Positions 1-36,297 of a stretch of 36,297 bases of DNA are shown one piece after another. Below the pieces are notes generated by a model. It ran no database searches, had not been told where the DNA came from, and saw nothing but the letters and a program-made list of their open reading frames with translations. Made by a program: the position numbers and the translations under genes. How positions within the stretch are numbered: the first letter of the stretch is position 1; every line of letters begins with the position of its first letter. This stretch comes from Methanococcoides vulcani (lineage in GTDB: Archaea > Halobacteriota > Methanosarcinia > Methanosarcinales > Methanosarcinaceae). The stretch lies in the NCBI RefSeq assembly GCF_900111645.1, contig NZ_FOHQ01000009.1:1-36297 (forward strand), given 5' to 3'.

Positions 1-118
1 CTCGATTTGGGATTCAGAGGGGTACAGTCGATATTTGTAGGCTTTAAGCATCAATATACTATATGTTTTAACAATATATCAATGTTTTGTAAAATGATGT
101 TGTATGCGGATAGTACGC

Positions 119-162
119 CTTTCATCCCCCACCTTACGGAAGGGGGACTTCTCGGCTGAAAG
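119..162. other. GC-rich nested hairpin, possible IS200/IS605-type element end or terminator
   Basis: An outer stem CTTTCA/TGAAAG (119-124 with 157-162) encloses a strong inner stem TCCCCC/GGGGGA (125-130 with 142-147), which has two further C-G pairs around a TTAC loop. The 5' side of the right arm carries an extra CTTCTCGGC. Compact GC-rich hairpins of this kind mark the right ends of archaeal TnpB elements, and they also serve as terminators. The body of any element would lie left of the window, so the identity is inference. Confidence 0.35.
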
Positions 163-224
163 TTAAAACAGCACCATAATGTAAAATCCGTGCATTTAAT
201 TATCATCAGGACATTCTACACCCC

Positions 225-1775
225 ATGAAATTCACAAAAAGACCACTTCTTCTGATGATACTGGACGGCTGGGGATACTCACCCGATGACAAAGGAAATG
301 CCATAGCATTGGCTGACACCAGCAACCTTGATTGCCTTGTAGAAGAGTACCCTGATACACTACTCACTACATCAGGAGAGGATGTCGGACTTCCTGAAGG
401 GCAGATGGGTAACTCTGAGGTCGGCCACCTGAACATAGGAGCAGGGCGTGTTGTATACCAGGACCTGACCCGTATCAACAGGGATATTGCGAACGGGGAT
501 TTTTTCAGGAACCCTGTGTTGCTGGAAGCCATCAATAATGCAAAGGAGAAAGGTTCAGCCCTTCATTTGATGGGACTTTTTTCTTATGGAGGGGTACACA
601 GCCATATGAACCACCTGCGTGCACTCATTGAGTTTGCGAAGAACAAAGGACTTGACAGGATCTACATACATGCATTCCTTGACGGTCGCGATGTTCCACC
701 AAGAGCTGCTCTTGAGGACATGAAAGAACACGTCAGGCTCTGCGAATCCACAGGATGTGCAAGAACAGCGACAGTCGCCGGAAGATACTATGCAATGGAC
801 AGAGATAACCGCTGGGATCGTGTACAGGCAGCATACGATGCTATCACTCAGGGAATTGGATCCCAGTCCAAAGACCCGGTATCCGCTGTTTCAGAAGGCT
901 ACGAAAGAAATGAGGATGATGAGTTCATCAAACCTACGGTGATCGTCGATGAGAACGGAGAACCTGTTGCCACAGTCAAGGATAATGATTCCGTGATCTT
1001 CTTCAATTTCAGGCCTGACCGTGCAAGAGAGCTTACATATGCCTTTGTCAACGAGGATTTCGAAGGATTCGAACGCAAGGTGCGCCCTAATGTTCACTAC
1101 GTATGCATGTCCGAATACGATGAGAAACTGACAGTACCCATTGCATTCCCTTCAGAGGAACTTAAGAACACACTCGGAGAGGTCCTCAGCAAGGCGGGGA
1201 TCAAACAGTTGCGTATTGCAGAGACAGAAAAGTATGCCCACGTGACCTTCTTCTTCAATGGAGGTGTGGAAAAGCAGAATGAGGGGGAAGAGAGATGCCT
1301 TATCCCATCGCCAAAGGTCGCCACCTATGACCTCAAACCTGAAATGAGTGCATACGAAGTCACCGAGGAGCTCATCAAAAGGATCGATTCCGATGCATAT
1401 GACGTGATCGTACTGAATCTGGCAAACATGGACATGGTCGGACACACCGGAATAATGGAAGCTACCATCAAAGCAGTGGAAGCAGTTGACGAATGTGTTG
1501 GGAAGATCATTGACCATATCCTAAAAAGGGGAGGAGAAGCCATGATCATGGCAGACCATGGAAATGCGGAAAAGATGATCGATCACTCCACAAAGGAAGG
1601 ACACGTCCACACTGCACATACAAGCAACCCTGTTCGCTTCGTGTATGTCACAAAAGAGAAGGGAATCTCACTTTCAAAGGGAAAGCTTTCGGATGTAGCC
1701 CCTACCATCCTGGACATCCTGGACATAAAGCAGCCAATCGAGATGACAGGGCATTCCCTGATAAAAAAAGAATAA
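225..1775 (+). CDS. gpmI: 2,3-bisphosphoglycerate-independent phosphoglycerate mutase
   Basis: This enzyme interconverts 3-phosphoglycerate and 2-phosphoglycerate in cytoplasmic glycolysis and gluconeogenesis. The 516 residues match the usual length of the Mn-dependent GpmI family (alkaline phosphatase superfamily). Metal and catalytic motifs are in order: DGWG at 14-17, the phospho-acceptor serine S64 in [62 protein letters not shown] and HTAHTSNPV. The start is the ATG at 225; no strong ribosome site precedes it, so it may have a short or absent leader. The gene is monocistronic and converges on fen1 with only 15 bases between the stops. Many archaea use the distinct ApgM type instead; this is the bacterial-type GpmI, as in Methanosarcina. 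The assignment is secure. Confidence 0.97.
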
Positions 1776-1790
1776 TTAGAACTGCTGTTA

Positions 1791-2807
1791 TTAGAACCAC
1801 TGGTCAAGGGTACTCTGCCCGCCACCCATGCTGGCTTCAAGGCGGTCGAGTGCCTTATTTACCCTATCTTCCGAAAAATCGTGCTCCTTGCAAAGGAAAT
1901 CAATGATCCCGGCACGATCAGGCTTTTTCCATTTCAGCTCATAATCATCAGTTATCGGAGGGTTCATGAAGAACTCCTTTTTAGCATCAAGCTCCTCGAT
2001 CTCCTTGCCGGTTTCGGACAGGACACCTTCGATGCTACCGTGTTCTTTCACAAATTTAAGGGCCCTTTTAGGACCGATGTTCTCAAGCCCGGGGTTGTAA
2101 TCAGTACCGATGCACATGGCAATATCAATGAGCTGTGAACGTGTCACACCAAGCCCTTCAAGGCTTTCCTCAAGAGAGATGATCTCCGGCTTCACGTCCA
2201 CATAGAGGTTCTTGCGAGGGAGTTTCCTCTTGCCGGTTATTGTCAGGTTCCGTACAACAGAAGGCGCCCCGAAGAGCAGGGAATCATAATCCTGCGAACC
2301 GATGAGATCCGCATCTCCCTTACGTACCATATAGGCAGCCTGAGCCTCTCCTTCGGAGGGAGCTTTCACATAAGGGATGCCCATTAGCTCCAGAAGTTTT
2401 GTCGAATCCTCAATGATATCCTTTGTAACCTTTGATGAGGCCTGGGCATACTTATATGCTTCTTCCTCAAAACCCTGTGCTTTGGCATCTTCCCATTTTG
2501 CACTTGCAGCTTCACGTATCTCGTGACGCTTCTCAAGAGTACCGGATTTGAACTCAGGAGGCTTGCCATCAAACACGAACACTGGTTTGACACCACTCTC
2601 TATGAGATTTGTGAACCTGTAAAGGATGCCTGAAAGATGGGATGTTACCTGCCCGCTTGAATCTTTCAGAGGGGTACCGTCACGTTGCCGGATTATGCTC
2701 AGGAACTGGTAAAGTGTATTGTAGGCATCAATAGCAACGACCTTATTTGAAAGCTCAGCTATCTCAACGGTATGTTTCAGAAGCAGATCTCCAATATCCG
2801 TACCCAT
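1791..2807 (-). CDS. fen: Flap endonuclease FEN-1
   Basis: Structure-specific 5' flap endonuclease that removes Okazaki-fragment flaps and acts in base-excision repair. At 338 aa it has the normal archaeal FEN-1 length. The N region carries [16 protein letters not shown] and the [11 protein letters not shown] motif; the internal region has [24 protein letters not shown] and the helix-hairpin-helix stretch [20 protein letters not shown]. These supply the acidic two-metal site. The last eight residues, QSTLDQWF, form a textbook PIP box (QxxLxxWF) for binding the PCNA clamp. It starts with ATG at 2807. A small TrmO-like gene lies 23 bases upstream on the same strand, so the two are probably co-transcribed. 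Confidence 0.97.
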
Positions 2808-2830
2808 GTTCCCTTATAATTGAAAAAAGA

Positions 2831-3145
2831 TCAGTCATGTCTTGAAATATCTTCGTTGACATCGATCCGCACATCTATTACTGAATCATCATGTGCATTG
2901 ATCTTGCCAACCTTGAGGACATTCCCTACACGGTCGAGAACTGTTGTTTTAGTTACTTCCACCTGATGTACATCATCGCCTTTACCGTTCTTATGCACTA
3001 TCAGTAGTTCCTGACCACAAACAGGATTTTTACCAATTTTAGAAACAAGATTTTTTACAACCTGTTCAAATTCAGAGTATATAAGGACCTCTGAATATTT
3101 CCCAGCTTTTTTGATTATGCCGATCGGTTCTAAATTAATGCGCAT
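2831..3145 (-). CDS. Small TrmO/TsaA (YaeB)-fold protein
   Basis: A 104-residue protein whose ends match the TrmO/TsaA beta-barrel family: an N-terminal PIGIIKKAGKYSEVLIY strand (compare PIGxIxSPF in the family) and a C-terminal VTKTTVLDRVGNVLKVGKIN followed by VIDVRIDV (compare the family's VxLLxxxGNxLxVxGLDxxDGTPVLDIKPY). TrmO uses S-adenosylmethionine to methylate N6 of t6A37 in tRNA. The central SPRRPNPIG-like segment that lines the active site is missing and the protein is shorter than usual (family members are commonly 130 residues or more), so catalysis is doubtful. It lies just upstream of fen1. The fold assignment is from pattern reading; function is unknown. Confidence 0.6.
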   Translation of the reverse strand: MRINLEPIGIIKKAGKYSEVLIYSEFEQVVKNLVSKIGKNPVCGQELLIVHKNGKGDDVHQVEVTKTTVLDRVGNVLKVGKINAHDDSVIDVRIDVNEDISRHD

Positions 3146-3308
3146 ATACGCAATCCCCTATAACGTAACAATCTAATAAAGTCTAGCAATCTAATACTGT
3201 TCACATAATACCGGCCATATTAATATGTTTTACGGCATCTGTCGACTGGTGCAATAAATAGACAAAGTTCTCCGAATAACCATTTCAACCAAACAAGAGA
3301 ATAGAAAG

Positions 3309-3336
3309 ATAGGAGATCAACGATATGTTCTCCTAT
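3309..3336 (-). terminator. Hairpin at the end of the small membrane protein gene
   Basis: Perfect 8-bp arms ATAGGAGA (3309-3316) and TCTCCTAT (3329-3336) surround a 12-base loop. The hairpin overlaps the stop codon at 3317-3319 and is followed on the minus strand by a pyrimidine-rich CTTTCTATTCTC stretch, as expected for a 3' end. Confidence 0.5.
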
Positions 3337-3643
3337 TCATTGTATCCATTGCTTCATCTACCACAGTGATAACTTCGTTCATCTTCTTATCCATTGAACT
3401 TTCAATGCTCTGCACGTTTATGCGAAGAGAACGTTCCTTCTCATCCAGCCTCTTTTCGATCCTGCGAAGCCTTATATCCACAGAAAGGATCATAGCAGCC
3501 AATGCACCTACCATGACAATAGCAGACAATATGATCAGAGAGTTTGCAGGACTATATTTGAACCTACCCAACCATTCATAGGTCAGCACAAAGGACGATA
3601 CAACCATCACAAGTGAAAATACAATGTCCCGAGTATCCATCAT
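3317..3643 (-). CDS. Small membrane protein with two TM helices and a coiled coil
   Basis: The family is not recognised. The 108 residues show a hydrophobic helix at about 8-22, a second at about 35-55 (LIILSAIVMVGALAAMIL), and a long charged heptad-like segment from about 58 to the end (RLRRIEKRLDEKERSLR and on) that reads as a cytoplasmic coiled coil. Two ATG codons begin the frame (3643 and 3640). The gene is divergent from the presenilin-like protease across a 129-base promoter region, and it ends in a hairpin, so it is probably transcribed alone. A scaffolding or sensor-like role is possible but unsupported. Confidence 0.7.
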   Translation of the reverse strand: MMDTRDIVFSLVMVVSSFVLTYEWLGRFKYSPANSLIILSAIVMVGALAAMILSVDIRLRRIEKRLDEKERSLRINVQSIESSMDKKMNEVITVVDEAMDTMNRRTYR

Positions 3644-3666
3644 TTTACCTCATTTACAAATGCTTG

Positions 3667-3682
3667 CAGCAATATTTTGCTG
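3667..3682. promoter_or_regulatory. Inverted repeat in the divergent promoter region
   Basis: CAGCAA and TTGCTG arms flank a TATT spacer in the 129-base region between two divergent genes. A leftward TATA-like stretch (TATAAT, near 3688-3699 read on the minus strand) lies just upstream, so the repeat would fall near the leftward transcription start. Operator function is inferred from position only. Confidence 0.3.
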
Positions 3683-3772
3683 ATGATACGTATTATAATT
3701 CTTACATACTATTAAATACTGTGCAGATATTTAGAATTCCAGAGAATTTTTGATATAAATGGAGTATTTATT

Positions 3773-4672
3773 GTGAGTTCTGAAAAAGACACATTAAGGG
3801 ATTACGTGCCAATGTTCGTAATGGCCGGATTGATACTGGTGGTACAGTCCTTAGCACTTTTCCTGGCATCTCCTATGGAGGACCTGGGAATGAGGGCTGT
3901 GGAAAATCCCGAATCCACAGCAAATTCATTATACTATATCGGATTCATACTTGTATTCACGTTCCTGCTGCTTATGGCCATCAAAAGGAACATGAAATGG
4001 ATCATACAGCTCACAATACTGCTTGCAGTGGCAGCAACCGTCTATTATGGATTTTATCCAATGTTCTTCATTCTCGGATTCAACGAGGCAATGAGCAATG
4101 CAATGGCAATTCCACTAGCAATCGCCCTGACAGCACTGCTCTACAAGTTCCCTGAATGGTATGTCATCGATGTCACAGGCATCATAGTCGGAGCGGCTGC
4201 GAGTTCTATTTTTGGAATATCCTTCGGGATAATCCCCGCCATAGTACTCCTGAGCCTGCTGGCAATATATGATGCCATTTCCGTCTACAAGACAAAACAC
4301 ATGATCGATCTTGCAGAAGGAGTTATGGACCTGAAACTGCCGATCCTGTTCGTCATCCCTAAGAAATTGAACTATTCTTTCATAAAAGATAGCCTTAAAG
4401 CAGAAGGAGAAAGGGATGCATTCTTCATGGGCCTTGGGGATGCAGTTATGCCCACAGTTCTTGTTGTATCAGCAAATGTTTTCATCGAGCACACCGGATT
4501 GATCTCACAGCCTGCTCTTGGAGCAATGATAGGAACAATTGTTGGGTTCTTTGCACTGACCACCTTCGTCATGAAAGGAAAGCCGCAGGCAGGACTACCA
4601 TTCTTAAATGGCGGAGTGATCCTTGGATACATTGCAGGCGCTCTGCTCTCAGGAACACCGATCCTGGGATAA
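3773..4672 (+). CDS. Presenilin/signal-peptide-peptidase-like aspartyl protease (A22 family)
   Basis: An intramembrane aspartyl protease of the archaeal PSH family, predicted to cut membrane-spanning substrates. The 299-residue protein has about nine hydrophobic segments. The two catalytic aspartates are visible: D167 in the YD motif of a helix (LLAIYDAISVYKTKHM) and D223 in GLGD (220-223), with spacing close to that of the structurally known Methanoculleus homologue. The C-terminal PAL position reads A-G-L-P (273-276), a conservative variant of the substrate-binding PAL motif. Translation starts at GTG 3773, after a GGAG ten bases upstream; no ATG fits the N-terminus better. The gene is single and ends before a hairpin terminator. 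Confidence 0.88.
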   Translation: MSSEKDTLRDYVPMFVMAGLILVVQSLALFLASPMEDLGMRAVENPESTANSLYYIGFILVFTFLLLMAIKRNMKWIIQLTILLAVAATVYYGFYPMFFILGFNEAMSNAMAIPLAIALTALLYKFPEWYVIDVTGIIVGAAASSIFGISFGIIPAIVLLSLLAIYDAISVYKTKHMIDLAEGVMDLKLPILFVIPKKLNYSFIKDSLKAEGERDAFFMGLGDAVMPTVLVVSANVFIEHTGLISQPALGAMIGTIVGFFALTTFVMKGKPQAGLPFLNGGVILGYIAGALLSGTPILG

Positions 4673-4710
4673 GATATAAAAAGATAAGATAAAAAGTAGA
4701 AATAACGAAA

Positions 4711-4741
4711 AGTGATGTCAACTGTCAAAGTAGACATCACT
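4711..4741. terminator. Bidirectional hairpin between convergent genes
   Basis: Perfect 9-bp arms AGTGATGTC (4711-4719) and GACATCACT (4733-4741) enclose a 13-base loop. It sits in the 112-base gap between the protease gene and the convergent AhpD-like gene, so it can end transcripts from both sides. Confidence 0.6.
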
Positions 4742-4784
4742 AGTTGTTGATACTCATTTTTTGTTCGTGGTATATCAATGACAA

Positions 4785-5267
4785 TTAATCTTCATTGTTG
4801 ACCTTACAGCCATTGCCGTTATTACCAGGACCGATGTTACAGACATCACAATCCTCATCGCATTCAGGCTTTGAACCATTGAACTCAAGATCGAGAGCCC
4901 TAGTACCTTCTGCGAGAACAGAGGCGTTTGACATTGCACCACCGATCAGGACAGCATCGAATATCTCTTCTTTTGTAAGACCGAGCCGGTGTGCCACACG
5001 GATATGCATCTTCATGCAGTGATCACAGCGAATAGCCGAAGAGACACCGATACATATCAGTTCTATGGTCCTGGGATCAAGTCTTTCGAATTCCCTCATG
5101 ATGGAATTGTCATACATCACTTTTGGTATCAGAAGGTCAGGCATATCCTTCATGAAGTTCAGGATATATGGGACCTCACCATATCGTTCCCTGACACCTT
5201 CCAGCATCTCTGAAACCGCCTCATCAGGCTCCTTTTCCACGATCTCTCTGATCTTTTCGATCTCCAT
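4785..5267 (-). CDS. Carboxymuconolactone decarboxylase/AhpD-like protein with Cys-rich tail
   Basis: AhpD-like alpha-helical protein. The redox motif CDHCMKMH (CxxC followed by the proton-relay His) sits in the middle of the chain, in the setting IGVSSAIRCDHC that is typical of AhpD-fold thiol reductases and peroxidases. After the fold ends, a short tail adds four or more cysteines (CDEDCDVC, then another C near the end), which could bind a metal or an Fe-S centre; I do not know this tail from characterised AhpD proteins. ATG 5267 is chosen because GAGGG lies five bases upstream; a GTG at 5279 is an alternative. The gene begins 27 bases after mmp7 on the same strand, so it is probably the last gene of the MCR-activation operon, which suggests a redox role there (inference). 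Confidence 0.82.
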   Translation of the reverse strand: MEIEKIREIVEKEPDEAVSEMLEGVRERYGEVPYILNFMKDMPDLLIPKVMYDNSIMREFERLDPRTIELICIGVSSAIRCDHCMKMHIRVAHRLGLTKEEIFDAVLIGGAMSNASVLAEGTRALDLEFNGSKPECDEDCDVCNIGPGNNGNGCKVNNED

Positions 5268-5294
5268 AATGACCCTCACTAATGTACAATATTA

Positions 5295-6230
5295 TTAAAT
5301 TGTTGATCCTACCTCAGATCTGCGTTTGATCTTTATAAGGACATAGTCTTTCATCTTTGAAGAGGTAATGTTCGCAATATCCGAGAGCTTGAAACCTTCA
5401 TCGAACTCAATATTGCCAATAGCTTCGTGATATTCTTCAAAAGGCAACTTGATCCTCATGCCATCGAGTTGAAGTGTAATTGGTGCAGGAGTCAGAACAT
5501 CATGGATATCAGGAACTTGCTCCTGTACTTCTTTCATCAGCCTTGCAGGAAGGACAACCAGCGGATCTTTTGATATTATCTCCCTCTTGAGGTTTATGAT
5601 CTCACCGACCTTTTCACTAAGCACGTCCATTGCATCAAGTTCAGGACCTTTTCTCATCCTGTGGGCAACCCTGCCAATGCCTCCCACATACATGTCAGCC
5701 CCGGGAACATCCTCCGTCTTAAGGTCCGGTCCACCGGAAACCACTATGGGAATGTCGATCCCTTCAAAGAGTTTTGGCTTCTTGTTGATTATACAATCCT
5801 TGAAAGTACCGAAAGAGAACACAGCAACATCATGCTCATTGATAAGTCTCCTTTCATAATCTGCAGAAAGTGCTACTCTTCTCCCCATTCCCCTTGCAAG
5901 ACCTATCATGTTGGTGTTCGCACCTCCACGACGCAGGTACTCCGCAACATCACATGCTGAATGTGGAAGATGATGTGAAGCAAGTGTCGGGGACACCACT
6001 GCGATCTCAGTACCTGTCAGAGGGGCAGAAGTAAGTGTACCCAGCAATTTCTTGCAAAGCTCCTCCACAAGAGGGACATCCTTTTTCGGGATAAGCATGA
6101 CCAGGGTCACTTCTGTGGAAGCAGGCGTCTTTTGCACAAGATAACCACCAAGGTCTTCCAGAAGTTCAAGGATAAGGCTGTGTTTGTGGATACCGCCTTC
6201 ATAGATATATGGTTCAAGCACTGCTGCCAT
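5295..6230 (-). CDS. mmp7: Methanogenesis marker protein 7
   Basis: A methanogen-specific protein of about 300 residues (TIGR03274-type). Established work in Methanococcus maripaludis places Mmp7 together with McrC, Mmp17, Mmp3 and component A2 in the ATP-driven complex that reduces the nickel of coenzyme F430 and so activates methyl-coenzyme M reductase; that complex holds nitrogenase-type L-clusters. Recognisable parts are VLEPYIYEGGIHKH at the start, SPTLASHHLPHSACDVAEYLRRGGA and IPIVVSGGPDLKTEDVPGADMYVGGIGRVAHRM. The start is placed at ATG 6230, because GGAGATGAT lies upstream at the proper distance; ATGs at 6239 and 6236 sit on the ribosome site itself. It overlaps the end of mmp17 and is translationally coupled to it. 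Confidence 0.93.
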   Translation of the reverse strand: MAAVLEPYIYEGGIHKHSLILELLEDLGGYLVQKTPASTEVTLVMLIPKKDVPLVEELCKKLLGTLTSAPLTGTEIAVVSPTLASHHLPHSACDVAEYLRRGGANTNMIGLARGMGRRVALSADYERRLINEHDVAVFSFGTFKDCIINKKPKLFEGIDIPIVVSGGPDLKTEDVPGADMYVGGIGRVAHRMRKGPELDAMDVLSEKVGEIINLKREIISKDPLVVLPARLMKEVQEQVPDIHDVLTPAPITLQLDGMRIKLPFEEYHEAIGNIEFDEGFKLSDIANITSSKMKDYVLIKIKRRSEVGSTI

Positions 6231-6825
6231 TAACATCATCTCCTGTCAACTCTTCAAGCATTACGCGAGCCTCGTCTATCCATTCCTGTTGCATTGTATC
6301 CTCTGATGCCACAAATATGAACCTGCCATTATCAAGAGAGTGATAACGTATCCTGAAACCCTCTGGAGTGGAACGTATTGCCATATCCGCAAGTCTTTCA
6401 CGAAGAGACTTTTCCGGATCATCCACAATGATATCACCGATGGAATCTTCGGCTGCCTTCAGATCATCAGAAATAACCTCGATCAGATTCCTCTGGGGCT
6501 GTATTACATTCGCTCTTCCAAATTGTGCCCATAGTTTTTCGAGGAATTGAGGGATCGTCTTCTCATCCGTTACAGTGATGAGAACTTTTGATCCGGGTCT
6601 GTCGATCTCAGTCTCAGAGATCTCCTTCGCCTTTACAGGAGGAAGACCTCTACGAAGGATGATCGCCATCATGAACAATGAATCCTCAGGCCTTATCCTC
6701 ACTTTGATCCTACCAATGGTCCTCACAAACGCAAGCTCCGAGATAACATCCTTCATGATGCTTTCGTATGCTTTAGCCTCAGAAGGCTCGGCGGTCTCTA
6801 CAATGAATATCTCAAGGGGTTCCAT
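6214..6825 (-). CDS. mmp17: Methanogenesis marker protein 17
   Basis: A methanogen-specific protein (TIGR03291-type), part of the McrC-Mmp7-Mmp17-Mmp3-A2 activation complex known from M. maripaludis. The 203 residues include MEPLEIFIVETAEPSEAKAYE at the start, an internal IGRIKVRIRPEDSLFMMAIILRR and a C-terminal FIFVASEDTMQQEW stretch; no cysteine is apparent. ATG 6825 is preferred over the GTG at 6834: an excellent ribosome site, GGGGTGATC, lies just upstream of the ATG and overlaps the mmp15 stop. It is coupled to mmp15 upstream and to mmp7 downstream. Confidence 0.92.
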   Translation of the reverse strand: MEPLEIFIVETAEPSEAKAYESIMKDVISELAFVRTIGRIKVRIRPEDSLFMMAIILRRGLPPVKAKEISETEIDRPGSKVLITVTDEKTIPQFLEKLWAQFGRANVIQPQRNLIEVISDDLKAAEDSIGDIIVDDPEKSLRERLADMAIRSTPEGFRIRYHSLDNGRFIFVASEDTMQQEWIDEARVMLEELTGDDVNGSSA

Positions 6826-6830
6826 GAAGA

Positions 6831-8072
6831 TCACCCCTTTACATAACCGGATGCCAGAAGTGCTGCACCTACAGCACCAATAAGCTGTGAATGCGGAGGC
6901 ACGAGGACATCGATCTTCAAAAGATCACCAAGAGCTTTGGGAACACCTGCAATAAGGGAAGAACCACCCACAAGGATGAGGGGTTCCTTTACTTCAACTT
7001 CCTGAAGCTGCTGCTCAAATATCTGCTCGACCACACTATGGCAGGCTGCAGCAGCGACATCCTCGGGAATTGATCCTTTGGCAAGGGAATTAACAAGGGA
7101 CTGGATACCGAAAACGATACAGTAACTGTTCATTTCCACATTCTTTTGCATACCCCTGACAGCAAGGTCACCAAGTTCTGTGATCTCAACACCAAGACGC
7201 TTAGAGGTCATCTCAAGGAAGCGACCGGAAGCACCGGCACAGATACCACCCATTGTGAACATGCCGGGAATACCGTCCTGTACAGATATGGCCTTGTTGT
7301 CCATTCCACCAATATCGATAACTGTTGCACTGCCCTGTTGCCTGTCTGCAAGGTAGACAGCACCTTTTGAGTTTACGGTGATCTCCTCCTGCACAAGATC
7401 GGCATTGAAATGCTCACCCAATAGGAAACGACCGTATCCGGTAGTACCTATTGCCTGAATATCCTCTTTCTTCAACCCTGCCTGATCCAATGCCTGCTGT
7501 AAAGCAGTATCCGCACTTTCGAGAACCTTGATGGTCGGGACCCAGCCCTCACCGATGATCTCATCGTCCTTCATAACAACTGCCTTAGTTGTAGTTGAAC
7601 CGGAGTCAACACCAGCAGTTATGCCGACCTGATGTTCCCTTGCAAGGAGGTGCTTCCTTCTTGCAATAGTAGTAAGTGCTTCCAGACGGGTCAGGAGAGT
7701 AGCTGCCGTAGTACGTTCCGTAAATGAATAACTGATAACAGGGAGGCCTGAACTCTGGAAGATATACCTGCGGATCTCATTCCTGACAATAGCAGCTTCT
7801 GCACAGCGGAAACATGATGTCACGAACACACCATCGACTTTGGCAACGCCTTCAACTACTGCCTTTGCCCTTGCCATCATAAGCTTCAGGTCAGGACTTG
7901 CGACTTCCAGCCCGAATTCCATCCCTATCGTATCAAGTGATGCAACATCCATCTCAGGGTAGACCAGCTTTGCATTCAAGGTGCTTGCAGCACTTTCCAG
8001 CTCTTTCTGGACACCTGCATACTCGCTCCCACAGGAAACAAGTGCTATCAATACCTTATCTTTTTCACTCAT
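6831..8072 (-). CDS. mmp15: Methanogenesis marker protein 15, BcrAD/HgdC-type ASKHA ATPase
   Basis: A methanogen-conserved ATPase related to the activators of benzoyl-CoA reductase and 2-hydroxyacyl-CoA dehydratase, enzymes that push electrons to low potential with ATP. Visible parts: an N-terminal methanogen-specific domain with CxxC at C87/C90, then an ASKHA core with phosphate-1 motif [10 protein letters not shown] (154-163), phosphate-2 IDIGGMDNK (252-260), the activator-type [10 protein letters not shown] with C278, which in the relatives ligates a dimer-bridging 4Fe-4S cluster, and the adenosine motif VGGSS (368-372). A second activator-type cysteine is C318 in NSYCIVF. Its start codon overlaps the mmp5 stop (ATGA), with GGGGGTGAT upstream. 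A role in cluster reduction or assembly for MCR activation is inferred from family and operon. Confidence 0.93.
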
Positions 8073-8524
8073 TCATCATCACCCCCGGATGGAAGGGCTT
8101 TCAGAAACTCTGCTATATTATACACGAAAGCCTTCCCTTCCTCTTCCGTGTGAGGATATTGTATTTCAAGAACAGGAATGTCCTTCTCCCTTATGAGAAA
8201 CTTTGTAAGCTCATTTGTACGAGCGCAACCCATGCAGCCAAAGCTTATGGATGCATCACCGACAATGATACCAGCTTCCGCGACATCGATAAGCGGACCA
8301 ATGATGGACATCCTGCCTCTGACACCTGCCGGAACTTCTACCGCTGCATATTTCAGACCATGCTTTGGTCCCTCAGGAGTTATGTTCAAAGGAGGGGAAT
8401 CCACACCTATTGTAGTGATCTTCTCGCGTATCTTTTCCATCATAGCAAGAGGCTCATGCCCGAATCTCTCGACCATGTCGGAAAGGATAAGGCTGTTTGT
8501 TGGATAAATGATAACTTTTGCCAA
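8069..8524 (-). CDS. mmp5: Methanogenesis marker protein 5
   Basis: A methanogen-specific small protein (TIGR03271-type) of 151 residues, biochemical role unknown. The fold looks Rossmann-like ([23 protein letters not shown]), with a central C97-x2-C100 (CMGC) followed by [11 protein letters not shown]. The translation start is TTG 8524: it follows GAGGTG at five bases and no ATG is available in frame. The stop overlaps the mmp15 start by four bases. The cysteine pair next to a BcrAD-type ATPase gene suggests a redox or cluster-carrying partner (inference). Confidence 0.9.
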
Positions 8525-8533
8525 AATAACACC

Positions 8534-8971
8534 TCATAATTCTGAATCAATGATCTTCTTCAACTTCGATACATCCAGTTTTTGGGGAGCTTCCTTTTCT
8601 TCAAGCGGCTCACCGGCATCATACTCATCCAGTGCCCTGCCTATCATTGGAAGCATGCTCACCTCTTCCCTCAGGAAATGGAAACCAGGTCTTGGACCAC
8701 CGCCTCTTCCTGCACGACATCTTACTTCCGCACCAGGCTTAAAGCCCCTGTCCTTAACAAATATATGGTTACGGTCCATGGAGCGGAGAGTTTCCACAAC
8801 CCTGTTAACAGCATCTCTGGGACCATTCACCATTGTTCCGAAACAGGTCTCTTTGATGGTAATGGCGTCCTCGGACTCATACACCCTCATAGCAGCATCC
8901 ATTGGCAGGACGCTGTCAGAACTTATCACAACGATCTTGGTAATGTTATCCTCAGTATCTTCACCCATCAT
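8534..8971 (-). CDS. mmp6: Methanogenesis marker protein 6
   Basis: A methanogen-specific protein (TIGR03272-type), 145 residues, function unknown. It contains TKIVVISSDSVLPMDAAMRVYES near the start, then ETCFGTMVNGP and an unusual basic glycine-rich turn VRCRAGRGGGPRPGFH. Two cysteines (C43, C85) are in these motifs. The start at ATG 8971 overlaps the mmp3 stop by four bases and is preceded by GGAAGTGATC, which also encodes the end of Mmp3, so the pair is translationally coupled. Only nine bases separate it from the mmp5 start. Confidence 0.9.
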   Translation of the reverse strand: MMGEDTEDNITKIVVISSDSVLPMDAAMRVYESEDAITIKETCFGTMVNGPRDAVNRVVETLRSMDRNHIFVKDRGFKPGAEVRCRAGRGGGPRPGFHFLREEVSMLPMIGRALDEYDAGEPLEEKEAPQKLDVSKLKKIIDSEL

Positions 8972-10533
8972 TGATCACTTCCTGTATCTTCAATAACGTA
9001 CATTACATCCCCGTCCTTCATGCCCTTAAGTTTTTCAGGCTCAAGAATGCGGCCTATGATATTCGTACTTGTGAACTTCTCACCCGTGGGACCGAACATG
9101 TCGTCGTCCTCAAGCTTCACACCGACCATACCATGTCTTTTTGCTGCCTGGTTAGTAACGCCAAGCTCACCAGCTACAACCTTACCCTGAGGAACGTTCT
9201 CAGGAAGGATCTCCTTGTATTTTTCAGCGGCTTTCTCTGCCTTGAAGATGTAAGTATTCTCATACGTCATCATAATGGGCAGTGCACCAACCGGTTTGAA
9301 CTGAAGATCGATGGCATGCCTGAAGAAATCAAGCGTCTTGGGAGCAAGTTCATCATAAAGTTTAACGCTCACAAGCTTTGAATCCGGAACACCTACAGCT
9401 TCTACCTTTCCTTCCTTCAAAACATCAATACTATGTGCAGGTTTCTGCTCAACGATAACAGCATCATCTTCAGTATAACCTTGCTTTACAAGCTCAATGC
9501 CAAGAGCTGAAAGCTTCTCTTCTGCTTCCTTAAAGGACAGGCCTAAGAGCCAGATCGGTTCAGGAGATGTCTTCACCATTAGCTTCTGGTCGGCCTCTGC
9601 CATCTGGACAAGCTCTATTCCATGAGAAAGATGTCCTACAACCGAATGCATGATACTTGCAGGCCTGTCATCCTTAGCTATGAACACCTTTCCAGTCCCG
9701 TAACCTACAGTTCGGACCCATACCGAACCTCTTGTCCGCGGGTCAAAATTCTCAAATTTGCACATCTCGCCATGCAATGAATGATCAGAAATAAAAGAAC
9801 TTGAAACAAATTCCACATCAAAGGTACCATCGCGTGTCAACGCAAAGAAATGTTCTGCACCTTCGGGTGCTTCGGGATGGATCTCGACCTCTATGTAGGT
9901 GAAGATCCTGGAACCATCCTCGATGACCGTATTCAGGTCAGTGGTACATATGTGCTCCCCGGTCTCCACCCATTCCAGTACCGGCTCAATGTTAATTATG
10001 CTGTCACCACTGCCAAGCTCGGACAGGATGTTTATCCCACTTACGACCTTTCCAAAAATACCATCTTCCGGAGTACCATATTCCGAAGAATGGTCCTCCA
10101 GTGCAATTATCATGTGAGTGTTATCCGGATCAAGACCACCGGCTCCGAACACCACATCATATTTGTTTAGTGATAATAAAGAATGAGTTGGTACAATGTC
10201 AGCTTTGAAGGGACCAAATGCCACTGCATCCCTGGAATCCCATCGAACCTTTGTACCCTCATATTCGTTGAAATTATCCGCCCATACATCAGCAGATGAT
10301 GAATCGCCTTCCAGTTCTATCCTGAAGTCCCCTTTCGAGGTCTTCACAACATAATCTATTATAGCACCGCTTTTGCGACCTTCGTCCTTCTTAAGGATAC
10401 CTATAGCGGTACCTTCCCTGTAAGGAGCTTCCGATACTTTAATAGCATCCCCCAGAGTAGAACCCGGGGGCAATGCTACCCGATTATCATTGACCTCAAC
10501 ACTAATCTCGCCGCTCAGGAATACCGCCTCCAC
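8968..10533 (-). CDS. mmp3: Methanogenesis marker protein 3 (cyclophilin-like)
   Basis: A methanogen-specific protein of 521 residues (TIGR03268-type), a known member of the MCR activation complex. The N-terminal 50 residues look like a ubiquitin/ThiS beta-grasp domain (SVEVNDNRVALPPGSTLGDAI). A central part (about 150-190: EDGIFGKVVSGINILSELGSGD) resembles cyclophilin-type peptidyl-prolyl isomerases, and a similar stretch recurs near the C-terminus (PTGEKFTSTNIIGRI). The start is the GTG at 10533; TAA lies just upstream in frame and no better ATG exists, though the GGAGG seen here falls inside the first codons. It follows atwA by 29 bases. Confidence 0.92.
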   Translation of the reverse strand: MEAVFLSGEISVEVNDNRVALPPGSTLGDAIKVSEAPYREGTAIGILKKDEGRKSGAIIDYVVKTSKGDFRIELEGDSSSADVWADNFNEYEGTKVRWDSRDAVAFGPFKADIVPTHSLLSLNKYDVVFGAGGLDPDNTHMIIALEDHSSEYGTPEDGIFGKVVSGINILSELGSGDSIINIEPVLEWVETGEHICTTDLNTVIEDGSRIFTYIEVEIHPEAPEGAEHFFALTRDGTFDVEFVSSSFISDHSLHGEMCKFENFDPRTRGSVWVRTVGYGTGKVFIAKDDRPASIMHSVVGHLSHGIELVQMAEADQKLMVKTSPEPIWLLGLSFKEAEEKLSALGIELVKQGYTEDDAVIVEQKPAHSIDVLKEGKVEAVGVPDSKLVSVKLYDELAPKTLDFFRHAIDLQFKPVGALPIMMTYENTYIFKAEKAAEKYKEILPENVPQGKVVAGELGVTNQAAKRHGMVGVKLEDDDMFGPTGEKFTSTNIIGRILEPEKLKGMKDGDVMYVIEDTGSDQ

Positions 10534-10562
10534 TACTTAATAGAGAAAGCTAAATCTTAAAG

Positions 10563-12179
10563 TTATGCTTCCTGAGCAACAGATACACGCTCTTCCTCTG
10601 TAAGCTGGGAAAGAACGTCATTGGGCTCACCAACAGCTATTATCTTAGCATCCCTCATTAGTGCAACGCGATCACATACCTCCTGCAGGAAATCCATATC
10701 GTGTGACACAATAACGAATGTGTCACCCATCTCATCACGTGCCTTAAGAATGGACTTTGTAACCTCGATCTTAGTTATCGGATCCATCGTACCTGTAGGT
10801 TCGTCCATCACAATAATGGTCGGCTCTTTCATAAGGATCTGTGCAAGAGCAACCCTGTGACTCTCACCCTCACTTATATCATCGGCCATCTTTGGCAGGA
10901 TCGATTTTGCCTTCTCTTCAGAGAAACCGGTAGCAATAAGTGTCTTTATTGCCTTGCGCACTGCAAGCTCGTACGGGAGGTCGATACCAATAGACTCTGT
11001 CAGGTTATCAATAATGCTCCTGTGAGTGTAAAGTCCGTATTCCTGATGAAGGATACCCATGTATTTGGTAGCACGACCCCTGTTGTCGGGGCCCGGAATG
11101 GTCATGTCAACCCATTCATCGCCCACACGCACGTGAATATCGCCTTTTGTAGGTTGCACGATACCCATGAGGATCTCAGAGGTGGTTGTCTTTCCCGCAC
11201 CACTGGTACCTGCAAGACCGAAGATCTCCCCTTCCTTTACATCAAAAGAGATGTCATTGACAGCATGTACGACACCCCTGGTAACAGAGATGTATTTTTT
11301 AACAAGGTTCTTGACATCGATAATAGGTTCACCAAGAACGACATTCTCGTTCTTTTCAATGTGTGAGACCATCTTCATGAACTCAGTGGAAACATCATGA
11401 GGATCACCCTCCATGACGACCACGCCATCTTCGAGGATGATGGCCTTATCTGCAAGCTCCTCGATAACCTCCGACCAGTGGGATGTAATGACCAGGGTCA
11501 TGTCGTAAGCTTTAACAGCCCTTTCAATGACATCGTGAACAACATCTGCAGTCCTTGGGTCAAGGGTACCTGTAGGTTCATCAGCAAGAAGCAGCATGGG
11601 GTTTCTTACAAGTTGTCTTGCAAGCACTACCCTCTGTTTCTCCCCACCACTCAGGTCACGTGCAACATGCATCATACGATGGGACAATCGTACATCCTCA
11701 AGAAGCTCCATTGCCCTTGACATAGCATCATTACCACTGTAACCGATCTCGGTAAGAGAGTTCATGACGTTTGCAACGACCTGGTCATCACCATACAGTG
11801 CAAACGTACGCTGGAGCATGATAGCGATCCTTTTAGAAACGTTTCTACGTTCATGAGCATGAAGGGACAATGCAACAAAGTCCGCATCGAATGATTTCAT
11901 CACGCCATCCTTACAATGACGGCATTGCTCCCCGACCTTACTGGGAGGATCGATATGATCACATTTATCACATCGTGCCAGATGATAGATGATCGAACCG
12001 GAGATATTCTCATATTCCTCGGCTCCCCTCAAAGCGTGCATCAGGATAGTCTTTCCTGCACCACTTCGACCTAGAATTCCAATGACTTCACCTTCATTGA
12101 TGTTAAGATTGATGTTTTTCAGAACATTAACACCATCATAAGATATAGTAAGGTCTTTGACCTCAATGAACAATGACAT
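10563..12179 (-). CDS. atwA: MCR activation component A2, twin ABC ATPase
   Basis: ATPase that powers reductive activation of methyl-coenzyme M reductase. Two ABC domains occur in one chain of 538 residues. Domain 1 has Walker A GRSGAGKT (37-44), a four-cysteine zinc-ribbon insertion (C70, C73, C86, C89), signature LSGGE (176-180) and Walker B ending ADEPTG. Domain 2 has Walker A GTSGAGKT (324-331), a divergent signature ISEGE (435-439) and Walker B VMDEPTG. No membrane segment is present, consistent with a soluble ATPase. ATG 12179 follows GGAGGAAAGCAA, the best ribosome site of the operon. It is the first gene of the leftward operon atwA-mmp3-mmp6-mmp5-mmp15-mmp17-mmp7. Confidence 0.97.
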
Positions 12180-12220
12180 TTGCTTTCCTCCGATATTGGC
12201 TGAGCGTAAGTACCTATTTG

Positions 12221-12268
12221 TTATATGATATTTTATGCTACTTAACAGATTTGTACATTCTGTACAAA
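12221..12268 (-). promoter_or_regulatory. Promoter of the atwA-mmp operon with upstream palindrome
   Basis: On the minus strand an AT-rich AAAATATCATATAA box (about 12221-12234) is placed to start transcription 20-30 bases before atwA. Directly upstream lies the inverted repeat TTTGTAC-ATTCT-GTACAAA (12250-12268), perfect over 7-bp arms. Its position next to the BRE/TATA fits an activator or repressor site; the regulator is unknown. Confidence 0.5.
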
Positions 12269-12339
12269 ACCGCTAAAGTGTCGCTTATACTATATTTGGA
12301 TTTGAAATATTATTAAGAATTTATCCTTAACAGACATAT

Positions 12340-12357
12340 CTGCATTACATAATGCAG
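12340..12357. promoter_or_regulatory. Perfect 8-bp-arm palindrome upstream of the atwA operon
   Basis: CTGCATTA and TAATGCAG flank a CA spacer. It lies about 160 bases before atwA and 94 bases past the end of the HAD gene. A dimeric protein site or a short 3'-end hairpin for the HAD gene are both possible. Confidence 0.4.
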
Positions 12358-12450
12358 TACATAAACATAACGCATCGGCATATCACCGTTAACATTCTAA
12401 AACAATATCAAACGAAGCAATAACGCATTCAGACAACAGTAGAAATTGCA

Positions 12451-13269
12451 TTACAGAGAATCAACTATATCCAGAACTTCCCCGATATCCCTGATCACCA
12501 TATCTGCAGATCTCTCCAGTTTTTCAGGGCGTTCATCCCCCTGTTGAAGGGTTACAACGCCAATATCCGCAGCCCTTAAAGCAAGAATATCATTAAGGCC
12601 ATCACCAACCATCATAACACTGTCATATTTCTCTTTCAGGTCAAGGATGATACGTGCCTTTTCGCGGGTAGTGGCAATATCGTAAACTCGCCCCATAGGT
12701 ATATCGATGCATTCCGCAAGCTGCCTGAGATTTCGTCGGCTGTCACCTGATGCAATATAGACATCCACCCCTCGTGATTTCAATTGACCGACAGTATCCT
12801 TAGTATCATGGAACATGCGACCTCCTGTACTTAGCACATATGGAACAGAGTGATCATTGCTGTCAACGATTATGCCTGCTGCCACATAGAATATTTTAGG
12901 GCAATGGACCTTCACCACATCGACCACCTGAAGGATATCCCCTACCTTAATATCACTATCCTTGATTATATCATAAGCTTCGTCCAAAGAAAAAGGAATA
13001 CTTGCACAACTGATATCAATAGCTATCCCATGATCATCAATAAAATCAATAACGCGCATGTTGCGGTCAACACCAAGGATCACAGCCGGCTCCGTATGAA
13101 GCACTATCAGTGCACGACCTTTGCGCTGTGCTACCAGGTCAGTGCTTTCCACACCCGTAAGAATGTTCCCACTACCGATATCCTTTGCCACACGATACAT
13201 GTGTAACAGAGTACCTGCACTATCAAAAACCACAGCTATGCTTTTTTGCATGTGAGTATGATTCGACAT
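12451..13269 (-). CDS. Soluble HAD-family phosphatase, P-type-ATPase-domain-like (MJ0968 type)
   Basis: A HAD-superfamily protein of 272 residues without membrane helices. Motif I is FDSAGTLL: the nucleophile Asp is present, and Ala sits where soluble HAD phosphatases have a second Asp, as in P-type ATPases (DKTGT). Motif II is IASGD, and the metal loop GDGLNDILAL matches the ATPase-type GDGxND. This layout resembles the soluble archaeal P-type-ATPase-like phosphatase MJ0968. Its substrate is unknown. ATG 13269 is preferred to the upstream TTG at 13275. It lies 43 bases after the nuclease gene on the same strand, so the two may share a transcript. Confidence 0.8.
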   Translation of the reverse strand: MSNHTHMQKSIAVVFDSAGTLLHMYRVAKDIGSGNILTGVESTDLVAQRKGRALIVLHTEPAVILGVDRNMRVIDFIDDHGIAIDISCASIPFSLDEAYDIIKDSDIKVGDILQVVDVVKVHCPKIFYVAAGIIVDSNDHSVPYVLSTGGRMFHDTKDTVGQLKSRGVDVYIASGDSRRNLRQLAECIDIPMGRVYDIATTREKARIILDLKEKYDSVMMVGDGLNDILALRAADIGVVTLQQGDERPEKLERSADMVIRDIGEVLDIVDSL

Positions 13270-13312
13270 AACCAATTATTAATCTTATGTTCTAAAAAAG
13301 AAAAATGACTTT

Positions 13313-14095
13313 TCAGTCACTTACGATCACAATTTCAGAAGGATCCCGCACAATTATTTCAGGACTGCCTTTGTACTCAATTATCTTCCCGGTCACCAGC
13401 ACATGCTTACCATCATAGTAAAGCTCAGGACTCTGCGGAAATCGGTCCCAATCATCCGACCAGATAACTACAGTAAAATACCCATCATACGGATCATGGA
13501 AATTGAGGTAAATAATACCATTCCCATCATGCCTTGCCGTGCGGACCACAGTTCCCTCAACAGTTACTGTCTGCCCCACATATCTTCCTGCATCAAGATA
13601 CGAGATAATGGTCTTTGCTGTTCCCTGAGAGGATCCCTCAGACCATAACCCTACGCCCTTTTCCCTTGCATAGGATTCTGATCCATCCAGCTGACCCTGA
13701 TAGTATGTATCCGGCCCATAAGTTTTTGAAACCGCCAGTCCTGAAAGCACCAGATCATTGTTCACCATACTACCATCAAGCCAGACATATCTTAACAGAC
13801 GTCCATATCGATCCGTATCGCTCACATCTGCTTCAAGTCTGACCGTCCTTCCAGAAAGGTTATCGACCATATACTGCTTTGCTTCCTGATAATATGGCTC
13901 TCCTCTTTCAGGAGTATCCACCCCGATAAGACGGACCTTCTCACCAGTGGATATGACAAATGTATCCCCATCAATTACCTCCGTCACATTTGCAAAAGTG
14001 ACAGTTCGCTCCGAAACTGCTTCATCAGGCCCAACGCACCCTGATAGTGAAAGGATAGAACTTAGGAGTAACAGGATAATAATGATCTTATGCAT
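13313..14095 (-). CDS. Secreted lipoprotein nuclease: SNase-like plus OB-fold domain
   Basis: A 260-residue exported protein. The N-terminus is a signal peptide ending in a lipobox-like LSGC with C20, so it is probably a lipoprotein. Residues about 31-152 are a staphylococcal-nuclease-type domain: EVIDGDTF (D42, D44), R55, D60, E63 in VRLIGVDTPERGE, and DRYGRLLRYVW with R99. These positions correspond to the Ca ligands and Arg/Glu catalytic triad of SNase. Residues about 170-258 form a second domain, likely an OB-fold (GQTVTVEGTVV then GKHVLVTGKIIEYKGSPEIIV), as in bacterial surface nucleases. A role in degrading extracellular DNA for nutrients or defence is inference. A small inverted repeat lies right before the start codon. 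Confidence 0.88.
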   Translation of the reverse strand: MHKIIIILLLLSSILSLSGCVGPDEAVSERTVTFANVTEVIDGDTFVISTGEKVRLIGVDTPERGEPYYQEAKQYMVDNLSGRTVRLEADVSDTDRYGRLLRYVWLDGSMVNNDLVLSGLAVSKTYGPDTYYQGQLDGSESYAREKGVGLWSEGSSQGTAKTIISYLDAGRYVGQTVTVEGTVVRTARHDGNGIIYLNFHDPYDGYFTVVIWSDDWDRFPQSPELYYDGKHVLVTGKIIEYKGSPEIIVRDPSEIVIVSD

Positions 14096-14097
14096 AG

Positions 14098-14112
14098 GGT
14101 GAAGATTTCACC
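14098..14112 (-). promoter_or_regulatory. Inverted repeat over the nuclease ribosome site
   Basis: GGTGAA and TTCACC arms flank a 3-base spacer immediately before the nuclease ATG at 14095. The GGTGAA read on the minus strand is the likely Shine-Dalgarno site, so pairing of the arms could hide it. Confidence 0.3.
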
Positions 14113-14214
14113 AAGATATTTCAAGGTTTCCTGCATGATATGACCCTGCCGAAAATAGAAAAGGCAGAAACCATACCATTCAAAAACATGTGCATGCCGG
14201 AAGAAAATAGTTTA

Positions 14215-14246
14215 CTATATATACAAGTTTAGCAAAGGAAACTTGT
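14215..14246 (+). promoter_or_regulatory. Promoter of the histidine kinase with 8-bp inverted repeat
   Basis: TATA-like CTATATATAC (14215-14224) leads straight into perfect arms ACAAGTTT (14223-14230) and AAACTTGT (14239-14246) separated by AGCAAAGG. The repeat would cover the transcription start or form a 5' leader hairpin. Confidence 0.45.
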
Positions 14247-14277
14247 TGTGTTATTAGGTGTCCTTTGATAAAACAAC

Positions 14278-15687
14278 TTGATCCACAGGACGGTACCCAG
14301 ATTGCAGGAACATGCTTTACCAAAAATACTGGTTGTCGATGATAATCAGAAGATCTTAGAACTGATGGAGGCCTACCTGTTTCCTGACTATGAGGTAATA
14401 ACTGCTTACAATGGACAAGAATCTCTTGATATTATCAAAAAAGAAGAGATAGACCTTGTTCTGCTAGACGTGATGATGCCTGATATGGAAGGATACGAAG
14501 TTTGCAATATACTGAAAAATGATCCCCACACCCAATTCACACCTGTAATAATAGTATCCGCCCTTTCACACAGGAAAGATCGTATTAAAGGATTTGAAGC
14601 CGGTGCTGATGAGTTCCTCACAAAACCTGTTGATCAGCTGGAGCTCAAAACAAGGATCAGATCACTTCTGAAGATAAAGGAGCTTAATGAAAAGAACGAA
14701 TCTGAACGCAACCTTGCACACAATTACCTGGACATTGCCGGAGTTATGCTCACAGTCTTCGATACTGACCGAAAGATCCAGCTCATAAATAAAAAAGGAT
14801 GTGAGATCATCGGTTGTAAAGATGATTCTTTGCTCGGAGCAGACTTTATTGAGACACTTGTACCGGAAAGGTACAGGGAAAAGGCAATTCAGAAATTTTA
14901 CCAGTTCACTAGCGGAAATACAGAAGGTCCGGAAAGCTTCGAAACCCCACTACTGAGACTGGACGGAGAGGAGAGAGAGATACAGTGGCACAACTCGCTC
15001 CTACATGGCAGAGGAGATGAGGTCATAGGTGTCTTATGCTCAGGAGAAGACATAACTGACAGGAAAAGAGCTGAAGAGGCACTGATCAAAGCAGAGGAGA
15101 TCCACGAGAAAGAGATACATCATCGGATCAAGAACAATCTCCAGATCATTTCCAGCCTTCTTGACCTTGAGTCTTCCAAGTTCACGGATCCACAGGTGGT
15201 CAGAGCGTTCGAGAAAAGCAGGGATAGAGTGCATTCAATAGCAATTACCAATGAGGAAATTTACCGTTCAAAGGAGAGGGGAAAAGTAAATTTCCGCAAT
15301 TATGTGTATGATGTGGTAAATTACCTGCACCACATGAACAATCACCAGACCGAGTTCATAGATATGAATATCGAATCTGAAGATATTCTCATGAGCTTTG
15401 ATAACGCAAGACATCTGGGACTGATATTAAATGAACTTATCATGAACAGTTTCAAGTATGCTTTCCCGGATGGAAAAGGGACTATCTCCATTAGTTCCCG
15501 GCAATTTGACGATCAGTTCACCCTTGTGGTAGAAGATGACGGCATCGGATTTCCCGTAAAGGACATATCAAAAACAGATACACTTGGGCTGAAGCTGGTA
15601 AATGAACTTGTGGAACAGATCCAGGGTAACATCCGTATTGATGGAAGTTCAGGTACAAAGTATACAATTAACTTCCGGAATTTGTAA
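14278..15687 (+). CDS. REC-PAS-histidine kinase (HisKA_2/HWE-like)
   Basis: A cytoplasmic signalling protein of 469 residues with no membrane segment. Order of domains: response-regulator receiver (about 15-132, DD at 21-22, phospho-acceptor D64 in LLDVMMP, K116), PAS (about 145-262, ending GEDITDRKRAEE), a HisKA_2 dimerisation helix with the phosphorylated His in EIHHRIKNNLQ (H281/H282), and an HATPase domain with N-box NELIMN (385-390), G1 box DDGIGFP (420-426) and LGLKLV. Such REC-PAS-HK proteins are common in Methanosarcinaceae and relay signals within or between kinases. The start is uncertain: TTG 14278 is the longest, TTG 14302 is the other option. No response regulator gene adjoins it. 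Confidence 0.92.
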   Translation: MIHRTVPRLQEHALPKILVVDDNQKILELMEAYLFPDYEVITAYNGQESLDIIKKEEIDLVLLDVMMPDMEGYEVCNILKNDPHTQFTPVIIVSALSHRKDRIKGFEAGADEFLTKPVDQLELKTRIRSLLKIKELNEKNESERNLAHNYLDIAGVMLTVFDTDRKIQLINKKGCEIIGCKDDSLLGADFIETLVPERYREKAIQKFYQFTSGNTEGPESFETPLLRLDGEEREIQWHNSLLHGRGDEVIGVLCSGEDITDRKRAEEALIKAEEIHEKEIHHRIKNNLQIISSLLDLESSKFTDPQVVRAFEKSRDRVHSIAITNEEIYRSKERGKVNFRNYVYDVVNYLHHMNNHQTEFIDMNIESEDILMSFDNARHLGLILNELIMNSFKYAFPDGKGTISISSRQFDDQFTLVVEDDGIGFPVKDISKTDTLGLKLVNELVEQIQGNIRIDGSSGTKYTINFRNL

Positions 15688-15759
15688 CCTCCCAAAAAAG
15701 ACATATCCTTTGAAAATAAAGTCTAATGTAACAATGAACCTTGCAACGAATGAGAGCGT

Positions 15760-16461
15760 ATGAACATCAGGACAACAATAATCACCATACTGCTCATAAT
15801 CGCGCTTGTAACTCCGGGATCCGCCCTGTTAGGTGAAAAGGAATACCCTAAATTCTTAGAAGAACCATGGGACCATTCCCCAATTACAGTATATATAGAT
15901 GAGCAGAACACCCCCCCCCATTACAGCCCTTCTTACCCGGCTACAGTAGTCAATGCCATGGAATATTGGGAGAAGGGGGGAAACGGGAAACTAAGCTATA
16001 CCCCTGTTTTTGAACTTGTCAACACTTCCGATGCAGATATTTATATCATGTGGGTGGAGAACATGGAAAAGGTCACTGGTGCAGAGGAAGGGGTTGCCGG
16101 TTTTTGCAGACCCATGATCGCTAATGGACGATACGTCCACGCAGACATCGTCCTGGAGGTTGGGGATTACAGAGGTTTTTCCTGGCAGCAATACGGCGAT
16201 GCCAATATGGAGCAACTTGTCACCCATGAACTTGGGCATGCTCTTGGACTTGGGCATAGCAATGACATACGGGACATAATGTATCCTACCTATGGGCAAA
16301 GGGAGAATTTGAACCCCCTTCTTGTAGAAACTACCTATCCACTCATAGTCATAACCATATTGATAGCTATTGGGATCTCAGGATATCTTGGAATTGGATG
16401 GTTACGATATCACAAAAAAAGGCAGAGGCTTGAGAACGAACTTCTCAAAGAGATGAAGTGA
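15760..16461 (+). CDS. Membrane-anchored matrixin-like zinc metalloprotease
   Basis: An exported 233-residue metzincin. Residues 1-22 are a signal peptide (LLIIALVTPGSA). The catalytic zinc site HELGHALGLGH (156-166) fits HExxHxxGxxH, and M174 in DIMYP supplies the Met-turn typical of matrixins. After about residue 192 there is a membrane helix (PLIVITILIAIGISGYLGIGWL) and a short basic tail, so the protease domain probably faces outside and is anchored at its C-terminus. The gene follows the kinase by 72 bases. A nine-C run at 15911-15919 encodes Thr-Pro-Pro and could slip. Substrates are unknown. Confidence 0.88.
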   Translation: MNIRTTIITILLIIALVTPGSALLGEKEYPKFLEEPWDHSPITVYIDEQNTPPHYSPSYPATVVNAMEYWEKGGNGKLSYTPVFELVNTSDADIYIMWVENMEKVTGAEEGVAGFCRPMIANGRYVHADIVLEVGDYRGFSWQQYGDANMEQLVTHELGHALGLGHSNDIRDIMYPTYGQRENLNPLLVETTYPLIVITILIAIGISGYLGIGWLRYHKKRQRLENELLKEMK

Positions 16462-16709
16462 CCGTTTGGTTGTATAAAATTGAGCTGAACAATGACCAGG
16501 GGATGAAAAATGAAAGGATGTTCAATATGAGGGCAGGTTTTGATGGTGAAAATGATACACTGCCTGAAATGTTCTTTGGAAAGGATGCTATCGATAAGAA
16601 GGAGTTCGAGGGCGTTCTGTCTGATTATTACCACTTCCGGGACTGGCATCAAAATGGAAAGCCTTCAAAAAGAAAGCTTGAAGAACTTGGACTTTTAAAA
16701 GAAAATTGA
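16458..16709 (+). pseudogene. C-terminal remnant of an aldehyde ferredoxin oxidoreductase
   Basis: The frame encodes the tail of an AOR-family tungsten enzyme: ERMFNMRAGFDGENDTLPEM (compare the family's RLFNVRAGFTRKDDTLPERF) followed by KEFEGVLSDYYHFRDWHQNG and the end KPSKRKLEELGLLKEN. Family members exceed 550 residues; only about 70 remain, and the tungstopterin and Fe-S parts are absent. A GTG at 16458 or ATG at 16503 could start translation, but no strong ribosome site is seen. Upstream sequence is the protease gene, not AOR in another frame, so this is most likely a relic of a deleted gene; a stand-alone small protein is the less likely alternative. Confidence 0.72.
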
Positions 16710-16772
16710 TTAAAAGGGCTAGCGGAAGGACAGGATTTTAAATACTTTTGAAACATCCATCCATTTGAAAGG

Positions 16773-16868
16773 CTTTATACGTTAACTTCTTATACAGAAC
16801 GTAGAATTATAAGCACAGATTTATCCATTAATAAAAAACTTGACGCTTTTTTACGAGTGACAGGAGGA
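16773..16868 (+). promoter_or_regulatory. Promoter and leader of aIF5A
   Basis: TATA-like elements occur at CTTTATAC (16773-16780) and AATTATAAGC (near 16804-16813), within a 165-base gap. Imperfectly spaced arms TACGTT (16778-16783) and AACGTA (16798-16803) overlap the first. The start codon at 16875 follows the strong ribosome site AGGAGGATCA. Confidence 0.4.
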
Positions 16869-16874
16869 TCATAA

Positions 16875-17258
16875 ATGAAACAGCAGGTAGAGGTTAAAGA
16901 ACTTAAAGAAGGTAAGTACGTACTTGTAGATGATGAGCCATGTGTGATCAAAGGCATCACAAAATCAAAACCAGGTAAGCATGGTTCCGCAAAGGCAAGG
17001 ATCGAGGTAATTGGTCTCTTCGACAGTCAGAAGCGTTCCATTATAAGCTCAGTTTCCGCTAAGACATACGTACCTATCGTAGAACGTAAAACAGCACAGG
17101 TACTATCAATTTCAGGAGACATTGCTCAACTCATGGACATGGAAGATTACTCCACATTCGAACTTACGATCCCTGAACAGTTCAAGGACAGGGTCATTGA
17201 AGGCGGAGATATCACATACCTTACATCCATGGGCAAAATGAAGATCGACCTTAGATAA
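16875..17258 (+). CDS. eif5A: Translation factor aIF5A
   Basis: The archaeal homologue of eIF5A/EF-P, which relieves ribosome stalling at polyproline and related sequences. The 127 residues cover both domains: an SH3-like N-domain with the hypusine-type loop SKPGKHGSAK (modified lysine K35) and an OB-fold C-domain. The length is normal. ATG 16875 follows AGGAGGATCA closely. The lysine is expected to carry deoxyhypusine, made by deoxyhypusine synthase (not in this window). The agmatinase gene begins 20 bases after the stop, so the pair is probably one transcript. Confidence 0.97.
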   Translation: MKQQVEVKELKEGKYVLVDDEPCVIKGITKSKPGKHGSAKARIEVIGLFDSQKRSIISSVSAKTYVPIVERKTAQVLSISGDIAQLMDMEDYSTFELTIPEQFKDRVIEGGDITYLTSMGKMKIDLR

Positions 17259-17278
17259 ACCCCCTTTTAAGGGATATT

Positions 17279-18148
17279 ATGTTCTACCGGCCTGGAATGA
17301 TGGATGCGCTGGCAGATTACGAATCTGCCGGATACGTCCTTTTTGGAGTACCATTTGATCGTACATCCTCATTTCGTGCCGGGAGCAGATGGGCTCCGGA
17401 TGCTATGCGGAGTGCCTCTGCAAACTTTGAAAGTTATAACGCTTTTTTTGATATTGACCTTGCCGAAATTCCCATACACGATGCCGGGAACTTCGAGGCA
17501 GGAGTTCTGGTCGATGATGTGCTTAGTGAGCTATATCTGGATGTCATCGGGATCACTGATGAAGGAAAGATACCCATAATGATGGGAGGAGAACACTCAC
17601 TGACCCTGCCATGTGTCAAAGCCTGTGCGAAAAATGCAGAGGGTAACTTTGGAGTTGTCGTACTGGATGCACATTTTGACCTTCGCGACGAATTTGAAGG
17701 TGTGAAGTACAACCATGCCTGCGTGTCAAGACATATACTTGACGAGGTCACTGATAATTATGTGACCATAGGGGTACGAAGTGGCCCAAAGGAAGAATGG
17801 GAATTCGCAAAAGAGAACGACATCTGTTATTATACACCTGAAGATGTCAGCAACAAGGGACCTGAAGTACTTGTTCAGGAAATAAAGGAATACCTTGACT
17901 GCGACAGCATATACCTGTCACTGGACATGGATGCCCTTGATCCTTCATATGCGCCTGCACTGGGAACACCGGAACCATTCGGCCTTAGTTCTGTAGAGGT
18001 ACGGGACATTGTCAGAGGACTAGCCCCCCTGTCAGCGGGTTTCGACGTGGTGGAGATCGCACCGGAATATGACAGCGGCCAAACCGCGATCCTCGGTGCA
18101 AAACTTATTCGCGAATTCATTGCTGCACACGCTGCTTCAACGAACTGA
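17279..18148 (+). CDS. speB: Agmatinase (ureohydrolase family)
   Basis: Hydrolyses agmatine to putrescine and urea; in some archaea a related enzyme has been proposed to act on agmatine-charged aIF5A to finish deoxyhypusine. The 289 residues have all binuclear Mn ligands: H106 in GGEHS, D130/H132/D134 in DAHFDLRDE, and D216/D218 in SLDMDALDPSYAPALGTPEP. Ending FDVVEIAPEYD agrees with SpeB proteins. ATG 17279 is preceded by AAGGG. That AAGGG pairs with CCCTT of the short self-complementary CCCTTTTAAGGG at 17262-17273, just after the aIF5A stop. Its place beside aIF5A supports a role in hypusination or polyamine supply (inference). Confidence 0.95.
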   Translation: MFYRPGMMDALADYESAGYVLFGVPFDRTSSFRAGSRWAPDAMRSASANFESYNAFFDIDLAEIPIHDAGNFEAGVLVDDVLSELYLDVIGITDEGKIPIMMGGEHSLTLPCVKACAKNAEGNFGVVVLDAHFDLRDEFEGVKYNHACVSRHILDEVTDNYVTIGVRSGPKEEWEFAKENDICYYTPEDVSNKGPEVLVQEIKEYLDCDSIYLSLDMDALDPSYAPALGTPEPFGLSSVEVRDIVRGLAPLSAGFDVVEIAPEYDSGQTAILGAKLIREFIAAHAASTN

Positions 18149-18167
18149 CCTTTCCTCATGGTTAAGT

Positions 18168-18175
18168 TTATACAC
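18168..18175 (+). promoter_or_regulatory. TATA box before the zinc-finger gene
   Basis: TTTATACA lies 29 bases before ATG 18204. At normal archaeal spacing transcription would begin within a few bases of the start codon, giving a leaderless or near-leaderless message. Confidence 0.5.
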
Positions 18176-18203
18176 ACCCCCAACAATCATATGGACAGAG
18201 ACC

Positions 18204-18854
18204 ATGACAGAGGAAGTAATAGTAGTTTGCCCAATGTGTTCACCAAAGGAAGCAGTGGGACATGATGTTTTGAGACCAGGACAGAACCCTGTAGTCCAAT
18301 GCCACGAATGCGGAGCAGTGCATCCCGCTACCATCGAAGAAAAAAAGCCCGTTAAAGTTAAGGTTATCGTCAGCAAGGATGACGTTTCATTCACACTTCA
18401 CACAAATATCGACGCCGGTGAAATGATCTATATCGATGACGAACTTGTGGTAGATGATGAGGAAGCAGATGAGGTCTACCCGATCATTGTCACTGCGATA
18501 GAATCAGGCGGCCGCCGGTTAGACCGGGAGGAGATCGAGAATGTCGATGTTATATGGGGACGTGCCACAGATGAAGTTACCACAAAGATATCAATAAAGG
18601 TCCGCAACGGATCCACTTCTGTGGAAAAAAGAGTACCCGGAGAATTTGAGTTCATTGTAGGCCAGAACTACAATGCTGAAAGGAAGGATTTCCACATAAC
18701 CAAGATCAAGATCAGGGATGGAGGATTCCAGTCCCGTAAAGGAGATCGTGTTCCTGCTAAATATATCAAGCGTATCTTTGCTACTGAAGCACATAAAAGA
18801 GGATGGGGAGAGGCAAAGACTTCATGGAGTTCGAAGAGAGAAGAAAGATACTGA
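18204..18854 (+). CDS. HVO_0476/COG1326-family archaeal zinc-finger protein
   Basis: An archaea-specific protein of 216 residues whose function is unknown. The N-terminus carries a zinc ribbon: C9-x2-C12 (CPMC) and C33-x2-C36 (CHEC). The rest is a beta-rich domain ending in [20 protein letters not shown], consistent with nucleic-acid or ribosome binding. The reading frame is open farther upstream, but ATG 18204 is chosen because it begins the conserved [12 protein letters not shown] and follows the TATA box at the right distance. The 3' end overlaps the pcm gene by 31 bases, so the two are co-transcribed. Confidence 0.88.
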
Positions 18855-19462
18855 TAGATTCCCTGAAGATCAACGGGATCAGTGACAGAGTCCTTGACGC
18901 GATGATGCGCGTCCCAAGGCACCTTTTTGTACCGGAGAAACTGCAGGACTCTGCATATATGGACATGCCGCTTCCTATCGGGCATGACCAGACCATCTCG
19001 GCACCACACATGGTCGCGATCATGTGTGAACTGCTGGATATTTCCAGTGGAATGAAGATCCTGGAAGTTGGAAGTGGTTCGGGCTACAATGCTGCTGTCA
19101 TGGCAGAACTTGTAGGGGATGAAGGTCACATCTATACAGTGGAACGTATACCCGGACTGGCCGATTTTGCAGAAAGGAACCTCAAAAGAGCAGGATATAA
19201 GAATATCACCGTTCTTCAGGATGATGGGTCCTGTGGCCTAGCTGAACATGCACCCTATGCCCGTATCAGTGTGACCTCTGCAGCACCGGACGTTCCACAG
19301 CCGCTTATTGATCAGCTGGCAACGGAAGGCACAATGGTGATCCCTGTTGGCAATGGCGAGCAGCAACTTGTAGTCGTGAGAAAGGACATAGAAGGCAATG
19401 TCAGCTACGAGGTTTGGGGGGGAGTTATTTTTGTACCTCTCATTGGAAAGTATGGATATTGA
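18824..19462 (+). CDS. pcm: Protein-L-isoaspartate O-methyltransferase
   Basis: Repairs damaged proteins by methylating L-isoaspartyl residues with S-adenosylmethionine. The 212 residues have the family signatures [26 protein letters not shown], the [10 protein letters not shown] region, the SAM-binding [18 protein letters not shown], and [13 protein letters not shown] 18824 is preferred to the ATG at 18803 because the GGGGAGAGG stretch lies about ten bases upstream of it. The gene overlaps the end of the zinc-finger gene. Confidence 0.94.
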
Positions 19463-19548
19463 TGATTATATCAACAGACCATGCAATTCATAAAGATTTT
19501 TTTATTGATTGACTGGATTGTGCCTTAAAGCTATATATGAGTGTCATA

Positions 19549-19566
19549 CTATATACCAATATATAG
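19549..19566 (+). promoter_or_regulatory. Promoter palindrome of the PhoU-like gene
   Basis: CTATATA-CCAA-TATATAG is a perfect inverted repeat, and its right arm (or its left) is also the TATA box for the gene at 19585. A symmetric site on the TATA box is a typical place for autorepression. Confidence 0.45.
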
Positions 19567-19584
19567 AATGACGTGTCGATATAG

Positions 19585-20601
19585 GTGATTTTTATCGAAA
19601 CCAGAAAGATACAGCAGACCGGCGGTTCCACATACATAGTATCCCTGCCAAAGAAATGGGCCGAACGTGCCGGAATTACAACCGGCTCACAGGTAACACT
19701 CCAACCGCAGCAAGATGGAACTCTCAATATTGCAGCCGAAGGAAGTACCCAGAACCCGAAAAAAAAGAATGTCATTGATGTTAACGGATGCGTAGGAGAT
19801 GAACTGGTACGCCTCCTGATAGCGGCATACCTATCGGGCTCTGACATGATAGAGATCAGGGGCAACCGAATACAGGCTGAGCAGAAGAAGATCATAAGGA
19901 ATGTCTGTTACAAGCTCATGGGTCCGGAGATCATCGAGGAGACCGCAAATTCTGTACTTATCCAGGACCTGCTAAACCCAAATGAGGTTTCGATCAAGAA
20001 AAGTGTCAGACGTATGTTCCTTATTTCAAATTCAATGTTAAAGGATGCAATGCAGGCACTGAAAGATCAGGATAAGGACCTTGCGCTTGATGTTATCGAA
20101 CGTGATGACGAAGTGGACAGGCTTTTCCTGCTTATTTCGAAGCAGTTCAGGACGGTACTTCGGGGAAGCCGCCTTCCAGACACATCAGAAACTACAATTG
20201 ACGAGTACCATGACCTGCGCCTTGCTGCAAGTTCGCTGGAACGTATCGCAGACCACGCACTCAAGATAGCAAAAACTGCATCCACACTGAATACACAGAT
20301 CCCGGACAAGACCATGAAACTTATCGAAAGCTCCAGCACAACTTCGAGCAACATGGTGGAAGATGCTATTGACGCATTATACAACCAGAACACAGATCTT
20401 GCCAATCAGGTCATCGCAAAGGTCGATGGTACAAAAGTGAGGATCGATGACCTGAACGCATCGCTTCTTGACCTTGAATCTCCTGAAGCTATTGTGGCCC
20501 TGGGGACCGTGGCAGACAGTATCGACAGGATTGGGGAGTACGGAGCCAATATTGCAGAATTGGCGATCAATCTGTCAATGGCAATTGTCCAGAAAAAATA
20601 A
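19585..20601 (+). CDS. AbrB-PhoU phosphate-type regulator
   Basis: A 338-residue protein with an N-terminal SpoVT/AbrB-type swapped-hairpin DNA-binding domain (about 1-52: TRKIQQTGGSTYIVSLPKKWAERAGITTGSQV) followed by two PhoU-like helical bundles (about 115-205 and 215-330; the E/DxxxD metal motifs RDDEVDRLF and RIADHALK are visible). PhoU proteins bind Fe/Zn/Mg clusters and down-regulate phosphate uptake; the fused form is common in archaea. No phosphate transporter lies in this window, so the target is unknown. Translation starts at GTG 19585. The palindrome over its TATA box suggests autoregulation by the AbrB domain (inference). Confidence 0.88.
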   Translation: MIFIETRKIQQTGGSTYIVSLPKKWAERAGITTGSQVTLQPQQDGTLNIAAEGSTQNPKKKNVIDVNGCVGDELVRLLIAAYLSGSDMIEIRGNRIQAEQKKIIRNVCYKLMGPEIIEETANSVLIQDLLNPNEVSIKKSVRRMFLISNSMLKDAMQALKDQDKDLALDVIERDDEVDRLFLLISKQFRTVLRGSRLPDTSETTIDEYHDLRLAASSLERIADHALKIAKTASTLNTQIPDKTMKLIESSSTTSSNMVEDAIDALYNQNTDLANQVIAKVDGTKVRIDDLNASLLDLESPEAIVALGTVADSIDRIGEYGANIAELAINLSMAIVQKK

Positions 20602-20652
20602 TGATACAGTGAGATATTAAGATGTAAAAGGATCGAATTGAATTCAAGCGAT

Positions 20653-20682
20653 TATTTATAAGGCATGAGTAATATCACTCAT
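20653..20682 (+). promoter_or_regulatory. Promoter of the Era-like GTPase with inverted repeat
   Basis: TATA box TATTTATAAG (about 20652-20661) is followed by the perfect repeat ATGAGT-AATATC-ACTCAT (20665-20682), which would sit at the transcription start. The gene begins at 20726, so a leader of about 45 bases is expected. Confidence 0.45.
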
Positions 20683-20725
20683 CATAGATTTGAATGGATG
20701 TCACGTTCTAAGTCGGAGGGATTTG

Positions 20726-21361
20726 ATGGGCGTAATAAGATCATTTAGGAAAAATTTTTCAAACTTCTTCAAAAAGCTGTTTAACAAAAAGAATGCAAGG
20801 ATAGGAATATATGGCCCCCCTAATGCCGGAAAGACAACTCTTGCAAACAGGATAGTCAGGGACTGGACCGGTGACGCAATGGGTTCTGTTTCACACATTG
20901 CTCACGAAACACGTCGTGCAAGGCGTCGAGAAGGTGTGACCATACAGTCGAACGGCGGATCCATCAGTCTGGATATCATTGACACCCCGGGTCTTGCTAC
21001 TAAGATCGATTTCCATGAGTTCATGGAACAGGGTATGAATGAAGCAGAATCCAAGAGAAGAGCAAAGGAAGCTACCGAAGGTGTTATTGAAGCTGTGAAA
21101 TGGCTGGAGAACCTTGACGGAGTTATCCTTGTGATGGATGCTACGGAAGACCCTTACACACAGGTCAACGTAACTGTCATAGGCAACATGGAAGCAAGAA
21201 GCTTGCCATTGTTGATAGTTGCTAACAAGGTCGATCTGCCGGAATCATCCCCTACTACAATAAGAGAAGCATTCCCACAGCATCCAATGGTAGCAATATC
21301 AGCTCTTGAAGGAAAGAACATAGATACATTTTATGACGAGATCGCTAAGAGGTTTGGGTGA
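20726..21361 (+). CDS. Era-like GTPase
   Basis: An archaeal small GTP-binding protein of 211 residues. It has an N-terminal basic amphipathic stretch (FRKNFSNFFKKLFNKK, residues 7-22), which could bind membrane or RNA. Its G motifs are G1 GPPNAGKT (30-37), G3 DTPG (86-89), G4 NKVD (167-170) and G5 SAL near the end. The KH domain of true bacterial Era is absent. The start is ATG 20726, six bases after the GGAGG. An earlier TTG at 20690 only extends the frame. The DUF2073 gene follows by five bases, a pairing found in methanogens; a ribosome-linked role is possible but unproven. Confidence 0.9.
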   Translation: MGVIRSFRKNFSNFFKKLFNKKNARIGIYGPPNAGKTTLANRIVRDWTGDAMGSVSHIAHETRRARRREGVTIQSNGGSISLDIIDTPGLATKIDFHEFMEQGMNEAESKRRAKEATEGVIEAVKWLENLDGVILVMDATEDPYTQVNVTVIGNMEARSLPLLIVANKVDLPESSPTTIREAFPQHPMVAISALEGKNIDTFYDEIAKRFG

Positions 21362-21366
21362 TTGCA

Positions 21367-21726
21367 ATGCAGGGTATTCAAATGGATCTGGTCTCGGAGG
21401 ACAGGCTTGCAAAGATGCCGCCTGTTGAGAAGATCAGATTTATTCTAGACGAGGTCAAGAGTGGCAAGATCCTTGTTCTTGAGAAAGGACTTACCCCGGA
21501 GGAGGAGGCAACTCTTATCGAAATGACCATGACACAGATCCAGCCGGATGATTTTGCAGGTATTGAAATGGAGAGCTACCCTTCACAGACAGATAGCTCA
21601 TTGATCGGAAAGCTGTTCAAGAAGAACGTAGTACGCACCCGGCTTACTGTAATTGGTCCTGCAAATAAGTTAAAAACACTGAAAAAAGATCGCGACATGA
21701 TAAGTGCAATTGTGTCAAACAAATAA
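21367..21726 (+). CDS. DUF2073 family protein
   Basis: A conserved archaeal protein of 119 residues, function unknown (COG3365/DUF2073 type). Visible stretches include MDLVSEDRLAKM at the start, KIRFILDEVKSGKILVLEKGLTPEEE, and FKKNVVRTRLTVIGPANKLKTL. The start is ATG 21367: GGTGATT lies four bases upstream and also ends the GTPase gene, so the two are coupled. The partner GTPase suggests that this protein serves as its regulator or adaptor (inference). Confidence 0.85.
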   Translation: MQGIQMDLVSEDRLAKMPPVEKIRFILDEVKSGKILVLEKGLTPEEEATLIEMTMTQIQPDDFAGIEMESYPSQTDSSLIGKLFKKNVVRTRLTVIGPANKLKTLKKDRDMISAIVSNK

Positions 21727-21741
21727 CCGTGTGGTACATTA

Positions 21742-22227
21742 ATGGAAAACTCTTACGATAGATCCAGGACCAACGTCCCGGTACATTCCCTTTCATCCTA
21801 TGAGATGGGAAGTGATGACGTGAACGTGGTCTGCACTTATGGTAAGATATCGGTATGGTTTGGCCGTCAGACCCCTGATGTCGTAGTAGGCCAGACCCTT
21901 ATTGCCATCTCAAAAGTAGATAAATCAGCAGTTTACGAAACCGAGCTTATATGTGATTTTGATTCCATAACCAACTATGAAAGCAATGGATATGTACTGG
22001 TATCATATGCTAAAGCAGATAATGGATATCGCGCCATGTTCAATGTGCCATTCCATAGCAACAAAGCACTGTTCCATCTGGCAGAGAATATTATCGAAGA
22101 ACTGAAGACCGATGATGCCAGCCTGGACATCTACTGGAACGGCGACGATTCGGACATTACCAAGCTCTCAGATGAATTCAGAAAGATAGAAGGATGGAAC
22201 ATAAAAGAAATTATATACAAAGACTAA
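21742..22227 (+). CDS. Conserved hypothetical protein
   Basis: The family is not recognised. The 161 residues have no membrane helix or signal peptide. The sequence alternates beta strands (NVVCTYGKISVWFG, QTLIAISKVD, GYVLVSYAKAD) with a helix (ALFHLAENIIEELKTDDAS), and ends IEGWNIKEIIYKD. It follows DUF2073 by 15 bases, so it likely belongs to the GTPase operon. The start is ATG 21742, with only a weak ribosome site. Confidence 0.75.
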   Translation: MENSYDRSRTNVPVHSLSSYEMGSDDVNVVCTYGKISVWFGRQTPDVVVGQTLIAISKVDKSAVYETELICDFDSITNYESNGYVLVSYAKADNGYRAMFNVPFHSNKALFHLAENIIEELKTDDASLDIYWNGDDSDITKLSDEFRKIEGWNIKEIIYKD

Positions 22228-22273
22228 GGTAAGCGCTGATACTTGCCCTTGAAATACGGGAGGAATATAGTTA

Positions 22274-22885
22274 ATGAAAGATATAATATCTTCAACAGAG
22301 TGCGAACATTTGATCTCATCCATTGAGCTTATGGCACATCATCTCGAAAGTGTAGCCGAAAGCATTGACAAGGAAGACATCCGACAAATGATAGCAAACA
22401 TCCTGGAAGCCGACAGCATCTTTGTCATGGGTGCAGGTCGTTCCGGTCTCGTAGGAAAAGCATTCGCAATGCGCCTGATGCACCTTGGCCTTAGATCCTA
22501 TGTGGTCGGAGAATCAACTACTCCTGCAGTCCGTAAAGGAGATACAGTAATTGCAATCTCAGGATCAGGAGAAACAAGATCGATCTCAGACCTTGGGAGG
22601 ATCACAAAAGAGATCGGTGCAAAACTTATCACAGTAACATCAGATAAGAACTCGACACTTGGCAATCTTTCTGACACCACCATGGAGATCAAAGGAAGAA
22701 CAAAGAACGATGTCGGAGGCTACCTCGAAAGGCATATGCGTGGAGAATATTCACACCTCACACCGCTTGGAACATCCTTTGAGATATCATCTGCTGTTTT
22801 CCTGGATGCGCTGGTAGCAGAACTTATCTCGATCACCGGAGCTTCCGAGGACGATCTGAAATCACGTCACGCCAAACTTGAGTGA
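22274..22885 (+). CDS. hxlB: 6-phospho-3-hexuloisomerase
   Basis: Isomerises 3-hexulose 6-phosphate and fructose 6-phosphate. In methanogens this is half of the ribulose-monophosphate route that supplies pentose phosphates (the partner synthase is often fused to formaldehyde-activating enzyme). The 203 residues form one SIS domain: SIFVMGAGRSGLVGKAFAMRLMHLG, then DTVIAISGSGETRSI. The length fits. ATG 22274 follows GGGAGG by about ten bases. The aminotransferase gene begins 12 bases after it. Confidence 0.93.
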   Translation: MKDIISSTECEHLISSIELMAHHLESVAESIDKEDIRQMIANILEADSIFVMGAGRSGLVGKAFAMRLMHLGLRSYVVGESTTPAVRKGDTVIAISGSGETRSISDLGRITKEIGAKLITVTSDKNSTLGNLSDTTMEIKGRTKNDVGGYLERHMRGEYSHLTPLGTSFEISSAVFLDALVAELISITGASEDDLKSRHAKLE

Positions 22886-22897
22886 AGAGGACTTACC

Positions 22898-24010
22898 ATG
22901 GGTTCCAAAGAATTTGCACAAAGGGTTCTCGATGTGGATATCTCCGGCATCAGGAAGATGTTCGAAGCTGCCGGTTCAGATGCTATCAACCTGGGCCTTG
23001 GCCAACCCGATTTTGACACACCTGCACATATAAGGCAGGCAGCCATCGATGCTATTAATGAAGGCTTTACAGGATATACCTACGGATCAGGTATTGTAGA
23101 GTTAAGAGAAGCATTGAGCCGCAAGTTCGAACGGGACAATGGATTCGAGGTCAGCCCGGACGGCATCATAGTTACATCCGGAGCATCTGAAGCACTCGAG
23201 ATTGCCCTTGCAGCACTTGTCAACCCCGGTGACGAGGTCATGATCGCAGATCCGGGATTTGTATCCTACAATGCACTAACGGGATTCATGGGAGGAAAAG
23301 TGGTCGGAGTTCCACTCGGGGAAGACCTGACCATGAGACCGGAGGACGTACTCGAGAGGGTCACTCCGAAAACAAAAGCAATTATCGTTAACTCCCCATG
23401 CAATCCTACCGGCGGAGTACTTTCAAAGGCCGACATAAAGGCTTATGCAGATATTGCAGACGACCATAATGTAACTCTCATTTCTGACGAGGTCTATGAG
23501 TACTTCATCTATGAAGGGGAACACGTCAGTCCTGCACAGTTCACTGATAATGTTATCACCATCAATGCAGTTTCCAAGACATACTCCATGACCGGATGGC
23601 GAGTAGGTTATACCGCTGCCAATCAGGAGTATACGGAACAGATGCTGAAAGTTCACCAGTACGTACAGGCATGTGCCAACTCAATTGCACAAAAAGCTGC
23701 ACTTGCAGCCATCACCGGACCACAGGACTCGGTATTTGAAATGCGTGATGAGTTCAAAAAGCGCCGGGACGTACTTGTTAAAGGTGTGAATGAGCTGGGG
23801 ATGGAATGTGAAGCACCAAAAGGTGCGTTTTACATATTCCCAAAGGTGGATGACAGTGCGGAAGTTGCTGCAAAACTGATATCTAACGGTGTTGTAGTAG
23901 TACCGGGAACTGCCTTTGGACAGAACGGTGACGGTTATATAAGGATCTCTTATGCAACATCCATGGAGGATATCAACAGGGCACTTGAGATCATGAAAAA
24001 AGTGCTTTGA
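22898..24010 (+). CDS. Class I/II PLP-dependent aminotransferase, aspartate-type
   Basis: A fold-type-I aminotransferase of 370 residues. Signatures: NLGLGQPDFDTP near the start, VTSGASEAL, NSPCNPTGG with N169, SDEVYEYF with D197 and Y200, and the Schiff-base lysine K227 in AVSKTYSMTGWRVGY; the carboxylate-binding Arg is in YIRISYATS. Archaeal proteins like this are annotated as aspartate aminotransferases, but substrate choice among Asp, Ala or aromatic acids cannot be settled by motif reading. ATG 22898 follows GAGGAC. Its stop directly abuts that of the convergent GTPase gene. Confidence 0.92.
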   Translation: MGSKEFAQRVLDVDISGIRKMFEAAGSDAINLGLGQPDFDTPAHIRQAAIDAINEGFTGYTYGSGIVELREALSRKFERDNGFEVSPDGIIVTSGASEALEIALAALVNPGDEVMIADPGFVSYNALTGFMGGKVVGVPLGEDLTMRPEDVLERVTPKTKAIIVNSPCNPTGGVLSKADIKAYADIADDHNVTLISDEVYEYFIYEGEHVSPAQFTDNVITINAVSKTYSMTGWRVGYTAANQEYTEQMLKVHQYVQACANSIAQKAALAAITGPQDSVFEMRDEFKKRRDVLVKGVNELGMECEAPKGAFYIFPKVDDSAEVAAKLISNGVVVVPGTAFGQNGDGYIRISYATSMEDINRALEIMKKVL

Positions 24011-24031
24011 TCAGTCAAAGATAGACTGATC
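24005..24031. terminator. Overlapping hairpins spanning two abutting stop codons
   Basis: CTTTGA-TCAG-TCAAAG (24005-24020) and the stronger GATCAGTC/GACTGATC (24009-24016 with 24024-24031, 7-base loop) share bases and exclude each other. Both stops of the convergent pair (24008-24010 and 24011-24013) lie inside. Confidence 0.55.
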
Positions 24032-25003
24032 CTCTTCATTTTCTTTTTTGTTCTCGTCGATCATTTCGACAAGTCTGTCTACGATGGAATCAATGTTCTC
24101 ACCGGTAGCAGTGGACATATTCATGTCTACAAATTCCGGCATCTCAAACCTTGGATGATCAGATTTATTTGCCACCACATAGACCGGGAGGTCAAAGTTC
24201 TGGACAACTTCATCAAGCAAGCGCTTCTGGTCTTCTATCTCATAGCCACAGGTCTCACTTGCATCAAGGATAAAGAGCACAACAGCATCCAGGTATTTTA
24301 TGGCAGTTACTGCCTGCCTTTCAACATCATTGCGTTCAGACATCGGCCTGTCCAGAAGACCAGGTGTATCGATCACCTGATACCGTTCAAGACCTCGCAT
24401 AAAATGACCGATCAGAACACCTTTAGTGGTAAAAGGATATGATGCAACTTCCGGACTTGCACCGGTGACCATTGAAACAAAGCTGGATTTTCCCACGTTC
24501 GGATAGCCGGCCACAACAATGGTAGGCTCATCGCGCACATCAGGAAGCTTTCTTAGCAAATTGCGGGCTTCATTCAGGAAAATGAGATGCTTACTCACAG
24601 TTGACATGATAGATGCCATACGGCCAAACGCCTCTTTACGTGTTGCAACAGGATCCTTGCTACTACGGATCTTACCAACATACTCCCTGGAGATGTCATG
24701 AAGCTTGTTACTTGCCCAGTCAACCGAGCCAAGAGCTAACCGGAGATCATCAACACCGACCACTATATCAGCGAGCTGATAATAGAAATCAGGAAGATCA
24801 TCAAAATTCGGGAAACGCCTGACAATGTTCGACAGGTTGTCAGAGAGAATGTTACCGGATGTCATGATCATTGATTCGTGCGCCCTCATGCCACTGTCCT
24901 TGTCCCTTATGGTCTTGCCTGCTTTTGCACGCGTAGCTCTTCGAAATGCCTTGTCTATAAGCTCATCCGAAGTCGGGACAGTATGGATCTTCTCAAATAT
25001 CAT
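24011..25003 (-). CDS. Nog1-like GTPase
   Basis: A GTPase related to Nog1 (COG1084), which acts in large ribosomal subunit assembly. The 330 residues hold an N-terminal helical region (about 1-150) then a G domain: G1 GYPNVGKS (166-173), the switch region EVASYPFTTKG, G3 DTPG (212-215) and G4 NKSD (279-282), with a charged C-terminal tail. ATG 25003 is used instead of the longer TTG 25030, which lies ahead of the TATA-like run. The gene is divergent from a CBS regulator and convergent with the aminotransferase. Confidence 0.9.
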   Translation of the reverse strand: MIFEKIHTVPTSDELIDKAFRRATRAKAGKTIRDKDSGMRAHESMIMTSGNILSDNLSNIVRRFPNFDDLPDFYYQLADIVVGVDDLRLALGSVDWASNKLHDISREYVGKIRSSKDPVATRKEAFGRMASIMSTVSKHLIFLNEARNLLRKLPDVRDEPTIVVAGYPNVGKSSFVSMVTGASPEVASYPFTTKGVLIGHFMRGLERYQVIDTPGLLDRPMSERNDVERQAVTAIKYLDAVVLFILDASETCGYEIEDQKRLLDEVVQNFDLPVYVVANKSDHPRFEMPEFVDMNMSTATGENIDSIVDRLVEMIDENKKENEEDQSIFD

Positions 25004-25043
25004 GATATTTACCTTTATATTCAGGCTCAAACTCTCATAAGCT

Positions 25044-25113
25044 ATATATTTTTGTTCCTTGAGATGTATTTTTCATTATCATCCGTTTCAAATCCTACAA
25101 CATGTATATATAC
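25044..25113. promoter_or_regulatory. Divergent promoter pair
   Basis: ATATATAGC read on the minus strand (25044-25053) serves the Nog1-like gene, and TATATATAC on the plus strand (25106-25113) serves the CBS regulator at 25153. The two boxes stand back to back in a 149-base gap. Confidence 0.5.
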
Positions 25114-25152
25114 TTCTTTTGAGTAAGTTTATCGGAAGAAAACGGTGATCTC

Positions 25153-26028
25153 ATGGAACTTACACCTATTCAAAAAGAGATAATTATCGAATTGATCAAC
25201 CTTCAACGTCAGAAGGACTCAGCAGTAAAGGGCGAAGAGATCGCTGAGCTTATAGACAGGAATCCCGGCACCGTAAGGAACCAGATGCAATCACTCAAAA
25301 TGCTGGGACTCGTCGAAGGTGTACCCGGTCCAAAAGGCGGTTATCGTGCTACAGGTGCAGCATATGAAGCACTGAATGTTGTAACCATGGACAAGGAAGC
25401 CGAAGTTCCACTATACAGAAATGAGGATATTGTCAAAGGAGCTACTGTTGCGGAGATCAGTTTTACAACGGTCAGGCATCCTGAAATGTGCAGTGGCAGA
25501 CTAAAAGTGCTCGGAAATATCAAGGAATTCACCGGAGGGGACCGTGTCCAGGTAGGACCTACACCTGTAAACCGTCTGATAGTAAGGGGTGAGGTAGTTG
25601 GACGTGATGATACAGAAAATCTGTTACTGTTCAAGATCACCGAAATGGTATCCCTGCCAAAGAAATCTGTTAAACATTATATAAAGAAAGATACGATCTC
25701 TGTCGATGCAAACGCAACCATTCAGGAAGCAGCACGCGTATTTATCAAAAATAAGGTCCATGGTGCTCCGGTAGAAGAGCATGGAAGGATCGTAGGCATA
25801 GCAACTTTTATGGATATCGGGGAAACTCTTGCAAGTGGCAAGATCAACCTCAAAGTAAAGGATATCATGACAAAGAGCATTATCACGATAGACGGTGAAT
25901 CGTCCCTTAGTGATGCTGTGAAAATGTTCGATGATCACAACATCGGCAGGCTAATTGTTACAGTTGAGGGAGTTCCAAAAGGAATGATCTCAAAAACAGA
26001 CGTATTACATGAACTGGTCGTATACTGA
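25153..26028 (+). CDS. Winged-helix transcriptional regulator with CBS pair
   Basis: A probable nucleotide-sensing regulator of 291 residues (COG2524 type). Residues about 1-72 are a winged helix (EEIAELIDRNPGTVRNQMQSLKMLGLVEGVPGPKGGY). A middle domain (about 80-170) holds VAEISFTTVRHPEMCSGRLKVLGNI; two CBS domains follow (about 175-228 and 235-291). CBS pairs commonly bind AMP/ATP or SAM; the ligand and targets are unknown. ATG 25153 follows CGGTGATC. Its tail forms half of a bidirectional terminator shared with hisE. Confidence 0.87.
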   Translation: MELTPIQKEIIIELINLQRQKDSAVKGEEIAELIDRNPGTVRNQMQSLKMLGLVEGVPGPKGGYRATGAAYEALNVVTMDKEAEVPLYRNEDIVKGATVAEISFTTVRHPEMCSGRLKVLGNIKEFTGGDRVQVGPTPVNRLIVRGEVVGRDDTENLLLFKITEMVSLPKKSVKHYIKKDTISVDANATIQEAARVFIKNKVHGAPVEEHGRIVGIATFMDIGETLASGKINLKVKDIMTKSIITIDGESSLSDAVKMFDDHNIGRLIVTVEGVPKGMISKTDVLHELVVY

Positions 26029-26035
26029 TACGACC
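26016..26035. terminator. Bidirectional hairpin between convergent genes
   Basis: GGTCGTAT-ACTG-ATACGACC: perfect 8-bp arms and a 4-base loop. It contains the stop of the CBS regulator and touches the stop of hisE at 26036, so it ends both genes. Confidence 0.65.
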
Positions 26036-26335
26036 TTAATGCCTTCTTCTTTTCATTTCTTCAGAGATATCCTCAAGGCTTACACCTGTTGCCGCCAGCA
26101 TGACAAGAAGATGGAACAAAAGGTCAGAAGTCTCATAGATGATCTCTTTTTTATCATTATCCTTGACAGCAAGAATGGTCTCTGCGGCCTCTTCACCCAC
26201 TTTTTCAAGGACCTTATTGATCCCTTTCCTGTGTTCAAGAAGAGAACAAACATATGATCCCTCCACAGGATTGTTCTTGCGATCCATTATCACATCAAAT
26301 ACTTCGTTCAGAACAGACATATCTGCATCAGCCAT
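26036..26335 (-). CDS. hisE: Phosphoribosyl-ATP pyrophosphohydrolase
   Basis: Second step of histidine synthesis: it hydrolyses phosphoribosyl-ATP to phosphoribosyl-AMP. The 99 residues have the MazG-like all-helical fold with the Mg-binding [18 protein letters not shown] and [16 protein letters not shown]. The gene is stand-alone (not fused to HisI), as is usual in archaea, and no other his gene lies here. ATG 26335 follows GGAG at eight bases. Confidence 0.95.
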
Positions 26336-26556
26336 TGGGAAAACTCCATTATAAACATTTTAAAACGGACTGTATGGTCCGGGTTACTTAGCTATAGCAT
26401 TCCATCGTTAAAAAGTGTTTCAATGAAAGCTTAATAAAAATCAGAAACAATGAATATTTGATTAAAAACAGATAGTTGCCCTTCATCCAAAAAAAAGAGT
26501 TATCTATAGGGCCGATAGTATACTTACAATCGAGTAGAGAATAGTGTGTGAATAAT

Positions 26557-27009
26557 ATGGACAAAGAGATAATTAAAAAAATCTTTGAAAAACATCTTGA
26601 ACATGACCTTTTTTTTGATAAAAAAATACTCAATGTAGCTGATAACTCTTCGCAGAAGTCATTCAATACCATCCCTAACAAAACAATAAGGATAATTCAT
26701 CAAAAAAAAAGGATCAATCCTTCAAAAATTGGAAAAACGCTTGGAATCGGGAAAAGTACTGTCACTGCAACTATCGATTCTCTTGAAAATGAAGGAATGG
26801 TTGTCAGAAAAACCGACCCAAATGATAGAAGGAAACAATGGATCTCACTTACTCAAAAAGGTGAGGTATACCATGAGGAGCTTATCGAAAAAATAACTGA
26901 AAACGTAGCTAAAGTCTCAGAAAAACATGGAATGGAGTTAAAAGACCTGGAAGATTACTATAACCATCTATCAAAGATGGTTGAAATACTAGGCAAATAT
27001 ATCAAATAA
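26557..27009 (+). CDS. MarR-family transcriptional regulator
   Basis: A winged-helix repressor-type protein of about 150 residues. The HTH and wing read NPSKIGKTLGIGKSTVTATIDSLENEGMVVRKTDPNDRRKQWISLTQKG, the characteristic MarR DxRxK wing included. The C-terminal helices allow dimerisation. ATG 26557 is favoured over the GTG at 26548; no good ribosome site favours either. Codons are AT-rich compared with the left side of the window. It precedes and probably controls the surface-protein/ABC importer genes, whose promoter carries two palindromes (inference). Confidence 0.9.
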   Translation: MDKEIIKKIFEKHLEHDLFFDKKILNVADNSSQKSFNTIPNKTIRIIHQKKRINPSKIGKTLGIGKSTVTATIDSLENEGMVVRKTDPNDRRKQWISLTQKGEVYHEELIEKITENVAKVSEKHGMELKDLEDYYNHLSKMVEILGKYIK

Positions 27010-27115
27010 TTTCTGTATTTTACACACTATATCCTGCTTACTGTTTTTCTTTTTATTGATATCGATCATAGGGATCTGATAATCATATTTGAAAGTCTTC
27101 ACCAATTCATTATCT

Positions 27116-27174
27116 TTTTAGATAACTAAAGTTATCCAAAAGCGAACATTAATATAATAGTTCATATATGAACT
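27116..27174 (+). promoter_or_regulatory. Two palindromes at the importer operon promoter
   Basis: Site 1 (27116-27141) has arms TTTTAGATAACT and AGTTATCCAAAA around AA, with one mismatch; its core GATAACT-AA-AGTTATC is perfect. Site 2 (27159-27174) is the perfect 16-base palindrome AGTTCATATATGAACT, beside a TATA-like AATATAATAG (27151-27160). They precede the start at 27256 by 80-140 bases. Size and symmetry suit a MarR dimer. Confidence 0.55.
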
Positions 27175-27255
27175 GTTTGTCGGTGAGCTGCAGCAACATA
27201 CCATCTAGAAAAATAACATCGACATACCAAATTTGACAATATCTCAGGTGAAGAT

Positions 27256-28443
27256 ATGAATAACAAAAATATGATTCATAATGGCTTTATTATGCTATCT
27301 TTGTTCCTTCTATTCATAGCAGCCACAATTGCCCCGGCATCTGCTGAATACACAGAAGTGAACAGTATCACAAGAACACTTCCAGACAACATTCCAACAA
27401 ATAATGAAATTTCAGTAGTTTTGGAAATAGATAGCCAAATTCCTTTTGTTGCTGGTATCGTCGAAACGATTCCTGAAGGTTTTACATTTCCAGATAATAA
27501 AGAGGATATTTCAACATCATGCGAATTTAAACTGGACAGAGAAAACAGAAAGATATCATTTTGTTCGATCAACGTTACCAGCATAACTTATAAGGTAATC
27601 GCATCTTCAGAAAGTGGAGCTCACACTTTTTCTGGAAATTGGGTAGACCTTCTTGTCCAAAGCACAGAACTTGATGAAGGAACTGAAAGATGGGAAAAAG
27701 TGGTTGGAGATAAAACAATAATTCGAGAAGCAAAAAAGACCTCGAGCACTAGTTCCAGTACCAGCCCAAGTTTCAGCAGCAATGAAAAATACGAGAATAT
27801 TGCAAAAAAGAATGTTGCACAACAATATCTCAGCATAAATAACAAAGCAGAATATACATTCAATGATGAAGCAAACCCTATAACTGAGATCTCATTCATG
27901 CCTTTAAAAAATGGCGGGACCATCAGTACAACTATCGAAGTATTAAAAGATGTTTCAGGACTAGTAGAAATCTCACCCCATGGGACTGTTTACAAGAACA
28001 TGAACATATGGATAAGTAACGACTGGGCATCTGAGAGTACAATATCTGAAACTAAGATTGCTTTTTGTGTTGATAAAGAATGGCTCAATGAATATGGTAT
28101 CGACAGTTCAAGCATCAAATTGATGAGATACACTTCAAAATGGACCGAACTTCCAACAACAATTACTGGTGAAGATGAAAACAGAGTATATTTCGTAGCA
28201 GAAACACCTGGTTTTTCCCCATTTGCAATAACATCGATCAGTGAAAAATCAATAGATTTAGAGCAAACCGAAACAAAATCTACTATTGAAGAACCAAATA
28301 TTGAAAGTGATTTGGTCGAAGAAGAAACTGTTGAGCCACAGGAAGAACTTCCCGCAAAAACCCCCGGTTTCACTGCATTCCTTGGATGTGCGATGATGGC
28401 AGTTGGATTTATGATTACGAAGAAAATGAGCATCAGGAGATGA
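27256..28443 (+). CDS. PGF-pre-PGF surface protein with PGF-CTERM anchor
   Basis: An exported cell-surface protein of 395 residues. Signal peptide to about residue 30 (LFIAATIAPASA). Residues about 32-135 form an Ig-like domain of a kind common in methanogen surface proteins (TRTLPDNIPTNNEISVVLEI, ETIPEGFTFP, SGAHTFSGNW). A Ser-rich linker follows, then a PGF-pre-PGF domain that ends in TPGFSPFAI, an acidic stretch, and the sorting tail TPGFTAFLGCAMMAVGFMI plus basic residues. The tail matches the PGF-CTERM signal processed by archaeosortase, giving lipid anchoring. The start is ATG 27256 after AGGTGA. It is the first gene before the importer, four bases ahead of the binding-protein gene. Confidence 0.88.
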   Translation: MNNKNMIHNGFIMLSLFLLFIAATIAPASAEYTEVNSITRTLPDNIPTNNEISVVLEIDSQIPFVAGIVETIPEGFTFPDNKEDISTSCEFKLDRENRKISFCSINVTSITYKVIASSESGAHTFSGNWVDLLVQSTELDEGTERWEKVVGDKTIIREAKKTSSTSSSTSPSFSSNEKYENIAKKNVAQQYLSINNKAEYTFNDEANPITEISFMPLKNGGTISTTIEVLKDVSGLVEISPHGTVYKNMNIWISNDWASESTISETKIAFCVDKEWLNEYGIDSSSIKLMRYTSKWTELPTTITGEDENRVYFVAETPGFSPFAITSISEKSIDLEQTETKSTIEEPNIESDLVEEETVEPQEELPAKTPGFTAFLGCAMMAVGFMITKKMSIRR

Positions 28444-28447
28444 GAAA

Positions 28448-29674
28448 ATGTTCAGAAATAAAATACTAATGAAAGTTTTGTTAGCACTTCTTGTAATATC
28501 AACAACTTTTGTACTGTTCACATCTCCGGTAGCAGCTTATGACAATGAATTGCCATGTGACACAAATAAAGATGCCACCCTTACAAAAGAAGAGCTGTCA
28601 ACGGCCATTTGTGAGTACATGCTTGGTAATGAAACGAACAGTCTTGATGACGTGGGAGATGCATCTTACATCTACTCGTTCTGGAACGGTGAACCACTTA
28701 CAATCAACGACCATTATAATGACAGAGAAGTAAAACTTTACAGACCAGTAGAGAGGATTGCACTTGCGTCAACACCATCTGTAAGGATAGTAGCTTCATT
28801 AAATGCAGCAGACAAAATTGTTGGTGTTTACCAGAACATCATTGATGACAATGGTCTTATTGTGACAAAAGCATATCCAGAAATTCGAAACCAGCCCGCG
28901 ATCGGAGGAGGAAGCAGCCCTAATGCAGAAGCAATACTCGCTGTAGAACCTGACGTGGTATTCTATTCGGCATCAAGCAACGCCGCAGTTCTAGAGGGGA
29001 ATACCGGAATACCTGTTGTAGCTCTTAGTGCCACATTCGGACTTGAATTTGGCGAAACTAACGGTGCCTACAATGTATGGCAACTTGCCGGACAGATCCT
29101 TGGAAAAGAGGAACGTGCTCAACACCTAAGTGAATATTCACAAGACAAGATCGAAACAATATCAGATATTTCATCAACATTGCCTGTAGAGAATGTAAAG
29201 AATGCATACATTGCAACAGGAGGCAATAACGACATCATAAAATGTGCTCCCACATATTACTCACTTGACATTGCAGGCGGTAATAACCTTGCCGAAGGCC
29301 TCCCTTCTTCATGGGGCTCTGCAACTGTTACGAAAGAACAGATAGTCCTATGGAATCCTGATGTGATTTTTATCAGATATTACACAATAGGCCAGACCTT
29401 AACAAAGGACACTGTAAATAATGACCCTGCACTTGCGGGAATCAACGCTGTCCAAAACTCAAGTGTGTACTACATAAGAGGTTCCTCCAATGGAATGGAC
29501 CCGGCAATCGCAATAGCTGATGCAAACCGCATGGCTAAACAAATGTACCCCGACCTCTTTGTAGATCTGGATGTAGAAGCAGAAGGAAATAGCATATATA
29601 ATGAATTCTACAATGAGGATGGACTGTACACGCAGATGCTTGAAGACTTCGGCGTGTTCGAAAGATGGGACTAA
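28448..29674 (+). CDS. Cobalamin/iron-type ABC importer substrate-binding protein
   Basis: An extracellular binding protein of 408 residues of the BtuF/FepB class (long helical backbone, class III). Signal peptide with cleavage after VAA (about residue 30); there is no lipobox cysteine. Residues 38-60 look like an EF-hand or dockerin-type calcium loop (DTNKDATLTKEEL). From about 95 the binding fold starts (PVERIALASTPSVRIVASLNA, AEAILAVEPDVVFYS, VLWNPDVIFIRY). The ligand (iron chelate, corrinoid or heme) cannot be told. ATG 28448 follows AGGAGATGAG, which overlaps the previous stop. It lacks its own membrane anchor, so it may be held by the preceding surface protein (inference). Confidence 0.88.
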   Translation: MFRNKILMKVLLALLVISTTFVLFTSPVAAYDNELPCDTNKDATLTKEELSTAICEYMLGNETNSLDDVGDASYIYSFWNGEPLTINDHYNDREVKLYRPVERIALASTPSVRIVASLNAADKIVGVYQNIIDDNGLIVTKAYPEIRNQPAIGGGSSPNAEAILAVEPDVVFYSASSNAAVLEGNTGIPVVALSATFGLEFGETNGAYNVWQLAGQILGKEERAQHLSEYSQDKIETISDISSTLPVENVKNAYIATGGNNDIIKCAPTYYSLDIAGGNNLAEGLPSSWGSATVTKEQIVLWNPDVIFIRYYTIGQTLTKDTVNNDPALAGINAVQNSSVYYIRGSSNGMDPAIAIADANRMAKQMYPDLFVDLDVEAEGNSIYNEFYNEDGLYTQMLEDFGVFERWD

Positions 29675-29689
29675 AAAAATTGACCACAT

Positions 29690-29717
29690 TGTGTGCTGCT
29701 TCTAAAATCAGCACACA
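29690..29717 (+). terminator. Hairpin with T-rich tail between binding protein and permease
   Basis: 9-bp arms TGTGTGCTG (29690-29698) and CAGCACACA (29709-29717), loop of ten, then CTATTTATTTTT. It probably causes partial termination, giving more binding protein than permease, which is common in ABC importer operons. Confidence 0.6.
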
Positions 29718-29758
29718 CTATTTATTTTTAATTAAAACCGTCATAGATGAGCATTTAA

Positions 29759-30832
29759 ATGAAACCAAAATCATTAATCAGCAGCGATAGCATCAAAAAA
29801 GATTACAATGATCTTATAGGAAGAAAGATCCTTTTCATAATAGCCTTATCTATATCCATCATTGCAATAATAGGCATATCATCAACGATTGGAGTAATAG
29901 GACTTTCAGTTAAAGAAGTATATCTGACCATACTAAATGTTTTTTTCCCGGATACTTTTGTGGTATCAGATGTCGCTGCAAGAGTTGTCTGTTATATAAG
30001 ACTTCCCAGAATATGCATGGGAATACTTGCAGGTATAGGATTAGGGATATCTGGTGCAGTAATGCAGGGAATACTTCGTAATCCACTTGCTTCCCCTTAT
30101 ACACTGGGAATATCATCAGGTGCAGGATTTGGTGCTGCAGTCGCCATTGTACTTGGAGCCGGATTCGCAGGTGGAGAATATCTAATAATTGGAAATGCAT
30201 TCATTGGTGCATTGATATGTTCTATTGTAATACTACTTCTTTCAAGCAAACAAGGTACGACCACAGAAACCATGCTTCTCGCAGGAATTGCCTTAATGTA
30301 TCTGTTTTCAGCCAGCACCGCATTGCTTCAATATTTTGCAGATGACGAAGCTTCAAAGGAAGTTACATTCTGGTTAATAGGCAGTCTTTCCTATGCAACA
30401 TGGAATCAAATAATAGCAATTGCACTCATTATTGTGATAACATTTCCCATATTATTATGGAAATCAAATGATTTGAACCTTATAGCTGCAGGGGATGATA
30501 CTGCGAAGAGCCTTGGAATAAATGTAAAAAATACCCGACTTATATTAATGATACTTGCATCACTTATTACTGCAAGTATAGTGTGTTTTACAGGAACGAT
30601 CGGATTCATAGGTTTGGTTGCCCCCCACATGACACGAATGATAATTGGCGGTGATAACAGATTCGTATTCCCGGCATCCGCACTTTTGGGAGGTTTACTT
30701 CTCTGCGTTGCAGATATCTTTGCGATAACACTTGCAGAACCCACAATCCTACCAATAGGAATTATGACATCCTATATGGGCGTTCCATTATTTTTGTATC
30801 TGATATTAAGAAGAAGAAAATCTTACTGGTAA
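29759..30832 (+). CDS. FecCD/BtuC-family ABC importer permease
   Basis: A membrane permease of 357 residues with about ten hydrophobic helices, the usual length of BtuC/FecCD. Family marks: RLPRICMGILAGIGLGISGAVMQGILRNPLASPYTLGISSGAGFGA and, near the C-terminus, FTGTIGFIGLVAPHMTRMIIGGDNR. It works as a homodimer with the ATPase at 30863 and the binding protein at 28448. ATG 29759 has no clear ribosome site. The 84-base gap before it contains the terminator-like hairpin. Confidence 0.94.
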   Translation: MKPKSLISSDSIKKDYNDLIGRKILFIIALSISIIAIIGISSTIGVIGLSVKEVYLTILNVFFPDTFVVSDVAARVVCYIRLPRICMGILAGIGLGISGAVMQGILRNPLASPYTLGISSGAGFGAAVAIVLGAGFAGGEYLIIGNAFIGALICSIVILLLSSKQGTTTETMLLAGIALMYLFSASTALLQYFADDEASKEVTFWLIGSLSYATWNQIIAIALIIVITFPILLWKSNDLNLIAAGDDTAKSLGINVKNTRLILMILASLITASIVCFTGTIGFIGLVAPHMTRMIIGGDNRFVFPASALLGGLLLCVADIFAITLAEPTILPIGIMTSYMGVPLFLYLILRRRKSYW

Positions 30833-30862
30833 GACTCCTTATGGGCTCAGGGTGTGTCAAAA

Positions 30863-31627
30863 ATGAAACTTATAATAAATGAACTACAGTTCAACTACTC
30901 AAGTGAACCCTTACTTGAAAACGTTAATCTTGAATTAAAACCGGGAGAACTAGTTAGTATCATTGGTCCAAACGGAGCTGGGAAATCCACTTTAATAAAG
31001 TGCATCAATAGAATACTTGAACCTGAAGGAAGCATTAAGATCGGGGAAAAAGACACAAAAAAAATGAGTAGAAACGAGATAGCAAAACATATGAGTTATG
31101 TCCCACAATCGCCAGAAAATAAGTTCCCAACAACTGTCCTTGATACTGTACTTATGGGAAGAAGACCTCATTCCTCCTGGAGATTTAGTGAAAATGACAT
31201 TAACAAAGCCCTTAATTCTCTGGAACTAATGGGAATTTCTGATTTTGCATTAAAAGACTATAATGAACTTAGCGGTGGCCAACAACAAAGAGTAATAATA
31301 GCAAGGGCTATTGCACAAGAATCAAATATTGTTCTACTTGATGAACCTACCAGCAACCTGGACATCAAGCATCAATTAAGTTTGATGGAGCTATTAAAAG
31401 AACTCGTGCAAAACAAGGGAATTTCAGTGATAATGGCTATCCATGATCTGAACATCAGCGCAAGATATTCTGACAGATTGATATTAATGGAAAAAGGGAA
31501 GATTGTTGCTGCAGGAGAACCTGCCGACGTACTTACGGAAGAGAACATCGAAGAAGTATACGGGGTGAAGATCAGTGTAAGAGAAGAAAACGGATTATTG
31601 CACATCATCCCATTAAGATCCCTTTAA
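30863..31627 (+). CDS. ABC importer ATP-binding protein (BtuD/FecE type)
   Basis: The ATPase subunit of the same importer, 254 residues. Walker A GPNGAGKS (35-42), signature LSGGQ (136-140), Walker B VLLDEP (157-162) and switch H194. The PQSPENKFPTTVLDTVLMGRRPH Q-loop region is typical of Fe/B12-type importers. ATG 30863 is chosen because it opens the conserved MKLIINELQFNYS, with GGGTG upstream; the GTG at 30854 is an alternative. It lies 30 bases after the permease and completes the operon. Confidence 0.93.
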   Translation: MKLIINELQFNYSSEPLLENVNLELKPGELVSIIGPNGAGKSTLIKCINRILEPEGSIKIGEKDTKKMSRNEIAKHMSYVPQSPENKFPTTVLDTVLMGRRPHSSWRFSENDINKALNSLELMGISDFALKDYNELSGGQQQRVIIARAIAQESNIVLLDEPTSNLDIKHQLSLMELLKELVQNKGISVIMAIHDLNISARYSDRLILMEKGKIVAAGEPADVLTEENIEEVYGVKISVREENGLLHIIPLRSL

Positions 31628-31756
31628 AAAGGATTTCAATTACCCGATGCTTATTTATAGCTAGCTCTTCAAAAATAAATATTGTAGCAGTTACATATGC
31701 TGTAGGTATCGAACGTTGAATACTGAATATTCTGGAGATAATAAGGAGGAATGAAA

Positions 31757-32161
31757 TTGATAGCAGAAAACATGCAGGTCAAAGATGTTATGACAAGGGG
31801 AGTAGTAACGGTACCAATGGAATCAAATGCTGTTGAGATAGCCAGAACAATGGCAGATAACAATGTCTCTGCTATAGTGGCAATCGAAGACAACGGTGAG
31901 ACCTTTGGCGTCATATCTGATGTGGATATCCTACGCAAGATGAAGGACAAGAACTGGGAGATCGCTTCCGTTGAAGACATTATGTCCGATTCAGTAGAAA
32001 CTATCAGCCCATCCTCTACCGTTCATGATGCTGCAGACCTGATGGTGAGCAAAAAAGTACACCGCCTGATCGTCATGTCTGAAGAAACAGTAGGCGCTTC
32101 CTACCGACCGATAGGGATACTCAGCGCAAGAGATATAATAAAACAGCTGTTCCAGAAATAA
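31757..32161 (+). CDS. CBS-pair protein
   Basis: A stand-alone pair of CBS domains, about 134 residues: VKDVMTRGVVTVPMESNAVEIARTM with GVISDVDILRKM, then VEDIMSDSVETISPSSTVHDAADLM with GILSARDIIKQL. Such proteins sense adenine nucleotides or SAM for partners that the context does not reveal. Start: the strong ribosome site AAGGAGGA (31743-31750) touches the ATG at 31751, which is too close; TTG 31757, six bases on, fits better. The ATG would add two residues. A 129-base gap with its own AT-rich promoter region separates it from the importer. Confidence 0.88.
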   Translation: MIAENMQVKDVMTRGVVTVPMESNAVEIARTMADNNVSAIVAIEDNGETFGVISDVDILRKMKDKNWEIASVEDIMSDSVETISPSSTVHDAADLMVSKKVHRLIVMSEETVGASYRPIGILSARDIIKQLFQK

Positions 32162-32218
32162 CGGACCAGCTTTCTTTTTTAAAAAAATAATGATGTGAAG
32201 GATCAGAAGTAATGTGAC

Positions 32219-32270
32219 GTTGGCTTGTAATCCTACAAAATATGACGGAATCTTTGTTGGTTTATAATCC
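32219..32270. repeat. Short near-direct repeat in a convergent intergenic region
   Basis: GTTGGCTTGTAATCC (32219-32233) and GTTGGTTTATAATCC (32256-32270) agree at 13 of 15 positions, start to start 37 bases. The second copy also pairs its GTTGG with CCAAC at 32269-32273. No function is assigned. Confidence 0.35.
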
Positions 32271-32323
32271 AACGCCTTGACTCACTAATCAATATTCAGA
32301 TATATCTGTTTTGGTCACTGCAT

Positions 32324-32356
32324 AAAAAAAAAAGAGAACTGAGAGACGTATCTCAG
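32324..32356 (-). terminator. Rho-independent-like terminator of hacA
   Basis: On the minus strand CTGAGA-TACGTC-TCTCAG overlaps the stop codon and is followed by TTCTC and a run of ten T (32324-32333). Hairpin plus U-tract is the clearest terminator in the window. Confidence 0.7.
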
Positions 32357-33639
32357 ATCTTTCTTGGATCAGTTATCTCACCTGTAAGTGCAGATGCTGC
32401 AGCTGTTGCAGGTGAACTGAGATATACAAATGATTCCGGACTGCCTTCTCTTCCCTTGAAGTTACGGTTGGAGGTGGCCAGACCGACCTCACCATCGCCG
32501 AGCAGACCAAAAGACCCGCCCATGCATGGTCCACAGCATGGGGACTCTACGATCGCACCGGCTTCCATGAACTGTTCCACGTATCCTGCACGCAGTACCT
32601 TCATGTACTCGGTCCTTGATGCAGGGATAATAAGCATACGTACACCTTTTGCAACTGGCTCATCGCCCATCATCTCAGCTACGATCTTGAGGTCTTCAAA
32701 ACGACCATTGGTACAGGAACCAACAAAGATCTGGTCGAGCCTGGTACCTTCAACTTCAGTTACCGGCTTCACATTGTCAACATTGTGAGGACATGCGACC
32801 TGTGGCTCAAGGTCAGATACATCATAATCATGGAACTCTGCATATTCTGCCTCATCATCGGATTTCCAGTATGGGTCCAGCTTGTAATCAGGGATGCGTT
32901 CCTGAAGGTATGCCTCTGTTGTCTTGTCCGGTTCGATGATACCTGCTTTACCACCCATTTCAATTGCCATGTTGGAAACGGTCATACGTTCTGAGATAGA
33001 AAGGCCCTCGATAGTGGAACCTGCATATTCAGCTGCCATGTACCTGGCACCCTCTGCACCAACATCACCGATCAGATGCAGGATGACATCCTTGGAACAG
33101 ACATGTTTTGGCAGTTTTCCATTAACTTCGAACCTGATGGTGTCAGGAACCTTGAACCAGAGCTTTCCTGATGCGAAAACTGCTGCCATATCGGTTGATC
33201 CGACACCGGTAGAGAAAGCACCAAGGGAACCATACGCACATGTATGTGAGTCAGAACCCACGATAAGATCACCGGGCTTTACATGTCCCATTTCAGGCAT
33301 GACCTGATGGCAGACACCTTCATAAACGTCATAGTTCAGTATGTCCTGCTCCTTTGCAAATTTTCGGAGCATAATGTGGTTTGCAGATGCGTAGAGGGAA
33401 TCTGCAGGAACCTGATGGTCAAAAACGATCACGATCTTGCTTGGGTCCCACACCTTTTTCTCTTCCTTGTCACGCATGATATCGTAGAAACCCTCTACTG
33501 CAAGCGGTCCTGTGATATCGTGGGTCATTGCACGATCAATGTTCGCAAGTACAAACTCTCCTGCTTTCACCGTTTTTCCTGAAGCTTTGGAGAAGATCTT
33601 CTCTGAGATCGTCATTGGATGATCATTACTATTGGCCAT
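32353..33639 (-). CDS. hacA: Homoaconitase/3-isopropylmalate dehydratase large subunit
   Basis: An aconitase-superfamily large subunit of 428 residues. It dehydrates and rehydrates either homocitrate analogues (coenzyme B side-chain synthesis in methanogens) or isopropylmalate (leucine); the two cannot be safely told apart here. All three 4Fe-4S cysteines are present: C309 in GSCTNG and C369/C372 in CCGPCMG. Further marks are [25 protein letters not shown] and [16 protein letters not shown] 33639 is used because GTGATT precedes it; GTG 33648 is the longer choice. The small subunit is not in the window. Confidence 0.9.
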
Positions 33640-33693
33640 GGTAATCACTGCAATTAAGGTCTATCTTATAAATAAAACAATCGATGAACAGGA

Positions 33694-34446
33694 TCACTTA
33701 TATAATTTCAGTGAAAAGACGGAACTCCCATTATTATCGTGAATAACAAATACAAGATCCCCGACTGCAAGGTTCTTATTGAAAATATCGAACGGATCAG
33801 GAGAGGTTTGTATCTCCTCAAATTTCTCATAGAGAAGTATCGTATCTTTTATTTCTGTGACATACCTGTCAACCAGGTCCCTCGCAAGCAGAATGGAATC
33901 CTCATAAGAGATCTCATCTCCCAACCCCCCACACTCCGAGGCATTCAACTCCCCATCGTCGATATAAAAAGGATAGGTCCTGCAAAGCATCGACCTGTCA
34001 GTATAGATATTGCAGCGGTTCTGTCCGCCACCTCCGCCCGCTTCATCCCCATAATCCCCTTCATCCTCTCCAATAAAGAAGCAATCCCCACACTCCTTTC
34101 TTTTAAGCATCCAGCCAAACGTGTTCAGCCGTCCGTTCGAGTCGATCTCGAACTCCTGAAGATGTTCAAGAACAGAAGAGGAAGAATACATATCCATGCC
34201 ATCCGGAAGCATTGGAATAGCAGCATCTTCCGGACATATCGAACAACTTTTAAGCATTTCCTTGTCCGCAGATGTAAGAAAAACACGGTTGTCCCCACCG
34301 GACCTTTTGCAACAGCTTCCACACATCCGGCATGAGAAACCGATCTCACGTATCTGTGATGCAATATCTTCAATTAAAATAGAGCCGGCAGCTTCAAGTT
34401 CTTCCTGAAGGCCTTTGATCAAAGACTGCCGGTAGTTAGAGAACAT
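33694..34446 (-). CDS. YkgJ-type cysteine-cluster (Zn/Fe chelate) protein
   Basis: A 250-residue protein of the YkgJ/UPF0153 cysteine-cluster group. It has CRMCGSCCKRSGG (C39, C42, C45, C46), CGDC (C119, C122), C145 and RSMLCRTYPFYI (C155), then C172, enough for a metal or Fe-S site. A low-complexity acidic and glycine-rich loop (EDEGDYGDEAGGGGG) is inserted between motif cysteines. Biochemical role unknown. ATG 34446. It lies 25 bases downstream of the RCK-DHH gene, so both are likely co-transcribed. Confidence 0.85.
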   Translation of the reverse strand: MFSNYRQSLIKGLQEELEAAGSILIEDIASQIREIGFSCRMCGSCCKRSGGDNRVFLTSADKEMLKSCSICPEDAAIPMLPDGMDMYSSSSVLEHLQEFEIDSNGRLNTFGWMLKRKECGDCFFIGEDEGDYGDEAGGGGGQNRCNIYTDRSMLCRTYPFYIDDGELNASECGGLGDEISYEDSILLARDLVDRYVTEIKDTILLYEKFEEIQTSPDPFDIFNKNLAVGDLVFVIHDNNGSSVFSLKLYK

Positions 34447-34471
34447 GGTCTGTTATTAGTGATCAGAAGAC

Positions 34472-35920
34472 TTATTCTACGGTCTCGTCAACACCTATCG
34501 CGTTAAGGAACTTCTTAACAACTGCTTCGTTAACAAGCCTCAGAAGGGTTTGACGGTCCTTTATATCGCTGAACACTCCAAGCGGAATCTGGGCTCCTGC
34601 AGCATTTGAATGTCCACCTGCGGCTTCCTCCCCGAATGCCTTTCTGAGCACTTCACCAAGGTTTACCCTGATGTCATTACTTCTGCCCGAAAGGAAGATC
34701 CTGTCTTCGGAAACCCCGAAAACGATGGATGTTGAAACACCTTCAAGATTAAGCAGATAATCAGCTGCCTGTGGAAGTGTATCACGGTCACGAACGACAC
34801 CAACATTGGTCAGCAGGTAACTGCCTATCACCTGCCTGTTCATAATGGCTTCACCAAGGATATCAAGTGTCTCAAGAGACATGGATGGCCTTTCAAGCTG
34901 GTCCAGTATCTCATGGTCAGCCAGAGGATAAAGGAATGCTGCTGCAGAGAGGTCTGCAGAGTCTGTGTTCCTCCTGAAGTCCAGTGTATCGGTCCGGATA
35001 CCATAAAGCAGCGCCGTTGCAAGCTCACTTTCAATTTCGATATTAAGCTCCTGAAGGTACTTGGTAAGTATTGTGGCAGATGCTCCCACGTTCGGGCGAA
35101 TATCTACAAAATCAGCATCTAGCTCGACCTCCCCCAGAGGGTGGTGGTCAAGGACGATACCCAGGTGCATACCCGAAGAGAGAATGTTATTAGCACCAGG
35201 CACAGCGCAATCCACCATTGCAATGTCATCGAACTCAGAGATATCGTGTTCTTCCATCCTGTTAAGGTCAATACCCAGGAGGTTTACGAATGCTTTGTTC
35301 TCCTGATGGCCTATCTCACCATGGTACAGGATAGATGATCTCACATCAAATGAATCCGCGATCTTTTGCAGTGCGAGAGCACTGGCAATTGCATCCGGAT
35401 CAGGATTATCATGAACTACAATAGCAAGGTCTTTACCGGAAATGCCTTTGAACCACTGGGACAATTTGTTTCCACGGCGCAGGGATTCTGCACGCCCGAG
35501 AGACCTTGCGACCGATCTTGCCACAAGTCTTGAAGGCATTACAACAAGATCTGCACCGAGTCCATCCATCTCCTGCATACTTATGACATCAGATGCCCTT
35601 GCAACGCAGTACGTATCATCCAATCCCAGACTGGATATGTTCTCAAGTGCCTTTTTGTTGGCCTCATTATCTGAACTCAGAACAAGTATTCCGGAAAGGT
35701 CCTTTGGATTTACATGCTGGAATATATCCGGATCTGAAATATCACCTGCAAAGGCCTCATATGCCTCTTCACGCAGTGTTTCTACTTTTTGTGTATCCCT
35801 GTCAACGATTATCAGGTCTTTATCGAGCTCACGAAGCTCCTTTGCAACAGCAAAACCGATACTTCCACTTCCAAGTATCAGATAGGTTGGATTCAACCAT
35901 TTCTTGACCGGGGCATCCAT
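34472..35920 (-). CDS. RCK (TrkA-N)-DHH-DHHA1 phosphoesterase
   Basis: A cytoplasmic protein of 482 residues joining an NAD-binding RCK/TrkA-N domain (GSGSIG 17-22, acidic D40) with a DHH phosphoesterase core: H170-D-N-P-D-P-D176, D237, the DHH triad 258-260 in LDHHPLGE and D311. The DHHA1 lobe has GGHSNAAGAQ near residue 434. Related proteins cleave nanoRNA or cyclic dinucleotides, and the RCK part might sense nucleotide or redox state. The start is ATG 35920. A strong GGAGGT lies 24 bases upstream, too far for the ATG and six bases before an in-frame ATA at 35938. A TATA-like box is near 35958-35966. Confidence 0.88.
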   Translation of the reverse strand: MDAPVKKWLNPTYLILGSGSIGFAVAKELRELDKDLIIVDRDTQKVETLREEAYEAFAGDISDPDIFQHVNPKDLSGILVLSSDNEANKKALENISSLGLDDTYCVARASDVISMQEMDGLGADLVVMPSRLVARSVARSLGRAESLRRGNKLSQWFKGISGKDLAIVVHDNPDPDAIASALALQKIADSFDVRSSILYHGEIGHQENKAFVNLLGIDLNRMEEHDISEFDDIAMVDCAVPGANNILSSGMHLGIVLDHHPLGEVELDADFVDIRPNVGASATILTKYLQELNIEIESELATALLYGIRTDTLDFRRNTDSADLSAAAFLYPLADHEILDQLERPSMSLETLDILGEAIMNRQVIGSYLLTNVGVVRDRDTLPQAADYLLNLEGVSTSIVFGVSEDRIFLSGRSNDIRVNLGEVLRKAFGEEAAGGHSNAAGAQIPLGVFSDIKDRQTLLRLVNEAVVKKFLNAIGVDETVE

Positions 35921-36011
35921 TTCTTTTAAAGCGGGTATTGTTATACCTCCTCGTTAAGCTATAATTCTGTATTCAGTATTAAGGTTCTTTCGGTGAGATA
36001 ATGTACAGGAA

Positions 36012-36105
36012 GTGAACTACTCCACGCTTACGCATGGAGCTTCCTGCTTCATTCTTTGAACTTATGTTCACAAGTCCACAGGCTCTCCCCCTCGTTCCGA
36101 AGGTG
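36012..36105 (-). ncRNA. TnpB element right end with putative omega-RNA 3' hairpin
   Basis: On the minus strand, downstream of the TnpB stop, an 8-bp stem CTCCATGC/GCGTGGAG with a GTAA loop (36020-36039, one G-U pair) is followed by TAGTTCAC (36012-36019). This is how the right end of IS200/IS605 TnpB elements looks; the omega-RNA covers it and its guide is the sequence immediately past the end, here starting TTCCTGTACATTATCT. The end position and guide are inferred. Confidence 0.6.
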
Positions 36106-36297
36106 TCAAATATTTAGTAGATTTTGATTTTGAAGTGCAAACTTCTTGATATTGATGGCGGCATTGATATCCCGGTCGTGTTCTGTATTACACTCAGGAC
36201 AGCTCCAATATCTATCTTTCAAAGTCATTTTACCATTGTGGAAACCACAAACATTACATAATTTCGAAGATGGCTCAAATTGACCTATCTTTAATAG
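36106..36297 (-). CDS. tnpB: TnpB-type RNA-guided nuclease, C-terminal part
   Basis: The C-terminal 63 residues of a transposon-encoded TnpB, cut by the window edge. The zinc ribbon is complete: PSSKLCNVCGFHN (CxxC), then WSCPECNTEHDRDINAAINI (CxxC) with the RuvC-III DRDxNAAxN catalytic motif (the Asp of DRD or DIN). The sequence ends KKFALQNQNLLNI. TnpB is the ancestor-type effector of Cas12 and cuts DNA under omega-RNA guidance. The rest of the gene lies to the right, so its intactness is unknown. Confidence 0.93.
   Translation of the reverse strand, partial: LLKIGQFEPSSKLCNVCGFHNGKMTLKDRYWSCPECNTEHDRDINAAINIKKFALQNQNLLNI

Follow-up and report, generated by a model that had tools for sequence, protein, structure and literature searches.

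An AhpD-like dithiol protein gene closing the MCR-activation cluster in Methanococcoides and its relatives

The window considered here, a stretch of 36,297 nucleotides of Methanococcoides vulcani DNA, carries on its minus strand a cluster of MCR-activation genes whose last member encodes a small AhpD-like dithiol protein (ahpD). Does this gene belong with its neighbours, and what might its product do for MCR? MCR is the source of nearly all biological methane and, in anaerobic methanotrophs, also its consumer. The route by which its nickel is brought to Ni(I), and the electron donor used by cells, are still open (PMC12176620).

The gene and its cluster

On the minus strand the cluster runs in the order A2-mmp3-mmp6-mmp5-mmp15-mmp17-mmp7-ahpD. 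The genes for the MCR-activation ATPase component A2 (atwA, 10563..12179), mmp3 (8968..10533), mmp6 (8534..8971), mmp5 (8069..8524), mmp15 (6831..8072) and mmp17 (6214..6834) all score above the cut-offs of their families (TIGR03269, TIGR03268, TIGR03272, TIGR03271, TIGR03286 and TIGR03291, respectively). The same is true of mmp7 (methanogenesis marker 7, 5295..6239; TIGR03274), a subunit of the activation complex, which also matches 8s7v_H with E=2e-79. The gene ahpD itself (4785..5267) starts with ATG and encodes 160 amino acids. That it is a spurious open reading frame is ruled out by purifying selection within the genus (dN/dS 0.03–0.12) together with the family matches given below.

An earlier note on this DNA had described the reading frame as following mmp7 by 27 nucleotides on the same strand with no hairpin between, and this is borne out. 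The gap (5268..5294, minus strand) contains a ribosome-binding-like site, GTGAGG, and its best hairpin is not outstanding (z −0.9). On the 3′ side of ahpD, a hairpin followed by a T-rich stretch lies at 4711..4741 on the minus strand (−15.1 kcal/mol, z −2.45). A hairpin after ahpD and none of note between mmp7 and ahpD fit a transcript that ends with ahpD. From its sequence the hairpin is the probable end of the operon, common to ahpD and the convergent peptidase gene, and the 27-nucleotide gap may also hold an archaeal promoter of ahpD's own.

Two neighbours of the cluster deserve mention. The convergent gene (3773–4672, plus strand), whose product is a presenilin-type intramembrane protease (PSH), has the inverted repeat at 4711–4741 in common with ahpD; this pairing is kept in several genera of the family and not in distant families. 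Upstream of A2, on the same strand, lies a HAD-family gene (12451–13275). A 46%-identical relative of its product adjoins the S8e-ahpD-mmp10-mcr stretch in three loci of family f3 (L034–L036), and the HAD-family gene may be another gene tied to MCR activation or maturation.

Active site and tail of the protein

The product scores 53.4 bits against the gathering score of 23 for PF02627 (CMD; E=2.5e-14) and 42.3 bits against 27.8 for the NCBIfam AhpD core, TIGR00778 (E=3.7e-11), which places it in the AhpD superfamily. It falls far below the cut-offs for classical alkylhydroperoxidase AhpD (TIGR00777, 19.5 bits against 191.95) and for the 4-carboxymuconolactone decarboxylase equivalog (TIGR02425, 21.1 bits against 155.7), and is thus not classed as a classical AhpD. 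The AhpD redox site CxxC-x3-H that had been proposed for it is present and complete: the stretch E69-x11-C81-x2-C84-x3-H88 (5004..5063, minus strand) is found in all 70 orthologues sampled across the families carrying ahpD, and in one of 19 other AhpD-like proteins sampled. The AhpD of Mycobacterium tuberculosis has the catalytic pattern Glu-x11-Cys-x2-Cys-x3-His. Both this pattern and an AhpD-type helical core are shared between that enzyme (PDB 1knc/1gu9; PF02627) and the ahpD product, whereas the latter is 160 residues long, bears an additional dithiol tail at its C terminus, has no known lipoyl partner and stands in an MCR gene context; the direct match to 1gu9 is weak (E=0.008) and was obtained with a distant orthologue.

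Besides the active-site pair, the window protein has cysteines at positions 72, 136, 140, 143 and 154. The earlier note had seen an extra C-terminal cysteine cluster, and of this cluster one pair stands: C140-D-V-C143 (4839..4850, minus strand) has a counterpart in 70/70 orthologues with spacing C-x2-5-C, as CxxC in 64 of them, whereas C136 is found in a minority and C154 is not conserved. That all the tail cysteines are important can therefore be dismissed. None of the 19 other AhpD-like proteins has the tail pair, the one apparent case (L209) being a wrongly picked reading frame. The sampled AhpD-like proteins of other genomes differ from the ahpD product in lacking the tail pair and, mostly, the full active site, and MCR linkage was not seen at those of their loci that were examined.

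AlphaFold2 predicts a confident all-helical core, with pLDDT mostly above 90, and a tail that is disordered from about residue 131. Foldseek gives probability 1.00 to 2cwq, 3bey and 2ouw with modest E-values (about 2e-3 to 1e-2), and the closest folds that also have detectable sequence similarity include O27018 of Methanothermobacter (3bey), TTHA0727 (2cwq) and RclX (7y4r). The model thus indicates an AhpD-type all-helical fold and predicts a mobile tail. In a tree of the orthologues and other AhpD-like proteins the subgroups follow families, with long branches, and a single origin is neither supported nor contradicted. Judged by its sequence motifs, the ahpD product is a dithiol oxidoreductase of the AhpD fold whose catalytic site is complete and whose tail bears a second dithiol.

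Such a protein could serve MCR in more than one way. The main alternative to a part in activation is that it acts outside activation proper as an AhpD-type thiol peroxidase or reductase that shields the oxygen-labile Ni(I) and complex Fe-S clusters on which MCR activation depends, either by destroying peroxides or by repairing oxidised thiols. Its complete catalytic motif is that of known peroxidase-system enzymes, and AhpD proteins elsewhere support AhpC or act directly as peroxidases (PMC8945050). The tail dithiol, absent from the other AhpD-like proteins sampled, argues against this protective role, as does the lack of any peroxiredoxin gene noticed beside ahpD; we consider it rather unlikely. 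A second alternative casts the protein as a carrier or maturation factor for metal, Fe-S clusters or F430, its tail CxxC, with or without the core cysteines, binding the cargo and handing it to McrC/Mmp7 or to MCR. A conserved cysteine pair in a flexible acidic tail would suit such a task, and the activation complex requires three unusual nitrogenase-like Fe-S clusters (PMC12176620). A single strictly conserved pair of variable spacing is nevertheless weak for a fixed metal site, and the invariant Glu and His are in keeping with redox catalysis of the AhpD type, so that a carrier function seems improbable.

Linkage to MCR genes and its limits

Among 186 genomes of the order, some match to ahpD occurs in 178 and an orthologue (E<=1e-35) in 164; mmp7 is present in 174. 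Within the family of the window, Methanosarcinaceae (f1), mmp7 is immediately followed by ahpD on its own strand in 95/95 comparable pairs. In family f4 mmp17-mmp7-ahpD is kept in 6/6 loci, preceded by mmp15 and mmp5 as far as the contig reaches. Families f3 and f5, which are probably ANME-2-type, have ahpD and mmp7 on separate contigs in all 34 pairs. With one exception among the 14 loci examined there, ahpD and mmp10 converge, and in nine loci mcrB, mcrD, (mcrC,) mcrG and mcrA follow. A candidate for a third context, in which ahpD neighbours a porphobilinogen synthase gene (G006, L072), was set aside; the neighbours are ordinary housekeeping genes and ahpD is there unlinked to mmp7.

We extended the comparison to 393 genomes of the phylum, where a good match was taken as E<=1e-15 and family-type names are inferred. 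Here ahpD has a good match in 172 genomes and mmp7 is found in 238, including every one of the 172. Nearly every mmp7-bearing genome of the Methanotrichales-, Methanocellales- and Methanomicrobiales-type families has an orthologue. The order A2-mmp3-mmp6-mmp5-mmp15-mmp17-mmp7-ahpD recurs among the phylum loci examined, and the Methanotrichales-type loci keep all of it. The Methanomicrobiales-type families have ahpD directly after mmp7 in 48/55 pairs; in the other seven the two genes again share a strand and are no more than about 4.3 kb apart. For the Methanocellales-type family they are 1.5–2.7 kb apart, with ahpD between mmp10 and mmp7 in two of three loci. Several genomes have mmp7-ahpD gaps of 2–5 nucleotides, suggesting translational coupling. 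No more than a few of the 20 loci compared share the genes beyond ahpD, and ahpD therefore marks the end of the conserved block.

Linkage of ahpD to MCR-activation genes is thus conserved, and the linkage to mmp7 holds in every comparable pair from the family of the window and in most pairs from distant families, but not in f3 and f5, where ahpD sits beside mmp10 and mcr instead. Two of the conditions under which the earlier note would have given up its reading, a lost mmp7 link in relatives and unconserved tail cysteines, were thus checked without refuting it, the second through the C140/C143 pair. Adjacency in divergent families and turnover of the genes beyond ahpD rule out chance neighbourhood. 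Gene order across these genomes shows that ahpD truly belongs, as an accessory of long standing, to the MCR-activation gene cluster of Halobacteriota methanogens and methanotrophs. One could still suppose a general redox gene kept in place by operon inertia and having no MCR-specific role, all the more as ahpD can be lost. This we regard as very improbable, given that adjacency holds even where identity has fallen to about 35%, with the genes beyond turning over, that ahpD is mostly in another MCR locus where the mmp7 link is broken, and that its coding sequence is under the purifying selection noted above.

The contexts beside mmp10, the McrA arginine methyltransferase gene, seen in two families of the order, and the nearby position in the Methanocellales-type loci could instead hint at an enzyme of MCR post-translational modification or MCR assembly. 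Most families nevertheless have ahpD by mmp7 rather than mmp10, AhpD chemistry is thiol redox, and we know of no MCR modification whose distribution matches that of ahpD, all of which leaves this reading with hardly any probability.

The gene is not present wherever the MCR activation machinery is. Not one of the 80 named mmp7 loci examined in Methanobacteriota (from Methanothermococcus, Methanocaldococcus, Methanobrevibacter and other genera) has it, and searches of 18 whole genomes of this group found no orthologue, and at best short, divergent AhpD-like proteins. Families taken to be ANME-1-like or Archaeoglobus-like, and some further families with mmp7, either have no ahpD or have relatives with neither the CxxC nor the tail. 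In the window's own family, the small-genome genera g6 and g7 keep mmp7 and have no ahpD. These absences from mmp7-bearing lineages make ahpD a lineage-specific accessory rather than part of a universal machinery. Such a patchy, lineage-limited distribution would suit a protective rather than an obligatory role and so favours the oxidant-shielding alternative, against which stands the linkage, almost wherever ahpD was seen, to genes of MCR activation or maturation.

Some of these loci are of interest in themselves. Three g6/g7 genomes (G084, G085 and G100; loci L165, L166 and L168) keep mmp15-mmp17-mmp7 without ahpD and are natural knockouts. In family f7 (L172–L174) mmp10 is convergent after mmp7, without any ahpD orthologue, so that this place is organised differently. 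Divergent AhpD relatives in f28, f32, f12 and f10 (L192, L193, L194 and L195) keep one active-site cysteine and the histidine, are without the CxxC and the tail, and were found away from mmp7.

A possible dithiol partner of MCR activation

From its linkage, the ahpD product very probably has a role connected with MCR. Our best explanation, held tentatively and at somewhat under an even chance, is that this AhpD-fold dithiol oxidoreductase serves MCR activation. That it would work there by dithiol relay or disulfide clearance, rather than in an antioxidant or metal role, we put forward with the same reserve. The tail dithiol, C140/C143, would swing between the active-site disulfide and a partner. 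Electrons would be supplied by thiols of the cell (CoM-SH, CoB-SH or a redoxin) and would pass either to the McrC/Mmp7/Mmp17/Mmp3/A2 machinery or to inhibitory CoM-S-S-CoB bound in MCR. Activation to Ni(I) could in this way run on physiological dithiols, much as DTT serves the crude A3a fraction. Dithiols, with potentials near −300 mV, cannot reduce F430 without energy input, and so the protein may act only indirectly.

MCR activation by A2 and A3a has been achieved with DTT (PMC9081873), whereas the pure activation complex of M. maripaludis requires Ti(III) citrate and DTT is ineffective, a failure that its authors read as pointing to missing auxiliary proteins; the complex has CoM-S-S-CoB bound, in an inhibited state (PMC12176620). 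The gap left by this DTT-inactive complex is one that a dithiol protein tied to the activation genes would fit. It is conceivable, if rather doubtful, that the ahpD product is the long-sought auxiliary factor through which MCR activation in the methanogens and methanotrophs of Halobacteriota is driven by physiological dithiols or thiol-redoxins, either with electrons fed along the McrC/Mmp7 cluster path or through removal of the heterodisulfide blocking the active site. It cannot be the A3a factor itself, since A3a was characterised in a species of Methanobacteriota, a group apparently without ahpD; it would be the Halobacteriota branch's own solution.

The M. maripaludis complex, McrC-Mmp7-Mmp17-Mmp3-A2-DUF2098 (8s7v, 8s7x, 9h1l), has homologues of its Mmp7, Mmp17, Mmp3 and A2 encoded in the ahpD cluster. 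No AhpD-like subunit was reported for it, and the Methanobacteriota sampled yielded no orthologue. That this complex is active, if weakly, with no AhpD-like protein counts against a part for the ahpD product in activation. Protein disulfide reduction that depends on thiols, as proposed here, has a parallel in methanoredoxin of Methanosarcina, a CoM-dependent protein disulfide reductase (cited in PMC12713407); methanoredoxin is glutaredoxin-like and differs in fold from the ahpD product.

In the literature on the activation complex, reviews of MCR and the marker lists of 2007, 2011 and 2022, mostly outside subscription journals, we found no AhpD or carboxymuconolactone decarboxylase brought into connection with MCR activation. 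The phylogenetic-profile list of 2011 includes the genes from A2 to mmp7 and not AhpD, as expected for a gene that is not in all methanogens. The fold family is thus already known, and the MCR association, the tail and the distribution are not described in the literature found. The 2025 structure paper allows that further factors may be needed, its complex having been unable to use DTT (PMC12176620). Methanococcus, being without ahpD, would not reveal such a partner. With Methanosarcina tractable, ahpD offers a concrete and genetically accessible candidate for a redox partner or guardian, and heterologous production of MCR from the Halobacteriota branch may also need it.

Purification of the M. 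maripaludis activation complex also brought down a protein of the DUF2098 family (PMC12176620), and DUF2098-family genes occur by mcr and mmp10 near ahpD in one family, f5. In four f5 loci such a gene lies in the mmp10-mcr stretch between mmp10 and mcrB (L048, 4412–4720; L049, 4404–4712; L050, 7955–8266; L052, 8843–9151), family membership having been tested for one of them and assigned to the others by similarity.
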